64,000 nt of DNA, taken from assembly GCA_020725545.1 (NCBI GenBank), contig DYEV01000026.1, positions 1-64,000 of the forward strand, in the 5' to 3' direction. The stretch is from Desulfobacca sp. Lineage in GTDB: Bacteria > Desulfobacterota > Desulfobaccia > Desulfobaccales > Desulfobaccaceae. Positions 1 through 64,000 of this stretch are shown one piece after another (position 1 is the stretch's first letter; each line of letters opens with the position of its first letter). A program made the translations under genes and the position numbers. The notes beneath the pieces were generated by a model. The model worked only from the letters and a program-made list of their open reading frames with translations. It had not been told where the DNA came from and ran no database searches.

Positions 1-63
1 ACTTACAACGGCAACTGGATTCCCCAACGCCACGGCTATAAAACCCCGGCCCAGGTACGGTAG
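1..63 (+). mobile_element. C-terminal end of an integrase-type transposase (partial)
   Basis: The first frame reads 20 residues ending in a TAG stop and contains YNGNW, RHGYKTPAQVR. IS3/IS481-type DDE transposases end in a very similar way (YN..RPHxALGYxTPAEV). The rest of the gene lies left of the window. The usual RPH is replaced by PQRHG, so the copy may be degenerate. No terminal inverted repeat could be fixed from what is visible. Identification rests on this short tail only. Confidence 0.55.
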
Positions 64-135
64 GAAAAACTCCAGCCGCTCCCCCTGGCCGCCCGATTTA
101 ACCTTTAACTTTGTCCAATTAATTGTGGACCTTTA

Positions 136-186
136 CACCTCCCTCGAAAAAATAGCACCATTTCCTTCATCAAAGTGAGGGAGGTG
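136..186. repeat. 10-bp perfect inverted repeat
   Basis: CACCTCCCTC at 136-145 is repeated inverted as GAGGGAGGTG at 177-186, with a 31-base AT-rich spacer. It lies between the transposase tail and the stop codon of the DUF4198 gene. It could be a terminator-like hairpin for the minus-strand cluster or a remnant of the mobile element end; there is no clear U-tract on either side. Confidence 0.45.
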
Positions 187-256
187 AAAAGGCTGCTCGC
201 CTGCCAGACTCTCAGGATGGCGTGGCCGGCAGGTATCCCCCCTCATTTTGCTCAGT

Positions 257-1018
257 CTAGTTGGCTGTCAGCGTCAACGTCCCCTGAAAGGAGTTATCGT
301 CGCACTCCGTCGGATCATGGTATGGCGTCTTGTGGCTGACCACCAGGAGCCATCTCCCCGGTTTGTCAATCTTTAGCGTATATTTCCCCTGGGCATCGGT
401 TTTGCCTTTGACGGCAAACATTTTTTGGGGATCCTGCCACTGGTCATAGGTCGCCTTGACTTCGGCCTCCGGGAACGGTTTCCCTTGGAAAAGCACCTGT
501 ACCGGCAGTTCCTCACCCACTTTCAGACCGGCCGGGGACTTCAAGGGAATGATCTCCAGGCTGGTCTGTCCCGGCCGGTCAAAGCCTGTGGCTGTCTGCC
601 CGATGGTCACTAAAGTCTTGGCGGCAAAATCGAAGCGAAAACAGTTGTTAGCCTCGGGCACCTCTTTTTTGCTGGCCATCTTCATGCCTTCGGGGGTACG
701 GCTGACGAAGCCCGGCTGCATCTGGGCCACCGCCAGATAGGTACCCGTCTGGGCCGGGTTGAACTCATAGCGGATTGCCGAGACCTGCCTGACCGGGACT
801 TCTTTGCCGTCGGGTCCCAGGACCTTGAAAAACTGCAGCCGCTCGGCCTTGAGCTCCTCATCTTTGGGGAACTTGTGACCGAAGCCGATCTCCACCTGGA
901 CCGGCTTGCCGGTCTCGGAAACCGCCGGTTCGGGGATGAGCCAGAAGAGATGGGCCGCCGCTGCCGTTGGCAGGCCCAGCATTAAAAAGGCTAACACGGC
1001 TGGAAACATTCTTTTCAT
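257..1018 (-). CDS. DUF4198 family periplasmic protein, TonB-receptor associated
   Basis: 253 residues with a cleavable signal peptide (hydrophobic stretch ending AAAA-H at about residue 22), so the protein is exported. The remainder fits the DUF4198 family: it begins with HLFWLIPEP after cleavage and ends in a carboxypeptidase-regulatory-like beta fold, GKTDAQGKYTLKIDKPGRWLL (about 205-225). Members are known next to nickel/cobalt uptake genes and TonB receptors, but their biochemical role is unsettled. The start is supported by GAGGAGGT six bases before ATG. It is the last gene of the minus-strand cluster with two TonB receptors and two exported tetrapyrrole methylases, so a periplasmic metal or metallo-tetrapyrrole handling role is an inference. 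Confidence 0.75.
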   Translation of the reverse strand: MKRMFPAVLAFLMLGLPTAAAAHLFWLIPEPAVSETGKPVQVEIGFGHKFPKDEELKAERLQFFKVLGPDGKEVPVRQVSAIRYEFNPAQTGTYLAVAQMQPGFVSRTPEGMKMASKKEVPEANNCFRFDFAAKTLVTIGQTATGFDRPGQTSLEIIPLKSPAGLKVGEELPVQVLFQGKPFPEAEVKATYDQWQDPQKMFAVKGKTDAQGKYTLKIDKPGRWLLVVSHKTPYHDPTECDDNSFQGTLTLTAN

Positions 1019-1098
1019 ATTACCTCCTCTGTATCGGGAATAGTGGTCAGTGGCCAGTGTTTAAAAAGAAAGAAACCCTTGCCCTTGATCTTTGACCT

Positions 1099-2016
1099 TT
1101 AATCATCATAGCCGGCCAGGGGTTCCACCCGGCTGCGGTAGGGGCTGCCTTCCAGGGCCCGGCCGATAATGATCATCCCCAGCCAGTTTTCCTTTTCAGG
1201 GGCGATCTTGGCCAGGATATCGGTCAGGGTGCCCTTAATGACCTTCTCCTTGTCAGTGAAACCCGCGTGGTAAACCACGGCGATGGGGAGATCGGCGGGA
1301 TAGTATTGCTGGAGCATGGGCACGAGATGCTGCATCTCCTCTAAGCCCATGAAAAAGACCATGGTGGTGGGATAATTAGCCAGAACCCGGGCGAGATCGT
1401 CTTGGCGCTGCTTGCCCCAGAAGAAAAAGGGCGAGGTCTGCAGGACAAAACGGGTGTCATAGGCCGGGATACTGGATTTCTTCAGGGCTGCCATGGCGGC
1501 TGAAAAGGCGCCTACGCCCGGGATAATCTCTACCTGCTGGGGTTCAAAACCTTCGATATACCAATGGGAGGGTCCGAAGAGGCAGGGATCGCCACTGTCC
1601 AGGAGGGCCACGGTCTTGCCCTGGGCCAATTTTTCTTTGATCTGGTTGACCAGGTCGTCACGGCGCTTGATGCGCTCCGCCTTAAAGGCCTTAACCTCCT
1701 CCTTGCCCAGGGACGGGATCTCCCGCCAGGGTTTGCCTTTGTAATCCCACATCCCCTGCCAGGGATCGGCCATGATGGGTTTGCCCTGCAGATATTGCTG
1801 GAAGAGGGCGGCGGTCTTCTGGTCGGTCAGAATAAAATCCGCCTGCTGCATGACCTCCAGGGCCCGCTGGGTGGCATGCTCCGGGCCGGCGGGGCCCGTG
1901 CCCACCACGTAGAAGGTGCCGGCCTTGAGTGCCCCCGCCTGGCTAGACATCGGCCAGAGGCAGAAAAGCCCCCACAGGAAAAAGATCAATCCTCGTCTCA
2001 CGCAACTGTGCATCAT
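1099..2016 (-). CDS. Exported tetrapyrrole (corrin/porphyrin) methylase-family protein A
   Basis: 305 residues. An N-terminal hydrophobic signal (residues about 8-28, ending SSQA) precedes a complete tetrapyrrole methylase fold: N-terminal loop FYVVGTGPAGPEHAT, LLDSGDPCLFG (about 142), EIIPGVGAFSAAMAAL (about 166) and a C-terminal VIKGTLTDI segment. Cytoplasmic family members (CobM, CbiF, SUMT) methylate tetrapyrroles with S-adenosylmethionine and have no signal peptide. Here export or membrane anchoring is predicted, which is odd because SAM is cytoplasmic. The glycine-rich loop has GPAGP in place of the usual GPGDP. AAGGGGGA lies 7 bases before ATG at 2016; a TTG just upstream is less likely. 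It follows receptor 1 by about 135 bases. It may bind rather than methylate a tetrapyrrole. Confidence 0.7.
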   Translation of the reverse strand: MMHSCVRRGLIFFLWGLFCLWPMSSQAGALKAGTFYVVGTGPAGPEHATQRALEVMQQADFILTDQKTAALFQQYLQGKPIMADPWQGMWDYKGKPWREIPSLGKEEVKAFKAERIKRRDDLVNQIKEKLAQGKTVALLDSGDPCLFGPSHWYIEGFEPQQVEIIPGVGAFSAAMAALKKSSIPAYDTRFVLQTSPFFFWGKQRQDDLARVLANYPTTMVFFMGLEEMQHLVPMLQQYYPADLPIAVVYHAGFTDKEKVIKGTLTDILAKIAPEKENWLGMIIIGRALEGSPYRSRVEPLAGYDD

Positions 2017-2154
2017 CAAAAATCCCCCTTAAACGTTTGCCAAATTCCTAACAGCCTCCGGTGGCGTGGCCGCTGCTCAAAAATACAGGCCAAGGCCTTT
2101 CTCCTTGAGAGGGTGCAGAAATAAGTAAGCAGTTGGACCGCAACCTTTAAAAAA

Positions 2155-4257
2155 TTAGAACTTGGTGCCGACGGTCACCCCGAAAGTCTGGCGCGGCATA
2201 TAAAACCCTTGCATCTCTTGGTAATGGGCCCCGGTGAGGTTGTTGCCGAAGACGTTTATCGACAGCTCCTGCTGCCAGAACTTGAATTTCTGCTCAAAGC
2301 CCAGGTTCAGGAGGGCATAGGAACCCAACCGCGGCCCCTTTTGGGAGCTGCGGGCACTGATGAACCGGGTATCCAACTGCAGCCAACCATCTTCCCAGAG
2401 CCGGATGCGACCGATGGCCTTGATCTTGTGTTTCGGATAGACCAGGGGCAGGTAATAGCTCCAGCCCTGTTGGAAGGGTGACTCCTTGGCGTCAAAGGCC
2501 TGATAACTGTAGGAAATCAGCCCCCGAAAGCGTTTTTCCAGGTTGACGGAGGCTTCTAACTCTACGCCGTACATCTTGACGCTGGGGATGTTGTAGAGGC
2601 AATTGCTACCCAAACCGGCTCCTGGAGCAGTAATACCGCTGTCGTTCAAAAAGTTGCTGATATCGTAGTAGTAAAATGAACTCCGTAAGTCTATGGGTTT
2701 AAAATTCTGGATGACGCCTATTTCATATTCCCAGGCGGTCTCCGGTTTTAAGACAGGATTTGCTCTGGACGCGCACCGCGCCCACCAGTAGTAGTCTCAG
2801 GGGCAGGGCAGGCGCATGGCCCGACTGATGGCCCCATAGAGGGCCGTGTTCTGGGCGGCCTGCCAGTCAATTTTGAAGCTGGGAAAGAAGCCCGATTCCC
2901 GCTGTTGCTTACCCTCAGTTGGGAAGGCCGGGGCCGGTTTCCCCGCCTCAAACCAGGCATAGTAGGTATCCATATCAATGGTGTAATAGCGCACCCCGTT
3001 GGTGAAGGTGAACTTACCCCATTTGGCCACATCCTGGAGATAAACCGATTTGACGTTATAAATAATATTATTGGTGGGCGGCGAACCCAGGAGCTGGTAA
3101 TCAAAACCCACGGTGAGATAGTTTTTGAAGTTTTCCCAGTCCACCAGCTTGACATCCTTATACTCCAGGATCAAGCCCTGGGTGACATCCCGGGTCTGGA
3201 CATTGGAAAAGACTGCCGGAGGTGGCAGGACGCGGGTGTAATAATGAATATCCCGGCGGCCATTGGTGGTGAACAGATGCACGCGGACGGTTCCCGGTCC
3301 CACCGGGACCATGAGGATGGCATCCAGATAATAGGTATCCTTATTCCACTGAGGGATGGGAAAGCCTGGAAGTTGCAGGGCAGTGGGCAGATGGCGCAGC
3401 ATATCTGCCGTGGCCAGAAAGGGTGGATAGTTGGGATCAAAACCGAATTGGGGGAGAGCCGGATCATTGACCACCGGAAAGCCGTAATTCACGTGGCTAT
3501 AGCGGGCCCCCAGCCACAGAGTGGCGTCAAACGGCAGGAAAAATTGCAGCCCGCCGGCAAAGTTATTATTCCATTGGAAGTTGTTGCGTAAAAAACCGTC
3601 GGTGGCTTGGCGACTGGCAGAAAAATGATACCCGACCCGTTCCCACAGGCCACCGTCCACCGAACCCTGCACAAAATTCGTATTGAAAGAGGCATAACCG
3701 GTGGAGAGGCTCACATCGGGCTTTAACTCTTTGGTCTTTTTTCCCTTTTTGGTAATGATATTGATGACGCCGCCGATGGCAAAGGGATGCAGGACCGAAT
3801 GCCCGCCCCGGATAATCTCCACCCGTTCGATGTCGTCCACGGTCAGGGTGGCCCAATCCACGATGTAGCGGCCGAAGTGGCCGGTGTGATTGATGCGCCG
3901 GCCGTCAATCTCCACTACCATACGGCCTTCACTCAAGCCCCGGATGGCCACTTCATCGCCGGGGCTGGCCAACATGGGATTTTGACGCAACACGTCAATG
4001 CCGCCGATTTCTTGCAGCACATCCTCTAAGGTGCGCAAGAGTCCGGCCCGCCGGAACTGGTCAATATGGATGACCGTCTTTTCGGTGGTGATCTCCACCC
4101 CCGGCTGGGGGGCCATGATGGTGATCTGTTCCAAAGCGACGCTCTCTCCGGACGTGGTGGTTGCCTCCGGTGGCTTCTCCAAGGGAGCAGCCCAGACTGG
4201 CCATACCAAGGCCAAGAGCAGTCCTGTGATACCCAGACTTCCCCAAAAGGCACGCAT
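2155..4257 (-). CDS. TonB-dependent receptor 1, interrupted by one in-frame UGA (candidate selenocysteine or nonsense mutation)
   Basis: The frame is open from 4257 to 2155 except for one TGA at 2797-2799. Reading through it gives a 700-residue outer-membrane receptor with residue 487 encoded by UGA. Visible parts are a signal peptide (MRAFWGSLGITGLLL...), a plug domain (about 40-170, with LEDVLQEIGGIDV, VEIDGRRIN, VEIIRGG and GGVINIITKKG), then a 22-strand-type barrel ending in MPRQTFGVTVGTKF. Sequence on both sides of the UGA is normal receptor sequence (AISRAMRLPCP then DYYWWARC), and ANPVLKPETAWEYEIG follows as expected. The paralogue in this window has TLPESYWF at this place. A hairpin with a GGU loop follows the UGA. 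The start at 4257 is chosen because AAGGAGGG precedes it and the signal peptide begins there. Ligand unknown; tetrapyrrole or metal chelate is inferred from neighbours. Confidence 0.75.
2765..2799 (-). promoter_or_regulatory. SECIS-like hairpin immediately after the in-frame UGA of receptor 1
   Basis: On the minus strand, UGA (2797-2799) is followed after 8 bases by CUGG, a small internal loop, GCGC, loop GGU, GCGC, and CCAG. This gives a 4-bp lower and a 4-bp upper stem. The apical loop begins 20 bases after the UGA and starts with G. Bacterial SECIS elements are known to lie directly downstream of the UGA, with an apical loop about 16-37 bases away and a G in its first two positions; the E. 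coli fdhF loop also carries GGU. GC-rich DNA forms such hairpins by chance, so this is a candidate only. Confidence 0.35.
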
Positions 4258-4364
4258 AGCTTGTCCCTCCTTGTTGAAAAAGTTTGAAGAAACAAGCCAC
4301 CACCCTTGCCTGGACCGCCGGCGATGTGATACATACAGACAAGGGGGTGGCCCCATCACCCTCC

Positions 4365-4409
4365 CCAAGACCGGTGGCTCTCTCTCTATCCCCGCCGGTC
4401 TTGGTTTTT
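4365..4409. repeat. 10-bp perfect inverted repeat in the leader of receptor 1
   Basis: CCAAGACCGG (4365-4374) and CCGGTCTTGG (4395-4404) form a perfect stem with a 20-base loop, and TTTTT follows on the plus strand (4405-4409). In the plus direction it looks like an intrinsic terminator, although no plus-strand gene ends here. In the minus direction it is a stem in the 207-base gap between methylase B and receptor 1. The loop contains CTCTC and CCCC blocks also seen in the structured leader of receptor 2. Confidence 0.45.
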
Positions 4410-4464
4410 AGTGGTCAGTGATCAGAGATACGAATCGCTGGCACCACTACCCTGAACCTCAATA

Positions 4465-5337
4465 TTACTCATTCAAGACAAAGGCCGGTCCCGTCAGAGC
4501 CGGGCCGACGATGATCATCCCCATCCATTTCTCCTTTTCATCCACCTGGCCCAGAATATCCGCCAGGGTGCCCTGGACCACTTTTTCTTTATCAGGATAG
4601 CCGGCATAATAGACCACGGCGATGGGCAGGGTGGCCGGATGCAACTTCTTCAGGGTGTCTACCAGCTCCGGTAGTTGCGCCAGCCCCATGTAGAAGACAT
4701 AGGTGCCGGGGAACTGGGCCAGGGCCTTGGCCAAGTCATCGTGGTCCTGCTTCCCGAAAAAGCTGAACGGGGCACTGAGCAACACATAGCGGGCACCACC
4801 GCCGGAGCTGGAGCGTTTCAAGGCGGCAAAGGAGGCGGTCAGAGCGCCGACGCCGGGGACGATCTCCAACTGGTCGTCGCTGAGGCCTTCCAGGAGCCAG
4901 AAGCCCCGGGGGTAGATGGTGGGGTCGCCTTCGTCCAAGAGGACGACGTTCTTCCCTTGAACCAGCATGGCCTTAATCTGGCGCACATAGGCGTCCCGCT
5001 CTTTGGCCTTTAAAGCCACAATTTTTAGCCGATCTTCCGGTTTGTAGGTATGGAGTTCCTTCATCCAGACCTTGCCTTCGTGCCACCATAATTGGGGCCA
5101 GGGGTCTTCCACCTTTTTTCCGGCGATGTATTTGTCCACTTTTTTCGCCGCCTGGGGGTGCGAGAGCACCAGATCGGCCTTCTGCATAGTTTCGATGGCC
5201 TGCAGGGTAAGATACTTGGGATCGCCGGGGCCCGTGCTGACCAGGTAAAATTTGCCGGGCGTGGCCGCCGCCCCCGGGACTGCATTGCTGAGGGCCAGGG
5301 CCAGGACCAGGAAAAGGTGCCAAAGCAGTTGGTGCAT
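4465..5337 (-). CDS. Exported tetrapyrrole (corrin/porphyrin) methylase-family protein B
   Basis: About 290 residues. A signal peptide (LLWHLFLVLALALSNAVPG, ending AAA at about 25) precedes a textbook tetrapyrrole methylase domain: KFYLVSTGPGDPKYLTLQA (about 29-47), LLDEGDPTIYPRGFW (about 137), EIVPGVGALTASFAAL (about 160) and DKEKVVQGTLADI near residue 260. There is no methionine between the hydrophobic stretch and the SAM-binding loop, so the signal must be translated. ATG at 5337 is preferred because AAAGGA sits about 10 bases upstream; the ATG at 5349 is directly abutted by that motif. It is a diverged paralogue of protein A at 1099-2016, and each follows a TonB receptor. Known relatives are cytoplasmic corrin methyltransferases; a periplasmic or membrane-anchored role is unexplained. 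Confidence 0.75.
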   Translation of the reverse strand: MHQLLWHLFLVLALALSNAVPGAAATPGKFYLVSTGPGDPKYLTLQAIETMQKADLVLSHPQAAKKVDKYIAGKKVEDPWPQLWWHEGKVWMKELHTYKPEDRLKIVALKAKERDAYVRQIKAMLVQGKNVVLLDEGDPTIYPRGFWLLEGLSDDQLEIVPGVGALTASFAALKRSSSGGGARYVLLSAPFSFFGKQDHDDLAKALAQFPGTYVFYMGLAQLPELVDTLKKLHPATLPIAVVYYAGYPDKEKVVQGTLADILGQVDEKEKWMGMIIVGPALTGPAFVLNE

Positions 5338-5367
5338 GTGGTTATCCATCCTTTCTGAACAGTCAAA

Positions 5368-5418
5368 AGCGCCAGCTGAAGTTCCGGCGTTAAGAGCGCC
5401 AGCTAAAGCTGGCGATTA
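5368..5418. repeat. Two tandem copies of a short hairpin-forming repeat
   Basis: AGCGCCAGCT occurs at 5368-5377 and again at 5395-5404. The second copy continues as AAAGCTGGCG and makes an 8-bp hairpin (CGCCAGCT/AGCTGGCG); the first copy is a degenerate version. They fill most of the gap between receptor 2 and methylase B and may act as a REP-like transcript-processing or stabilising element. Confidence 0.5.
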
Positions 5419-5437
5419 CAGGCGGTGGTTCAAGCCA

Positions 5438-7586
5438 CTAGTAGCGCAATTGGATGCCCCCAAAAAACGTCTGCGTCGGCATGGGATAGCCATAGCTTTC
5501 CATGTATTTGACGCCGAAGAGATTGTCCACGCCCGCGTACAGGTAGCCCGTGAAACCGCGCCAGTTGGCCACCGGATAGCGGCCTTCCATGGTGGTGGTG
5601 ATAAATTCTTTCATAAAGCTATAATTAACCCCAGTGATGACATTGCGAGCGACATTGACCTGGGGTTGGGAGCGCTGGGACACCAGCCGCAGATAGATCT
5701 TGGCTTCGGCGCCGTTGTCAGCCCGGTAGCGGAGGCCGAGATTGGCCTTATGTTCTGGCAGTTCGGTGAGCCGGTTGACGGTGAGCCCCAGGGGGTCGCC
5801 GCCGGCCGCGGTCTGCTGATAGGAGTAATTAGCCCAGGCCGTCAGGTTATACGGCAGGGGCAGTGTGCCTTCCACCTCGACCCCGCGGAATTGCACCAGG
5901 TTTATATTGTAGACCACCCGGCTGGGGGCAAAACCGAAAACGGTGCGGATGTAATTGTTGATGTCATAGTAATAGGCCCGGAGCCGGAGCTGCGCCTCCC
6001 ACGGCAGTTTCTGGGTGATGCCGGCCTCGTATTGCATGCCGAATTCCGGGGAAAGGAAGGCCTTGCGCAGGGGCGACTGATACCCGGCGGTGAACCAGTA
6101 GGATTCGGGCAGGGTGGGGAAGCGGGTGACATAATTGGTGGAGAGATAGGCCTCCGTGGTCTCAGTGGGCTTAATTGTCAGGGTACAGCGAGGTCCCAGG
6201 GCATCGGCCCGAGCCCCGGGCTGCAAGAGGCCGAAATTGTCAATGGAAGGTGCGGCGTTGTAGTAATCATAGCGCAACCCCAGATAGAGTTCGAAGTATT
6301 TCCAGAAGGGAATGGCGGCATCGATAAAGCCGCCGTGGGTTTTCAGGGCATTCCGGGGGCCGGAGGAGCCGGCCAGCATGGTGCGCAGATAGGCCGGGTC
6401 CAGATCAGTGTAAGCCGTCTGGCCATAACCGGCGTAAACTCCTTCCAGCCCAAACCCCAGACGGATATTATTGGGGGTCTGGCGGATCTTGAAATTCCAC
6501 CCCCAGGTGTCCTCATCCCAACTGTCCCGTTTGCCGATGATGTGGCTGGGGTTGTTGAGGGCGTAGATGGTATCATTGCGAGTGGCCTGGAAATAGAAGA
6601 GGCGAAAGACCGCATAGCCCTCCCAGAAATTCTGTTTGGCCTCCAGGTCCCACTCCCAGCGTTGGGTGCGGGAATAGCTGTTATCGCCGAAGAAAAAGCC
6701 TCTGGTAGGCAGGCTGCCATCCCGATACTGGATGGGCGGGCCATAGAGGCCGTCGGGCAGACTGGCCGGGTAGTCGGGATTAAAAAAAGGGGAGCCGGGC
6801 AGGTTGGCCACAATCCAGCCGGTCTTTTGGGTGATATAGCGCACTTCCCCGGAAATGCTCAGGTCAAAGGGAGTGGTGTACGTGAGGCCGGTGTTGAAAT
6901 GGAGGCGGTCTTTGACCCAGTTATTCCGCAAGTATTGGTCGGAGTCACCGAAGCTGAAGCCCAGCACGTATTGCACCGGTCCCACGCTGTTGCTGTGCAG
7001 GAGCCGGTAGTTTTGGGTGTTCCAGCTGCCCCAGTAGGTGTCCAGATAGAGTTTGGGTTCTTTGCTGCCCCGGATGGTATTGATGGCAATAACCCCACCC
7101 AGAGTATTGGGGTACTCGGCGGAGAGGCCGCCGCGGATTGACCTCCAGCCTTTCCAGATCAGCCAGGGTGATGGTGGACCAATCCACGTAAAAGCCGCCC
7201 TTGACCCCGGCGCCTTTCCAGGTGCGGCCGTTGATATACACCTGATAGCGTGACTCATCAAAGCCCCGGAGGCGCATCTGAGAATTCTGCACTCCCAGCA
7301 ACGACCGCCGGGTCAGGTCAATGCCGGACTGCTCCCTCATAAAGCCCGGGGTGTTCATGTACGGGCCCTCGCTGATATCCTCCTTGGTAATGATACTGCT
7401 GGTGGCGGCTTTTTCTTTATGGGCCAGCACCTCGATCTGGGGGATCTCCAGGGCCTTGTCGGCGGCGGGCGTTGTCGTGGCGGCGGCGGCCTCGACGGCC
7501 GGTTCCTCCCCGGCGACCGGCATCGAGAAGAACAGGCAGCCGAGAACTGCCCAGGTGATCAGGCTGCCGTACTTGGAGCGTAACAT
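5438..7586 (-). pseudogene. TonB-dependent receptor 2, frameshifted near codon 149
   Basis: About 715 residues if corrected. Signal peptide (ITWAVLGCLFFSMPVAG), a TonB-box-like segment LEIPQIEVLAHKE, then the plug: SGIDLTRRSLLGVQNSQMRL, YINGRTW and TLADLERLEV. One extra A at 7138/7139 then shifts the frame; the expected continuation IRGGLSAEYPNTLGGVIAIN is in the +1 frame and runs as a clean barrel to MPTQTFFGGIQLRY. The base change sits in GGTCAATCC, not in a slippery heptamer, so a real indel or a base-call error is more likely than programmed frameshifting. AGGAGGATGGGAGA precedes ATG at 7586. First gene of the receptor/methylase cluster; ligand unknown. Its C-terminal half resembles receptor 1 in layout, with TLPESYWF where receptor 1 has the UGA. 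Confidence 0.75.
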
Positions 7587-7667
7587 TCTCCCATCCTCCT
7601 GTGGTTGAATTTCGGGTTGCGAATCTCGGTGGGCGGGGCCTTGTGAATAATTTCATAAACAGGGGAC

Positions 7668-7712
7668 AAAAAAACCACGAGAGGCACCCCGCCACACATG
7701 GCACCTTCGTGG
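7668..7712 (-). terminator. Intrinsic terminator or attenuator in the leader of receptor 2
   Basis: On the minus strand CCACGA ... TCGTGG closes a GC-rich stem (7675-7712) followed directly by seven U residues (7668-7674). It lies 82 bases before the receptor 2 start codon and downstream of a promoter and a structured region, the layout of a riboswitch expression platform. It could instead simply end upstream transcripts. Confidence 0.65.
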
Positions 7713-7752
7713 TACACTATTCGCTGAAATTTTCAGTTGTTACAATGAGATA

Positions 7753-7843
7753 ATATCCATCCGGAAACCGGCTCTCCCCACCGGCAGGGCGAGGGCAGCC
7801 AGGCCCTTCGGATAGATATTGTCTAAGAAGTTCTTCTTCTTAG
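7753..7843 (-). promoter_or_regulatory. Structured leader RNA, aptamer-like, class not recognised
   Basis: Two elements are visible in the minus-strand transcript. A hairpin CTAAGAAG/CTTCTTAG occupies 7823-7843. It is followed by a domain closed by a long stem (7809-7819 pairing with 7753-7763, one G-U) that encloses two GC-rich inner helices, including CCGG/CCGG around 7768-7784. A terminator-like hairpin follows at 7668-7712. I could not match it to the cobalamin B12 box or to FMN, TPP or SAM signatures. A ligand related to the receptor cargo is a guess. Confidence 0.45.
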
Positions 7844-7856
7844 GATTACGGTTGAA

Positions 7857-7885
7857 TTCTTATCATAGGGTTAAAAAGGTGTCAA
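7857..7885 (-). promoter_or_regulatory. Sigma-70 type promoter for the receptor/methylase cluster
   Basis: A perfect -35 box TTGACA (7880-7885) and a -10-like TAAGAA (7857-7862) are separated by 17 bases. Transcription would start near 7850 and give a leader of about 265 bases before receptor 2. Confidence 0.55.
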
Positions 7886-8043
7886 GCCGGTTTTCCCAAT
7901 TTGGGAGGGCAAGGGCAGCGCCAGCGTCGATCTTCAGTTAAGCCATTGATGAAAATATTGCATAACGAGGAAAAATCCCTTGAAATCCAACAAGGACATC
8001 GGCATGCAGGACTCATGACGGAGGATGCCGGTGGCCCGGTGAC

Positions 8044-8920
8044 TCAGCCATTATGAAGGGAGGCAAGACCGTAGTTGCCGGCCTTGAACGCCCCATGATT
8101 TTGTGCACGACAGTGTCGTTGGCGAGAGCCAGGTCCAGTTGCCAGATGGCAAAAGCCCTGCATGATAGCCCGGCAAGGTGGGGAGAGGACGCCATCTTCA
8201 TTGATCAACGGCTTGCCCGGCTCCTGCAAACCACCGTCCAGATCAAGGACGAAAAGATTGGTCCAGGATCGCCGCGGCTCGGAGGTTGAGGAGGGTGGCA
8301 AATTGACCAGCAAAGGAGAAGGTATCATCTTCCCCCGCGGCGCTGGACCGCACTGCCAACTGTTGGGCTGCTGCGGTTTTGGCCCCGGCCAGGGCCGGGG
8401 GGACTTCTGCGGCCTGGATGAGGGCGCGGACTTGTTCGCTCACCTGCTTCAAGCTCTGCAGGTCATTGATATCGGCCTAATGCAGAATGGTCTCAATCTG
8501 GCCACTGAGACCGGTGTCTGTCAGAAAACTCTGGTAAGCACTGGCAATAATGACAAAGCCCTGAGGGGTGGGCAAGTGCAGGCGATTACGGATTTCCCCC
8601 AGGTTGGCCATCGTGGCGCCGCAACTGGCGGCCATCGCCCGGGTCAGTTGCTGCAGCCAGAGAATCCGTGGCATGGCGGGGACGGATGGGCCAGTCTTGA
8701 GAGTCAGGAAGGTCTGACTGAGGATGTCGTTATAACTGAGGTCTAACTGACGGTAGCGATCCTGGCCCAGATGGTGGAGAGTTTCGATCATCGGGGCCAG
8801 GGCACTGGTCAGGGTCTGCACCTGGGTCTCTATAGCCGGTATCAAAAAGAAAATCCCCAGAGGCTTTCTCCGCCATATCCGCCATGGTGGCTAGGGCCGC
8901 GTTATTGTTATCCAACAAGC
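8044..8920 (-). pseudogene. Remnant of a PEP/pyruvate-binding (PEP synthase N-terminal) protein
   Basis: Several minus-strand frames hold consecutive pieces of one protein: LDNNNAALATMADMAEKASG (near 8900), then a frame shift to the segment at 8477-8845 (ETQVQTLTSALAPM ... PTPQGFVIIASAYQSFL), then a stop and a further piece around 8243-8452 with AVRSSAAGEDDTFSFAGQF. The last motif is the ATP-grasp signature of the PPDK/PEP synthase N-terminal domain. At least one stop and two frameshifts are needed, and the 3' part of the domain is missing. Intact homologues sit beside sensor kinase, UspA, TIGR02186 and TauE genes in sulfate reducers, matching this order. Confidence 0.65.
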
Positions 8921-9023
8921 GCCGGGAATGCCCGAATCTCTACCGCAGCTGCTCCCATTCATCGTCTCCCGCAAAAAGCGGCGGAGGAATTTCCACAAGG
9001 GCGGTCAGTCAATCATAACAGGT

Positions 9024-10509
9024 TCAAGGCAAGAGGGCCACAGGCAGGTACACCGTGAAGATGGTCCCGTACTTTTCGGGATACTCATCGGCTGGGTAGC
9101 TGACAAAAGTTATATCTTCCCCCACTTTATTTGATGATGCCGTGGGAGACAGACGGCCCCAGGCCGGTGCCTTCACCCACCCTCTTGGTGGTAAAGAAGG
9201 GGGCGAAGATGCGAGGTTGATCTTTTTTAGGGATGCCGTTGCCCGTGTCTTCCACGAGCCCATCGACTCCATCGCCGGTCGCGCGCCGCCGGGTTTTGAG
9301 ACGGAGGATCCCGCCACCCTGCATGGCCGCCGCGGCATTTTCCACCAAGGCCTTATAACGCTCTTCTTTGCACTGTAACTCTTTTTTCTGGCGCTCCACC
9401 TCTTCTTCTGAGGAGACGGTAAACTGGCGTTCATTACGATAGTGCAGCATGAACATAGCGCCCAACAAGACGAAGCAGCCGATAATAACCTGCAGCAAGA
9501 ATTGGCGAAATACACTGAGTGGATAACGCCTTCCACTTCGCTGGCCGGGGCCACCACGGCCACAGACCAGAAGTAGGGTTCTTTGTCCGTCGTAATGAAC
9601 TCTGGGTTGATAAACCGCACGGCCGCATAGGCAATCAGTTTTTTCATAACTCCGGCCAGCCCCTTGTGCCACCCTGAAATGTATTCCCCCAGCCCTCCTG
9701 GCCGGTAAGCATCTTCTGACGTTGAATTTCATTGATGGCATCGAACGAGATGGCGGGCATCCGTTCTTTCCGCACCGTAAAGGCCTTCTGGCCGATGAAA
9801 GAACGTTCCGGATGATGCAGGAAGGTGCCCTGGCTGTCCATGCTCCAGGCATAGCCTGATTTGCCGCTGGCGATATTTTGAGATTATTTTTTGGCCAACC
9901 GATGGGCGCCGATGTGAAAGGCCAGCCCCCCTGAGAATTTGCCGGAAGGATGGGGATGACTTTTGTCTGCGAGCAGTTCATACGTGGGAATGGCCATGAT
10001 CATAATGAGGCGACCGGCCTAGTTGGGCACGTTCAGACTCACCGGTTGGTAAAAATCTGGCCTTTATGGCGGGGATCGGTGGCCCAGACAAAAAAGGGTT
10101 CATCCTGAAAGGCGCCGGCGCTGGTAAGTTCCACGCCCCGCTCATCCGCCGGATAGGCCCGGATACCGCCCCGATTAATGCGGCGAAGCTCCACCACTCC
10201 GTCTTCCCGGACCCTGGATAGGGTCACGGGCAATCGATTGGCCCAACTGAGGGGCTCCAGATACTCCACCGCGGCCGAAAAATTCGGGGTGGTCAACTCC
10301 CGTTTGAGGAAATCAATGTCCGGCGCCAGGATATTGGCCGCATGGCGGGCCGACATCAACTGCTGCTGGTTAAAGTCTTCCTTAATAATGCGCCGCATCT
10401 GGTCGGCTAACATGTAGCCGAGATAGAAGCCGGCAGCCAACAACAGGATGGTGACGACGGCCATGAGGAGCAAGGCATATTTGGACAAGAGAAAACTGAA
10501 ACGGCGCAC
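9024..10509 (-). pseudogene. Decayed sensor histidine kinase with internal deletion
   Basis: The N-terminal piece (10039-10509, 156 residues) has a transmembrane segment at about 11-33 and an extracytoplasmic sensor region (FNQQQLMSARHAANIL ... PFFVWATDPRHKGQIF). It ends at a stop. Further pieces follow in other frames: a second membrane segment ([20 protein letters not shown]) and a PAS start ([10 protein letters not shown]) joined directly to an ATPase N-box ([10 protein letters not shown]). Then come [31 protein letters not shown] and, in another frame, a kinase end (GEDITFVSY ... YGTIFTVYLPV). The PAS-to-N-box joint means the phosphoacceptor His domain has been deleted. The gene is dead by several criteria. 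It lies between uspA and the PEP-binding remnant. Confidence 0.75.
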
Positions 10510-10582
10510 CTGATTGGGTTCATTGTCGGAAGTTTAGGCTGACTTGAGATGCAGACGGGGCTCAATTCCGCCAGAGTGAATA

Positions 10583-10614
10583 ACAAGGGCCAGGGAGCTC
10601 GCCTCCCCGGCCCT
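10583..10614 (-). terminator. Intrinsic terminator after the uspA gene
   Basis: AGGGCC-GGGAG paired with CTCCC-GGCCCT forms a strong stem at about 10586-10614 just after the uspA stop codon. On the minus strand it is followed by TTGTTATT. T residues also follow on the plus strand, so it may work in both directions. Confidence 0.6.
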
Positions 10615-10620
10615 CTTTTA

Positions 10621-11124
10621 TTATGACGCCGCGGCCGCTGCGCTGGGTTCGGAGCGCACGGCTGGCACCACCAATACCGGCACCGGGATAACCCGGCGGG
10701 CGATCTCTTGGATAACCTTCTCGGTGGTGGAACCCAGGATAGTCCGACTCCGGAAGCCCCGGCCGTAACTGCCAATAACCAGGAATTTCACGCCCCGGGC
10801 CTTGTCCAGAAAATCGACGATGGCGGTACCAGGATCTGCTTCGCTTTCCAACAGGTGCTTATGCAGCGTTACTCCCGCCTTCTCGGCCCGCCGGGCCGCT
10901 TCGGTAAAGACCGCCTGGGCCATGGCCTCTTTGTCCTCCTGCAGATGGCGGTCAATGAAGGCGAAGTAGCCCATTTTCTTTAGTTGAATGACAAAGAGGA
11001 CATCCAGTTCCAGACCGAGCAATTTGGCCATGTTGATGGCCCGCCCAAAGGCCTCCCAGCTCGGTTCTGAGCCGTCCACTGCCACGGCAATGGCCGTGGC
11101 CTTGCCTTTGTATAAGGTCTCCAT
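10621..11124 (-). CDS. Universal stress protein (UspA family)
   Basis: 167 residues, one Usp domain. The N-terminus AIAVAVDGSEPSWEAFGRA and the C-terminal nucleotide-binding loop GSYGRGFRSRTILGSTTEKV (about 126-145) match the G-2x-G-9x-G(S/T) ATP-binding pattern. It ends in an alanine-rich tail. Usp proteins are cytoplasmic and are induced by stress or growth arrest. Its start codon overlaps the stop of the upstream TIGR02186 gene, indicating coupled translation in the TauE-TIGR02186-UspA operon. In that context it may respond to sulfur-compound stress; this is inference. Confidence 0.9.
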   Translation of the reverse strand: METLYKGKATAIAVAVDGSEPSWEAFGRAINMAKLLGLELDVLFVIQLKKMGYFAFIDRHLQEDKEAMAQAVFTEAARRAEKAGVTLHKHLLESEADPGTAIVDFLDKARGVKFLVIGSYGRGFRSRTILGSTTEKVIQEIARRVIPVPVLVVPAVRSEPSAAAAAS

Positions 11125-11921
11125 TAATGGTGTCCTCCTTTCTTAAAGATCACGCCTACTAAGAGACCGGCACAGACAGCGAAGATGACCGCGCCAATGC
11201 CATACGCCAACGGATAGTTCTGGGAGGTTTGGGTCAGCCAGGCTTCCAGGCCTACCTTGCGGATGTGGATCTCATCCTTGCCATAGCCCACCAACTCGCC
11301 GTTGCTGAAGGAGAAGCTCTCCACCAGGTAAGTGCCTTCCGTGGCCGCTGGCGGGAAGCGGAAGTAATGGCTGAAGAGTTTCCCTTCGGTAATGGTCAGA
11401 CGTTCCGGGCCTTCCTCGATGTTATAAAGGTTGGCCTCTTTCTTGATCTTTAAAATGCCCTGGAAGACCAAGTCAGCATCGTTGGGCCCGGCCTCACCCC
11501 GGATGAGGTGCATCTGCATGCGGTTTTTGATGGCCGGGAAGCCCAATTCCAGTTCTTGGGCCGTCTCTGCCGAGACGATCTCGCCAATGGGTCGGGAAGC
11601 GTGAATCTTATAGACAAAGGGGATACCGGTAACCGCGTATTGCCGAACCGTCATCCAGAAGGGTCCAAAAGTCCCTTTCACCGAGAGCTTCAATTCCTCC
11701 TCCTTCTGGGCCGTCAGGCGGATGATGAGATCGCTGCCGGGCACCGGGTTGGCGCCGAAGAGATGCACCACATCGCCTTTATAGAACAAGCCGATCTCGA
11801 TCCGGTTTTTCGAAGCCGCAGTGAGCACCCGTTCTGAGGCCTGGGGTGTGACCGCCCAGGCCGGCGCACCGAGGCTCACCACCAGGCAGGCGGCCAGAAT
11901 AACAAACAGCAGTCGCTTCAT
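11124..11921 (-). CDS. TIGR02186 family membrane-anchored protein
   Basis: 265 residues: signal peptide (LLFVILAACLVVSLGAPAWA), a periplasmic beta-rich domain (EIGLFYKGDVVHLFGANPVPGSDLII at about 41) and one C-terminal transmembrane helix (about 236-258, YGIGAVIFAVCAGLLVGVIF) followed by KKGGHH. This layout matches the conserved family TIGR02186, which typically accompanies TauE/SafE exporters in proteobacteria; its function is not known. Two bases separate it from the stop of the upstream TauE gene, and it overlaps uspA downstream. It probably assists the exporter at the outer face of the membrane. Confidence 0.75.
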   Translation of the reverse strand: MKRLLFVILAACLVVSLGAPAWAVTPQASERVLTAASKNRIEIGLFYKGDVVHLFGANPVPGSDLIIRLTAQKEEELKLSVKGTFGPFWMTVRQYAVTGIPFVYKIHASRPIGEIVSAETAQELELGFPAIKNRMQMHLIRGEAGPNDADLVFQGILKIKKEANLYNIEEGPERLTITEGKLFSHYFRFPPAATEGTYLVESFSFSNGELVGYGKDEIHIRKVGLEAWLTQTSQNYPLAYGIGAVIFAVCAGLLVGVIFKKGGHH

Positions 11922-11922
11922 T

Positions 11923-12861
11923 TTAGTGTCCCCCTCCTTTGGCCGGTGCCAAGCTCACCAGGTTTTCCGGCGTCATGACCAGATCCAGGAAGAGTTTTAC
12001 GGTCATGGCCAAGACAATAATGGCTAACAGGATGCGGATCTGTTCGCCCTTCAGCTTTTTGCCCACCGCCGCGCCGAATTGCGCCCCGAAGGTGGAACCC
12101 AAGAGCAGGAGGAAGGCCAGGAGGACGTCCACGGTCTTATTGACCCAAGCCTGTTGCAGGGTGACGTTGGCCGAAGTCAGGACGATCTGAAAGAGGTCCG
12201 TGCCGATGGCCACGATCGTGGGCATGCCGATGATATAGATCATGGCCGGCACCATGATGAAACCACCCCCCACCCCCAAGAGGGCAGCCATGACACCAAC
12301 AATGGCACCGATGGAAAAAGGAAAAATGGCAGAAGTATGAAGCCCGGAACGGGTAAAATGCATCTTCAGGGGGAGTTTGGCGAAGAGCTTGCCCAGCTTG
12401 GCTTCCGAAGGCGCCGAGACTGCGGCGCTCGGTTGGGCCTTACTCTTGCGGATGGTGTTCAGACTCTCAATGAACATGGCGGTGCCCACCAGACCCAGCA
12501 TAAGGACGTAGACCACCTTCATGACGAATTCAAAATTGCCCAGACTACGTAAGATCTTGACCAATTGCACCCCGATGGTGCCGCCAGCGATGCCTCCGAA
12601 GAGAATCACCAGACCGAGCTTAAAATCCACATTACCCAATTTCCAGTGGGCAAAGGCTCCGGAGCTGGCCGCCGCCACGATCTGATTGGAGTCGGACGCG
12701 GCAGCCACGGCGGGGGGGATGCCGATCATCATCATGAGGGGGGTCAACAAAAAGCCACCGCCCACACCGAACATCCCGGAAAGAAATCCCACCAGGGCTC
12801 CTATGCCGACGACTAAAAACAAGTTGATACTCATACCCGCTATCGGCAGATAGATTTCCAT
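11923..12861 (-). CDS. Sulfite exporter TauE/SafE family permease
   Basis: 312 residues with eight or so hydrophobic helices in two repeated halves. Both halves carry the family glycine motif: GFLSGMFGVGGGFLLTPLMM (about 24-43) and GVMAALLGVGGGFIMVPAMI (about 193-212). Family members move sulfite, sulfoacetate and other small organosulfur anions across the inner membrane. It is the first gene of the TauE-TIGR02186-UspA operon. The substrate cannot be decided from sequence. The operon was probably longer (sensor kinase and PEP-binding protein), but the downstream partners are now broken. Confidence 0.88.
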   Translation of the reverse strand: MEIYLPIAGMSINLFLVVGIGALVGFLSGMFGVGGGFLLTPLMMMIGIPPAVAAASDSNQIVAAASSGAFAHWKLGNVDFKLGLVILFGGIAGGTIGVQLVKILRSLGNFEFVMKVVYVLMLGLVGTAMFIESLNTIRKSKAQPSAAVSAPSEAKLGKLFAKLPLKMHFTRSGLHTSAIFPFSIGAIVGVMAALLGVGGGFIMVPAMIYIIGMPTIVAIGTDLFQIVLTSANVTLQQAWVNKTVDVLLAFLLLLGSTFGAQFGAAVGKKLKGEQIRILLAIIVLAMTVKLFLDLVMTPENLVSLAPAKGGGH

Positions 12862-13577
12862 GTTATTCTCTCCTCATCTCCTTATTATCTCCTTTCCGTT
12901 CCTGGATTATGATCTGGGCCATTGTGACCAATGGCACCGCCTCAACAAACCCCTGGTGGTGATTACCGTATCGTCACCTGCGGTCCCGCCTTTTTGGGGC
13001 TTGGGCGGGATGATCTGGAACGGCAATTGCGGCCGCAACTGCTCCCGACGGCGTGGTGGCTGGGGATAGGTGGGGTCGGTTTACAGTGGCACCTACCACA
13101 ATATCAGCGATCGCTTGCCGGGTCAATACGCGGGGCAGCGCAGGCAGATACTTTTCTGGAGCACGCAAGGCCATCCCTTCCACCTCTACTGGCGGGCTTG
13201 CTTCAGGAGTTGTGCAATCAATCATTTGTCGTCAGAGAAATCCAGAGGAGTGTTCCAAGTCGCAATCCGTGTTATATCAGGTTAATAATTTCTCCATTGT
13301 GGCAAAGGAGTAAGGTAAAGTCAAAAATATTCCTTTGAAGCCACCAGGTTATACCAGGTTGCAAGCAATCGGCTATTTTTTCCCCCTCCCCCGCCCCTCT
13401 CCCCTCGCCAGCGGGTGGAGAGGGAAGTTAAAGAATGATAGCTGCCCCTTGAAAGCTCATTGGTATTATCAAGCCGCCACCGGCTGGTGCTGATCTGCTG
13501 CTTAAGCTTCGAAAATAAGTTAAAACCGGGCAATCTTTGTCATCTTCTGGGGGAGTGGGCTTGGCAGAAAGGGGTCG
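12862..13577. other. Long stretch without a confident gene; contains a REP-like hairpin
   Basis: No frame gives a convincing protein. A plus-strand piece near 13080-13150 (VYSGTYHNISDRLPGQYAG) faintly recalls the end of ISXO2/IS1595 transposases, but the flanks do not support it. At about 13385-13425 CCCTCTCC ... GGTGGAGAGGG forms a GC-rich imperfect hairpin typical of dispersed intergenic repeats. The tauE promoter region probably lies at the left edge; no clear boxes were seen. Confidence 0.4.
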
Positions 13578-13597
13578 GGGGGCCAGGCAACTGGCCC
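13578..13597 (-). terminator. Probable terminator hairpin after ddl
   Basis: GGGGCCAG-TTGC-CTGGCCCC is a perfect 8-bp stem with a 4-base loop, 28 bases after the ddl stop. The following minus-strand sequence has only a short CCCCTTT run, so termination strength is uncertain. It ends the long rimP-to-ddl gene series. Confidence 0.5.
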
Positions 13598-13624
13598 CTC
13601 TTTGCCAGAAAAAAACTGCGGGTC

Positions 13625-14554
13625 CTATTTTTCCAGGGCTAAGGAGACGAGGCGGTCCAGGAGGGCCGGAAAGGGCAAACCCGCCGCCGCCGCAGCCTGG
13701 GGGAAGAGGCTGGTGGCAGTCATGCCGGGGATGGTATTGGTCTCCAAGACGAAAATCTCCTCGCCCCGGACCATGGTATCGGTGCGGCTGTAGCCCCGGC
13801 ACCCCAGGGCCCGGTGGGCGGTGAGGCCGCACTCCTGCACCCGGGCGGTAAGCTCCGGGCTCAAGCGGGCCGGGACGATCTCGTTGCTGGCACCGGGCAG
13901 GTATTTGGCCTCATAATCAAAAAAGGTATAGGCCTCGCCGGGAATGATCTCCACCAATGGCAGGGCTTGAAGGTCATCGTTCCCTAAAACCGCGCAGGTG
14001 ACTTCAACCCCGGCGATAAATTCCTCGATCAGGACGCGCCGGTCCAGGGCAAAAGCCTTGTCCAGGCCGGCCGCCAGTTCCTCCGGCTGGCGGGCGATGC
14101 TGATACCGATGCTGGAGCCTTCGTTGACCGGTTTGATGACCGCTGGCAGGCCCACCGCCTCGATAATGGCGGTCGGCTCCAGGGGAGCGCGACGATCCGA
14201 AAAGACCGCCCGAGGCACCTTAAGGCCGGCCTGCTGATAGAGTTTCTTGCTGATCTCTTTGTTCATGGCCACGGCGCTGGCCATGACGCCGGAACCCTGA
14301 TAAGGCACTCCCAACAGATCCAGAAGCCCTTGGATGGTGCCATCCTCGCCGTAGCGGCCGTGCATAATGATGAGGGCGACATCCAGGTTGGGGGCATCCG
14401 CAACCAGCTGTGGCAGGTCGCTGCGGGGGTCATAGCGTTTGATCTCGTATTTACTTTTATCCAGGGCCGCATAGACCTGGTCGCCGCTCTTCAGGGACAC
14501 CTCCCGTTCCGAGGAATTACCGCCGCTTAACAAGGCCAGCCGAATTTTCTTCAT
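13625..14554 (-). CDS. ddl: D-alanine--D-alanine ligase
   Basis: 309 residues from ATG at 14554, which has GGAGG five bases upstream. It catalyses ATP-dependent joining of two D-alanines in the cytoplasm for peptidoglycan precursors. Visible features are LLSGGNSSEREVSLKSG at the N-terminus, the central ATP-grasp KPVNEGSSIGIS (about 136), EEFIAGVEVTC, and the catalytic C-terminal CRGYSRTD followed by EVNT-like LETNTIPGMT. The gene starts inside the end of the HD-domain gene (38-base overlap), so the two are probably coupled. It is not in the division cluster at 50-64 kb, where ddl often sits. Confidence 0.93.
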   Translation of the reverse strand: MKKIRLALLSGGNSSEREVSLKSGDQVYAALDKSKYEIKRYDPRSDLPQLVADAPNLDVALIIMHGRYGEDGTIQGLLDLLGVPYQGSGVMASAVAMNKEISKKLYQQAGLKVPRAVFSDRRAPLEPTAIIEAVGLPAVIKPVNEGSSIGISIARQPEELAAGLDKAFALDRRVLIEEFIAGVEVTCAVLGNDDLQALPLVEIIPGEAYTFFDYEAKYLPGASNEIVPARLSPELTARVQECGLTAHRALGCRGYSRTDTMVRGEEIFVLETNTIPGMTATSLFPQAAAAAGLPFPALLDRLVSLALEK

Positions 14555-15116
14555 CTCCGCCTCCACAAGAAATCATGACCATAAGGTCTGCCGGGGTTAT
14601 CTGCAGGTATGAGAAGATCTTCTGTTCCAACACTAAACTACGTTCTTCATTGCGGCTGATGCGGGCCACAATCTCCGGGGTGCGGCCGTAGCGGCGGCGC
14701 AGGTCCACAAACCGGTCCGGCAACGTCACAATCTGATCGTGGAGCACCCGCTTATCCGCATAATTGACCACCTCCACCTCCCGCAGAGGCCAGGCTTCAG
14801 CGGGGTGGCGGCTGAGCCAGACATGCTCTCGGATGATCTCGGCCACCGCCGGATAGCCCAAGTCCGTGAGCCATTGGGCCCCCAGGCGGGCGTGTTCGCC
14901 GCCGTTCCCCAGACTGGCGGTCTTGGCGATGTCATGGAGCAGGGCGCCGGCCTCCAGTAGGGGCAGGTACAGCGCCACGCCGGCAGCCACCAGGTGGCTG
15001 CCCACGGCCAGAGCCACATCCCGCACCCGGCAGGAGTGAGCCCGGATATGGGGCAGCATGCCGTGGACAGTCATCAGGCGCAGGCATTCGTCTCGACTGG
15101 GGCAGAATTCGGACAT
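14517..15116 (-). CDS. HD-domain metal-dependent phosphohydrolase
   Basis: About 199 residues. HD motif: LLEAGALLHDIAKT (His-Asp pair at about 59-60), an upstream HSCRVRDVALAVG histidine (about 27) and a later NYADKRV, together the H...HD...D metal-binding pattern. Family members hydrolyse phosphoesters of nucleotides; the compact size resembles the HDIG/YqeK-like class. ATG 15116 and GTG 15125 are both possible starts; neither has a strong ribosome binding site. It sits between the M16 peptidase and ddl and overlaps ddl. Substrate unknown. Confidence 0.78.
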   Translation of the reverse strand: MSEFCPSRDECLRLMTVHGMLPHIRAHSCRVRDVALAVGSHLVAAGVALYLPLLEAGALLHDIAKTASLGNGGEHARLGAQWLTDLGYPAVAEIIREHVWLSRHPAEAWPLREVEVVNYADKRVLHDQIVTLPDRFVDLRRRYGRTPEIVARISRNEERSLVLEQKIFSYLQITPADLMVMISCGGGDEENSAGLVKRR

Positions 15117-15193
15117 AGGTGGCACGTGGTCGAAATTTCGCGGAGTATAGAGAATTTTTTCGGAAGTTGCAAGCTTTGCCAGGCACGCGGCCG

Positions 15194-16423
15194 CTAACGC
15201 GCCGGCCCCAGGCAGACGGTCTGCCAGGTGTCCAGATCTAGCCAGGCTTGGGCCATGTCCCGGAGCTGGGCCGGAGTCACGGCGGCCAAGTGGTCAATCA
15301 CCTCTTCATACGACAGATAGCGGCCGAAATTAATTTCGTTCTTGGCCAGCCGCAGCATGCGGTTGTCGCTGTCCTCGGCGCTTAAATAGAATGAGGCCCG
15401 GGAATAGTCCAAAGCCGCCTGCAATTCAGTCTCTGGCACCAACTCCTCCCGGAACTTCTGCATTTCCCGATGGATGGTGGCCAGCAGGATCTCCAGCCGG
15501 TCCGGGCTGACGGCTGCGGTAATCCCCAACAGACCGGTATCGCTGTAACAATGCAGGAAGGAATAGATGGAATAGCACAGCCCTAAATTTTCCCGGACCT
15601 CCTGAAACAGGCGGGAACTCATATTGCCCCCCAGGATCAGGTTCAACAGGACAGCGATGAAGCGCTGGTAATCACCGGCGGCCGGGGCGCGGCCGCCCAG
15701 GACCAGATGGACCTGTTCCAGATCCCGTTCATAATGGTGATAACCCGGCTGTGTGGTCACCGCCTGCCGGGGTTGCCGGGGAATGCCGTTGGCCAGCTGG
15801 CCGAAGGCAGTGCCGGCCAGCTCCACCAGGGCATCGTGGTCCAGCCGACCGGCCGCCGCAATAACGAGCCGGTCCGGATGATAGTGGGCTTGCCGATACG
15901 TTAAAAGGAGCGCCCGGGAAAAGTTGCTGACGGTCTCGGCCTGGCCCATGATGGGCCGGCCAAAAGCAGAATCTCCCCAAAAACAGCGGCCGAAGAGGTC
16001 GTGGACATGGTCGTCCGGCGTGTCCTCGGCATTATAAATCTCCTGGAGAACGACCTGCCGCTCTTTTTCCAGTTCCTCGGGATCATAGAGGGGGTTGAGG
16101 ACAATGTCGCTGAGGAGATCAAAGAGACGGGGGAGTTGCTCAGCCAAGACCTTGCCATGGAAACAGGTGTTTTCCTTGGTGGTAAAGGCGTTGGCGGCTC
16201 CCCCCAGCTGGTCGATTTCCTGGGCCAGGGCCAGGGCCGTACGCCGCGGCGTGCCCTTGAAGGCCATGTGCTCCAAAAAGTGGGCCAGGCCGTTTTCCGG
16301 AGCTGTTTCATCCCGGGAGCCGGTATTGAGCCACACTCCCAGGGATACGGAGTGGAAATGGGGCAGCGTTTCGGTGACCACCCGAACGCCGTTGGCTAAG
16401 ACGGTTTTATGGAACACGGTCAA
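15194..16423 (-). CDS. M16 family zinc peptidase (processing-peptidase-like)
   Basis: 409 residues. The zinc site HFLEHMAFKGT (HxxEH, about 47-51) plus a downstream glutamate region near residue 125 define an active M16 peptidase. The substrate-clamp half follows, with LGGNMSSRLFQEVRENLGLCYSIYSF (about 275-300). The single-domain size matches bacterial homologues of mitochondrial processing peptidase (YmxG/MlpA), which often follow pnp, as here. TTG at 16423 is used because AGGGG lies six bases upstream; a GTG two codons later is possible. No signal peptide is seen, so it is cytoplasmic. It lies ten bases after pnp. Confidence 0.88.
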   Translation of the reverse strand: MTVFHKTVLANGVRVVTETLPHFHSVSLGVWLNTGSRDETAPENGLAHFLEHMAFKGTPRRTALALAQEIDQLGGAANAFTTKENTCFHGKVLAEQLPRLFDLLSDIVLNPLYDPEELEKERQVVLQEIYNAEDTPDDHVHDLFGRCFWGDSAFGRPIMGQAETVSNFSRALLLTYRQAHYHPDRLVIAAAGRLDHDALVELAGTAFGQLANGIPRQPRQAVTTQPGYHHYERDLEQVHLVLGGRAPAAGDYQRFIAVLLNLILGGNMSSRLFQEVRENLGLCYSIYSFLHCYSDTGLLGITAAVSPDRLEILLATIHREMQKFREELVPETELQAALDYSRASFYLSAEDSDNRMLRLAKNEINFGRYLSYEEVIDHLAAVTPAQLRDMAQAWLDLDTWQTVCLGPAR

Positions 16424-16432
16424 CCGGGACCC

Positions 16433-18535
16433 CTAGGTATTGAGCGTGCTCAGGTCGAGATCCAGCACCGCTTTGCGGGATAGCCGGATTTTGCCCTGTT
16501 TATCCACGTCCAGGACCTTGACCACCACCTCGTCGCCTTCCTTGAGGACATCGGTCACCTTTTTGACCCGCTGTTTATCCAGCTCAGAAATGTGCACCAA
16601 GCCATCGGTGCCGGGCAGGATCTCCACAAAGGCGCCGAAGTCGACGATCTTCTTCACTTTGCCCTTGTAAATCTGGCCCACTTCCGCTTCTTGGGTGATT
16701 TCCCGGATCATTTTGATGGCCAGGTCTGCGGCGCTGGAGTCCGGCGAAGCGATGTGGATGCGGCCGTCGTCTTCAATATCCACTTTGGCGCCGGTCACCG
16801 CGACGATATGCTTCACCGTCTTGCCGCCGGGGCCGATAACTTCCCGGATTTTGTCGGGATTGATGTTTAGGGTGATGATCTTGGGAGCTGTCTTTTTGAG
16901 CTCCGGCCTCGGGGTGGCAATGACCTGATTCATCCGTTCCAGGATGTGCAGCCTGGCTTCCCGGGCCTGGTGCAAGGCCTTGCCCATAATTTCCCGGGTA
17001 ATGCCGCCGATCTTGATGTCCATCTGCAGGGCGGTGATGCCGTCGGCGGTGCCGGCCACCTTGAAATCCATATCCCCCAGGTGGTCTTCATCACCCAGGA
17101 TATCCGAGAGAACCGCGACATGGTCCCCTTCTTTGATGAGGCCCATGGCCACGCCGGCCACTGCGGCCTTGATGGGGATGCCGGCATCCATCATGGCCAG
17201 GGAGCCGCCGCAGACAGTGGCCATGGAAGAGGAACCGTTGGAGGAAAGGATTTCCGATACCACCCGGATGGTGTACGGGAAGGTTTCGCCCGGGGGCAGG
17301 ACCCGGGAGAGAGCCCGCTCAGCCAAGGCGCCGTGGCCGATCTCCCGGCGGCTGGGGCCCCGCAGCATACGCGTTTCGCCGACGCTGTAGGGCGGGAAAT
17401 TATAATGGAGCATAAACGCCTTAAAGGTATCGCCGCTCAGGGTCTCGATGCGTTGTTCATCAGAGACGGTGCCCAAGGTGGCAATGGCCAGGGCCTGGGT
17501 TTCCCCTCGGGAGAAGAGGGCCGAGCCATGGGTCCGGCTCAAGAGTCCCACTTCGCAGGAAATGGGCCGGATATCGGCATAGGAACGGCCGTCAATGCGC
17601 CGCTGCTCGTTGATGATCATGTCCCGGACGAGCCGTTTCTCCAAATTATTATAAAATCCGGCGATTTCCCGGTCCCGGCCTTCGTACTCGGGACCGAGGG
17701 CGGCCAGGACTTCCTGCAGGCCAGCCTCCATGAGGCGGTGGCGTTCCTGTTTCACCGGTTCCTGAATGGCCCGCAGGATCCGGTCCCGGCTCAGGGCCTC
17801 CACCCGGGCCTGCAAGTCCATGTCAGTGGTGACGTCGGGAACCGGTCGCTTGGGTTTGCCCACTTCCTGGGCCATCTGTTCCTGGAGGACCAGGAGGGGT
17901 TGCAGGTGGGTATGAGCGGTAAACAGGGCTTCCAAGATCTCTTCTTCGGAGGCCAGATCGGCGCCGCCCTCCACCATCACCAGGGCATCTTTGGTGCCCG
18001 CGACAATGAGGTTAAGGCTGCTCTCTTTTAATTGGGCAAAGGTGGGGTTGACGATCAGCTCGCCGCCGATTTTGCCCATCCGGACCGCAGCAATGGGGCC
18101 CTGGAAGGGGATATCGGAGATGGCCAGCGCGGCTGAAGCGCCGTTCAAAGCGATGATATCCGGATCATTATCGGTATCCACGGATAGGACTGTGGCAATG
18201 ATCTGGAGCTCGTGATAAAATCCCTTGGGAAATAACGGGCGGATGGGACGGTCGATGAGTCGGGAGGTCAGGGTCTCTTTTTCGCTGGGACGGCCGATTT
18301 CCCGCCGGAAAAAACTTCCGGGAATCCTGCCGGCGGCGTAAGACATTTCCAGATAATCCACCGTCAGGGGCAGGAAGTCAATCCCTTCCCGCAAGCGATC
18401 GGAGGCGACAGCGGTCACCAGGACGCCGGTTTCGCCATATTTGACAAATACCGCACCGTTGGCTTGACCTGCCATTTTACCGGTCTCAAAGCTTAAAGTT
18501 CTCCCTCCGACCTCTACTGCAAAAGTTTGGGGCAT
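16433..18535 (-). CDS. pnp: Polynucleotide phosphorylase
   Basis: 700 residues, the usual length. It degrades RNA 3' to 5' with phosphate as acceptor and forms the trimeric core of the degradosome. Two RNase PH domains are visible (first from residue 10, [19 protein letters not shown]; second with [22 protein letters not shown] at about 335), then an alpha-helical linker. A KH domain ([26 protein letters not shown], about 566) and an S1 domain ([20 protein letters not shown], about 624) close the protein. It lies directly after rpsO, the classic arrangement in which both are cotranscribed. Confidence 0.97.
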
Positions 18536-18576
18536 ACGTGTATTCAGACCTCCTATTTAACTATATATGTGCATAA

Positions 18577-18846
18577 TTAGCGCCGCAGACCCAAGGTGTC
18601 GATGAGACTGCGATAGCGATCGATGTCTTTTTTCTTCAGATAATTGAGCAAGCGGCGACGCTGTCCCACCAATTTGATGAGCCCCCGCCGGGAATGATGA
18701 TCTTTGGCGTGGGTCTTGAAATGGTCGGTGAGATAGTTAATGCGTTCGCTCAGTAAGGCCACTTGGACTTCCGGCGAACCGGTATCGGCGTCATGCAGAC
18801 GGAACCGATTTATAATGTCGCTCTTTTGATCAACCGTTAATGCCAC
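18577..18846 (-). CDS. rpsO: 30S ribosomal protein S15
   Basis: 89 residues, the standard S15 length. It binds the 16S rRNA central domain early in 30S assembly. Diagnostic segments are [38 protein letters not shown] and [16 protein letters not shown]. The start is GTG at 18846, five bases after AAAGGAGG; a longer frame upstream has no ribosome binding site and would add non-family residues. It sits between truB and pnp. Confidence 0.97.
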
Positions 18847-18901
18847 TGTCTCCTCCTTTAAGCGTATTATTGGATTATTGCCGATATTTTTCAGTTCAAC
18901 C

Positions 18902-19849
18902 TCAATGCTGCCGTCTCTGGTCCAGGCCGGCTGTCGCAGTCGCCAGACCGGCATGGAAGACACGAACCGGCTGCAGTTTTTTGCCCTCGGCGGCGGGGGT
19001 AGCCACCGCCACCAACGTCTGCTGCGAGATAATTTTGAGATGGGTTCCAGGGGGCAGCGACGGGAACTCTATCCCAGGGCCGATGTCCACGGCTTGTCCT
19101 TGGCGCAGGCGCCCGGCGGTGTGGGCGTCAACCTCTATCGTTCCCAGATGGGGCAGGCACGCCTCCATAGGAATAAGGTGCTCCCACAGGCTGCTGGCGG
19201 CGCCGGCCGCCGCCGTGGGCAGAGGGATGGCCTGATCCAAGGTAAAAGGCCCGACCTGCAGCCGCCGCAACGCCTTCAGGTGGGCACCACAACCCCACTG
19301 CCGGCCCAAATCGGCCGCCAGCGTCCGGATGTAGGTGCCTTTGGAGCAGGTGACGGTAAAGGTCACTTCCGGCAGGCTGATGGATTCCAGGGTGATGTCG
19401 TGAATCCGGACGGCGCGGGGTGGCACGGCCACGCTGAGCCCTTGCCGGGCGTATTGATAGAGCCGCCGGCCCTGCACCTGGACCGCCGAATACATGGGGG
19501 GCGTCTGCCAGTGTTCCCCCACCAGGGCAGCCAGAGCCGGACCAATGGCTTCCGGGGCAGGCAGCTGCGACGCCCGGGAGATCACCGTGCCAGTAAGGTC
19601 CTGGGTATCGGTTGCCACTCCGAGAACCATGGTGGCGCAATAGGTCTTGGGGAAGTCCAAAAGAAACGGGGTCAACTTCGTGGCTTCCTGGAGGCACAGG
19701 GGCAGGACCCCGGTGGCAAAGGGGTCCAACGTCCCCAGATGTCCCACTTTCTTCACCCCCAGGTACCGCCGGACCTGCTGGACCACCTGAAAGGACGTGG
19801 GCCCGGCCGGTTTGTCAATGACCAGGATGCCGTGTGGCCGAAAACTCAT
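18902..19849 (-). CDS. truB: tRNA pseudouridine-55 synthase TruB
   Basis: 315 residues. It converts U55 to pseudouridine in the T-loop of tRNAs. Motifs: [19 protein letters not shown] at the N-terminus, the catalytic-aspartate block [17 protein letters not shown] (about 33-49), [21 protein letters not shown] and [15 protein letters not shown]. The C-terminal PUA-like extension is present ([17 protein letters not shown]). Its ATG overlaps the rbfA stop codon (ATGA), so the two are translationally coupled. Confidence 0.96.
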
Positions 19850-20289
19850 GAAGAACCCTGGGAATCGTTGCTGGGCGGTTCATCCTGATGCAATTGCCGG
19901 AGAAGATCGGCGACCCGCTCGCCCCGCTGCCAGGATTCATCAATCTGGAAACTTAACTCCGGCATAATGCGGAGGATATGCTCCTGGGCCAGTTCTTGTT
20001 TGATGAAGCCCGTGGCCTTAAGCAGGGCCTTATGGGTCAGCTGCATTTCCGCGGCCCGGGCTCGGCTGAGATAGAAGATTTTAGCCCGCCGCAGGTCGCT
20101 GCTGACCTCCACCGCGGTAATGGTAATCTCGTGCAGGCGGGGGTCGCCGCTCTTTCTAAGGAGAATCAAGGCGATCTTTTCCCGCAACATCTCCCCCACC
20201 CGGTCGCGTCTTTTAGAATGCGTCAAAATATCTCTCTTCAACCCCAGGGTGCCAGCATGTGAGCGAGGGCGCCCCGCCGGTAAAGTCAC
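19846..20289 (-). CDS. rbfA: Ribosome-binding factor A
   Basis: About 147 residues. It matures the 30S subunit by acting on the 16S 5' end and helix 44 region. The KH-like fold is recognisable from KRRDRVGEMLREKIALIL, DPRLHEITITAVEVSSDLRRAKIFY and RIMPELSFQIDESWQRGER (about 107-125). GTG at 20289 is preferred because it overlaps the stop of the upstream DUF503 gene (GTGA). The N-terminus then has about 30 residues more than most RbfA proteins, so an internal start nearer KRRDRV cannot be excluded. It overlaps truB downstream. Confidence 0.92.
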   Translation of the reverse strand: MTLPAGRPRSHAGTLGLKRDILTHSKRRDRVGEMLREKIALILLRKSGDPRLHEITITAVEVSSDLRRAKIFYLSRARAAEMQLTHKALLKATGFIKQELAQEHILRIMPELSFQIDESWQRGERVADLLRQLHQDEPPSNDSQGSS

Positions 20290-20573
20290 CAATGCCAAAA
20301 TTCCACCCGGGAGTCAATCACCTGGACCAGATGCTGGTCCTCGATAAACTGAATAATTTTATTAACCCGGGCATCCAATACCTGGGTATCGTTGCTGACC
20401 ATGGCCATCCCCAACTGGGACTTTTGCCAAAGGTCGTGGTCATCAACTTCGGCCACCGCCGCGTCAAAGCGTTGCCGGATTTTTTCAATGAGGCCTTTAA
20501 TAACCTTGCGTTTGCCTTTCAGCGAATGGTTGTCGGGCAGATGCAAGGTCAGGCGTGCCAGGGCAATAATCAT
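20286..20573 (-). CDS. DUF503 (YlxP-like) small protein
   Basis: 95 residues. It has the DUF503 pattern: MIIALARLTLHLPDNHSLKGKRKVIKGL then the helix RFDAAVAEVDDHDLWQKSQLG and a second alpha-beta unit ending VEFWHW. Members are ferredoxin-like small proteins encoded between infB and rbfA in many bacteria, and a role in ribosome assembly or initiation is inferred from that position. Fifteen bases separate it from infB, and it overlaps rbfA. Confidence 0.88.
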   Translation of the reverse strand: MIIALARLTLHLPDNHSLKGKRKVIKGLIEKIRQRFDAAVAEVDDHDLWQKSQLGMAMVSNDTQVLDARVNKIIQFIEDQHLVQVIDSRVEFWHW

Positions 20574-20587
20574 GGCGGCAAGGGCAC

Positions 20588-23521
20588 TTATTCCGTCGGT
20601 TTGGTACCAACAGGTTCCAGATGTGGTTTCACCTCTTCCAGTTGATAGACTTCCAGGATATCCCCAGCCTGCAATTCATTGAATTTATCCAAACCGATAC
20701 CACATTCGTAGCCGGCCAGGACTTCCTTGACGTCGTCTTTAAACCGCTTTAAAGAGCCGATCTTGCCTTCGTAAATGACTTTATCCTGGCGCTTCACCCG
20801 GACCAGGGAGTTGCGTTCCACTTTGCCTTCCAGCACATAGGATCCGGCGATGGTGCCGATCTTGGAGATAGTGAAAATCTGACGAATTTCCACCTTGCCC
20901 AAAGGACGCTCTTCAAAGACAGGCTCCAACATGCCTTCCAAGGCGGAGTGGACATCGTTGACCAAGTTATAAATGATGTCGTAGAACCGCACGTCCACCT
21001 GCTCTTTTTCGGCCAAAGTCTGGGCATTGGGATTGGCCCGCACATTGAAGCCGATGACGATGGCATTGGAGGCCGAAGCCAACATGATATCCGTTTCGGT
21101 GATCTCGCCGGCACCGGTGTGAATAATATTGACTTTGATGTCTTTGGTCCCCAGCTCGCTCAGGGCTTGGGTCAAGGCTTCAATGGAGCCCTGGACATCG
21201 GCCTTGAGGATCAGGTTCAGCTCTTTGACCATGCCTTCCTGGAAGCGTTCGTACAGTTTTTCCAGGGTGACTTTCGTGAGCTTGGCCATGGCCGCTTCCC
21301 GCTGTTTCTGCTGGCGCATCTGGGCCACCTGTTTGGCCACCCGCTCGTTCTCCAAGACGATGAATTCATCCCCGGCCTGGGGCACGCCGCTGAAGCCCTG
21401 GACTTCCACAGGGATGGACGGCGTGGCCTGCTCCACCCGCTCGCCCCGATCATTGAACATGGCTCGCACCCGGCCGTATTCCAGGCCGCAGACAAAAACG
21501 TCGCCGTTTTTCAGGGTGCCGGACTGGATCAGGACCGTGCCCACAGCACCCCGGCCTTTATCCAATTTGGCTTCAATGATGCGGCCCCGGGCCATGCTGT
21601 CCACCCGGGCCGCCAGCTCCAGGATTTCGGCCTGCAGGAGTATTTTTTCCAGCAATTCGTCGATGCCGATGAGTTTTTTGGCGGAAATTTCGGCGAACTG
21701 GACGTCGCCGCCCCATTCTTCGGGGACCACGCCCCGCTCCGCCAGCTCCCGTTTCACCCGATCGGGATTGGCGTCGGGCTTGTCAATTTTATTCACCGCC
21801 ACCACCAACGGCACATTGGCGGCCCGGGCATGGTTGATGGCTTCCAGAGTTTGCGGCATGACCCCGTCATCCGCGGCCACCACCAGGACGACGATATCCG
21901 TCACCTGGGCGCCCCGGGCCCGCATGGCCGTAAAGGCTTCGTGGCCCGGCGTATCCAGAAAGACCACCTCGCCGTGGTCCAAGGCCACGTGATAGGCGCC
22001 GATGTGCTGGGTAATACCACCGGCTTCGTGTTCGATGATGTGGCTCTTGCGGATGGCATCTAGCAGCGAGGTCTTGCCATGGTCGACGTGCCCCATGATG
22101 GTCACTACCGGCGGGCGCGGCCGCAATTCCCCTTTCTCGGGCATTGCCAGCCCCAGGATGTCTTCTTCCTGGAGAACTGAACGCTCGGCTTCATATCCGA
22201 ACTCGTTGGCCACCAATACCGCGGAATCGTAATCCAGGGGATGGTTAATGGTGGCCATAATCCCCAAACCCATCAATTTTTTGGCCAGATCGCTGAATTT
22301 TATCCCCATTTTCTTGGCCAGTTCGCCCACCGTGATGGATTCGCCGACCTTGATGCGGCGTTTGATGGCTTTGGGGACGGTCAGTTCGGTTTTGCCCATC
22401 TTGCGGACGGTTTTCTTCACTCCTTTTTTCCGGGGGAGCACGCCGGCTTCAGCCTCTTTGCCGGTGTAGAGTTCGATGCCTTCGCGGATTTCCTTTTTGC
22501 GAAAAGCCTTTTTGGCGGCATCTTCTTCCACCGCCCCCGGTTTTTTCGCCCGTTTTTTCTTAACCTTGGCCTTCTTTTCTTCTTTTTCCGGGGCCGGGAT
22601 GACCTTCTCTTCTTTGGTCTTGACCACTTCGATGACGCGCGTCGGCCGCCGGGCCGGCGTTGCCGCAATTTTCTCTGCTGGAGCTGCCGCAGCGGTCTCC
22701 GCCGCCTGCTTTTCTTCGGCCGTGGGGAGACTGATGATGCGAGCTGGGGTATCTTTCTTGGCCTTTTTGGCCCGCTGCCGTTTTAACGCGGAAGAAGTGT
22801 CCGGCGTTTTGGGCTCGGTGGGCACCGCGGCCGTTTCGGGCGCGACGGCTTCCAACACCGCCGCGGCTTCTGGCGCCGTGGCAGCCTCGGGTTTTCCGGG
22901 CGCGACCTCAGCCACCGGTTCCACCGGTGCGGACACCGCTGGCTCCACCGGGACAGTCTGAGGCGCTATGGCCGGGGCTACCACCTCAACAGGTGGCGCC
23001 GTGGTCAGAATCGGCTCCGGTTCCGAGAGTGGCGCCGGTTCGGGCTGGCCTGGCGCAGAGCTGAGAGCAGCCGGTTGAGGGGTTTCGGGCAAAGCGATGA
23101 TGCGGGCCGGCTTCTCGGCGGCGCGCCGGCGTTTGTTGACGGTGGGCGGCAGCGGCATCCCAGGCTTGGCCAGGGGAACCGACGACTCCGGCGGAGCAAG
23201 CGCCGGTCGGCCTTCCCGCCTGGCCGCCTCGGCCGTAGCTGCCCCCGACCCAACCGCGGCGGCGACCGGTGCGGTAACCGGCTCCGCCACGGACTTGGGC
23301 CGGGCCAAAGACCGCCGGCGTTTGACATTGCTGCCCACCCGTTGTTCCTCCACCACAGGTACCGCTTTAGCTAGCATTTCCCGAGCCCGGGCCAGATCAG
23401 CGGCCTCTATGGAGCTGAGGTAATTCTCCACCTCAATGTTCATCTCCCGCAGGCGCAGGATGAGTTCTTTGACATCTATATTAAATTCTTTAGCTAAATG
23501 AGATACCCTGGTTTTGGCCAT
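20588..23521 (-). CDS. infB: Translation initiation factor IF-2
   Basis: 977 residues, a long IF-2. It brings initiator tRNA to the 30S subunit and hydrolyses GTP. The N-terminal IF2_N domain starts [16 protein letters not shown] low-complexity Ala/Pro/Glu and Lys-rich linker (about 70-365) and a second IF2_N unit ([20 protein letters not shown]) follow. The G domain shows [11 protein letters not shown] (about 477), [15 protein letters not shown] and NKIDKP, and domains II-IV run to the end. It lies within rimP-nusA-infB-DUF503-rbfA-truB, the conserved order. Confidence 0.97.
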
Positions 23522-23586
23522 AAATTTTTCTATCCTTCTGGCAGAAACTGGTTACAAGTAAAAATGTTGCCTCGGCCCGCTGCCTC

Positions 23587-24903
23587 TTACGCTGTCTCGA
23601 CGGGAAGCGCAGCCGCCGGGCTGGCGGCCTCTGGGCCGCCGGCGTCAACCGCCGGTGCTGCCTCACCACCCCGCAAGACAGCCTGGGCAGCGGCGTGAAT
23701 GGCAGTAGCTTTCTTTTCCGTTATCCCCGGTACTTGCATTAAATCCACAATATTGGCTTCGGCCACGTCTTTGGCCGAAGTAAAACCCGCTTCATACAGG
23801 GCGCTGGCCGTCATCTCGCCCACGCCCGGGATTTTCAACAAGGAGAGATACCCCTCCTTCATGGATTTGGAATATTTGCTCTCACTCTTGACATCGATCT
23901 TCCAGCCGGTGAGTTTGGCCGCCAGACGAACGTTCTGGCCCCGTTTGCCGATGGCCAAGGACAACTGGTCATCCGGAACGATGATCTCCATGCTCTGGTT
24001 GTCTTCGTCGATAACGATGCGGCTGACCTCCGCCGGAGCCAAGGCCTGGGTGGCGAATTTCGCCGGATCGGGATTCCAGGGCACGATATCAATCTTTTCG
24101 CCCCGCAACTCCTGGACGATGTTCTGGACCCGGGACCCTTTCATGCCCACGCAGGCACCCACCGGATCAACGTCGGAATCCTTAGAGGTCACGGCGATCT
24201 TGGAACGGCTGCCGGGTTCCCGGGCCACCGCCATGATCTGGACGATGCCTTCTTGAATTTCCGGCACCTCGGATTCGAACAGGGCAGTGAGAAAATTCTC
24301 CGCCACCCGGGAGAGGATGACCTGGGGGCCTTTGGCATGGCGTTTGACTTCCAAGACATAGGCTCGGACCCGGTCGCCCTGGCGATAGATCTCCCGGGGC
24401 ACCTGCTCCGCATAGGGCAACAAGGCCTCGGTGCGGCCGAGGTTGACGATCAGACCGGCTTTGTCCTGGCGTTGCACAATGCCATTGATAATCTCACCCT
24501 GCCGATCTTTATAGTCTTCGTAGACCAGATCCCGCTCAGCATCCCGCATCCCTTGAATAATCACCTGTTTGGCTGACTGCGCGGCAATGCGGCCAAAACT
24601 GCTGGCATCCAGTCTGACGCCCAAACTGTCCCCCAGTTCGGATTCCGGGTCCAATTGCCGGGCTTCCTCCAGGGAAATCTGCCGATCCGGATCCACGACC
24701 TCTTCAACTACTTCTTTGAATTGGAAGACCTCGATCTCACCGGTGTCTTCCGCCAGACTCACTTCGATATTATCCTGTTTGGCGCCATATTTCTTTTTGG
24801 CCGCGGAGCGCACCGCGTCCATAATGGTGTTGAGCAGTAAATCTTTATCAATACCTTTGTCACGACTCACCTGTTCGATGAGACGCTTGAGATCTCCTAC
24901 CAT
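23587..24903 (-). CDS. nusA: Transcription termination/antitermination factor NusA
   Basis: 438 residues. It binds RNA polymerase and nascent RNA to control pausing, termination and rRNA antitermination. Domain order: N-terminal polymerase-binding domain (1-125), S1 (about 135-200, [21 protein letters not shown]), KH1/KH2 ([20 protein letters not shown] and [19 protein letters not shown]) and a C-terminal helix-hairpin-helix region with an Ala-rich tail. GAGGA precedes ATG. It is the second gene of the rimP operon. Confidence 0.96.
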
Positions 24904-24931
24904 AGATTCCTCGTTATGACGACGCCTTGCC

Positions 24932-25393
24932 TTAAAAATCGGGATCGAGGCGGGCCCGCAGGATATCAGTCATGGGAATGTGATGGACCTGAGAGCCCAC
25001 GCGCAGCTGGACTTTTTCTCCGTCCATACCCAGGAGTTCACCCCGCAGCGTGATAACCTTACCGGTCTCGCCCCGCCTGGTAAGACGCACCTGGCGCCCC
25101 GTAAACCGCTCGTAGTCATCGGCCTTTTTCAGGGGCCGGGTCAGTCCCGGCGAAGATACCTCCAGGATATAACTCTGACTGATCACCTCATGGACGTCGA
25201 TAATTTCTCCCACCACGCGGCTCAAGGCGGCGCAATCATCCAGGGTAATGCCCCCCGGCTTATCCACAAAGAGCCGTAAGACCGCTCGGCGGCCAGCCCG
25301 CACGAACTCCGTTTCCACCAATTCCACCCCTTGAGATTGCAATACCGGCAGAATGAGTTCGATTACCCGGGCCACCGTTTCTTCCGGCTTCAT
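24932..25393 (-). CDS. rimP: Ribosome maturation factor RimP
   Basis: 153 residues. It assists maturation of the 30S subunit. The N-terminal domain shows VELVETEFVRAGRRAVLRLFVDKPGGITLDDCAALSR and EVSSPGLTRPLKKADDYERFTGR (about 80-102), a signature of the family. The C-terminal Sm-like domain ends with HHIPMTDILRARLDPDF. It is the first gene of the nusA-infB operon, 28 bases before nusA. A tRNA-Gly terminator lies about 40 bases upstream, so the operon promoter should lie between that terminator and rimP or upstream of the tRNA. Confidence 0.95.
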   Translation of the reverse strand: MKPEETVARVIELILPVLQSQGVELVETEFVRAGRRAVLRLFVDKPGGITLDDCAALSRVVGEIIDVHEVISQSYILEVSSPGLTRPLKKADDYERFTGRQVRLTRRGETGKVITLRGELLGMDGEKVQLRVGSQVHHIPMTDILRARLDPDF

Positions 25394-25431
25394 GTCTCAC
25401 GTCTCGCTGCCTCCGGCTACCGGCGGCACCA

Positions 25432-25458
25432 TAAAAAAAGTGGGCGCGGGCCCACTTC
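25432..25458 (-). terminator. Intrinsic terminator after tRNA-Gly
   Basis: AAGTGGGC-CCGC-GCCCACTT forms an 8-bp stem followed on the minus strand by a run of seven T residues. It lies 137 bases downstream of the tRNA-Gly gene and upstream of rimP. It may limit read-through from the tRNA into the operon. Confidence 0.75.
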
Positions 25459-25594
25459 CAGGTTCCAAGACTTGTTGTCATCTCGGCTGCGCTCTCTTGG
25501 CGCAGATTCTCCGCCTGCAAAGTTTCCCGCCAATGGTGGGTCACCTTACCAGGGGAAGCGGGTGCTGGCAGCTAAAACCTCTGCCAGCGACTGG

Positions 25595-25667
25595 AGCGGG
25601 CAACGGGATTCGAACCCGCGACACCAAGCTTGGGAAGCTTGTACTCTACCAACTGAGCTATGCCCGC
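25595..25667 (-). tRNA. tRNA-Gly (anticodon CCC)
   Basis: The minus strand folds as a cloverleaf: acceptor GCGGGCA/TGCCCGC with discriminator T, D arm GCTCAGTTGGTAGAG, anticodon stem CAAGC/GCTTG with loop TTCCCAA giving anticodon CCC, and T arm with TTCGAAT. The 3' CCA is not encoded. Confidence 0.93.
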
Positions 25668-25727
25668 TTCACTCTTAATATTAAAGATTTTCAAAAATTC
25701 TGTCAAGCGCTAAATACTGACCAACGT

Positions 25728-26681
25728 TTACAGGGTTGCCGGTGCCGGGTTCGACAAACCAACGATCAGGCGGGCCGCGGCCACATCTCTCTTGATCTGG
25801 GTCACCAGGGCGGGAATGTCCGGAAAGCGGTGTTCGTCCCGCAGGCGCTGCACAAAGCGCACGGCCAGGCGTTCCCCATAAATATCGGCATCGAAATCCA
25901 AAATATAGACTTCGAGGGACAATTTTTCATTGTCAAAGGTGGGACAGGTGCCGATGTTGGCCACCCCTGCATACACCCGCCCCTGAAGTTCGGTCCAGAC
26001 CGCATAGATACCGGCGCCCGGGAGCAACAGGCCGTTATCCAGGGCAATGTTGGCCGTCGGAAACCCCAAGAGCCGGGCCCCCCGGCCAAAACCGGGCACC
26101 ACCACGCCGGTCACTTCATAGGGCCGCCCCAAAAACCTCTGGGCCTCATACACCTGGCCGTTCTGCAGCAACGTCCGGATGAGTGTACTGCTTACCACTT
26201 GCCCCTGAATCTGGATGGCATCCACCACATGCACCGGGAAACCGAACTCCGCGCCCAAAGCCTGCAACAGAGCAATGTTGCCCTCCCGCCGGCGGCCGAA
26301 GCGATAATCATGACCAATTACCACCTCCTGCACCCCCAGCCGCCGGACCAGATACTCCTGGACAAAATCCCGGGCCGGCAGGGCTCCGAACTCCGGCGTA
26401 AAGGGATGCACGATGAGGACCTCCAGGTCCAGCTCAGACAATAATCTCACCTTCTGGGCCGTGGTGGTGAGCAGAGGCAATTGCTTCTCCGGCCGCATAA
26501 GTTTGATGGGATGCGGATCAAAGGTTAAAACCACCCCTTCCCCGTCTACCGCCCGGGCCCGTTCCTTGACCTTCTGAAACAGGGTCTGATGGCCCAAATG
26601 CACGCCGTCAAAGTTGCCAATGGTGATAACCGGCCGCCGCAACGGCTGGGTTATTTCTGCGAGATCATGATAAATTATCAT
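25728..26681 (-). CDS. ribF: Bifunctional riboflavin kinase/FAD synthetase
   Basis: 317 residues from ATG at 26681. It makes FMN from riboflavin and then FAD. The adenylyltransferase domain has TIGNFDGVHLGHQTLF near residue 20, VLTFDPHPIKL and IGHDYRFGRRREGN. The kinase domain has GRPYEVTGVV, GFPTANIAL and the C-terminal VRFVQRLRDEHRF. A longer reading from 26756 exists, but its extra residues are basic and non-conserved; neither start has a strong ribosome binding site. It stands alone between two tRNA genes. Confidence 0.94.
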   Translation of the reverse strand: MIIYHDLAEITQPLRRPVITIGNFDGVHLGHQTLFQKVKERARAVDGEGVVLTFDPHPIKLMRPEKQLPLLTTTAQKVRLLSELDLEVLIVHPFTPEFGALPARDFVQEYLVRRLGVQEVVIGHDYRFGRRREGNIALLQALGAEFGFPVHVVDAIQIQGQVVSSTLIRTLLQNGQVYEAQRFLGRPYEVTGVVVPGFGRGARLLGFPTANIALDNGLLLPGAGIYAVWTELQGRVYAGVANIGTCPTFDNEKLSLEVYILDFDADIYGERLAVRFVQRLRDEHRFPDIPALVTQIKRDVAAARLIVGLSNPAPATL

Positions 26682-26845
26682 TGGTTGAGCCAACACCCCA
26701 TTTTTTCCCGACTTTCTTTCATGTTTTTTCCGGCCGGGAGAATTGTCAATATGCAATTGACAACCTGAAAAATATATTATACAAATACAGCTGAAATTTT
26801 CACCAGAAATAATCCACCCTGCCGGGTGGAGATCTCGTCAGCACT

Positions 26846-26932
26846 GCCGAAGTGGCGGAACTGGTAGACGCGCTAGGTTCAGGGTCTAGTGGGCGTACGC
26901 CTGTCGGGGTTCGAGTCCCCGCTTCGGCACCA
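26846..26932 (+). tRNA. tRNA-Leu (anticodon CAG)
   Basis: Class II tRNA: acceptor GCCGAAG/CTTCGGC, D arm GGCGGAACTGGTAGACGCG, anticodon loop with CAG, a long variable arm (TGGGCGTACGCCTG) and a T arm with GTTCGAGTC. CCA is encoded at 26930-26932. Confidence 0.94.
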
Positions 26933-26940
26933 ATTCTATC

Positions 26941-26979
26941 AAGGGGTTAGGGCAATGGCCTTAGCCCCTTGTTCTTTTT
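26941..26979 (+). terminator. Intrinsic terminator after tRNA-Leu
   Basis: AAGGGG-TTA-GGGC pairs with GCCTTAGCCCCTT, followed by GTTCTTTTT. It starts nine bases after the tRNA. Confidence 0.75.
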
Positions 26980-27180
26980 CCGGACCAGGGCGGCGCCAAT
27001 TGTGCAGTCCTCAGGATCAACTCCGGTCAGGAATTTTTTTCTTTCCAAACCGCTGGTTAATAGTTACAAATCCAACAGAAAGGAGTTTGGCCGCGGCTTT
27101 GGTCCGGGACTGCCGCCATCGTCATGGGCCGGCTGGCTAACTTCGCCTACCAGAGGTTGTGGCAAAACTTCTTTTCTTGT

Positions 27181-27253
27181 CCTCCTGAACAAAGTAAAGG
27201 ATCTTTATCTAGTTGGAAAGAAAAGATTCTTCCCTGTGTTCAGAATGACATGG
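27181..27253. repeat. Dispersed intergenic repeat, copy 1
   Basis: CCTGAACAAAGTAAAGGATC at one end and GATTCTTCCCTGTGTTCAGA plus ATGAC at the other are imperfect inverted copies. They resemble the widespread 'CATTCTGAGCGAAGCGAAGAATC' class of non-coding repeat. A second copy lies at 35134-35206. It overlaps an upstream extension of the peptidase frame that is not taken as coding. Confidence 0.55.
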
Positions 27254-27306
27254 AATCGGCTTGCAGGGTTTTGCAACCGCTTCTACTCCTTTTGTTGGAG
27301 GACGCC

Positions 27307-28026
27307 ATGACTGCTGGGGTCCAGGACCTGCCGTCCTATACCATCCGGGAGAGTTCCAGGGCCAAACGGGTGATCTTAAAGATTTCTCGGCTGCATGGCT
27401 TGGTGGTGGTTATTCCCAAGGGTTTCCAAAAGGAAAATATTCCCCGCATCATCCAGGAAAAGCAGGAGTGGCTTGCCCGGGCTTGTCGCCGTCTGGCCGA
27501 AGCCGCTCCGGTACCCGAGCCTCGCTGGCAGTTGCCCCACGTCATCGCGCTGGCGGCCATTGGCCAGGAGGTGGCCGTCACCTATGAGCCCGGTCCGGCT
27601 GGCGAACTTGCCCTTTGCAAGGTTCAGCAACACCAGATTATTATGCGCGGCGCTCTGTCGGTTCCAGAGGACGGTGCCTCTCTCCTCAAGAAATGGCTCC
27701 AGTACCAGGGACGCCGGCATTTACTCCCGTGGCTTCAGGAGCTCAGTGTTGCGACGGACCTGCGCGGCCGCCGGGTCCAGATTCGAGGCCAGAAGAGCCG
27801 CTGGGGCAGTTGCTCGGGGCGGGGGACCATTAGCCTCAATTATAATCTTCTCTTCCTGCGGCCGGCCCTGGTGCGTTACGTCCTGCTCCACGAGCTCTGT
27901 CATACCGTTCACCTGAACCACTCGCCCGAGTTTTACGCCTTGCTGGGGACATGGGCGCCAGATTACCGCAGCCTGCGCCGGGAACTGCGGCAGGCCTGGC
28001 CGCAGATCCCCTGGTGGGCACGATGA
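27307..28026 (+). CDS. YgjP/WLM-type (DUF45) zinc metallopeptidase
   Basis: 239 residues. The C-terminal block VRYVLLHELCHTVHLNHSPEF (zinc motif HELCH, third ligand His at about 210) followed by APDYRSLRRELRQ is typical of the DUF45/YgjP family. The N-terminus has the family pattern YTIRESSRAKRVILKIS and RRVQIRGQKSRWGSCSGRGTISLN. It is a cytoplasmic protein without a signal peptide; substrates are not established. ATG at 27307 has TTGGAGGA upstream, whereas the longer frame from 27124 would translate through a repeat. A stand-alone gene upstream of the efflux pseudogene. Confidence 0.85.
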   Translation: MTAGVQDLPSYTIRESSRAKRVILKISRLHGLVVVIPKGFQKENIPRIIQEKQEWLARACRRLAEAAPVPEPRWQLPHVIALAAIGQEVAVTYEPGPAGELALCKVQQHQIIMRGALSVPEDGASLLKKWLQYQGRRHLLPWLQELSVATDLRGRRVQIRGQKSRWGSCSGRGTISLNYNLLFLRPALVRYVLLHELCHTVHLNHSPEFYALLGTWAPDYRSLRRELRQAWPQIPWWAR

Positions 28027-28107
28027 TGGCTCAGCAGATCAGCCCTGCGGTCCTCATCGGGAAGAACTTTTCGGAGAAAGACCCTGAGTCCAGACCATCC
28101 AAAGAAA

Positions 28108-29490
28108 ATGGGGGCGACCTCCCTGCCTCTCTGCCCTGATTTACGGTGTCGGCGGCCCCGCCGCTTGCTGGGGGCCATGTGTTTCGCGATCTGTCTAGCG
28201 GTCGGCTGTCGCCAGGAAAAACCTGCCGTGGCTCCCGCGCCGGTGGTGGCGGTGGCCGCGGTAATTGTCGAGGATGTCCCCATTATCCATGAGTGGGTGG
28301 GCACTGCCGACGGCTTCCTGAATGCCAAGATCAACGCCCTGGTCACGGGCTATCTCATCCGGCAAAATTATCAGGAAGGCTCCCTGGTCAAAAAGGGCCA
28401 GGTGCTCTTTGAGATCGCCTCCCGGCCCTTCCAGGCGGTCCTGGAACAGGCCAAAGGGGAATTGGCCATTGCGGAGGGCCAACTGTATACTGCCAAGGCC
28501 AATCTGGCCAAGATCCGGCCTCTGGCCGCAGTGAATGCGGTGAACAAGAAGGACCTGGACGACGCCATCGGCCGGGAGGCCTCGGCCCGGGCCGCGGTGC
28601 AGGCTGCCAAAGCCGCGGTGCAGAAAGCCCAAATCGATCTGAGCTTCACCAAGATCACCTCCCCCATCGACGGCATCGCCGGTATTGCCAAGGCGCAGAT
28701 CGGCGACTTGGTGGGCAAGCCCGGCGGTCCGGAGCTGACCACCGTTTCCACCGAGATCTGCACCCTCTTGGGCCGCAATCCAGGTCCCATTAAACGGGGC
28801 AAGCCGCTGTTAAAGCAGGATTTAAGCGTCTCCGTGCCCCCGAGCCTGCCTGCCTCTCTGCTGGAGCGGCGTCCCGACATCCGTTATGCTGAAGAGCAGC
28901 TGGTGGCCGCCAACGCCCGCATCGGCGAGGCCAAGGCCCTGCTCTTTCCCAATATCAGACTGACGGGCGTGGCCGGCTGGGAATCCGCGGCCCTGAAAAC
29001 CCTGTTCTCGGCGCCTGCCAGTTTCTGGGACCTGCTTTCCCCCGGCGTCTTGCAGCCCATCTTCACGGCCGGCCGGCTGCGGGCCGGGGTCAGGGCAACC
29101 GAGGCCCAGCAACAGGCTGCCCTATTGGCCTAGAAAAAATCAATTCAACAGGCCTTCTGGGAGGTTTCTGATGCCCTGGTGACCGTGCGCCGCTTGCGGG
29201 AAGTCCGGCTCTAGGCCGAAAAGCAGGTACAGGCTCTGACCAAACAGGCGGAGCTGGCCAACCAACGCTATTTTGGCGGGGTGACGCCATACCTGGAAGT
29301 CCTGGACTCCGACCGGCAGCTCTTCGAGGCCCAACTGCGGCTAACCCAGGTCCAGGCCGATGAACTCCTGGCCGTCATTGCCCTCTATCGGGCCCTGGGC
29401 GGTGGTTGGCAGTCCCAAAATTCGGCGGGCATGGAAACCTCGACCCCTTTGGCGCTCACGGCTCACAAAAACGAGGGCAAGGGCCAGTAG
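28108..29490 (+). pseudogene. Deletion-fused efflux remnant: adaptor (HlyD/AcrA) N-half joined to outer-membrane factor C-half
   Basis: The frame starts as an RND periplasmic adaptor with a lipobox (CLAVGC, about residue 33), ALVTGYLIRQNYQEGSLVKKGQ and DLSFTKITSPIDGIAGIA. Right after ELTTVST (about residue 216) it changes to outer-membrane factor sequence: LLGRNPGPIKRG, LLERRPDIRYAEEQL, FWDLLSPGVLQPIFTAGRL and YFGGVTPYLEVLDSDRQLF. The adaptor C-half, the whole RND pump and the N-half of the outer-membrane factor are absent, so one large in-frame deletion explains the joint. Two in-frame TAG stops follow (29131-29133 and 29212-29214), each where homologues commonly have Gln or Glu. The product cannot work as a pump. 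Confidence 0.85.
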
Positions 29491-29573
29491 TCAACGGCGA
29501 GGGAAAAGTCAAGAGGGCTGAGGACAAAACCCTTGATCTTTGCAATCGGGACCCGCTTACCGGCAAACATGGA

Positions 29574-30377
29574 TTAAAGGCGGCGGTTTGCCAGGCAGGG
29601 GAGTTCGGTCCTGATTTTCTGGAGATACTCGCGGTCCAGGCAGGCGTAAATGATATCTTCCCGATCCACGGCCCGGGCCAGAGACAGGCCCCAGGGATCA
29701 ATGATCAGGGAGCGGCCATAGGTCTTGATACTTTGGTCCGGATGGGGGTATTGGGCCGGGGCCAGGATATAGACTTGGTTTTCGATGGCCCGGGCCCGCA
29801 GCAGGACCTCCCAGTGGTCCCGGCCGGTGACCTGGGAGAAGGCTGCGGGGACTACAATAATCTCGGCCCCCCGATCCACTAACGCCCGAAACAGCTCGGG
29901 GAAGCGCAGGTCATAGCAGATGGCCAAGCCCACGGTCCAGCCCAACTCCGGCAGGGGCACGGCTACGATTTCCTGGCCGGCGGCGATGTGGGCTGATTCC
30001 TGAAAACTGACCTTTCCCGGGATATTGATGTCAAAGAGATGGATTTTCCGGTAACGGGCCAGGATGCGGCCATCGGGACCGAGCAACAGCGAGGTATTAT
30101 AGACCTTGCCAGTCTCTGGGGCCGGTTCCGGTATCGTCCCCAGCAGGAGATAGAGGCCCAACTCCCGGGCCTGTTGACCAAAGCTTTGGACCACCGGACC
30201 GTCCACGGGCTGGGCCTGGGCCACGATGGCCTCCGGCGGCCCCAGACAGAGGCAATACTCCGGCAGGGCCACCAACGCGGCCCCGCGGCCGGCCGCGGCG
30301 TTGATCAATTGGTGCGCCCGGGCTTGATTAGCCGCGGCGTCGCCGGTGCTTTGCATCTGAATGACGGCCACCCACAT
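29574..30377 (-). CDS. Carbon-nitrogen hydrolase (nitrilase/omega-amidase family)
   Basis: 267 residues, single CN-hydrolase domain. The catalytic triad is visible: Glu in LVALPEYCL (about 40), Lys in YRKIHLFD (about 110) and Cys in AICYDLRFPELFR (about 147). The overall pattern is like Nit2/omega-amidase enzymes that hydrolyse alpha-ketoglutaramate or deaminated glutathione, but the exact amide is not decidable. AGGA lies seven bases before ATG. Monocistronic; a strong hairpin at 30414-30438 lies upstream. Confidence 0.88.
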   Translation of the reverse strand: MWVAVIQMQSTGDAAANQARAHQLINAAAGRGAALVALPEYCLCLGPPEAIVAQAQPVDGPVVQSFGQQARELGLYLLLGTIPEPAPETGKVYNTSLLLGPDGRILARYRKIHLFDINIPGKVSFQESAHIAAGQEIVAVPLPELGWTVGLAICYDLRFPELFRALVDRGAEIIVVPAAFSQVTGRDHWEVLLRARAIENQVYILAPAQYPHPDQSIKTYGRSLIIDPWGLSLARAVDREDIIYACLDREYLQKIRTELPCLANRRL

Positions 30378-30413
30378 GGTTTTCCTGCCTAGGTAGGAGA
30401 ATATCCCTTATCC

Positions 30414-30438
30414 GGCCTTTTGGCGGAGCCAAAAGGCC
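30414..30438. terminator. Perfect 11-bp hairpin between two minus-strand genes
   Basis: GGCCTTTTGGC-GGA-GCCAAAAGGCC is a perfect inverted repeat with a 3-base loop. It lies 77 bases after the stop of the serine hydrolase gene and just before the amidase gene. No long U-tract follows, so it may be a rho-independent terminator of poor quality or a REP-like element; a GC-rich patch follows at 30440-30490. Confidence 0.5.
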
Positions 30439-30514
30439 GCCTGGGGGTTGGAGGAGGGGGCCGGGGGCAGCGCTCCCCTAGCCCCTCCCCTACAAGTACC
30501 TTTTCAATGATCTG

Positions 30515-31450
30515 TCAGCGCCGCGGCCGGGCTTGCCGCAACACCCGTTCGGCCACGGGTACCAGCTCCCGGAGCATCTGTTCCCCTCGGGCATCCTCCA
30601 CCAGGCCCACTAGGATATAGCGGCGCCAGCCATTCCCCCAGACCAGGACCGAATCGCCGTGGGTGGTGGCGAAGGTGCCGTTCTTGCGAAACAAGCGGTC
30701 TGGCGGCACGGTCGACCCGAGGACTGCGACAAATTTATCATTGAGGCCGGGGTGCGCCATGATTTCCAACATCTGGCGGGAGGCCGTGGGATTCAGAAGG
30801 CGGCCGAAGGCCAACAGATAATAGAAGCGGCAGACCTGGGTGGCCGTGGCCGCCTGGGTCAGATCCTGGAGGGGCTCGGGATACTGGGGACCGCCCGGGG
30901 CAAAGGTGCTCCCCACCCAGAGACCGCCCCCCTGTCGAGGCCGGTAGAAACGGTAGCGGGGCTGAAAGAGCAACGACTGGATGTAGGGCAAGCCCAGGCG
31001 GTGAATGAGCGAGGCGGCCGCCGGGTTGCTGGATTCCCGGATCATGGCCGTGAGTTCCCGCCGGATCTGAGGCGTCTGCGGCAAGCGGCCGTCGGCCATG
31101 CCGTGGAACGCGGCCAGCAGGACCACGATCTTGGGCAGGCTGGCGGCATACAACATGGTGTCGCCATTAATCTGGGCAAACCGGGGGGCCCGGGGGTCGG
31201 CCAGGTCTACCAGACCCACGGCCAGCTTGTGCGCGGCGATAAGTTCCCGCCATCCTGGGCGGAGCCGCAAAGCTTGGTCCAAAACCGCCTGCAAGGCCGG
31301 GTTCTGGCAGTCCTCCAGGGGCCGCCACTGGGCCGGCGACAGACTGAGGGGCAGGTCAGAAGCGGCCCATCCCAAGCCACTCTGGAGGCCCAGACAAAGG
31401 AGGCCGAGAAAAAGCCAGGACAGCTTCTTGGCAGGATATCTGCCGGTCAA
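30515..31450 (-). CDS. Exported class A beta-lactamase-like serine hydrolase
   Basis: 311 residues with a signal peptide (LSWLFLGLLCLGLQSGLGWAA). The penicillin-recognising fold is suggested by YAASLPKIVVLLAAF (SxxK serine at about 105) and IRESSNPAAASLIHRLG (SxN-like). The usual KTG is replaced by THG in GTFATTHGDSVLVWG. It may be a D-Ala-D-Ala type or ester hydrolase of the cell envelope rather than an antibiotic-resistance enzyme. The TTG start overlaps the stop of the preceding gene (TTGA), so the two exported proteins are coupled. Confidence 0.72.
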   Translation of the reverse strand: MTGRYPAKKLSWLFLGLLCLGLQSGLGWAASDLPLSLSPAQWRPLEDCQNPALQAVLDQALRLRPGWRELIAAHKLAVGLVDLADPRAPRFAQINGDTMLYAASLPKIVVLLAAFHGMADGRLPQTPQIRRELTAMIRESSNPAAASLIHRLGLPYIQSLLFQPRYRFYRPRQGGGLWVGSTFAPGGPQYPEPLQDLTQAATATQVCRFYYLLAFGRLLNPTASRQMLEIMAHPGLNDKFVAVLGSTVPPDRLFRKNGTFATTHGDSVLVWGNGWRRYILVGLVEDARGEQMLRELVPVAERVLRQARPRR

Positions 31451-32637
31451 GGGCTCTTCTCCTCAACGAGATGAGAGATCCGCCGGGCCAGCAACAGATT
31501 AGAGGAATTGCGGCGGTGGTGATAACCGATGCCAAAGGGCAGCGGCGTCGTCGGCTGCTGGCTATACAGGGCGGCCAGATCAGGTTGATAGCAATTTCGG
31601 AACAAGGCAATGGGCTGCTTATAGACCCCAAAAAACCGGCGCTCCCACTGACTGGCGTGCAAATAGCGCACCGGAATCCCCTCATCCGTCTGCAAAACCA
31701 CCTGGCTCTGGTCCAGAATAAATTGGCGGATATCGCCGTAATGAGGTTTAAACATAAGATAAGAGGCGGCTTTCACCAAGGTTTGCAACGGTGCCAGGCC
31801 TTGCAGAAAAGCGACAAAATGGGGCGAACGGCGCCAGGAGGCGTTATTGAGATTAAAACTAAAATAATAGATGGTCTGCTCAGGGTCGGCAGCGCTCCGT
31901 TGGAAAACGATTCTGACGCCCGGGATGCCTGGCCCGCTGAATTTTTCTCCCGGTCGCGCCGGTTTTTCCTGCATTTGGCCCTCGGCAGATTGCAGCAGAA
32001 AGACCACATCTTTGACCTGGACCTGTTCCCGACCCAGGAAAAAGAGCAGGAGCGGCAGGACGCCGTCCAGTTCCCGGCGGCGCAGATCGTTGGCCATCCG
32101 TTCCGTAAAGAAAAAATTAAAATGCAGGAGCTCGTTCAGGGCATACTCCAAACTCTGAAAAAAAGGCTCATTGGCACCGGGACGCAAAACGGGCAGGGTC
32201 CCCACCGGTTCCAGGGCGAGCATGACATAGTTCTTGGCTCTGGGGAAAAAAGCCAGCATATTGGCCAGGTCCGGCCCACTGAAGGGGTAGAACACAGTGG
32301 CCGCACCGCCAGGGCCTACTTCCCGGGCCGCCCACTGCCGGATGGGCTGCAGATGCTGATGCTCAAAACGCTGCCAGACCTGCTGCATCCCGGCCGCATA
32401 GTCTCGGAAGCCGGCTGGATTGACCCAGGCACCCAGATTATGGTCTCGGACCGGATTGCCGGCGATGAGATCGGTGAGGAGTTGATAGGACGGCGCCTCG
32501 TCTTGCCGCGGCGCAGCAGGCAGGGCGGCGCCGCCGTGGTCTGTTGGCGCCCAGGCGGCAGCGGGCCCCCCCCCAGCCAAAAGCGCCCAGACACAGAGAC
32601 AAACCCCCCAGGACAATACTTTTTTTCTCCCAGCCAA
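31447..32637 (-). CDS. Exported protein of unknown function
   Basis: 396 residues. Signal peptide WGVCLCVWALLAGGGPAAAWA. I recognise no catalytic motif. The central part TVFYPFSGPDLANMLAFFPRA and YVMLALEPVG resembles conserved hypothetical proteins of Desulfobacterota and Geobacter-type genomes. The C-terminal half contains FNLNNASWRRSPHFVAFL and QFILDQSQVVLQTDEGIPVRY. A C-run and TTG start make the exact N-terminus uncertain. It is coupled to the downstream serine hydrolase, so an envelope role is inferred. Confidence 0.6.
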   Translation of the reverse strand: MAGRKKVLSWGVCLCVWALLAGGGPAAAWAPTDHGGAALPAAPRQDEAPSYQLLTDLIAGNPVRDHNLGAWVNPAGFRDYAAGMQQVWQRFEHQHLQPIRQWAAREVGPGGAATVFYPFSGPDLANMLAFFPRAKNYVMLALEPVGTLPVLRPGANEPFFQSLEYALNELLHFNFFFTERMANDLRRRELDGVLPLLLFFLGREQVQVKDVVFLLQSAEGQMQEKPARPGEKFSGPGIPGVRIVFQRSAADPEQTIYYFSFNLNNASWRRSPHFVAFLQGLAPLQTLVKAASYLMFKPHYGDIRQFILDQSQVVLQTDEGIPVRYLHASQWERRFFGVYKQPIALFRNCYQPDLAALYSQQPTTPLPFGIGYHHRRNSSNLLLARRISHLVEEKSP

Positions 32638-32822
32638 AATTTCTTCCCCCCCCGACAGGTGTAAGTGTTTGTTAATTCGTAATCCACTCTCAGATTTTCA
32701 GGAAGCAACGGTGCTTCCCGATTGTTGACCTCTTATCATTGCCCCCGGACCAATTCTCGCCTTGGCCCACGGCAGCGAATTTTCTTGGCAAACCTCAGGC
32801 AACCCATTACACTTTTACTACG

Positions 32823-33953
32823 ATGATCAGAGAAAATCAAGCAGGAGCGTATCTGGGGCCGGCGCCGGAACTCTTGGGCCGCTACCGCTTGGCCACGTCT
32901 GACCCGCATTTTGATGTCCTGGAGGATGAGGCCTGCCGTCTGGTCCTGGGCAAGTGCTCTCGCCTGCCGGATGACGAAGATCCGGGTGCGGGCCGTTATG
33001 GCATTGATTTTCACCGGGCCTTGCCCCCGTTTCAGGGTGACTCCGGCTTCACCTGCGATTGGGGGGACGGTCCCATTCCGGTGAACGCCCAGACCTATGC
33101 CCACTATCTGCCCCGCACCATCAGGTTTCGGCAATTTACCGCCAATCTGGCTTTTGCCGCCGCCACCCCCTCGGCCTATGCGGCCAAACGGCAGGTTTAT
33201 GAAGATTTTTACCGGCAGGTTTATGGCGCTACCCAGGCTTTGGTGGTGGCCGTACCCCACTGTGGGCCGGTCTGGCGCCCGCCGGATGACTACCACCCCT
33301 TCCCGGAGTCTGAAATCGACGCCTGGACGGCCCGGGTAGCCGTGCACCTGACAGCCGCGGGCCACCAGCCCGATCGGCGTCTGCTGCTGTCCTTGCACAG
33401 CACCGATTATTTCGGCGCCCTCCTGGACATCGGCGACTTCGGCCTGCCGGCCAATGATGTCCTGCCCGAGATCGTGGCCCGGTTGAATCAGGAATTTGCC
33501 GGAACTTTGGCCGCGCTCACCCCGGCTTACCGGGAGCATATCCTTTTGTACACCCGGCAGCGTCTGGCATGGAAATTCCAACGCTGGGGCACCCTGCACC
33601 CTGAAGACCTGGCCCAGATCTCCACGGCTTCGCAATTTGAGGTCAAGATCCTGGACGGTTTTGCCCGGGAGTTTATCAGCCCCGAGGAGCGGTTTACCTT
33701 CTCCGGCCTTTGCCGCGGCTTGGCGGCTTACTGGTCCCACGGCCGGCCAGCCCATATTTCTCTGAACGGCGTCTTCTCGGGCCGCAAGACCGCTCGCCTC
33801 CTCGACCTGGCCGACAATCTGCGACGCGCCGGCCTGGCCAGCGCGGTCCAGGTGGAGTGTTCCCGTTTCCTGGCCAAGGAGGCCCCGGAGCTGGCCGCGG
33901 CCATGATCAGCAGATTATTGGAACTGCTGGCCCAGAAGCTGCCCGCAGCTTAG
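32823..33953 (+). CDS. Conserved protein of unknown function, possibly hydrolase-like
   Basis: 376 residues from ATG at 32823; an upstream TTG would add 28 unlikely residues. No signal peptide. The segments LVVAVPHCGPVWRPPDDYHPFPESEID and LLLSLHSTDYFGALLDIG hold conserved-looking His, Asp and Glu residues that could bind metal. They loosely recall N-formylglutamate amidohydrolases, but I cannot confirm that. Plus strand, alone, between two minus-strand exported proteins. Function not assigned. Confidence 0.6.
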   Translation: MIRENQAGAYLGPAPELLGRYRLATSDPHFDVLEDEACRLVLGKCSRLPDDEDPGAGRYGIDFHRALPPFQGDSGFTCDWGDGPIPVNAQTYAHYLPRTIRFRQFTANLAFAAATPSAYAAKRQVYEDFYRQVYGATQALVVAVPHCGPVWRPPDDYHPFPESEIDAWTARVAVHLTAAGHQPDRRLLLSLHSTDYFGALLDIGDFGLPANDVLPEIVARLNQEFAGTLAALTPAYREHILLYTRQRLAWKFQRWGTLHPEDLAQISTASQFEVKILDGFAREFISPEERFTFSGLCRGLAAYWSHGRPAHISLNGVFSGRKTARLLDLADNLRRAGLASAVQVECSRFLAKEAPELAAAMISRLLELLAQKLPAA

Positions 33954-34154
33954 AATAATGAGGCACTCCGACCTGAGCGGCTTGGAGACCAAGAGAACCG
34001 GCCAAGGGGCAGGCGGAGCAGCCTTACCGCAATCCCTGCTGGGCAAGGGGCCTCGGTCAGGCCAGCAGAGACCTTGATGCAGATAATTCTCTCTGGCCAC
34101 TTGCGGGGAGGGCTTGGACGCGAGGTTATAAACTAATTAATTCAAATGGTTAAA
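33954..34154. other. Intergenic stretch upstream of a possible small RNA
   Basis: No gene is seen. The right end is AT-rich (TTATAAACTAATTAATTCAAATGG) and leads into TATAAT at 34155, so it probably holds promoter sequence. Confidence 0.3.
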
Positions 34155-34302
34155 TATAATACAGGGCGCGGCCCTGGGCAGTCTTCGAAAGCTGCCGCAT
34201 CGTTACGGGAGGGAGACCGATCGGCCGTTAGAATCTCTGGGGTGGGTATCTCTTGATCTAAGAAGCCAACGAGGCGGGAGCCAAAATGCATGCTCCCGCC
34301 TC
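34155..34302 (+). ncRNA. Candidate structured small RNA
   Basis: A perfect -10 box TATAAT (34155-34160) is followed by a GC-rich 140-base segment with no frame. It has a hairpin GGCAG-(T)CTT-CGA-AAG-CTGCC (about 34178-34197), a GGAGA...TCTC pairing around 34211-34238 and an 11-bp perfect terminal hairpin GAGGCGGGAGC/GCTCCCGCCTC (34271-34302). No -35 TTGACA was found, and I cannot match it to 6S, SRP, tmRNA or RNase P RNA. The final hairpin probably also ends the minus-strand lipoprotein gene. Speculative. Confidence 0.35.
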
Positions 34303-34321
34303 GCATTTCCCAAAACCTTAA

Positions 34322-34843
34322 TTATTGGGCTAAAGAACTGTAGGCAAGCTGCATATTGCGGAGGTGATAAATCCCGGCCTTGACATGGGCTTGGGTGGCC
34401 AGATCCAGCTCCCGTTTGGCTTCCTGCCGCAGTTTGGTGGCCATATCCTTCTGGCCCTGGGTTTCCAGGGCTTCGCCCTGTTGCAACTTGGCCTGGCCGG
34501 AGCGTTCCAGTTTATCGCCTTGGGCGGAGCTGTCCGCCCCCAGTTTGTTGTTCTGCAGCCATTGGGCCTCCTGCTGCGGCGTCAGTTTCAGGTCCTTCAT
34601 TTTCTCCGGCAGATCTTGCTGCAATTTGGCAAATAGGGCGTTGGCCTCCTTGAGTTGGGTCTTGGCGCCGGCCACGTCATTGGCGGCCAGCTTTTTCTCG
34701 GCCGCGTCGAGGGCCGCCACGGCCTCTTTATACACCTGGACCTGTTTAGGGGTAGCAGCCTGGGCCGTGGCGCAGCCGACGACGAGCAGGAAAGTTAGCA
34801 GGAGGCCAAGGCCGGTGAGCAGCCTGAAGCGGGAAGTAAGCAT
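34322..34843 (-). CDS. Small exported lipoprotein-like helical protein
   Basis: 173 residues. The N-terminus has a signal with lipobox LVVGC (Cys at about 24). The mature part is almost entirely charged helix: AVAALDAAEKKLAANDVAGAKTQLKEANALFAKLQ resembles a TPR-like or DUF4398 helical pair, then a Gln/Lys-rich coiled segment. It is probably a periplasmic outer-membrane-anchored protein; function unknown. Ribosome binding site GGAG lies close upstream of ATG, and a strong hairpin follows the stop. Confidence 0.65.
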   Translation of the reverse strand: MLTSRFRLLTGLGLLLTFLLVVGCATAQAATPKQVQVYKEAVAALDAAEKKLAANDVAGAKTQLKEANALFAKLQQDLPEKMKDLKLTPQQEAQWLQNNKLGADSSAQGDKLERSGQAKLQQGEALETQGQKDMATKLRQEAKRELDLATQAHVKAGIYHLRNMQLAYSSLAQ

Positions 34844-34862
34844 TGTTCATCTCCTTATTTGA

Positions 34863-35508
34863 TAATGTTGTTTTGGACGATGAGAAGAGCGGAATGGTGA
34901 GTAACATATTATGGTCTGACCATTGATCTGTTTCCAGGGGGCACTCCTGAGGCGAAAGCCAGGACCACCAGCCGTGACAAAAGGCAAACCGAATAGATAG
35001 ATATAGTTCTAGATGTTTTCTTGTCAAGCACAATTTGCTTGTGCATCATTATCCCTGATAGTCATCCCTTTGGAAAGTCACTTTGGGAATATTTTCCAGA
35101 AGCTGCTGCAAAACCATGAAAGCCGATTTCAGGCCATTCTGAGCGCCGCGAAGAATCTTGTCTTTCCAGCAAGATAGATATCCTTCCCTTCGTTCCGGAT
35201 GACAGGATGGGAAACCGTCGCATCACCGTCCTGGGGCGCCTGACCTGGCGAGAACCACACACCGGGCCACGCCGATTGCAGGGTTTTTGACGCAAACGTA
35301 AGTGGATGGCGTTACCCTGAAATCTGGTGCGAACATGCTGGTAGCCGTGAATGGCAAAATCATGATACAATATCAAATGGATAGGTCCGCGTTCCCTTTT
35401 TAACCGACTTTAGCGGGTCGCCTTTGGGAAAACCTAAATCCATTTTTGCGGACTATTATTTTGTATGGAATTCCTATAGAGTAAATAGATTCCGGATGAC
35501 CCACTTTT
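34863..35508. other. Gene-poor stretch with a repeat copy
   Basis: No frame is convincing. It contains hairpin CAAGCA/TGCTTG near 35027-35044, the repeat copy at 35134-35206 and AT-rich sequence towards the dead transposase. Confidence 0.4.
35134..35206. repeat. Dispersed intergenic repeat, copy 2
   Basis: CATTCTGAGCGCCGCGAAGAATC at the left end and ATATCCTTCCCTTCGTTCCGGATGAC at the right end are imperfect inverted copies around a short centre, the same design as the element at 27181-27253. It is typical of non-autonomous or REP-like intergenic repeats. Confidence 0.55.
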
Positions 35509-36018
35509 CTATGAACGGCAGGCATCTTCCACTATTTTGCGGCTTCGGGTTTTGGTGAGGCTGGCGGCCAGCTTCTCCAGGCCTTCTTCGCATCGCTATG
35601 GCATGCGGGTCCGCAACTTCTGCCTTCTGGCAGGCCCGGGCTGAACTCTGGCAACGGAGGATGACCTCGCCGTCCGGATCGAGCCGCTGCCCCTGGATAA
35701 TGGTGGCGTGGGTTTCTTGGCCGACCATCACACCCTCGACCGGGATTTCCGGCGGCCGGCTGCGACTGACGGCGATATAGAAAAAACCGCTTCCTGACTG
35801 GCCGCCAGGTTAGCCGCACGGGCAATTACGGCATCAATGGCCACCGTCGGGGACTCTGGCATGCATAAGGAGGGGCCGGGCCAACTCTGCCCGCAGGTCT
35901 TGGAGCATCTGCCTCAGGGTGCTGGGTTCGCTGACAATGCCGGGAAAGACCCGGGAGGCCTTGGGGAAACCGTCGCCGTCGAGTACCCGGGCCAGAGTGA
36001 GCAGGGGGCGGCTTGGTA
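35509..36018 (-). pseudogene. Remnant of an IS1634-family transposase
   Basis: Minus-strand pieces in successive frames rebuild one protein: LARVLDGDGFPKASRVFPG, SEPSTLRQMLQDL, then after a shift SPTVAIDAVIARAANLA, after another shift FYIAVSRSRPPEIPVEG, DGEVILRCQSSARACQKAEV, and after a third shift EEGLEKLAASLTKTRSRK. This order (PG..SEP, PTVVxDAGIA, YIVVSR, CxSxAR..KE) is that of IS1634-type DDE transposases. It lacks the N-terminal third and has at least three frameshifts, so it is inactive. Confidence 0.7.
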
Positions 36019-36039
36019 AACTCGGGTTAGGGGTGATCT

Positions 36040-36459
36040 ATGCAAGCAGATCAGTCAGGCAAGAGGGGAAATCATTTGGTCTTTGTTTACGGCACGCTGC
36101 GGCAGGGTTTGCCCAACCACCATTTGTTGACTCAGGCCCGTTCCTTGGGGCCGGCGCGGACCAAACACCGCTATGCCCTGTATGTGGATTATGTCCCCAA
36201 GGTGGTGCCGGATGAGGCAGTCTCAGTTATTCAGGGCGAGCTCTATCTGGTGGACAACTATACCCTGGCCCTGCTGGATGACCTGGAGGATCATCCCTAT
36301 GCCTATCGGCGACAGGAGGTGCCGGTTATTATGGATGACGGCGCCGAAACCTTGGCCTGGCTTTATTTCCACCCCCAGGCGAGCGGTATCCTGTTGCCCA
36401 GTGGTGATCTGGCGGCCTGGCCCGAGGACCGGCAGGAAGAGGAAACAACAGAGGGTTGA
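36040..36459 (+). CDS. Gamma-glutamylcyclotransferase (AIG2-like)
   Basis: 139 residues. The substrate-binding loop FVYGTLRQGLPNHHLL (YGTLR at about 18) and the acidic catalytic region LLDDLEDHPYAYRRQEVPV (Glu at about 82) are typical of the GGCT/AIG2-like fold. These enzymes release 5-oxoproline from gamma-glutamyl amines or peptides. AGGGG lies six bases before ATG. Cytoplasmic, single gene upstream of the two TatA-like genes. Confidence 0.85.
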   Translation: MQADQSGKRGNHLVFVYGTLRQGLPNHHLLTQARSLGPARTKHRYALYVDYVPKVVPDEAVSVIQGELYLVDNYTLALLDDLEDHPYAYRRQEVPVIMDDGAETLAWLYFHPQASGILLPSGDLAAWPEDRQEEETTEG

Positions 36460-36611
36460 CCACCTGCCGTCAATCCTGCCCCAACCCCAACCGGGGTTTT
36501 GGGCTGCGCCAAAAGGCAAAAAGCAAGGTTTTTCTCCCACCTACTGAGAACTTGAAAGCTGGCTTCATCTCTGCTATATTATAGATATCAAAACTATGGT
36601 GGGATACTTTC

Positions 36612-36917
36612 ATGTTCGGTTATAATTTCACCACCTTGATTATTATTCTGGTCATTGCCCTCCTGCTCTTCGGCCCCAAGCGGCTGCCGGAACTGGGCGA
36701 TAGCATCGGCAAGGCTATCCGCGGCTTTAAGAAGGCCACCGAGGGCGAGCCGGAGCCGTTGCCGCCGTCGGCGGCGACACCGCCGCCGCAAGCAGCCAGC
36801 CAGCCGGCCCCGGAAACGGGGAAGCAGCCGGCCCCAGAGGCCAAAGTCTGCTCCCATTGCCAGAAGTCCCTGGCCGGGGACTTTGCTTTCTGTCCGCACT
36901 GTGGCCAGAAAGCCTGA
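36612..36917 (+). CDS. TatA-like protein with C-terminal zinc ribbon (1)
   Basis: 101 residues. The N-terminal 45 residues are a standard TatA/TatB unit: transmembrane helix TLIIILVIALLLFGPKRLPELG, then the amphipathic helix DSIGKAIRGFKKATE. A Pro/Ala-rich linker follows (about 50-82) and then CSHCQKSL...FAFCPHCGQKA, two CxxC pairs forming a zinc ribbon. Tat subunits multimerise into the pore that moves folded proteins. The added zinc ribbon is not part of normal TatA and may recruit a partner. GGTGGGA precedes ATG. It is paired with the related gene 30 bases downstream. Confidence 0.82.
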   Translation: MFGYNFTTLIIILVIALLLFGPKRLPELGDSIGKAIRGFKKATEGEPEPLPPSAATPPPQAASQPAPETGKQPAPEAKVCSHCQKSLAGDFAFCPHCGQKA

Positions 36918-36946
36918 TGAGAGAGGGCGACTAAGGAGGGCTGGCC

Positions 36947-37291
36947 GTGTTTGGCATTGACTTTCCCGAGTTTATTGTCATTTTGATTATCGCCCTGATC
37001 CTCTTTGGACCGGAAAAGCTGCCGGAATACAGCCAAAAATTGGGCCAGTTCGTTTACAAATGGCGGCGGGCTTACACCAACTTGCAGCGCTCCATATATA
37101 TGCCGCCGGATCTGACGCAGCTCTCTTCCCCCAGTCCCTATCACGAGAATCTCTGCCCGAACTGCCGTGGGCGGGTTACCAGCGAGTTTGCCTTCTGCCC
37201 ACACTGCGGCCACAATTTGCGCCCAGAACCCACTTCAGCCCCCCAAGCCACGCCGCCGCGCGAGCCTGTGAAGCCAGCCCCACCCCAATAA
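36947..37291 (+). CDS. TatA/TatB-like protein with C-terminal zinc ribbon (2)
   Basis: 114 residues, GTG start with AGGAGGG upstream. TatA/B-type N-terminus FPEFIVILIIALILFGPEKLPEYSQ (note FGPEKLPE, common in TatB-like proteins), amphipathic helix KLGQFVYKWRRAYTNLQ, then a linker and LCPNCRGRV...FAFCPHCGHNL, again two CxxC pairs. A Pro-rich tail ends the protein. It forms a tandem pair with the preceding gene, suggesting a two-component TatA/TatB unit with matching zinc ribbons; tatC is not in the window. Confidence 0.8.
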   Translation: MFGIDFPEFIVILIIALILFGPEKLPEYSQKLGQFVYKWRRAYTNLQRSIYMPPDLTQLSSPSPYHENLCPNCRGRVTSEFAFCPHCGHNLRPEPTSAPQATPPREPVKPAPPQ

Positions 37292-37314
37292 CCCTGGCCT
37301 TTAGGCCGTCACGG

Positions 37315-39987
37315 CTACCGATTTAGCACCAACTCCACTCGCCGCAGGCCGTCCACGGCTGCCTTGACCTCGAAGCCCATTTTGCTCACCAGGCGGAGCA
37401 TGGGTTCGTTGGTGGCCAAGATTTCGCCCCAGAGGCTTTTCACCCCGCAATCTTCAGCAATTTTAATAACCTCTCTGATAAGTTTTTCCCCTAAACCCTT
37501 GCCGTGCCAGGGATCGGCGACGATGGTGGCGAATTCGGCCGTTTCCCGGTCCGGGGACATGACCAAGCGGCCCACGCCCATCATTACTTCCGGCCCAGGC
37601 GGCATGCCGATGGCGGCCAAGCCGATCTCCCGATCGTAATCATTTTGGGTGAAGCGTACCAGGAAACTATGGGGGAAGCTCTTTAATCTCTGAAAATAGC
37701 GGAAATACAGGGTTTCTTCGGAGCAACTGCGGAGCAACCCTTCCACCAGATCTTCATCCTCCGGCACTATGGGCCGCAGTTTCACCGGGGTGCCGTCTTT
37801 GAGGAGCCAGGAGCTCTCGTATTGGTTGGGGTAGGGCGCAATGATGAGGTGGCGGGGGGCTGGCACCTTGGGTGGGGCCAGGAAGAGACGGGCATCCACG
37901 GCAATGGGTTTGCCTTGGAGATCAATGAGCAGCGGATTAATGTCCAACTCGACGATTTCAGCAAAATCCGTCACAAGCTGGGATAGGCGTACCAGCATCT
38001 CGGCCAGGACCTCTTCATTGATCGGTGGCAGACTGCGGTATCCTGGGAAGATTTTGGCAATGCGGGGGTAATGCAGGGCCCGGCGGGCCAACTGCATATT
38101 CAGGGGAGGCAGCACGACCGCAGTGTCATGGTACACTTCCGTCAGAATGCCGCCCATACCGAAGAGCAAAAGGGGACCGAAATGGGGATCCAATCTGCTT
38201 CCCAAGATGAGTTCGGGATGGACAAAATTGATCTGTTCATGCACCGTCACCCCCAGGATTTTGGCGTCAGGCCGCAAGCGTTGGGCCCGGGAGGTGATGT
38301 CCACATAGGCCGCCATGACCTCTTCGGGTGATTTGAGATTCGTGCGCACTCCCTCCACTTCGGATTTATGAGAAATCTCGTAGGAGTGAATCTTCAGGAC
38401 CACCGGAAAGCCCATGTCCTGGGCCTGCTTGGCGGCCATGGCGGCGGAAGAAGCCGCCACGGTGCGGTTGACCGGGATGCCATAGGCCGACAGGATGGCC
38501 TTGCCCTCGATCTCGGACAGAGTCTGCAACTGCCGCTCCAGACAAGCATCGATGAAGCCCCGGGCTTGTTTGACATTGACCTGGATCTCCCGGGGCGAGC
38601 GGGGCGGAGTTTCCTGGAGGAGTTGGAGATTTTTGGTATAGGAATACATCTCCATGAAGGCATCCACCGCCATTTCCGGGGTCATGAAGGTGGGGATGCC
38701 GCCGTTGTTCAGGATGCGCGTCCCTTCAGCCACTTCCTGGGCCCCCATCCAGACGGCAAAAACCGGTTTGGCCTGGGCTTGCAACTTCTCAACAATCTCC
38801 TGGGCCACAGCCGTGGGGTCGGTCATGGCCTGAGGGGAGAGGATGACGATGACGCCGGAAACTTCCGGGGCCTCCAAACAAACCTGGAGGGCTTGCAGAT
38901 AGCGTTCCGGTGGGGCATCACCTAAGATGTCGATGGGGTTATGGTGGCTCCAATGGGGCGGTAGGAATTCGTTTAATTTGGCGATGGTGTCGGCCGACAA
39001 GGCCACCGGTTCTTCATCCCATTTGGCAAAGGCGTCCACTGCCATGACGCCGGGACCACCGGCATTGGTGATGATGGCCAGGTTGCCGCCCAGGGGCCGG
39101 TTCATTTTGCCCAAGGCCTCGGCGCAGCTGAAGAGCTGGGCGATGGTGTCCACCCGGATAATGCCAGCCCGCCGGAACAGGGCATTATAGGCATCGTCCT
39201 GGCCGGCCATGGCTCCCGTGTGGGAGGCTGCGGCCCGGGCGGCGGCTTCGGACCGGCCGGATTTGACAACAATGATAGGTTTGACCCGGGAGACGGACCG
39301 GGCGGCGCTCATGAATTTCCGGTGGTTGGTCAGATTCTCCATGTAAATGATGATGCTCTTGGCCCGATGATCGTTGCCCAGGTAATCGATCATGTCGCCG
39401 AAATCAATGTCGGCCATGGAACCGATGCTGACGAAATGGCTGAAGCCAATCTTCTCTACCGCGGCCCAATCCAGGGCGGCACTGCAAATGGCGCCACTCT
39501 GGGAGAGGAGGGCCAGGGAGCCGGGGATGGCCCGCTGTGAAGCAAAACTGGCATTGAGATTGGTGTGAGGGCAGATGATCCCCATGCAGTTGGGACCTAA
39601 GTAGCGGACGTTGCCAGCCACGGCCGCCTCTTGAATTTCGGCCTCGATGGCCTGGCCCGCCTCGCCCACCTCCTTGCCGCCGGCCGAAATGATGATGGCG
39701 CCAGGAATTTGCAGGCGGCCGCACTCCCGGATGATTTCCGCTACCCCTTTGATGGGGATGGCAATCACCGCCAGGTCTACCGCCGCGGCGATGGCGCTTA
39801 GAGCAGGGTAGGCCGGCACCCCCAGGATTTCTTCATAGTTCGGGTTGATGGGATAGATCTTGCCGGGATAATTCTCGGACAAGAGGTTGCGGACCAGAAT
39901 ATTGCCGATGGTCTTGGCTTTCGGGCTGGCCCCGACAACGGCAATGGATCGGGGCTGAAAAAATTTTTCCAGAACATGCTCTTTCAT
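37315..39987 (-). CDS. Bifunctional NDP-forming acyl-CoA synthetase / GNAT acetyltransferase (Pat-like)
   Basis: 890 residues. Domains in order: CoA-binding Rossmann domain (SIAVVGASPKAKTIGN at the start), succinyl-CoA-ligase-like domain with the histidine loop ASHTGAMAGQDDAY (about 257), ATP-grasp domain (about 480-700, GFPVVLKIHSYEISHKSEVEG) and a C-terminal GNAT domain (about 730-890; DPWHGKGLGEKLIREVI). Such fusions are either ADP-forming acyl-CoA synthetases or protein lysine acetyltransferases like Salmonella Pat. The retained histidine keeps a synthetase role possible. ATG at 39987 has GAGGT upstream. Confidence 0.88.
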   Translation of the reverse strand: MKEHVLEKFFQPRSIAVVGASPKAKTIGNILVRNLLSENYPGKIYPINPNYEEILGVPAYPALSAIAAAVDLAVIAIPIKGVAEIIRECGRLQIPGAIIISAGGKEVGEAGQAIEAEIQEAAVAGNVRYLGPNCMGIICPHTNLNASFASQRAIPGSLALLSQSGAICSAALDWAAVEKIGFSHFVSIGSMADIDFGDMIDYLGNDHRAKSIIIYMENLTNHRKFMSAARSVSRVKPIIVVKSGRSEAAARAAASHTGAMAGQDDAYNALFRRAGIIRVDTIAQLFSCAEALGKMNRPLGGNLAIITNAGGPGVMAVDAFAKWDEEPVALSADTIAKLNEFLPPHWSHHNPIDILGDAPPERYLQALQVCLEAPEVSGVIVILSPQAMTDPTAVAQEIVEKLQAQAKPVFAVWMGAQEVAEGTRILNNGGIPTFMTPEMAVDAFMEMYSYTKNLQLLQETPPRSPREIQVNVKQARGFIDACLERQLQTLSEIEGKAILSAYGIPVNRTVAASSAAMAAKQAQDMGFPVVLKIHSYEISHKSEVEGVRTNLKSPEEVMAAYVDITSRAQRLRPDAKILGVTVHEQINFVHPELILGSRLDPHFGPLLLFGMGGILTEVYHDTAVVLPPLNMQLARRALHYPRIAKIFPGYRSLPPINEEVLAEMLVRLSQLVTDFAEIVELDINPLLIDLQGKPIAVDARLFLAPPKVPAPRHLIIAPYPNQYESSWLLKDGTPVKLRPIVPEDEDLVEGLLRSCSEETLYFRYFQRLKSFPHSFLVRFTQNDYDREIGLAAIGMPPGPEVMMGVGRLVMSPDRETAEFATIVADPWHGKGLGEKLIREVIKIAEDCGVKSLWGEILATNEPMLRLVSKMGFEVKAAVDGLRRVELVLNR

Positions 39988-40119
39988 AGGAAACCTCACT
40001 TGGAGTGCGGAGGCAATGTCAGGGTGAAAGGCGCCCTACCAGGTTGTTGCCGAAGTGTTTTTGGGGAGAGGACTAGGGGGCATTGCACCCTCCCCCTCTT
40101 CCATCCCGACTGCATTTGG

Positions 40120-40497
40120 TTAAATGCCGCTTTTCGTGACCAGGGCTACCCCGACGCAGATCAGGATGGTGCCGGCCCAGCGCAATAGTGACACGGTCTC
40201 GCCCAGAAAAATTATGGACAAAAACGCCGTGAGAACATAACTCAAAGCGGTTAAAGGCAGAACAAAACTCAGATCGCACCAGGACAGGATGGCCAGCCAG
40301 AGAAAGAAAAAGCCGGCCAGAAAGATGGTGCCGATGATGATCGACGGATTACTGAAAATGCGCAGCCCCAGTTGGAAGAGGTCCGTAAGGCTGCAGGAGG
40401 TGACGGCACCGACTTTTTTCATGCCATGGGCTAAAAGCATGTCGCCCACAGAGACCAAGAGGATGGCTACAGCCAGAAGGGATAAAGTTTTTGCCAT
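40120..40497 (-). CDS. Small EamA/DMT-type membrane transporter (EmrE/ArnE-like)
   Basis: 125 residues in four hydrophobic helices (about 4-22, 48-70, 78-97, 103-122), the size of a half EamA unit or SMR protein. It contains VSVGDMLLAHGMKKVG and SFVLPLTALSYVLTAFLSIIFLGETV, a pattern of the drug/metabolite transporter superfamily; the conserved Glu lies in GETV. Such small members often act as dimers and carry lipids or undecaprenyl-linked sugars (ArnE/F). It is the gene between hpnK and the Pat-like enzyme; substrate unknown. Confidence 0.75.
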   Translation of the reverse strand: MAKTLSLLAVAILLVSVGDMLLAHGMKKVGAVTSCSLTDLFQLGLRIFSNPSIIIGTIFLAGFFFLWLAILSWCDLSFVLPLTALSYVLTAFLSIIFLGETVSLLRWAGTILICVGVALVTKSGI

Positions 40498-40589
40498 AAG
40501 GATTCCGTTGTTATCAGATTATAGAGTATCCAAGAGATTGACGCCGAAAACGTTGGTCAGGAACACCGCTGGTGAACGGCTGACGGCGT

Positions 40590-41462
40590 TTACCGGCGTT
40601 TCTTGACCAAATCCCGGAAGGAGATGAGTCTATAGCCCAGCGATTGCAGCCGGGCTGCCACCTGCGGACTGGTCAAGGCGGCCAATTCGGCCTCCGGCCG
40701 GTAGTGCGGCGGCCAGGGGGGCCGGGTTCCTGCTGCGGCTGCCGCAGGGTGGCAATAAATTTCGGTCACGCCCGGCGCCAGGCGGGGCAGGAGTCCCAGG
40801 AGAAAGGCTTCATCCATGGCTCCATCATTCAGGAGGCCAAAGACGTGATCATTAGCCTGCAAGGGGCCCAAGTCGGCGACGGCCCGCCGGGTCAGCCAGG
40901 CAAAGATCAGGGCATGGGCGGTCTTGGCGAACGGCCGCCGCCGGTCCAATGACAGGGTCACCTGGAGATTTTCTCTAGCCAACCGGATGGCTGGAATACC
41001 ATACTGCTTGGCCAAGCGCTGCACTCTTGGCCAGACCGCCGGATGCAAATGGATATTGAGATGGCCGTTGAGAAACCAGGGCTGGAGACCGGCGTCCAAC
41101 AGCCGTTCTATCTGGGCCGCCAATTCCGCGGCCATTTGCTCCTGTCGCTGGTGGGAAAAAAAGTAGCACAAGCCGGCAACGACGGGGTTATGGGGAAAGT
41201 TCCCCTGGCTATCTACCAATTGCGGGATCTGCCGGGGCGGCAGCACCGACTGTCCCTGGATCAGGGTGAGGTGCACGCCCAGACACAGCTCCGGACATTC
41301 TCGGGCCAGAGCCGCTGCCTGCTGCCAGGCTGGCCCGCCCGCCATGAGGGAGGCACAGGTGAGCAAGCCTTCCCGATGAGCCCGGATGACGGCGGTATTA
41401 ACCACCGGCGATAGGCCGAAGTCATCGCCGGTGAAAATGACCTGATATGTCGTTGATCCCAT
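40590..41462 (-). CDS. hpnK: Hopanoid-associated carbohydrate deacetylase HpnK (YdjC/ChbG family)
   Basis: 290 residues from ATG at 41462, four bases after the radical SAM gene; a longer frame upstream merely covers that gene. Metal and active-site motifs of the YdjC family: FTGDDFGLSP (about 9), LCLGVHLTLI (about 61) and NGHLNIHLHPAVWP (about 127). Conserved EIYCHPAA lies near residue 235. HpnK removes an acetyl group from the N-acetylglucosamine of hopanoid side chains. It clusters with hpnJ two genes upstream. Confidence 0.85.
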   Translation of the reverse strand: MGSTTYQVIFTGDDFGLSPVVNTAVIRAHREGLLTCASLMAGGPAWQQAAALARECPELCLGVHLTLIQGQSVLPPRQIPQLVDSQGNFPHNPVVAGLCYFFSHQRQEQMAAELAAQIERLLDAGLQPWFLNGHLNIHLHPAVWPRVQRLAKQYGIPAIRLARENLQVTLSLDRRRPFAKTAHALIFAWLTRRAVADLGPLQANDHVFGLLNDGAMDEAFLLGLLPRLAPGVTEIYCHPAAAAAGTRPPWPPHYRPEAELAALTSPQVAARLQSLGYRLISFRDLVKKRR

Positions 41463-41466
41463 GCTT

Positions 41467-42573
41467 TCAGTGACCGGCCAGGGAAAACCATCTCCGGCTC
41501 TGCCAGGCGGCCCCCAGAGCGGTGAGGTTCTCTTTAGAAAGCAACTGCCGCAAGGCTCCGCCCCAGTTCCCTTGTTTGACCGCCTGCCAGGCCTCAGCCA
41601 CAACCACCGCGGGATACTGCTGGACGCTGGCATCCCGGTAGCAATCGGTAAGGCAGGCATGGCAGGTATGTCGTTTCCGGGGCAGGCTGGCAAAATCCTC
41701 TAATACCCCAAGGGGCTGACGGAGTATATGGCAGCAATAGACATCGAGGTGCCAATCAATATAAAAATATTTGCAGCCGGCCAGACAGGGGAACCGCACC
41801 GGGCGGCCCTGCAATTGGCGCTGCAGTTCCGTCAGCCCCAGATCGGGATTCAGAACCACCAGCGGCGCTTGCCGGCGCCAGGACTGTAAGCGCCGGAAAA
41901 TATCTGCCAGCTCCGTTGTCGTAAAGGTAACGCTGGCCGCGGTGTCCGAACCCCCTGAGGACCAATGCCCCGCCGTGGTTGGGTAGGAAAAGGTGACGGC
42001 CCGAAAACCCAAAGAGGCCAGGAAGTGGCCCAGCGCGTCGAAATCAGACCAAAGCCGACTGATGGTCACCGAGGCTATCGGCGTCATCCCCCGGCGGGCC
42101 ATTTCCGGCAGCAGGGTCTGGAGGGATTGGCAGAGGCCGGGAAAACCCCGGTGGGTCTCATGCACCTGGGCTGCCGCGGCGTCAATGGAGATGAGGAGAT
42201 GGTTAACCCCGGCTTGGGCGAGGGGCGCCACCAGCTCTTTGGTCAACAGACTGCCGTTGCTGCACAACAGGGTCCGGAACCCCAATGCCTGCGCCTCGTG
42301 GAGAATGTCCAGGAGGTGTGGATAGAGCAACGGTTCACCGCCGGTAAAAGCCACATAACGGACGCCGGCGGCGGCCAGAAGAGCCAGGCCGTGGCGCAAC
42401 CGGGGCGCCTCGGCCATGACCCAGGCCTCGGGTCGGATCTGGGAAAACCCGCAGAACTGGCAACGGGCATTGCAGGCATTGGTGAGGGCAATCTGGACAA
42501 AGCCCGGGCCCCCCTGAAAGAGCAACCGCAGGTGATCCCGTATCATTGCCTTTCGCCGCATCCTCGTGCGCAC
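41467..42573 (-). CDS. Radical SAM protein with C-terminal cysteine cluster, hopanoid-linked
   Basis: 368 residues. Radical SAM site TNACNARCQFCGFSQ (CxxxCxxC, about 33-40), then TGGEPLLYPHLLDIL (about 77) and a core barrel to about 230. A second Cys-rich C-terminal region has CLAGCKYFYIDWHLDVYCCH and CHACLTDC, like SPASM/twitch proteins that hold extra Fe-S clusters. It is not HpnH by its N-terminus. It lies between hpnJ and hpnK on the same strand with short spacing, so it may modify the hopanoid side chain; reaction unknown. GTG start with AGGGAAGG upstream. Confidence 0.75.
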   Translation of the reverse strand: MRTRMRRKAMIRDHLRLLFQGGPGFVQIALTNACNARCQFCGFSQIRPEAWVMAEAPRLRHGLALLAAAGVRYVAFTGGEPLLYPHLLDILHEAQALGFRTLLCSNGSLLTKELVAPLAQAGVNHLLISIDAAAAQVHETHRGFPGLCQSLQTLLPEMARRGMTPIASVTISRLWSDFDALGHFLASLGFRAVTFSYPTTAGHWSSGGSDTAASVTFTTTELADIFRRLQSWRRQAPLVVLNPDLGLTELQRQLQGRPVRFPCLAGCKYFYIDWHLDVYCCHILRQPLGVLEDFASLPRKRHTCHACLTDCYRDASVQQYPAVVVAEAWQAVKQGNWGGALRQLLSKENLTALGAAWQSRRWFSLAGH

Positions 42574-42614
42574 GCCTTCCCTATGGGCAGATTGCCGTCC
42601 CGGCCAGCCAGCTT

Positions 42615-44045
42615 TTAAGGCTTACACGCTTGGCCCTGCTGCCGCCGGAAGAGAAACTGGAAGAATTCCTTGGCTTCTTTCAAGAGACGGCGCCGTTCTG
42701 TGGGGTCTTGCATCATGGTCCAGGCCGCCCGTCCCATGTAGCGGGGCCGGAAATAAAACTGCCGATAGAATTTGGGGACTGCGGCAAAGATTTCTTCCGC
42801 CGGCAGGCCCGGGTAGTCGATGACGCATTTCTGATAGCCCGTGTCCTGGTCCACCAGGGCGCCGGTCCGAAAATAGCCCTGCTGTTGGCAGAGTTCATAG
42901 AACTCAGTGCCAGGATAGGGCGTGGCCAACGAGACCTGGACGGTGTCGGGATCCAGTTCGCAGGCAAAACGCCGAGACTCGGCTAAGGTTGCCGGTGTCT
43001 CGCCGGGCAAGCCAACCATGAAGGCGCCGTGGATCTGGATACCCAACTCTTTGCACCACTTGGTAAAACGGCGGGCCAAATCTGGGGTCGCCCCTTTGTG
43101 GATATTTTTCAGAATCTGGGCGTTGCCGCTTTCATAGCCGATGACCAGGAGGCGCAAGCCGCCGTCTTTCAGGGCCTGCAGCGTCTCGTAGCTGGTGGTC
43201 ACCCGAGCGGTGGCCGACCAGGTGCAGTGGAGGGGTTTGAGGGCTCGGGCCAATTGCTGGGCCCGCTCGCCGTCGGCCGTAAAAGTATCGTCGTCAAAAA
43301 AGATCTCCTGGGCCTGGGGGAAGAGTTCCAAAGCCCGGTGGACCTCCGCGGCCACGTCGGCAACGCTCCGCACCCGGTAGCGCCGCCCTGTGAAGGTTTG
43401 GGGCCAGAGGCAGTAGGTGCAGCGGCTGGGACAGCCCCGGCCTGTATAGATAGACACATATGGATCGCGCAGATAGGGGATATGATAGTTTTCAATCTGC
43501 AGATCCCGGTGATAAATTTCCGTGACCCAGGGCAGGGCGTCCAGGTCCTCGATCCAGGGACGGTCCGGATTGTGTCGGATGACGCCGTTGTGCCGATAAC
43601 TTATCCCGGCAATGTCTTCCCAGGACTGGCCGGCCGCCACCTCTTGGAGGGTATAATCAAACTCCCGGCGGGCCACAAAATCAATGACCGAGCTGCCGGC
43701 AAAGGCATCTTCAGGCCGAACGCTGACATGGGGCCCCACCAGGCCCACGGTAAGCCGGGGATTGGCTTCTTTCAAGCACCGGGCCGTATTCAGGTCATAG
43801 GCCAACGATGGCGTGGTGGTAAAGAGCACCGCCAGTTCATAATCTTTGGCCACTTCCGCTACCGCGGCCACGTCCAGGTCCAACGGCGGCGCATCCAGGA
43901 CCCGGCTATCAGGAATGAGGCCGGCCGGATAGCATAGCCAGGTGGGGTACCAAAAGGAGGTTACCTCCCGCGTCGCCTGATAGCGGGAGCCGGCACCGCC
44001 GTCGAAACTCTGAAAGGACGGTGGGTTTAATAATAATGTGCGCAT
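42615..44045 (-). CDS. hpnJ: Hopanoid biosynthesis B12-binding radical SAM protein HpnJ
   Basis: 476 residues from MRTLLLNPPSF. An N-terminal B12-binding-like domain (about 1-150, LNTARCLKEANPRLTVGLVGPH) is followed by the radical SAM domain with TGRGCPSRCTYCLWPQTFTGR (CxxxCxxC, about 199-206), EIFFDDDTF and GLRLLVIGYESGNAQILKNI. The family ring-contracts ribosylhopane to cyclitol-type or related bacteriohopanepolyols. Strong match to the HpnJ subfamily by overall pattern. The ATG at 44045 begins the conserved MRTLLLNPP; a start nine codons earlier is possible. Confidence 0.85.
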   Translation of the reverse strand: MRTLLLNPPSFQSFDGGAGSRYQATREVTSFWYPTWLCYPAGLIPDSRVLDAPPLDLDVAAVAEVAKDYELAVLFTTTPSLAYDLNTARCLKEANPRLTVGLVGPHVSVRPEDAFAGSSVIDFVARREFDYTLQEVAAGQSWEDIAGISYRHNGVIRHNPDRPWIEDLDALPWVTEIYHRDLQIENYHIPYLRDPYVSIYTGRGCPSRCTYCLWPQTFTGRRYRVRSVADVAAEVHRALELFPQAQEIFFDDDTFTADGERAQQLARALKPLHCTWSATARVTTSYETLQALKDGGLRLLVIGYESGNAQILKNIHKGATPDLARRFTKWCKELGIQIHGAFMVGLPGETPATLAESRRFACELDPDTVQVSLATPYPGTEFYELCQQQGYFRTGALVDQDTGYQKCVIDYPGLPAEEIFAAVPKFYRQFYFRPRYMGRAAWTMMQDPTERRRLLKEAKEFFQFLFRRQQGQACKP

Positions 44046-44160
44046 GTTGAGAGATTTCCTCACCCGGAGCATTGCCGGTCGGGCTGCAGAGAGGCTAACG
44101 GCAACGGGTTAACAGTAAAGGGGTTATTCCTGATCCCATCTCCCGCTGCCCTTTTCTCGC

Positions 44161-45660
44161 TCACCGGGCCCGCAATATTTCCGCCAGTTTATAATGGTGG
44201 CCGATATCCCGGCGCAGCGCCAGGCGATTGCCCTTTTCATCCTCCCGGGGGATAACTCGGATTTTCCCCTGATCATAGGCGGTGAGCAGGCGCTGCCGCA
44301 GTATTTCGACCACCGTGCCTGGTTTCTGACCTTCTTTCAGGGTGACGTTGGCCACCAGATAGGCCACCCGGGAACCGTCGGATTTGAAGCCGCTGGCTGG
44401 GTCCCAGTCCATGGCCGAAGGAATGATGGTGATATTCTTTTTGGCGAAATAATCGAAGTCGATTTCCAGGGGCTCCCCTTTGGTCAAGGACCAGGGGTAG
44501 CCCTTCTGTTGTTTGGGACCGCCGGGACCGGTGACCAAGGCAATACACAACGAGATCTGGTCGGTGCGGACCTCGGGCTGGACCTCGTGCAGCCGGCCGG
44601 TCACCATGGCCTGGAGCAGAGCCCCCAGATTGCGCAGTCGTTTGGCCACCGGCTGGAATTCCGGCTCACCCGGCCGGATATTGATTTCACAGACCCGCAG
44701 GACCGTGGGCTGGAAATTATCGGTGCAGGACAAAAAACAGCCGGGGTAAAGGACACAGGGCCGCAGCAGACCCCGGGAGCGGAGCGCCTGGACCAAGGGG
44801 CGGGCAATAGTCCGAGCCGCCAAGGCCATGAGCTCCGGTGATTCCAGGGGATGAGGCGAAATGGCTCCCATGCCGCCGGTGATGGGGTTATTAACCCCCG
44901 GCGGGCCCTCAAAACGCTCCGGATAATCCATGGCAGTAGGCAGGATCTGGAAATTGCCGTCCCGGTCCACCAGGATGGTGAAGCTGATCTCCACTCCGGA
45001 CATACGGCCTTCCACCAAAAGCGGCCAGGGTCCTTTGCGGCCGAAAAACTGAGTATAATCCTCTTTATAATCCTGGATCAAGAGGTCATAGACCTCCCGG
45101 ATCTCCCAGCTATGCAAAATAATCCGGGCTCCTTTGCCGCCGGCGCTGTATGGATATTTTAAGACCACGCCGCCGTGGGCATGGAGGAAATCCAGGGAGG
45201 TGGCAAGGACCTGGGCATAGTCTCTGGCATTGACCGTGGTCCAGGGGGCCACCGGTATGCCGGCTGCAACGCAGAGTTCCTTGCCAGCGATCTTGTCCGC
45301 TTCCAGGAAGGCCCCTTCCTGATCCAGGCCGATGAGGCGGTCGCCAAAACCGGCGGCGGCCACCTGATCCACCAGACCATGGAACAAGAGGGCTTCGGGC
45401 ATGATCAACGCAATATCCAGAGTATCCTGTCGGAATGCCTGAATGAGGGCCTCGGCATAAGCTGACGTGGAATTGTCGGCGGTGGCGATGAAGTCTATGG
45501 GCCACCCCTGGCGTTGGGCAAACGTCGGCATGGCCGGCGTGCCCCGCACCACCACCCCTTCATACTCCCCGGCATAGAATTCACTGACCGCCCGACTGGT
45601 CTCCAGGGCGGCCAGGAAGGTGCGGCCATCTGTCCCCACAAAACCGATTCTGGTCGCCAT
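44161..45660 (-). CDS. Phosphoribosylamine-glycine ligase-like ATP-grasp protein
   Basis: 499 residues, about 70 more than usual PurD. ATP-grasp features: LGLDQEGAFLEADKIAGKELC-like lid region (about 105-130), KYPYSAGGKGARIIL (about 168) and NPITGGMGAISPHPLESPELM (about 256), which matches the PurD GMGxxSP signature. The N-terminal domain MATRIGFVGTDGRTFLAAL is unlike standard PurD. It follows an IMP cyclohydrolase gene and an unknown gene, so a purine role is likely; the exact amine or acceptor could differ from glycine. Confidence 0.75.
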   Translation of the reverse strand: MATRIGFVGTDGRTFLAALETSRAVSEFYAGEYEGVVVRGTPAMPTFAQRQGWPIDFIATADNSTSAYAEALIQAFRQDTLDIALIMPEALLFHGLVDQVAAAGFGDRLIGLDQEGAFLEADKIAGKELCVAAGIPVAPWTTVNARDYAQVLATSLDFLHAHGGVVLKYPYSAGGKGARIILHSWEIREVYDLLIQDYKEDYTQFFGRKGPWPLLVEGRMSGVEISFTILVDRDGNFQILPTAMDYPERFEGPPGVNNPITGGMGAISPHPLESPELMALAARTIARPLVQALRSRGLLRPCVLYPGCFLSCTDNFQPTVLRVCEINIRPGEPEFQPVAKRLRNLGALLQAMVTGRLHEVQPEVRTDQISLCIALVTGPGGPKQQKGYPWSLTKGEPLEIDFDYFAKKNITIIPSAMDWDPASGFKSDGSRVAYLVANVTLKEGQKPGTVVEILRQRLLTAYDQGKIRVIPREDEKGNRLALRRDIGHHYKLAEILRAR

Positions 45661-45663
45661 GAC

Positions 45664-46038
45664 TCACTGCTTGGTCACATCCGCCGGTTCTACATAGAAC
45701 TTCAGGGCTTCCGTGCGATTGGTTTTGTCGATGTAGCTGTTCCAGATATCCCGCAGATCCTCGATGGCCTGTTTGATATTCAGCTCCAGCCCCCGGCACT
45801 TGAGCTGTCCCAGACTGTAGTAGAGTTCGTTCAGCAGCCGGATCTGCGTAATGCCGATGACCTGCTGGAGATCTTCTTCATCCAGGGTGTCCAAATTGAC
45901 CTTTTCGATTTCCGCAAGCTCATGCAGGATCTCCGTGGCAATCCCAGTGAGGAGGTCCCGATAAAAATTGGGCTGCGACAGGTCCAAGATGCGGCCGCGG
46001 CTCAAGGTAATGGTTTTTGGCGGATCAATGGAGGCCAT
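45664..46038 (-). CDS. Protein of unknown function in the purine module
   Basis: 124 residues, acidic and helical, no signal peptide or membrane segment. Begins [21 protein letters not shown] and carries a Leu-rich helical centre (QIRLLNELYYSLGQLKCRGLELN). No family recognised. Its ATG overlaps the stop of the IMP cyclohydrolase (TAATG), and the PurD-like gene starts four bases after its stop, so it is translationally embedded in the module and may be a subunit of one of its neighbours. Confidence 0.65.
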   Translation of the reverse strand: MASIDPPKTITLSRGRILDLSQPNFYRDLLTGIATEILHELAEIEKVNLDTLDEEDLQQVIGITQIRLLNELYYSLGQLKCRGLELNIKQAIEDLRDIWNSYIDKTNRTEALKFYVEPADVTKQ

Positions 46039-46637
46039 TAGGGTATTGTCACCTTTTTCAGATAATGATAAATAGCGTCGTCGTATTTGTGGGTCAGATG
46101 AAAGACCTTGCGGGCCAATTGGAACCGGGTGGCCAGGGTTGTGGCCCCCTGGTTGGCCTGCATTTCCTGGATTATTAAGGGATAGTCGCCAGGGTCCACC
46201 ACCACTGTCACGTCCCGGAAGTTTTTGGCCGAAGACCGGAGCATGGCCGGACCGCCGATATCGATATTCTCTATGGCGTCTTCCAGGGTGCAGCCCGGCT
46301 TGGCAACAGCCGCCTCGAATTGATATAGATTCACGACTACCAGATCAATGGGCAGGATGCCGTGGGCCTGCATCTGGGCGACATGCTCCGGCAGGTCCCG
46401 CCGGCCGAGAATACCGCCGTGAATCTTAGGGTGCAGGGTCTTGACCCGGCCGTCCAGCATTTCTGGAAAGCCGGTGAAATCCGAGACCTCACGCACCGCC
46501 ACCCCGGCCTCCCGCAGGACCCGGGCAGTGCCGCCGGTGGAAAGGATTTCCACCTGAAAAGGGATCAGGGCCTGGGCAAACTCCACCAGACCGGATTTAT
46601 CAGTGACACTCATAATGGCTCGAGTGATGGGTGGCAT
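46038..46637 (-). CDS. Stand-alone IMP cyclohydrolase (PurH N-terminal domain only)
   Basis: 199 residues. It corresponds to the cyclohydrolase half of Pur[59 protein letters not shown] and [13 protein letters not shown]. It closes FAICAR to IMP. The AICAR transformylase half (C-terminal about 300 residues) is absent, and the frame ends cleanly with a coupled downstream gene, so this is a natural single-domain enzyme, not a truncation. A separate formyltransferase must be elsewhere. GAGGAGGAGCT precedes ATG. Confidence 0.88.
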
Positions 46638-46830
46638 AGCTCCTCCTCGGCAAGGTTAAGCTGCAGTGGCTGCCCCGAGTTGACGTGGCAACGTCCCACA
46701 TAATATCATTTATACCTACTATATACCAAGGGATTATGCAAGTCCTTAGGCGCGTCTTTGCCCTTTTAAAAACATCGTCCCGATGATATAGTAAACACAT
46801 CGCCCTCATGCTGATAAACTTTTCTTCCCT

Positions 46831-47679
46831 ATGGCTGGCAAATACTTACAGCGAGAATTTTGGCCCCGTTTCCGGCGTAACCGCCTGGCCCTCAGCGGTC
46901 TGGTCCTCGTGGCGGTGCTGTTTTTGGTGTCGCTCCTGGCCCCATGGCTGGCCCCCTATGACCCCAACTTTATCGATATCAATGCCATTCTCATGCCCCC
47001 GAGCAGCAGCCACCTCATGGGCACCGACTCTCTGGGCCGGGATGTCTTTTCCCGGATTATTTACGGCGCCCGCATCTCGTTAAAGGTGGGGTTTGTGGCC
47101 GTGGGCTTGGCCACCCTCATCGGCGTCGTCCTGGGAGCCGTGGCCGGGTATTATGGCGGCTGGGTGGACAACCTACTCATGCGTCTAGTGGACCTGATGC
47201 TCTGCTTCCCCACTTTTTTCCTCATCCTGGCGGTGATCGCCGTCCTGGAGCCCAGCATCTGGAATATCATGGTGATTATCGGCTTGACCAGCTGGATGGG
47301 AGTGGCGCGGCTGGTGCGGGCCGAGTTCCTGTCGCTCAAAGAACGGGAATTCATCCAGGCAGCCCGGGCTTTGGGCGCTAAAGACGGCCGGATCATCTTC
47401 CGGCACCTGCTCCCCAACGCCTTGGCCCCGGTGATGGTCTCGGCCACTTTGGGGGTGGCGGGGGCCATCCTCACGGAAAGCGCCCTGAGTTTTTTGGGCT
47501 TAGGCGTCCAACCCCCCACTCCCAGCTGGGGCAACATCCTCACGGCCGGCAAAGATAATATCGAGATCGCCTGGTGGCTCTCCGTCTTCCCTGGCCTGGC
47601 CATCCTCATTACGGTCCTGTCCTATAACCTCCTGGGTGAGGGCATCCGGGAGGCCATTGACCCCCGGTTGAAAGAATAG
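46831..47679 (+). CDS. Peptide/nickel-type ABC transporter permease (DppC/OppC family)
   Basis: 282 residues. The N-terminal OppC_N segment FWPRFRRNRLALSGLVLV precedes six membrane helices. HLMGTDSLGRDVFSRIIYGARISL (about 69) and the ABC-interaction loop EFIQAARALGAKDGRIIFRHLLPN (about 173) are diagnostic. It carries no solute-binding protein, second permease or ATPase neighbours in the window, so it is an orphan subunit and its substrate cannot be given. No ribosome binding site is evident before ATG. Divergent from the IMP cyclohydrolase gene. Confidence 0.85.
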   Translation: MAGKYLQREFWPRFRRNRLALSGLVLVAVLFLVSLLAPWLAPYDPNFIDINAILMPPSSSHLMGTDSLGRDVFSRIIYGARISLKVGFVAVGLATLIGVVLGAVAGYYGGWVDNLLMRLVDLMLCFPTFFLILAVIAVLEPSIWNIMVIIGLTSWMGVARLVRAEFLSLKEREFIQAARALGAKDGRIIFRHLLPNALAPVMVSATLGVAGAILTESALSFLGLGVQPPTPSWGNILTAGKDNIEIAWWLSVFPGLAILITVLSYNLLGEGIREAIDPRLKE

Positions 47680-47877
47680 TCACGAATTTGTCCGATCCAT
47701 AATGGCCAGCTCAATCCAAGCCAGGCTCACTGATGGACACCATCCCGGTAGTTGGCTGGAAGAAAGAGGCGGTCAGTGATTTATGAGGCGGCGAGGATTA
47801 TTGCTTCCCTGGCAACTCCAAGACGGAAGCGGGGGCGTGGGCGCAACAGGTCCACGGGTGTGGTAACTAAAGCAATT

Positions 47878-48168
47878 TCACCAGGGGGCGGGACCTATGG
47901 CCACGGCGGCGGCCAGCATGCCTCCCAGCCGCAGGGTAAGGTCGGGTTTTAGGCGGAGTTCGGTCAGGGCGATTTTTTCTTCCAGATCGTGCTGCCGCCG
48001 CGCCAAGTCCTCTTTGGTGGCCAAGCGGCTTTCAACCACATCCCCCCCCGCAAAGGCCAGGGTTTCCGCCTGCTTCTCGGTGAAATCAGCCTCCCGCCGG
48101 CGCTTGGCGAATTCCAGGGTGTCAAAGCTCGCGGCCTCAACATCCCTACTTATTTCAAATAGTTGCAT
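47878..48168 (-). CDS. DUF1640 (CCDC90-like) coiled-coil protein
   Basis: 96 residues. ASFDTLEFAKRRREADFTEKQAETLA at the N-terminus, then a helical coiled region ESRLATKEDLARRQHDLEEKIALTELRL and a C-terminal hydrophobic helix LRLGGMLAAAVAIG. This is the pattern of DUF1640 proteins, which form coiled coils with a C-terminal membrane helix. The hydrophobic end is short and finishes PAPW, so the gene may be slightly truncated. About 200 bases on its right and left have no other convincing gene. Confidence 0.55.
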   Translation of the reverse strand: MQLFEISRDVEAASFDTLEFAKRRREADFTEKQAETLAFAGGDVVESRLATKEDLARRQHDLEEKIALTELRLKPDLTLRLGGMLAAAVAIGPAPW

Positions 48169-48253
48169 TCTGTCATTGGCATTACGCCGAGGCCGGAGTT
48201 CTTTGCTGGAAAATACCGGCGTGGCCCCTTAGGAGGGGAATCTTCGCCGGCGG

Positions 48254-50008
48254 TTAGCTCGTTTGGCTATCGGGCTGGCAGACGCCGCAGCGCCGGCAGC
48301 CGTTGGGTGGGCAGGGCGGGGTCTGTTGGCCGGCCAGGGCTTTTTGGTATTCTTCCCAGAGGTAGGCCTTGCTGATGCCGTGATTGATGAAGTCCCAAGG
48401 GAAGAGTTCCTCCCGGGCACGCGGCCGCAGGACGAAAAAGTCCGGATTCAAGGGGCTCTGGCGGCAGGCCTGAGCCCAGTCGCCGTCGGCCTGATGGGCT
48501 TGGCGCAGGAGGTCGGCGACCCGGCGGTCCCCTCGAGAAAGCAGGGCCTGATAGTAGGCCCATTTGGGCAGATCAGCATGAACCCGGAGGCGGGACTCCC
48601 CCTGCAGGGCCCGTTTCACCCGCTTAATCCGCTCCTTGAGCTCGGCCACCCCGGCAAACGGCGCCCATTGGAAAGGGGTAAAGGGTTTGGGGACAAAGGA
48701 ATTGAGGCTCAGGGTGATACCGGCCAGACGGCTGCTGCCGGCCGCCGCTTTGGTGGCGCAGTGCTGCAGGTGTTTGGTTAATTTGGCGATCTCGTCCACG
48801 TCGTGGCGGGTTTCGGTGGGCAGGCCCAGCAGGAAGTAAAGGCGCAGCTGGCTGAGGCCGGCGTCCTGGAGGGCCAGAACCGCCTGTTCCAGGTCTGCCG
48901 CCATCAGATTTTTATTGATTACCCGGCGGAGGCGATCGCTGCCGGCCTCGGGGGCCAGGGCCACGCTTTTGACGCCACCCTGTTTCAAGAGGGCAAAGAG
49001 TTCGGCATCGGCGCAGTCGGCCCGCAGGGAACTCAGGCCTACTTGGGCGCCGCTCGCGGTCAGGCGGCCCACGATCTCTTTGAGCTCGGGGTGATCGGTG
49101 ACCGCGGTGCCCACCAAGCCGATTTTGGCACCGCTGGCCAGACCTTCCTGCCAGGCGGTTTCCAGACCAGCCAGGGAGCGGTGGCGCAGGGGCCGGTAGA
49201 CAAAACCGGCAGCGCAGAAACGGCAGCCGCGGCCGCAGCCCCGATTAATCTCCACCAGAAACATGCGGCTGAATTCGGCGCCGGGGGCCAGCAGGCGGCT
49301 CTGCACCGGATAGGCCTCCAGATTGCCAGGATGGGGTGCCGTTACCACCGCCGGGAAGCCAGGCGCGGGGGTAAAGGCCCGCAGGGTACCATCCGGATGA
49401 TAGTCGGGCTGATACGCAGCGGGAATATAGACGCCGGGGAGGCGTTGGGCCAGGCTGCGGAAAGAAGCGGCCCGGTCCCGATGGCGGGCCTCAAGGAAAT
49501 AGGCAAAGAATTCCTGCCCGCCACTCTCGGCTTCCCCCAGAAAGAAGGCGTCGATAAAGGGCGCCAGGGGTTCGGGGTTCAACATCGCGGCCACGCCGCC
49601 GGCCACCACCACCGGGAAGCGCTCATCCCGTTGGGCGGCCAGCAGCGGCAGGCGGGCTAAGTCAAGGATTTTCAGGACGTTGAGGTAATCGGGCTCAAAG
49701 GACAGGGAAAAGGCAACAACGGCAAAATCCGTCAACGGTCGCTGGGATTCCAGGGACAACAGCGGCGTCTGACTACGCTGGTATTCTTCCAGTTCATCCT
49801 GGCTGGGCAGGAAGACCCGTTCGCAGGTGAGATCGGGGTGTTCGTTAATGAGGTGGTAAACGGTCTGGAAGCCCAGGTTGCTCATCCCCACGGCATATTC
49901 GTGAGGATAGACCAGGGCCACCGGCAGGCGGTGGCCCCATTCCCGGACGATGGCGCCCCGTTCCCGGGCCAGCAGGCCGCTCAGGTGTGCTTTAATCTTT
50001 TTGGACAT
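48254..50008 (-). CDS. TIGR03960 family radical SAM protein (YgiQ-like)
   Basis: 584 residues. A B12-binding-like N-terminal half (LPVALVYPHEYAVGMSNLGFQTVY near the start; DFAVVAFSLSFEPDYLNVLKILDLA) is followed by the radical SAM site FLVEINRGCGRGCRFCAAGFVYRP (CxxxCxxC at about 258-265) and PLRHRSLAGLETAW. It ends in a Cys-rich CRRCGVC tail. Members are typically followed by a DUF2344 protein; that partner is not adjacent here. Its substrate is unknown. Upstream of ftsZ, same strand. Confidence 0.85.
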   Translation of the reverse strand: MSKKIKAHLSGLLARERGAIVREWGHRLPVALVYPHEYAVGMSNLGFQTVYHLINEHPDLTCERVFLPSQDELEEYQRSQTPLLSLESQRPLTDFAVVAFSLSFEPDYLNVLKILDLARLPLLAAQRDERFPVVVAGGVAAMLNPEPLAPFIDAFFLGEAESGGQEFFAYFLEARHRDRAASFRSLAQRLPGVYIPAAYQPDYHPDGTLRAFTPAPGFPAVVTAPHPGNLEAYPVQSRLLAPGAEFSRMFLVEINRGCGRGCRFCAAGFVYRPLRHRSLAGLETAWQEGLASGAKIGLVGTAVTDHPELKEIVGRLTASGAQVGLSSLRADCADAELFALLKQGGVKSVALAPEAGSDRLRRVINKNLMAADLEQAVLALQDAGLSQLRLYFLLGLPTETRHDVDEIAKLTKHLQHCATKAAAGSSRLAGITLSLNSFVPKPFTPFQWAPFAGVAELKERIKRVKRALQGESRLRVHADLPKWAYYQALLSRGDRRVADLLRQAHQADGDWAQACRQSPLNPDFFVLRPRAREELFPWDFINHGISKAYLWEEYQKALAGQQTPPCPPNGCRRCGVCQPDSQTS

Positions 50009-50066
50009 ACTCAGGGAGCACGACCTTTATGGGCCGGGAGACCGGCGTGCCGCCATGCTGGCCGGT

Positions 50067-51284
50067 TCAGTCTGCCTGCCGGAGGAAGGTGGGCGTGTCG
50101 AGTTCGTCCTCCTCATAATGCAAATCCGGATGGACAATGCTTTTCTTGCTATGGAGCAGCTCTAGCCGTGATTTTTTCCTGGACTCAGCCGTGGCCGTCA
50201 GGGCTTGATGGCCGAGCCGTGACACCGGTTGGACCTGTTCAGTGCTTTTGCGGATGATGGTGGGCACTTCCAGTTCCTCCGTCACCGCGGACATGGCTTT
50301 GGGGTGACGGATTTCTTCGATATCAGGCTTTTTGCCGATACCGGTGCCGATGACGGTGACCCGCACTTCCTCGCCCAGGTCCTCATCCACGACCCAACCG
50401 AAAATGATGTTGGCGTCTTCGTGGGCCTCTTCCTGGATGATGGCGGCAGCTTCTTTCATCTCATCAAGGGTGAATTCCGTGCCGCTGGTGATGTTGATGA
50501 GGATACCCCGGGCCCCGCGGATGGAGAGATCTTCCAGCAGCGGGCTGGAGATGGCTTTCTTGGCCGCTTCGATGGCCCGGTTGTTGCCGCTGGAAATGCC
50601 GGTGCCCATAATGGCCATGCCCATCTCGCTCATAATGGTGCGGACATCGGCGAAATCCACATTGATGTGGCCGGTGACCATGATCAGGTCGGAGATGCCC
50701 TTGACGGCATAAACCAGAACTTCGTTGGCCATGCGAAATACTTCCATGGCCGGGGTATTCTTCGGGGCGACGCTCAGGAGACGGTCGTTGGGGATCGTGA
50801 TCAGGGTGTCCACGACTTTTTTGGTGGCCTCGATGCCGGCTTCGGCCTGACGCAGACGTTTGCGACCCTCAAAGAAAAATGGTTTGGTGACCACGGCGAC
50901 GGTCAGGGCCCCCAAGTCTTTGCAGATCTCGGCCACCACCGGGACGGCGCCGGTGCCGGTGCCGCCGCCCATGCCGGCCGTGATGAAGACCATGTCAGAG
51001 CCTTTTAAGGCTTCCCGGATAACATCGGCATCTTCCAGGGCGGCATTGCGGCCTACCTCGGGATCGCCGCCGGCCCCCAAACCTTTGGTGAGGGCCAAAC
51101 CGATGTTGATTTTGACGGGAGCCTGATTGCGCACCAATGCCTGGGCATCGGTGTTGGCGCTGAGGAAATCCACCCCGACCAACTCGGCCTTGATCATGTC
51201 ATTGATGGCGTTGCCGCCGCCGCCGCCGACGCCGATGACCTTGATCTTGGCAGACGATTCTTGTTCCACCATTTCTATTCTCAT
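50067..51284 (-). CDS. ftsZ: Cell division protein FtsZ
   Basis: 405 residues from ATG at 51284, where GGAGGGG precedes. GTP-dependent tubulin-like protein forming the Z-ring. Motifs: [15 protein letters not shown] (about 20), the signature [16 protein letters not shown] (about 104) and T7-loop-side [13 protein letters not shown]; the C-terminal core ends with the partner-binding peptide [10 protein letters not shown]. Last gene of the division cluster in the leftward direction, about 100 bases after ftsA. Confidence 0.97.
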
Positions 51285-51391
51285 GCCTCTTACCCCTCCC
51301 TGAGTTTCAAAATCTGCCCCGATAATCACAAGGTATCAATAATTTAATTTATTCATAATATCCGCCGCATCCCGGACTTTGTGCCGCCTTC

Positions 51392-52621
51392 TTAGACCAC
51401 TTCCTTGAACCATTTTTTCATGCGGGCCAGGATGCGATTGAAGATATTCTGATCCCGGATGCGGAAGGAATCCCGGGTCTGGCCGGTCCGGGAGCGGGCG
51501 CCATACAGGGCCAGACCCACGGCCGTGGCATAGGCCGGATTGTTGATGACGTCGGTGAGTCCCCCCACGCCCACAGGGAAACCCCGGCGGGTGGGCACGC
51601 CCAGGATTTCTTCACAGAGTTCCGGCAGGCCGATGAGCATGGAGCCCCCGCCGGTGACGATAATGCCGGAAATCATCGGCAATTCAAAACCAGCCCGGAT
51701 GATTTCTTTGTGGATCAGGGTCAGGATCTCTTCCACCCGCAGGTGGATGATTTCCGCCAGAATGCCTTTGGATAGCGTCCGAGCTTTGCGGCCGCCCAAA
51801 CCGGGGATTTCAATCTGTTCATTCCGGTCTTCCAGGGCATTTAAGGTGCAGCCATAGAGCTGTTTTAGCTTTTCCGCTTCCGGGATGGCGGTTTGCAAGC
51901 CCACGGCGATGTCGTTGGTCAGGTTGTTGCCGCCCAGGGCCAGGACCCAACTGTGTTTGATGGAATTATCGCTGAAAATGGCCAAATCGGTAGTGCCGCC
52001 TCCCAGATCGATGAGGGCCACCATGACTTCTTTCTCTTCTTCGGCCAGGACCGCCTCCCCGGAGGCCAGGCTTTGCAAGACGATATCCGCGACATCCAAG
52101 CCGGCCTTGTTGCAGCACTTGATGATGTTGTTGACCGCGGCTACGGCGCCGGTGACGATATGGACGGCGGCCTCTAAACGGACGCCATGGATGCCGATGG
52201 GGTCCTTGATGCCGTCTTGGCCGTCTACCTTAAATTCTTGGGGCAGGATATGGATAACCTCACGGTCCAGGGGGATGGCCACGGCCTTGGCCGCATCGAT
52301 CACCCGATTGATGTCGGCCTGCGTCACCTCCCGACTCTTGATGGCGATGATCCCCTGGCTGTTGAAGCCCTTGATATGACCGCCGGCAATCCCCGTATAG
52401 ACCGAGCGGATTTCGCAGCCGGCCATAAGCTCGGCTTCTTCAATGGCCCGTCGGATGGATTTGACCGTGTTGTCAATATTGACCACGACGCCTTTGCGCA
52501 GCCCCTGGGAGGGATGCGTGCCGATACCGATAATTTCCAGGAAATTATTGCGCAACTCGCCGATCACCGCACATATCTTGGTTGTCCCAATATCCAAACC
52601 TACAATGAGATCCTGCCCCAC
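51392..52621 (-). CDS. ftsA: Cell division protein FtsA
   Basis: 409 residues. Actin-fold ATPase that tethers FtsZ to the membrane. Motifs: VGLDIGTTKICAVIGE at the start, LIDLGGGTTDLAIF (about 204) and GIIVTGGGSMLIGLPELCEE near residue 324; a C-terminal amphipathic helix ARMKKWFKEVV for membrane binding is present. GTG start with GAGGGGA overlapping the upstream ftsQ stop region, indicating coupling. Confidence 0.96.
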   Translation of the reverse strand: MGQDLIVGLDIGTTKICAVIGELRNNFLEIIGIGTHPSQGLRKGVVVNIDNTVKSIRRAIEEAELMAGCEIRSVYTGIAGGHIKGFNSQGIIAIKSREVTQADINRVIDAAKAVAIPLDREVIHILPQEFKVDGQDGIKDPIGIHGVRLEAAVHIVTGAVAAVNNIIKCCNKAGLDVADIVLQSLASGEAVLAEEEKEVMVALIDLGGGTTDLAIFSDNSIKHSWVLALGGNNLTNDIAVGLQTAIPEAEKLKQLYGCTLNALEDRNEQIEIPGLGGRKARTLSKGILAEIIHLRVEEILTLIHKEIIRAGFELPMISGIIVTGGGSMLIGLPELCEEILGVPTRRGFPVGVGGLTDVINNPAYATAVGLALYGARSRTGQTRDSFRIRDQNIFNRILARMKKWFKEVV

Positions 52622-52631
52622 AATCTTCCCC

Positions 52632-53555
52632 TCAAGGTTGCAAATGTTCGTTCTGTTTTAATCTGACCAGGACCCGTTGCGGGTAATTCAGATCAATTCT
52701 GTCGATCTTGGCCAGCTCACCGTGTTGTTTTATGTGCGGCAAGACCTTCTGGAGGTTTGCCAATTTTTGTTTATAGTCACGGAAACCCAAACTTAAGCCG
52801 ATATTCAAATCGGTGGGATAGATAGTAAAGCCCCGTTCGGCATCCACATGTATTTCGGCCACGGTCTGCCAAGACAGGAAAGTATCTTTTTCCTGCAACA
52901 GTTCCATAAAGTCAAAAACCTTGGCCAACAATGGGGTCTTGTTGCCCCCAACCCGCTGGAAATGCTCAAGTTCCAGGCCCGTAATCACCGGAAACTCGTG
53001 GGGATCATGGGGTTCCATAGCTTTAAAGATGATCCCCCGGCTGTTCATGAGATAGAGTTTCTTATCAATTTTCACCAAGGCCACCGGTTGATGTTCCCGG
53101 ACGATCAGACGGACCCGATCCGGCCAGACGCGGCTCAGTTCCGCGGCTTCGATCCAAGGCTGTTGCAGCAGGGCCTGCTCTACTTTTAAAGGCTGCACCG
53201 CCAAAAGGCTGGTCCCGGGCCTGATCTGCATCTCCCGGAGAATCGCCTCGGGTTGAGAACGATTCTGACCCACAATGATAATACTGTCAGCATCCTTGAT
53301 ACAAAAGTAAGGCATGCTGAGGAGATATTGATAGCCGGCCACCAACATCAGACTGAAGCCGGCCAATACCACCATCGCGCCGACCAGACAGCTGGTGGTC
53401 AAAATCAGGGCTTTGATCTTGGGCCAGAGACTTGGTCGGTTCCGAGCGTTCTGGCGGAAGTAGAGCTTGGGGATCTTTCGTTTGTTGGACGTGCGGCGGA
53501 ATTTCTTAATCTTTTGCGGCTTCCGGCTGGTGGCGTAACTGCGGGCATAAGTCAT
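52632..53555 (-). CDS. ftsQ: Cell division protein FtsQ/DivIB
   Basis: 307 residues. Basic cytoplasmic N-terminus (about 1-45), one transmembrane helix (about 50-78, TSCLVGAMVVLAGFSLMLVAG), then a periplasmic POTRA domain with IIIVGQNRSQPEAILREMQ and AAELSRVWPDRVRLIVREHQPVALV, and the FtsQ beta domain to the end. It links cytoplasmic and periplasmic division proteins. Two bases after murC and directly before ftsA. Confidence 0.92.
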   Translation of the reverse strand: MTYARSYATSRKPQKIKKFRRTSNKRKIPKLYFRQNARNRPSLWPKIKALILTTSCLVGAMVVLAGFSLMLVAGYQYLLSMPYFCIKDADSIIIVGQNRSQPEAILREMQIRPGTSLLAVQPLKVEQALLQQPWIEAAELSRVWPDRVRLIVREHQPVALVKIDKKLYLMNSRGIIFKAMEPHDPHEFPVITGLELEHFQRVGGNKTPLLAKVFDFMELLQEKDTFLSWQTVAEIHVDAERGFTIYPTDLNIGLSLGFRDYKQKLANLQKVLPHIKQHGELAKIDRIDLNYPQRVLVRLKQNEHLQP

Positions 53556-53557
53556 GG

Positions 53558-54991
53558 CTAACAGATCTCCGCAACAGGAACGACATAAGATGTAAAGCAG
53601 GGAAGTTCCTCCAGAGGCCGGGTGTCCAATAGCTGGAGCAATTCTTCGCCGGTCTGCCAGATATCACCGGCACCCATGGTGACCACCACATCCCCAGGGC
53701 GCACCTGCGTCAAAAGAATTTCGGCCAACTCTCGGCGGTCCGCCACATATACAACCGCCGGATGGCCGGTCTCTTTGACGCCCCGATAGAGATCGTAGCC
53801 GGAGAGACCGGGGATCGCCGGTTCGCCGGCGCCATAAATATCCGTAAGATAAAGAAGGTGGGCCTCACCGAAAATATCGAAGAATTCCCTGAGTAAAGCC
53901 TGGGTGCGGCTGTAGCGGTGGGGTTGAAAGGCGACAACCAGCCGCCGGCCGGCAAAGGCCTGAGCCATGGCCGCCAGAGTTACCCGGATTTCTGTGGGAT
54001 GGTGGCCGTAATCGTCGATCACGGTAATGCCTTGGGCCTCCCCCTTGAGTTCAAAACGCCGCTTGATCCGCCCGGTGTGAGCCAGGCCGGCCTGGATGTC
54101 AAGAAAACTCAGACCGAGGGCAAAACCCACCGCCGCCGCGGCCAAAGAATTGCAAACATAGTGTTGGCCGGCCAACGGTAGATAGATCTGCCCCAGAGAC
54201 CGATTATGCTGCACCAGGGTATAGACGCTGCCCCGCTGGTTGATGCTGATCTGGCGGGCCTGATAGGCCGCCGGGGTCTGCAGGCCATAGGTAATGAGCT
54301 GTTGGGGCCGGCCGTTTAAAATGGCCCGGAGATGGGGGTCGTCCAGACAGGCCACCAAAAAGCCGTCCGGCTGGATCTGGTGAATAAAAGCCCTGAAAAC
54401 CTCTTGGATATGCTGTAAATCCCGATAATGATCCAGATGGTCCCGATCGACATTGGTCACGACCGCCACGTGGGGTTGATAAGCCAGGAAGGAGCCGTCG
54501 CTCTCATCCGCTTCCGCCACAAAAACCTGGCCGGATCCCCAGACGGCGTTACTGCCCAACGTATCCACCACGCCGCCGACCATGACCGAAGGGCTGAGGC
54601 CGCCTTGTTGCAAAACTGCGGCCACCATGGACGTAGTCGTGGTTTTGCCATGAGTCCCAGCCACCGCGATCTGCTTTTTCCCGGCCATCAGGGCCGCCAA
54701 CATCTGGGCCCGGGACAATATCGGCAGACCCTTGGCCTGGGCCGCCCGCAACTCGGGGTTATCCATGCCGATGGCCGAGGAAATAACTACCAGATCCGCA
54801 CCGTGGATATGCTCCGGGGCATGTCCTTGGCAGCATCGGACCCCTAAACCCTGGAGTTTCTGCGTTAAGGCGTTGGCCGCCAGATCAGAGCCACTGACAG
54901 TATACCCCTGGCGGACTAAGAGTTCGGCTAAGCCGCTCATACCGATGCCGCCGATGCCGATGAAATGATAATGTCTGGCTGTGAGATGCAT
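53558..54991 (-). CDS. murC: UDP-N-acetylmuramate--L-alanine ligase
   Basis: 477 residues from ATG at 54991 (AGGTGG upstream). Adds L-alanine to UDP-MurNAc in the cytoplasm. Rossmann start HFIGIGGIGMSGLAELL, ATP-binding AGTHGKTTTTSMVAAVL (about 112) and DDYGHHPTEIRVTLAAM near residue 327. It lies between murG and ftsQ; murB, which commonly follows murC, is absent. Confidence 0.96.
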   Translation of the reverse strand: MHLTARHYHFIGIGGIGMSGLAELLVRQGYTVSGSDLAANALTQKLQGLGVRCCQGHAPEHIHGADLVVISSAIGMDNPELRAAQAKGLPILSRAQMLAALMAGKKQIAVAGTHGKTTTTSMVAAVLQQGGLSPSVMVGGVVDTLGSNAVWGSGQVFVAEADESDGSFLAYQPHVAVVTNVDRDHLDHYRDLQHIQEVFRAFIHQIQPDGFLVACLDDPHLRAILNGRPQQLITYGLQTPAAYQARQISINQRGSVYTLVQHNRSLGQIYLPLAGQHYVCNSLAAAAVGFALGLSFLDIQAGLAHTGRIKRRFELKGEAQGITVIDDYGHHPTEIRVTLAAMAQAFAGRRLVVAFQPHRYSRTQALLREFFDIFGEAHLLYLTDIYGAGEPAIPGLSGYDLYRGVKETGHPAVVYVADRRELAEILLTQVRPGDVVVTMGAGDIWQTGEELLQLLDTRPLEELPCFTSYVVPVAEIC

Positions 54992-55115
54992 GGCACCACC
55001 TATCATCCCGAACTCCAGAGCCTGGCAGGAAATCCAGCCGTCTGCGGCAACTTTCTTACCGGCCCTGGTAAGCAGAGGTAAAATTCTTCCACCATATTAT
55101 AACGAGTTTTGCATT

Positions 55116-56225
55116 TCATGAGAGATATTTTTTACACTCAGAGGCAATAATCGCGGCGGCCTGGGGCCGACCCAGCGCCCGGCTATTTTCCTCCATGTGT
55201 TGCAATTGTTCGGGATGGTGGAAGAGTTGTTCTATCATGGCAGCAATTTTCTCTCCCGTCAACTCTTGATTCAGAATCAGGAAGGCCGCCCCAGCCCGGA
55301 CCGCATAGGCCGCATTTTTTTCCTGGTGTTGATTGGCGGCAAAAGGGTAGGGAACCAGAATGCCGACCCGCCCCAAGGCCGTTAACTCTGCCAGAGTCGA
55401 AGCCCCGGCCCGGCATAGGACCAGATGGGCCTGGTGCATAAAATCCCCCACCTGCGGACTGAAGGCCAGAACCTGAGCGCTCACTCCGGCAGCCTGGTAG
55501 CCCTCTGCCACTGCAACCAGATCTGCCGCCCCGGAGAGATGGATGCAATGCAGCCGGTCTCTGAGAGATGTCAACCAGGGCAGCGCAGCCAACATCTGCA
55601 TATTGAGATGGTGCGCCCCCTGGGAGCCGCCCATGATTAAAATGGTGAACGGTTCCCGCGGCCGCGGCGTGGGCGGCGGCGCACAGAACTCGGGCCGGAT
55701 GGGATTGCCGGACCACACCGAACGCTCTGGCGCCGGATTCCCCTCAGACTCGGGAAAAGAGAGGAAGATGATATCCGCCAAGCGCCCGAGGTAGCGATTG
55801 GCCGCCCCTAAAACCGCGTTTTGTTCATGGATCACCAACGGCAGACCCAGCCTCTTGGCGGCCACGCCCACCGGTCCGGAGATATAGCCGCCCATGCCCA
55901 CCACCAGCCGGGGGCGGGACTGTCGCAAGATCCGCCCGGCCTGCCAGATACTGCCGGGCAGGCGCAGCAGAGACCATAACCGCCGCCACCAACTGGTCCC
56001 TTGCAGGGCCCGGGCGTCCAAGGTCTGCCAGGGAAAATCATACTGCCGCAAAATTTCCTGCGTCACCGGTTTGGGCGTGGTAATAAAGCTGACCTCAGCG
56101 TTGTAACCACGACGAAATTCCTGGGCCAAGGCAATACCCGGATACAAATGGCCACCGGTGCCGCCGGCCGCAATCATAACCCGGCGGGGCTGGTCTGCTC
56201 GGATGGCGGCGCCAAAGTGCGTCAT
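55116..56225 (-). CDS. murG: N-acetylglucosaminyl transferase MurG
   Basis: 369 residues. Transfers GlcNAc onto lipid I to make lipid II at the inner face of the membrane. N-terminal AAGGTGGHLYPGIALAQEF, GMGGYISGPVGVAAKRLGLP (about 111) and C-terminal VLCRAGASTLAELTALG (about 272) are the GT28 donor and acceptor motifs. AAGGGATC precedes ATG. About 125 bases separate it from murC, so a promoter there is possible. Confidence 0.96.
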   Translation of the reverse strand: MTHFGAAIRADQPRRVMIAAGGTGGHLYPGIALAQEFRRGYNAEVSFITTPKPVTQEILRQYDFPWQTLDARALQGTSWWRRLWSLLRLPGSIWQAGRILRQSRPRLVVGMGGYISGPVGVAAKRLGLPLVIHEQNAVLGAANRYLGRLADIIFLSFPESEGNPAPERSVWSGNPIRPEFCAPPPTPRPREPFTILIMGGSQGAHHLNMQMLAALPWLTSLRDRLHCIHLSGAADLVAVAEGYQAAGVSAQVLAFSPQVGDFMHQAHLVLCRAGASTLAELTALGRVGILVPYPFAANQHQEKNAAYAVRAGAAFLILNQELTGEKIAAMIEQLFHHPEQLQHMEENSRALGRPQAAAIIASECKKYLS

Positions 56226-56245
56226 GATCCCTTCTTAGACAGCAT

Positions 56246-57391
56246 TCACGCCTTCCCCCGGCGAGAGGAATCCGGGGAGCGCTGTGTCTGCGAACTGATG
56301 TTCAACAATATCCCGACTGCAATCATATTCACCAACAACGAGGAGCCGCCGTAGCTTAAAAAGGGCAATGACAACCCTTTGGTGGGCATCAGGCCGCTGA
56401 CCACCGCCATGTTGATGGCTGCCTGCAGGCCGATTAGAGAGGTCAAACCCATGGCCAGGTAGGAGCCGAAGATGTCCGGCGCCCGCAAGCTGATGAGAAA
56501 GCCTCGGATTACCAAGATGACAAACAGGCCGATGACCGTGACAGCACCGATGAGCCCCAGTTCCTCGTTCAGGATGGCATAAATAAAGTCGGTATGCGCA
56601 TCGGGCAGATAAAACAGTTTTTCCCGGCTCTTGCCGATACCCAGACCCATGAGGCCGCCGGAAGCAATGGCATAAAGGGAATGGATGAGTTGGTAGCCTT
56701 GGTCTGAAGCATATTTCCAAGGATCCAAGAAGGTGACGATCCGGCCGATGCGCATCTGGTTTTTAATAATCACGTAGACCAACAGAGGCGAGGCGGCCAA
56801 CACCGCCAGGAGGATATGGGTGATGCGGGTGCCGCCCACAAAAAGCATTAAAAACGTAATCCCAGCAACGGAAAGGGCGGTACCGAAATCCGGCTCTTTC
56901 TCAATCAACAGGATAAAAAGGCCGGCGACGATGATATGCGGCAGAAAACCGATGGAGAAATATTGAATTTTCTCCTGTTTTCGGGCCATGGAATAGGCCA
57001 GAAAGATAATAATGGCCAGCTTGGCAAACTCCGAAGGTTGAATGACCAGGGGGCCGAATTTCAGCCAGCGGGCGGCGCTGCGGATGCGCACGCCAATGCC
57101 GGGGATCAGAACCAAGACGAGCAGAACCAGACTGACCAGCAGGATCGGATAGACATAGCGGTTATAGGTCTGGTACGGCACTCGCCGGATAAAGAGCATC
57201 AACCCCAAACCGAGGACGGCGAAGAGGAGCTGTTTCTTCAGAAAATAAGCCGAATCCTGATAACGGTCATGGGCCACCACACCGCTGGCACTGAAGACCA
57301 TGATCAGACCTATCCCCAGTAGCAACAGGGCGGCCAGCATTAAATAATGATCATACTCAGGCGCAGGCGCATTGGCGGTTGGCTCTGCCAT
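56246..57391 (-). CDS. ftsW: Lipid II polymerase FtsW (SEDS family)
   Basis: 381 residues with about ten membrane helices. SEDS family glycosyltransferase that polymerises lipid II at the septum. Key regions: KFGPLVIQPSEFAKLAII (about 110), LIEKEPDFGTALSVAGITFLM (about 160; the E/D-rich loop) and GLMPTKGLSLPFLSYGGSSLL near residue 340, all typical. AAGGAGT lies before ATG at 57391, which falls inside the end of murD (35-base overlap). Its partner transpeptidase ftsI lies upstream in the same cluster. Confidence 0.95.
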   Translation of the reverse strand: MAEPTANAPAPEYDHYLMLAALLLLGIGLIMVFSASGVVAHDRYQDSAYFLKKQLLFAVLGLGLMLFIRRVPYQTYNRYVYPILLVSLVLLVLVLIPGIGVRIRSAARWLKFGPLVIQPSEFAKLAIIIFLAYSMARKQEKIQYFSIGFLPHIIVAGLFILLIEKEPDFGTALSVAGITFLMLFVGGTRITHILLAVLAASPLLVYVIIKNQMRIGRIVTFLDPWKYASDQGYQLIHSLYAIASGGLMGLGIGKSREKLFYLPDAHTDFIYAILNEELGLIGAVTVIGLFVILVIRGFLISLRAPDIFGSYLAMGLTSLIGLQAAINMAVVSGLMPTKGLSLPFLSYGGSSLLVNMIAVGILLNISSQTQRSPDSSRRGKA

Positions 57392-58751
57392 GGCTTAACT
57401 CCTTGACGGCGTGTTGGAAAGCCCGACCTCGTGCGACGTAATCTTGAAACATATCAAAGCTGGAACAGGCCGGGGACAGCAAGACGACGTCACCGGGCTG
57501 GGCCGCCGCAGCCGCCATCTGGACGGCCGCACCCATGTCGGCGGCCATGTGGATAGGCACCTGACCGCTCAGAGCTGCGGCGATGGCTTCTTTGGCTTCC
57601 CCCAAAAGAACCAGCTGGCGGACTTTTTGCCGGACCAGGGGCAGCAGCGGGGCATAATCGCCGCCTTTGTCCCGGCCGCCGGCGATGAGGACAATGGGCC
57701 GGTCGAAATGTTCCAAAGCTCGCACCACGGCTCCCACATTTGTGCCTTTGGAGTCATCATAAAAATCGACGCCGCCCACATTGGCCACCCATTCCAGGCG
57801 ATGGGGCAGGCCGCCAAACCGGGTCAAAACCGCGGCACAGGCCTCGAGGTCTGCCCCCATTGCCAAGGCCAGCAGGAGGGCCGCCATGATATTTTCCAGG
57901 TTATGGCCACCCTGTAGTTTCAGGTTTTGCACCGGCAAGGTCCCTTGCCGGCCATCAGCCAAACGGAGGTGCAGCAGAGACCCCGCGAGCCAGGCCCCCA
58001 ATTTTTGGGGCTGACGGCGGGAAAAAAAATACACCCGGCTGCGCAGCTCGGCGGCCAGACCAGCCACCAAGGGGTCATCAGCGTTCAAGACAGCCACATC
58101 GGCCGGTCCCTGGTGGCGGAAAAGCTTGGCCTTGGAGCGGACGTAGGCCTGGAGGTCAGGGTAGCGGTCCAGATGGTCAGCGCTGATGTTCAAAAGAGCG
58201 GCAGCCTGGGCATGGAAGGAGGGTGCCGTGTCCAACTGAAAGCTGCTGATCTCCAAGACCAGGGTCTCGGCTTGGTCTTGGGCCGCCACCATTGCCACCA
58301 AGGGCGTGCCGATATTGCCACCCACCAAGGGACGCCGGCCTGAGGCCCGCAAGAGTTCCCCCACCAAGGTTGTCGTGGTGGTCTTGCCATTCGTACCACT
58401 GATGGCCACCACCGGCAGGCGGAAAAAATGACTGGCCACCTCCAGATCACCGAGTATCGGCAAGCCCCGTCCGGCAGCCTCCTGGAGCCAAGGCAGCTCG
58501 GGCGGCACGCCGGGGCTGAGGACGATGAGATCATGTTCCGGCCAGGTGGCGGGAACGGCCACGCCCACCTCAAGGGTAATGGGGACGCCCTGCAAGGCCT
58601 CCTGGGCCGTGGTCAAGGCGGTGGCCGAACTGCTGTCCGTGGCTGTCACCCTTGCCCCCCGAGCCGCTAAGAAACGGCAGAGGGCCAGGCCCGTCTTCCC
58701 CAAGCCAACCACCAAAGCCTTTTTTCCTGAAAAATCCATCGATTGCCCCAT
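57357..58751 (-). CDS. murD: UDP-N-acetylmuramoylalanine--D-glutamate ligase
   Basis: 464 residues. Adds D-glutamate to UDP-MurNAc-L-Ala. N-terminal ALVVGLGKTGLALCRFLA, P-loop SGTNGKTTTTTLVGELL (about 119), HRLEWVANVGGVDFYDDSKGTNVGA near residue 320. ATG directly abuts the mraY stop (TAGATG); an ATG four codons later has GGGG upstream and may be the true start. Its end overlaps ftsW. Confidence 0.95.
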   Translation of the reverse strand: MGQSMDFSGKKALVVGLGKTGLALCRFLAARGARVTATDSSSATALTTAQEALQGVPITLEVGVAVPATWPEHDLIVLSPGVPPELPWLQEAAGRGLPILGDLEVASHFFRLPVVAISGTNGKTTTTTLVGELLRASGRRPLVGGNIGTPLVAMVAAQDQAETLVLEISSFQLDTAPSFHAQAAALLNISADHLDRYPDLQAYVRSKAKLFRHQGPADVAVLNADDPLVAGLAAELRSRVYFFSRRQPQKLGAWLAGSLLHLRLADGRQGTLPVQNLKLQGGHNLENIMAALLLALAMGADLEACAAVLTRFGGLPHRLEWVANVGGVDFYDDSKGTNVGAVVRALEHFDRPIVLIAGGRDKGGDYAPLLPLVRQKVRQLVLLGEAKEAIAAALSGQVPIHMAADMGAAVQMAAAAAQPGDVVLLSPACSSFDMFQDYVARGRAFQHAVKELSHGRANRQCACA

Positions 58752-59831
58752 CTACCGCAGTTTCAGGGTGCTGAGCGCCAAGAGCCCCAAAATAAGGGCC
58801 AAAATCCAGAACCGGACAATAACTTTGGGTTCCGGCCAGCCTTTGAGTTCGTAATGATGATGAATGGGCGCCATTCGAAAAATGCGCCGACCATTGGTGA
58901 CCTTGAAAAAGGTTACCTGAATGATGACCGATAGGGCCTCCACAACGAAGATACCGCCCACCAGGGCTAGCAGGATCTCTTGTTTGGTGGCGATGGCCAC
59001 GGTCCCCAAAATGCCGCCCAAAGCCAAGGCGCCCACATCCCCCATGAAGACCTGGGCGGGGTAGGAGTTGTACCACAAAAAGCCCATGCCTGCCCCCACC
59101 AGGGCGGCACAGAAGATGGCCAGTTCGCCGGCCCCCCGCACATAGGGAATCTGCAGATATTCAGCGATCTTGATATTACCGCTGAGATAGGCAAAGATCA
59201 TAAAGAAGGCCGCGGCGATGGTTACGGGCCCGATGGCCAGACCGTCCAGGCCGTCCGTCAGATTGACGGCATTGGCCGAACCCACAATAATGAAGATGGC
59301 CAGGGGGATAAAACCCCAACCCAGGTCCGGCCGCACATCTTTAAAAAACGGCAGGGTCAAGGTGGTGTCAAAGCCGGGCAAGGCATAAAGCCAGCCGGCG
59401 ACCACGGCCGCGACCACGATCTGCCCCGCCAATTTCCCCCGACCGGAGAGGCCGCGATTGTGTTTCTTGATGAGTTTCAGGTAATCATCCAGAAAGCCGA
59501 TGCCGCCGAAGCCCACGGTGACAAAAATCAACAGCCAGATGTAAGGATTGGTCAGATCGGCCCACAGGAGGGTGGCCGCGAGGGTGGCGCCGATAATCAA
59601 AATCCCCCCCATGGTGGGGGTGCCGGCTTTGCTGAAATGCGAGGCCGGACCATCTTCCCGGATATACTGGCCGATCTGATATTTTTGCAGCTGCCGGATC
59701 ACCCAGGGCCCAACGAGGAAACAGATGATCAAGGCGGTCAGGATCGCGTAAATCGACCGGAAGGTGATATACCGGAAGACGTTGAATCCGCCAAAAACGG
59801 TTTTTAATGGATAGAAGAGATGGTAGAGCAC
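58752..59831 (-). CDS. mraY: Phospho-N-acetylmuramoyl-pentapeptide transferase
   Basis: 359 residues, ten membrane helices. Transfers phospho-MurNAc-pentapeptide to undecaprenyl phosphate, forming lipid I. Diagnostic segments: [13 protein letters not shown] (about 69), [17 protein letters not shown] (about 112), [15 protein letters not shown] (about 190) and the HHH-loop [15 protein letters not shown] near 325. Sits 67 bases after murF and abuts murD. Confidence 0.96.
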
Positions 59832-59898
59832 TGTGGCATTTCCCCGTTTTCTGCAGATGGCGGTCTTTTTGACCGGATAGCCCGCAACACGGCTTTGG

Positions 59899-61290
59899 TT
59901 ATAGACACTGGAGGAGTTTCTCCATACGGGCCCCCCGGGAGCCTTTCACCAAAAGAATATCCCCCGGCCGACAGAATTCTTTGATAATGCGGGCGCCGTC
60001 GGCGTGGGAAGAAACAGCATGGAGACGATGGACCGGCAGGCCGGCGGTCAGGGCCCCTTCTTTGACAGAATTGTTATACTGACCATAAACAACCAGGAGG
60101 TCAACCCCCAGCTGGGCGGCCAAGGCGCCGATCTCACGGTGGCACTGCTCCGTCGCCTCGCCCAATTCCAGCATATCTCCCAAGGCTGCCACGATGCGGC
60201 CCTGGCGGGGCAAGGCGGCCAAGGTTTTCAAGGCCATGCCCATGGAGCCGGGATTGGCGTTATAGCAATCGTTGTAGATTACCAAGCCAGACTCATGGAG
60301 CTCTAGCTGGGAGCGCTTCTCTGGACTCTGAAATTTGCCTAAGGCCGCGGCCATCTGCGCCGGTGCCAACCCCAGGGTGAAACCTACGGCCAGGGCGGCT
60401 AAGGCATTATAAATCTGATGAGGCCCGGGGAGTTGCAGCTGTAGGTTCCAAGTGCCTTGCCGGTGGGTCCAGACGAGCTGTTGGCCCCAGGGACCGGCCG
60501 TGGCCACCTCCAGGACCCGCAGGTCAGCCCCGGCCGAGAAGCCAAAACTCAGGGTGCGACCTGGAAAGCGGCCCAAAGCCTGCTGCAGGTGTGGATCGTC
60601 ATAGTTATAGATGACAGTGCCGTCGGGACGGAGCCCTTCAACCATCTCGGTTTTGGCGCGAACCACTCCTTCCAGACAGCCCACTCCCTCCAAATGGGCC
60701 GGATGCACATTGGTCAAGACAGCGATATCCGGTTGGGCGATCTGGGCCAGACGGCGGATTTCGCCGAACCGGTTCATGCCGCACTCAACCACCGCCACCT
60801 CATGCTCCGGCGAAAGGCTCAGCAGGGTCTGGGGCATGCCGATGAGATTGTTCAGGTTCAGGTCATTTTTCAGCACCCGATATCGACTGGCCAAGACCTG
60901 GGCGATCATTTCTTTGGTGGTGGTCTTGCCGCAGCTGCCGGTAATGGCCACGACCGGACCTTGGAAACGCCGGCGCCAGGCGTGGGCCAGGTCACCCAGA
61001 GCCTTCAGGGTATCCGGCACCACAACGACTCCCACGGCTGCCGGCCAGGCGACGTGGTTGCGGCGAACCCAAGCGGTGCTGGCCACGACCGCACCCACCC
61101 CCCGCCGCAGGGCTGCGCCGATAAAATCATGCCCGTCGAAGCGCTCGCCGGGCAGCGGCAGGAAAATCTGGCCGGCCTGGGCCGTGCGGGAGTCAGTGCT
61201 CAGACCCACGAAACGTGCCTCTGGCTGTCCCCGGCGAATAACGCCGCCAGTGGCCTGGGCGATCTCCTGTAGAGAAAAATGGGCGGTCAT
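59899..61290 (-). CDS. murF: UDP-N-acetylmuramoyl-tripeptide--D-alanyl-D-alanine ligase
   Basis: 463 residues. Adds D-Ala-D-Ala (made by ddl) to the UDP-MurNAc tripeptide. N-terminal [21 protein letters not shown]-loop [18 protein letters not shown] (about 114), central [27 protein letters not shown]-type substrate region and [12 protein letters not shown] near 335. ATG overlaps the murE stop (ATGA), so the two are coupled. Confidence 0.95.
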
Positions 61291-62891
61291 GATGTTCTAT
61301 CCGTCTGGCTATCGGTCTGAAGCTGAATCTCCTGGCCTTGCTGGCCTTGGGCCTGGGCCCGCGCCGCCAAGGCCTGCCGGGCCTCTTCCCGATCGTCAAA
61401 ATGGTAACGTTTGCTGCCCACGATCTGATAGGTTTCGTGGCCCTTGCCGGCCAATAAAATAACATCGGCAGGGGCGGCTAACTGGACGGCCAGGCGGATG
61501 GCTTCCCGGCGGTCCGGCACGACCAGGTAGCCGCATGCCTCCAGGTCGAAATCGTGATTATCGAGGCGAGGCCAGCCCAATTCCTGCAACCCCGCGACGA
61601 TCTGGTCGATGATGGCCAACGGGTCTTCGCTGCGCGGATTATCGCTGGTGACGATGACCAGATCGCTCCCCTGGGCCGCAACCTGACCCATTAACGGCCG
61701 CTTTGTCTTATCCCGGTCGCCGCCGCAGCCAAAAACCGTAATCAGCCGGGCAAACGGCAGGGCTCGCAGGGCCTTGAGAACCTGCTGCAAGGCATCCGGT
61801 GTGTGGGCATAATCCACCAGGACCAAGGGCTGCCCGGGGCTGGCCACCGGTTCCAGGCGGCCGTCCACCCCATGAATACCGGCCAGACCGCTAAACACGT
61901 GGTCCGGGGCCAGGCCCAAGCCCAAGGCTGTGGCCGCAGCAGCCATGATATTCGCCAGATTATAGTGTCCCAAGAGCGGCGAGCTGATCTCCACGGGGCC
62001 GGACGGCGTCTCCAGAACGGCCTGGATGCCGTCCGGGGCCAAGGTGTAATGCCGGGGACGGACATCCACCCCCTGGGCAAAGCCATAGGTCAGCACCGGC
62101 ACCCTCAAGAGTCGGCGCAAGCGCTGGCCCCAGGGATCGTCCAGATTCAACACTGCCAGGCCGCCGGCCCCGTTGGCCGTCAAGACCTCGGTAAACAGCC
62201 GGCTTTTGGCGGCAAAATAGGACTCCATATCTTGATGGTAATCCAGATGATCCTGGGACAGGTTGGTGAACACGGCCGCGTCAAAGCGGCTGGCATGCAC
62301 CCGTTTCAAATCCAGGGCGTGGGAGGAAACCTCCATGATGGCGCAGGAGACCTGCGCGGTGCGCATATCCCGCAGCAGGGTTTGCAGATCCAGGGACTCC
62401 GGCGTGGTTACCGGCGACGGCCGCACCTGGCCGCCGAAACGGCAATTGACGGTGCCGATAACCCCCACCTGGGCGCCGCTGGCCTGCCAGATGGCCTCCA
62501 GGAGGTAGGAGGTGGTAGTCTTGCCATTGGTCCCGGTAAGGCCGATGAGGGTCAATTCCTGGGAGGGATGGTCCGCCAGCACTGCGGCCATGTGTGCCAA
62601 AGCCAAGCGGGTATCCGGCGTGCGGACGTAAACCAAACCCGGCTGCCGGGGCACCTCATCTTCAACCACCACCACCCGCGCTCCCCGGGCAATTGCCTGG
62701 GGGATAAACCGATGCCCGTCGGTCTGCAAGCCTTTTAAAGCAACGAAAACATCACCGGGCTGCACCCGGCCGGAATGGTAAGCCAGCCCCGTGACCGGTA
62801 CAGACGCGTCCCCGTCAAGCTGCAGGATAGGCAGACCTGCGAGCAACTGTCCCAAAGATTTTTCCGACTGCTGGCATGTCTCCGACAACAA
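61287..62891 (-). CDS. murE: UDP-N-acetylmuramoyl-tripeptide synthetase (meso-diaminopimelate-adding)
   Basis: 534 residues, slightly longer than usual because of a C-terminal Gln-rich tail. P-loop LTGTNGKTTTSYLLEAI (about 118), TFGCGGDRDKTKRPLMG (about 382) and TSDNPRSEDPLAIIDQI (about 410). DNPR is the known mark of meso-diaminopimelate specificity, so the cell wall is of the standard Gram-negative type. Follows ftsI by about 240 bases and is coupled to murF. Confidence 0.96.
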   Translation of the reverse strand: MLSETCQQSEKSLGQLLAGLPILQLDGDASVPVTGLAYHSGRVQPGDVFVALKGLQTDGHRFIPQAIARGARVVVVEDEVPRQPGLVYVRTPDTRLALAHMAAVLADHPSQELTLIGLTGTNGKTTTSYLLEAIWQASGAQVGVIGTVNCRFGGQVRPSPVTTPESLDLQTLLRDMRTAQVSCAIMEVSSHALDLKRVHASRFDAAVFTNLSQDHLDYHQDMESYFAAKSRLFTEVLTANGAGGLAVLNLDDPWGQRLRRLLRVPVLTYGFAQGVDVRPRHYTLAPDGIQAVLETPSGPVEISSPLLGHYNLANIMAAAATALGLGLAPDHVFSGLAGIHGVDGRLEPVASPGQPLVLVDYAHTPDALQQVLKALRALPFARLITVFGCGGDRDKTKRPLMGQVAAQGSDLVIVTSDNPRSEDPLAIIDQIVAGLQELGWPRLDNHDFDLEACGYLVVPDRREAIRLAVQLAAPADVILLAGKGHETYQIVGSKRYHFDDREEARQALAARAQAQGQQGQEIQLQTDSQTDRTS

Positions 62892-63128
62892 CGCTACCTC
62901 GTTGGCGTTCCAAGCAATGCAGGCTCTAGGTCAGATACGGTCATTCCCAGAGGCTTGGCCAGTCCAGAAGTTCTGACTCTGCTTCTCTGGTGCCACCGTG
63001 TTCCTGCCCACCAGGCCAGCACACTATGATCAGGGAGAGAATGGAGATTTAGTGCAGGTAGTATTAGCCTACCCAAACTCTCCCACCTTTGCAAGCCCGG
63101 TGGCGGGACAAATCAAAACTTCCTGTTT

Positions 63129-64000
63129 TTACTGGGGTTTAAACTTTACTAAACACTGGTTATTGGCCGGCAACGGTGCTCCTGCTTCCGGTTTCTGCTC
63201 AAAAGCCAACCCTCTGCCCTCGACCTGACAGCGGATGCCGGCATTATGCAGGATGGCAATCACTTCTCTGATCGTTTTACCTTTCAGATTGGGCATTTTT
63301 TTCAAAGGGCCATCGTTAATGGGTACCATCGCCGCCTCGGCCGGCAGCGCAACCGTCAACTTTGGGGCCGGGGACGCCGCTGGGGGCGGCGCCGGATTGG
63401 CAGGTTGGCTATGTTTCACCTGGAGGGTATCGGTGGGCGACGCCGGCTGCGGTTGGGGATAATAGCCTAAAAACCGCAGGACCTGGCCGGCAATCTCCCG
63501 GAAAATCGGGGCCGCGACGGTGCCGCCATAGATGGCCCCTTTCGGTTCATCGACGATGACGACGATGGCCAAAACAGGATTTTCGGCCGGCGTCACCCCG
63601 ATGAAGAGGGAATAATATTTGCTCTTGGAAAAGGCCCGCCCTACTACCTTCTGGGCGGTGCCGGTCTTGCCGGCCACGGTGTAGCCCGGCGGCACGGCCT
63701 CGGTGCCTGTCCCCCCTTGTTCAGTCACCGTTTTCATCATGGCCATTATGGTCCGGGCCGTTTCCGGCGAGATCACCTGACGGACCGGGGTGGGTTGGAA
63801 CTGCTTGACTACCTCCCCTTTCTGGTTGACGATCTCTTTAACCAGCAAAGGCTGCATGAGGATGCCGTCATTGGCCATGGCAGACAGGGCCATGGCTAAT
63901 TGAATGGGGGTGGTGGTAATGCCCTGGCCAAAAGAGACGGTGACCCGGTCAATGAGAGAACGGGAGGACATGATGTTCCGCACCAGACCATAGTTCTCCC
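63129..64000 (-). CDS. ftsI: Division-specific transpeptidase FtsI (PBP3/PBP2-like), C-terminal part
   Basis: Open through the right edge of the window; about 290 C-terminal residues are visible. The transpeptidase domain shows TTTPIQLAMALSAMANDG, AGKTGTAQKVVGR (KTG box) and YYSLFIGVTPAENPVLAIVVIVDEP. A Pro/Ala linker follows and then one PASTA domain (MPNLKGKTIREVIAILHNAGI) at the end, common in Desulfobacterota FtsI. The active-site SxxK lies outside. It crosslinks peptidoglycan at the septum with FtsW. The 237 bases between it and murE hold no recognised gene. Confidence 0.93.
   Translation of the reverse strand, partial: ENYGLVRNIMSSRSLIDRVTVSFGQGITTTPIQLAMALSAMANDGILMQPLLVKEIVNQKGEVVKQFQPTPVRQVISPETARTIMAMMKTVTEQGGTGTEAVPPGYTVAGKTGTAQKVVGRAFSKSKYYSLFIGVTPAENPVLAIVVIVDEPKGAIYGGTVAAPIFREIAGQVLRFLGYYPQPQPASPTDTLQVKHSQPANPAPPPAASPAPKLTVALPAEAAMVPINDGPLKKMPNLKGKTIREVIAILHNAGIRCQVEGRGLAFEQKPEAGAPLPANNQCLVKFKPQ

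Follow-up and report, generated by a model that had tools for sequence, protein, structure and literature searches.

Two tandem receptor–methylase modules

The window (the whole stretch of DNA that was analysed, 64,000 nucleotides) comes from a Desulfobacca-like genome of 2.94 Mb. On its minus strand lie, one after another, a TonB-dependent receptor (7586–5438), a methylase-fold protein of the TP_methylase family (5349–4465), a second receptor (4257–2155), a second methylase (2019–1099) and a DUF4198 protein (1018–257). The first-pass annotation had described this locus as two tandem receptor–methylase modules with DUF4198; we recovered the same gene order, and the modules are real. Because two of the six TonB plug domains and one of the two DUF4198 genes in the whole 2.94 Mb genome sit here, the clustering goes beyond chance. 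Position 1 of the window is the end of the contig (C24), and therefore the operon may be cut there; positions 1–63 read like the C-terminus of a transposase. No riboswitch was detected at the operon at the gathering threshold, and no NikR sites were found there, the NikR-like matches (9) being fewer than in shuffled sequence (47).

Under the standard code both receptor genes appear broken, for two different reasons, a TGA in one and a frameshift in the other. The earlier account had recognised the receptors but missed both the selenocysteine codon and the frameshift. In the upstream receptor (5438–7586, minus strand), which has no selenocysteine, the Plug (in 6945–7586) and the barrel (in 5438–7261) are in different frames, and a one-base frameshift near 7135–7142 breaks the gene. 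Intact orthologues of it were found in relatives (L028 and L033).

The selenocysteine receptor

The downstream receptor (2155–4257, minus strand) has 700 codons including one TGA (2797–2799), which is read as selenocysteine in the motif LPCP-U-DYYW and whose position is conserved in every homologue. The possibility that this region contains two genes was rejected, as the in-frame TGA is a conserved selenocysteine codon within a single receptor gene. The protein scored 1082 bits against NF049947 (TonB_dep_PCPU), a family defined by a score above 800 together with an in-frame TGA, and its fold model resembles TonB receptors. The genome encodes SelB (388 bits) and tRNA-Sec (80.5 bits). A SECIS-like hairpin was predicted directly 3' of the TGA (2767–2784), and from the TGA onward 27 of 29 nucleotides were identical across 13 genomes, synonymous sites included; the folding energy of the hairpin is not unusual when compared with shuffles (z = −0.34). 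Judged by SelB, tRNA-Sec, the conserved TGA and the conserved SECIS-like stretch, all read from sequence, this receptor is predicted to be a selenoprotein.

C485, U487, C495 and C553 were invariant in 11 selenocysteine receptors, and all four were absent from 7 receptors without selenocysteine. The model places the three cysteines and the selenocysteine on two neighbouring loops. An invariant Cys-Pro-Sec with two further cysteines would also suit a module for detoxification or scavenging of a toxic soft metal or organometal, with the Cys3Sec site as a metal trap, instead of one that takes up a tetrapyrrole or nickel chelate as a nutrient. The same reading draws on another selenocysteine receptor, the CU-type, whose loci also encode a SaoP-like permease and an SsuA/SaoX-like binding protein split by a TGA; a role in organometal chemistry has been reported for these families (PMC13188914). 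However, the SaoX and SaoP scores are below the cut-off, CU-type loci have no TP_methylase (for which reason we also rejected a methylase partner as a general property of selenocysteine receptors), and none of the annotated neighbours of PCPU modules was recognised as a mer, ars or sao gene. We regard a soft-metal trap as improbable.

Signal-like N-termini of the methylase-fold proteins

Tetrapyrrole methylases are known as cytoplasmic SAM enzymes. The two in the window, both on the minus strand, are the partner of the receptor without selenocysteine (methA, 4465–5349) and that of the selenocysteine receptor (methB, 1099–2019, probable start ATG 2016); they scored 130.8 bits (methB) and 131 bits (methA) against PF00590 (gathering cut-off 27.8). 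The nearest PDB folds to the AlphaFold2 model of the 4465–5349 protein (pLDDT 81) are CobM, CbiF, CysG and NirE. Both proteins fell short of the profiles of such enzymes, with 88.3 and 73.2 bits against TIGR01465 (CobM/CbiF, precorrin-4 C11-methyltransferase; cut-off 259.65) and 82.1 and 77.9 bits against the SUMT profile TIGR01469 (cut-off 185), and the 1099–2019 protein is below every NCBIfam methylase cut-off. In the tree the latter falls in the PCPU-receptor clade (support 98/95).

Hydrophobic, signal-like N-termini were seen in both proteins, and every complete homologue in the order has one as well, frequently with a cleavage-like A-x-A; that of the 1099–2019 protein ends in SSQA/G. In addition, a single protein of 520 residues, encoded beside an FCYXU selenocysteine receptor, consists of a signal peptide, DUF4198 (136.8 bits) and TP_methylase (144.8 bits). 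These signals and this fusion support the proposal that the methylases are exported. The accompanying statement that neither gene has an internal start before the SAM loop holds for 4465–5349 but not for 1099–2019, in which an ATG (1950–1948), without a visible ribosome-binding site, follows the hydrophobic stretch. This ATG, and the existence of six homologues without any signal, would fit a hydrophobic N-terminus that only anchors the protein in the membrane or is an extension that goes unused, leaving an ordinary tetrapyrrole methylase in, or facing, the cytoplasm. However, signal-like ends recur in every complete homologue of the order, the DUF4198 fusion puts the methylase domain behind an exported domain, and ordinary cytoplasmic CobA-HemD, CbiF and CbiL are already encoded elsewhere in the same genome, making a cytoplasmic protein very hard to credit here. 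An enzyme tethered to the membrane and facing the cytoplasm, which had also been suggested, gained no support; the export signals and the fusion favour export.

Neighbours and relatives in the phylum

Among 395 genomes of the phylum, a TP_methylase lies directly downstream of the PCPU receptor in all 10 genomes in which the receptor exceeds the cut-off and also downstream of one partial receptor (11/11), and 48 of 58 non-cytosolic members of the methylase family have a TonB receptor no more than 5 kb away. Both results bear out the receptor–methylase partnership that had been noticed in the window. Fusions had escaped the earlier account: while some related exported TP_methylases are stand-alone proteins and others are tandem methylases, still others are joined to DUF4198 or to molybdopterin-oxidoreductase-like domains. 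Matches of 550–630 aa that could have been CobA-HemD fusions proved to be tandem methylases or molybdopterin-oxidoreductase fusions, and a split methylase (L041 in G024), considered as a methylase selenoprotein, is a pseudogene with broken motifs. An FCYXU receptor in another genome (G211) has no methylase, so the FCYXU pairing is not constant. The best tblastn matches in plasmids were merely 27–32% identical and mostly annotated as ordinary CobA/CysG.

The six homologues without a signal are placed beside FecCD/substrate-binding-protein importers and TonB receptors; FecCD is a neighbour of all six, whereas it neighbours 0 of 58 non-cytosolic members. According to the tree, export was lost twice separately inside the exported clade. 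Both losses go with a neighbouring FecCD ABC importer, and therefore the protein seems to be located where the imported ligand goes. The relocation events number only two, and some exported members are near ABC parts (L079 and L081). Signal-less homologues in cobalamin operons had been named beforehand as evidence against export; signal-less homologues do exist, but by FecCD importers and TonB receptors. The window proteins do not look like cobalamin-operon enzymes either, having signal-like ends and a family neighbourhood of TonB, DUF4198 and APC or FecCD genes instead of cob/cbi genes.

Altered SAM-site and catalytic residues

Residues were numbered by NirE, and the SAM contacts were taken from PMC4731766. 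At the T133 position Gly was found in 34 of 35 clade members (28 exported, 6 cytosolic), including both window proteins. K102 and E114/E115 were replaced in 35/35 and R111 in 20/35; both window proteins lack K102, E114 and E115, and R111 is replaced in one only. The D105 position is Asn in 12/35, and D105 is kept in 23 of 29 exported members. The equivalents of Y185, M186 and A134 are mostly kept in the clade. Both window proteins keep D105, A134 and M186; Y185 is kept in 4465–5349 and is Phe in 1099–2019. By this alignment the methylase clade has lost a hydroxyl that contacts SAM and the majority of the catalytic residues of SUMT, and the window clade is probably not a SAM methyltransferase. 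The altered residues support the earlier suggestion of a methylase fold that serves as a chelate binder and not as a standard enzyme.

The wider exported relatives (tandem, molybdopterin-fused and DUF4198-fused) keep both Asp and Ser at the SAM-contact positions, which favours a working periplasmic SAM methyltransferase: an amino-acid-type (APC) permease, encoded next to many exported forms, would carry SAM through the inner membrane in exchange for S-adenosylhomocysteine, and methylation of the chelate, once imported, would take place outside the cytoplasm. An APC permease was indeed found within 5 kb of 29/58 non-cytosolic but 0/6 cytosolic members, and both close APC paralogues of the complete genome G023 lie inside methylase modules. 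On the other hand, there is no established periplasmic supply of SAM, the window clade has the losses described above, and these APC permeases match amino-acid exchangers best and may simply import a product. We therefore think periplasmic methylation unlikely. Less likely still is its extended form, in which the wider exported family, coupled to selenocysteine receptors, receives SAM from a dedicated APC-type SAM/SAH exchanger and methylates metal-tetrapyrroles that have been imported into the periplasm; if true, bacteria would have a SAM methyltransferase pathway that runs outside their cytoplasm.

Proposed mechanism

Our preferred reading, to which we assign a probability of about 0.5, is that the exported protein is a periplasmic, probably non-methylating binder or handler of an imported metal chelate. 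The DUF4198 protein (257–1018, minus strand; PF10670, 164.6 bits) bears on the metal. One DUF4198 member binds Ni2+ with a Kd of 18 nM and neighbours TonB receptors (PMC12537917), and in Ni-binding DUF4198 proteins a signal peptide precedes a His that begins the mature protein; inspection of the translation showed the same arrangement here (AAAA/HLFW). The locus would then carry an outer-membrane uptake module twice in tandem. Outside the cell, a metal-containing molecule would be captured by the receptor, in the selenocysteine type probably via the three Cys and one Sec on two neighbouring extracellular loops, and TonB would drive it into the periplasm. There the TP_methylase-fold protein may bind the molecule in its inter-domain pocket, with a nickel-binding DUF4198 protein as partner, and hold or strip the metal or ligand or pass it on. 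The same protein without signal would act in the cytoplasm of lineages in which FecCD ABC importers take up the ligand. The gene order, the conserved TGA, the Cys/Sec set, the signal-like ends, the fusion, the two relocations and the changed SAM-site residues are read directly from sequence, and from them we infer that transport is inward, that the ligand is bound, that it contains metal and that it is not methylated. The two moves between periplasm and cytoplasm lead to the prediction that the direct target of the protein is the imported molecule.

Comparison with known systems

CobM/CbiF and the SUMT enzymes (CobA, CysG, NirE) share the PF00590 fold and are the nearest PDB matches, but the window proteins have export signals, score far below the family cut-offs, differ in SAM-contact and catalytic residues and lie outside a cobalamin operon. 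The Ni-binding DUF4198 protein (PMC12537917) resembles ours in family, N-terminus and adjoining TonB receptors, with Ni binding shown for that member; here DUF4198 is coupled to a TP_methylase and once fused to it. CbiK is periplasmic in Desulfovibrio. The cbiK-cbiL-btuCDF locus of that genus (PMC545781) likewise encodes tetrapyrrole enzymes together with an ABC importer of the B12 type, but it is regulated by a B12 riboswitch and its methylase is treated as a cobalamin-synthesis enzyme. In CciT-CciO of Caulobacter (PMC11870441), a TonB receptor strictly needs a dedicated, enzyme-like neighbouring protein.

Selenocysteine receptors themselves are already known: the 2155–4257 receptor is a PCPU member (NF049947), and the DUF4198–methylase fusion adjoins a member of FCYXU (NF049945), a type covered by deep-Sep (PMC12013277) and a review (PMC13188914). 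In the available parts of both sources the receptor is treated as a selenoprotein only, and no partner, system or ligand is named there. We did not find their coupling to exported TP_methylases described in the literature, and our results point to an undescribed uptake system for a metal-containing molecule in sulfate-reducing bacteria and relatives. The widespread exported branch, tied to TonB receptors and to two known types of selenocysteine receptor, is a first candidate partner for these receptors and would offer a route to finding their ligand.

Tandem modules and a selenocysteine receptor

The minus strand of the window carries a receptor (7586–5438), a methylase (5349–4465), a second receptor (4257–2155), a second methylase (2019–1099) and a DUF4198 gene (1018–257), the tandem layout described in the first-pass annotation. 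The window begins at position 1 of its contig, in a genome of 2.94 Mb and 38 contigs, and positions 1–63 (plus strand), at the contig end, resemble a transposase C-terminus; therefore an insertion element may cut the operon. The plug and barrel of the upstream receptor lie in separate frames because of one surplus base near 7135–7142. This receptor is unbroken in same-genus relatives (the comparison genome G023 is a single 3.28 Mb contig), and the frameshift is either a sequencing error or the mark of a young pseudogene.

Its sequence indicates that the downstream receptor is a selenoprotein. An in-frame TGA (2797–2799), within LPCP-U-DYYWWARCAS, joins the two receptor halves, and the read-through product scores 1082 bits against NF049947 (PCPU type; cut-off 800). 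Genes for SelB (388 bits) and tRNA-Sec (80.5 bits) are present in the genome. Across 13 genomes, 27 of the 29 bases beginning with the TGA are invariant, synonymous sites included, and this stretch can be folded into a hairpin whose energy is not unusual. At one comparison locus (L080:8304–8391), a tRNA-Sec gene lies ~0.7 kb upstream of a PCPU receptor.

An alignment of 11 selenocysteine receptors and 7 non-selenocysteine receptors from sister modules has just four columns that are invariantly Cys/Sec in the former (C485, U487, C495 and C553), whereas Cys occurs there in 0/7 of the latter. In a receptor model of moderate quality (pLDDT 63.5), C485, U487 and C495 share one long loop, and C553 is on the long loop after it, at the same face of the model, which we infer to be extracellular because the opposite turns are short. 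PqqU, BtuB and ZnuD are among the closest solved folds.

The receptor–methylase partnership

The proposed pairing of receptor and methylase proved specific. A search with the PCPU receptor through 395 genomes of the phylum found 10 receptors above the cut-off and one more, incomplete, where a contig ends; all 11 have a tetrapyrrole methylase (TP_methylase, PF00590) gene at most about 300 bases downstream. Three weaker receptors from this search are of the CU type or closely resemble it (2/2 scanned exceed the CU cut-off); none has a methylase beside it, and they are accompanied by a SaoP-like permease and an SsuA/SaoX-like binding protein whose gene is split by a TGA. The split is at the identical place in three genomes (L121, L122, L123), as in L121:11028–11993 and L123:4254–5366 beside CU-type receptors, and a double-cubane reductase gene is close to one of these genes (L121). 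The split gene probably encodes a selenocysteine-containing binding protein that serves a different uptake system. FCYXU-like receptors stand next to tandem or fused methylases in 5/6 cases.

Export of the methylases

Judged from their N-termini, the methylases of both modules are exported, as the first-pass annotation expected (exported or membrane-anchored): all complete family methylases of the order have a hydrophobic N-terminal stretch, often preceded by K/R and followed by an A-x-A-like site. The best 12-residue window has a mean Kyte-Doolittle value of 2.1–3.2 in signal-bearing methylases versus −0.25 to 1.23 in the signal-less group. The strongest support for the predicted export is L076:2413–3978, a single open frame with a signal, DUF4198 (136.8 bits) and TP_methylase (144.8 bits), and the adjoining receptor exceeds the FCYXU cut-off and contains a TGA of its own. 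Ordinary signal-less CobA-HemD, CbiF and CbiL genes occur elsewhere in the window's genome. A decayed methylase in a same-genus genome (L041:5202–5903), whose motifs are broken and whose frame contains a TGA, is a pseudogene.

The exported family also includes tandem TP_methylases, of which some resemble lipoproteins, as well as proteins in which molybdopterin-oxidoreductase-like domains, often with a CxxCH motif, are fused to a TP_methylase. Such exported fusions, several of them with CxxCH, lie beside TonB receptors and APC permeases at L136–L144 and L149. Within 5 kb of 58 non-cytosolic members (a few without an individual signal check), TonB receptors were found for 48, DUF4198 for 30, APC permeases for 29 and FecCD for none; all six cytosolic members have both TonB and FecCD within this radius, and none has APC or DUF4198. 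At L079:12088–12588, a TrmO-type tRNA methyltransferase gene sits inside a module, between DUF4198 and an ABC binding protein.

A maximum-likelihood tree splits the cytosolic members into two groups that lie apart from each other within the PCPU-linked exported clade (98/95 support). One of these groups adjoins the exported L081 protein, whose locus also contains FecCD, a binding protein and FmdE. The tree is suggestive of two losses of export, not proof, because only two genera are involved. The pattern is consistent with a protein located in whichever compartment its ligand finally reaches.

The SAM pocket

Loss of catalysis, with periplasmic chelate binding as a possible role, had also been proposed. 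NirE contact residues (PMC4731766) were mapped via the genome's own SUMT. Within the core clade, the T133 position is Gly in 28/29 exported and 6/6 cytosolic members, D105 is Asn in 6/29 and 6/6, and R111 is substituted in 14/29 and 6/6; K102, E114 and E115 are substituted throughout, and Y185, M186 and A134 are largely retained. The loss of these contacts extends even to the cytosolic members, which live amid cytoplasmic SAM; this speaks for a role other than methylation in the core clade. Wider exported relatives retain the Asp and Ser of the SAM site and may still bind SAM.

Ligand and comparison with known systems

In a DUF4198 member of solved structure, the N-terminal His binds Ni2+, and TonB receptors and NikR are encoded nearby (PMC12537917); the mature N-terminus of the window's DUF4198 is alike. 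Some loci contain FmdE, a FecB-like binding protein and a TupA-like protein, and at L094:1404–3607 an exported TP_methylase adjoins a TupA-like (tungstate) binding protein. The Ni2+-binding DUF4198 and the FmdE, FecB-like and TupA-like proteins suggest, without settling it, a transition metal, with nickel or cobalt as prime candidates.

Selenocysteine TonB receptors are already known, and passages on them in PMC12013277 and PMC13188914 name no partner. In the open-access literature searched, no account of exported tetrapyrrole methylases accompanying TonB receptors turned up. Both selenocysteine and ordinary TonB receptors are thus coupled to an exported protein of the TP_methylase fold; this link is real and conserved, apparently undescribed so far, and represents a new form of TonB-dependent uptake.
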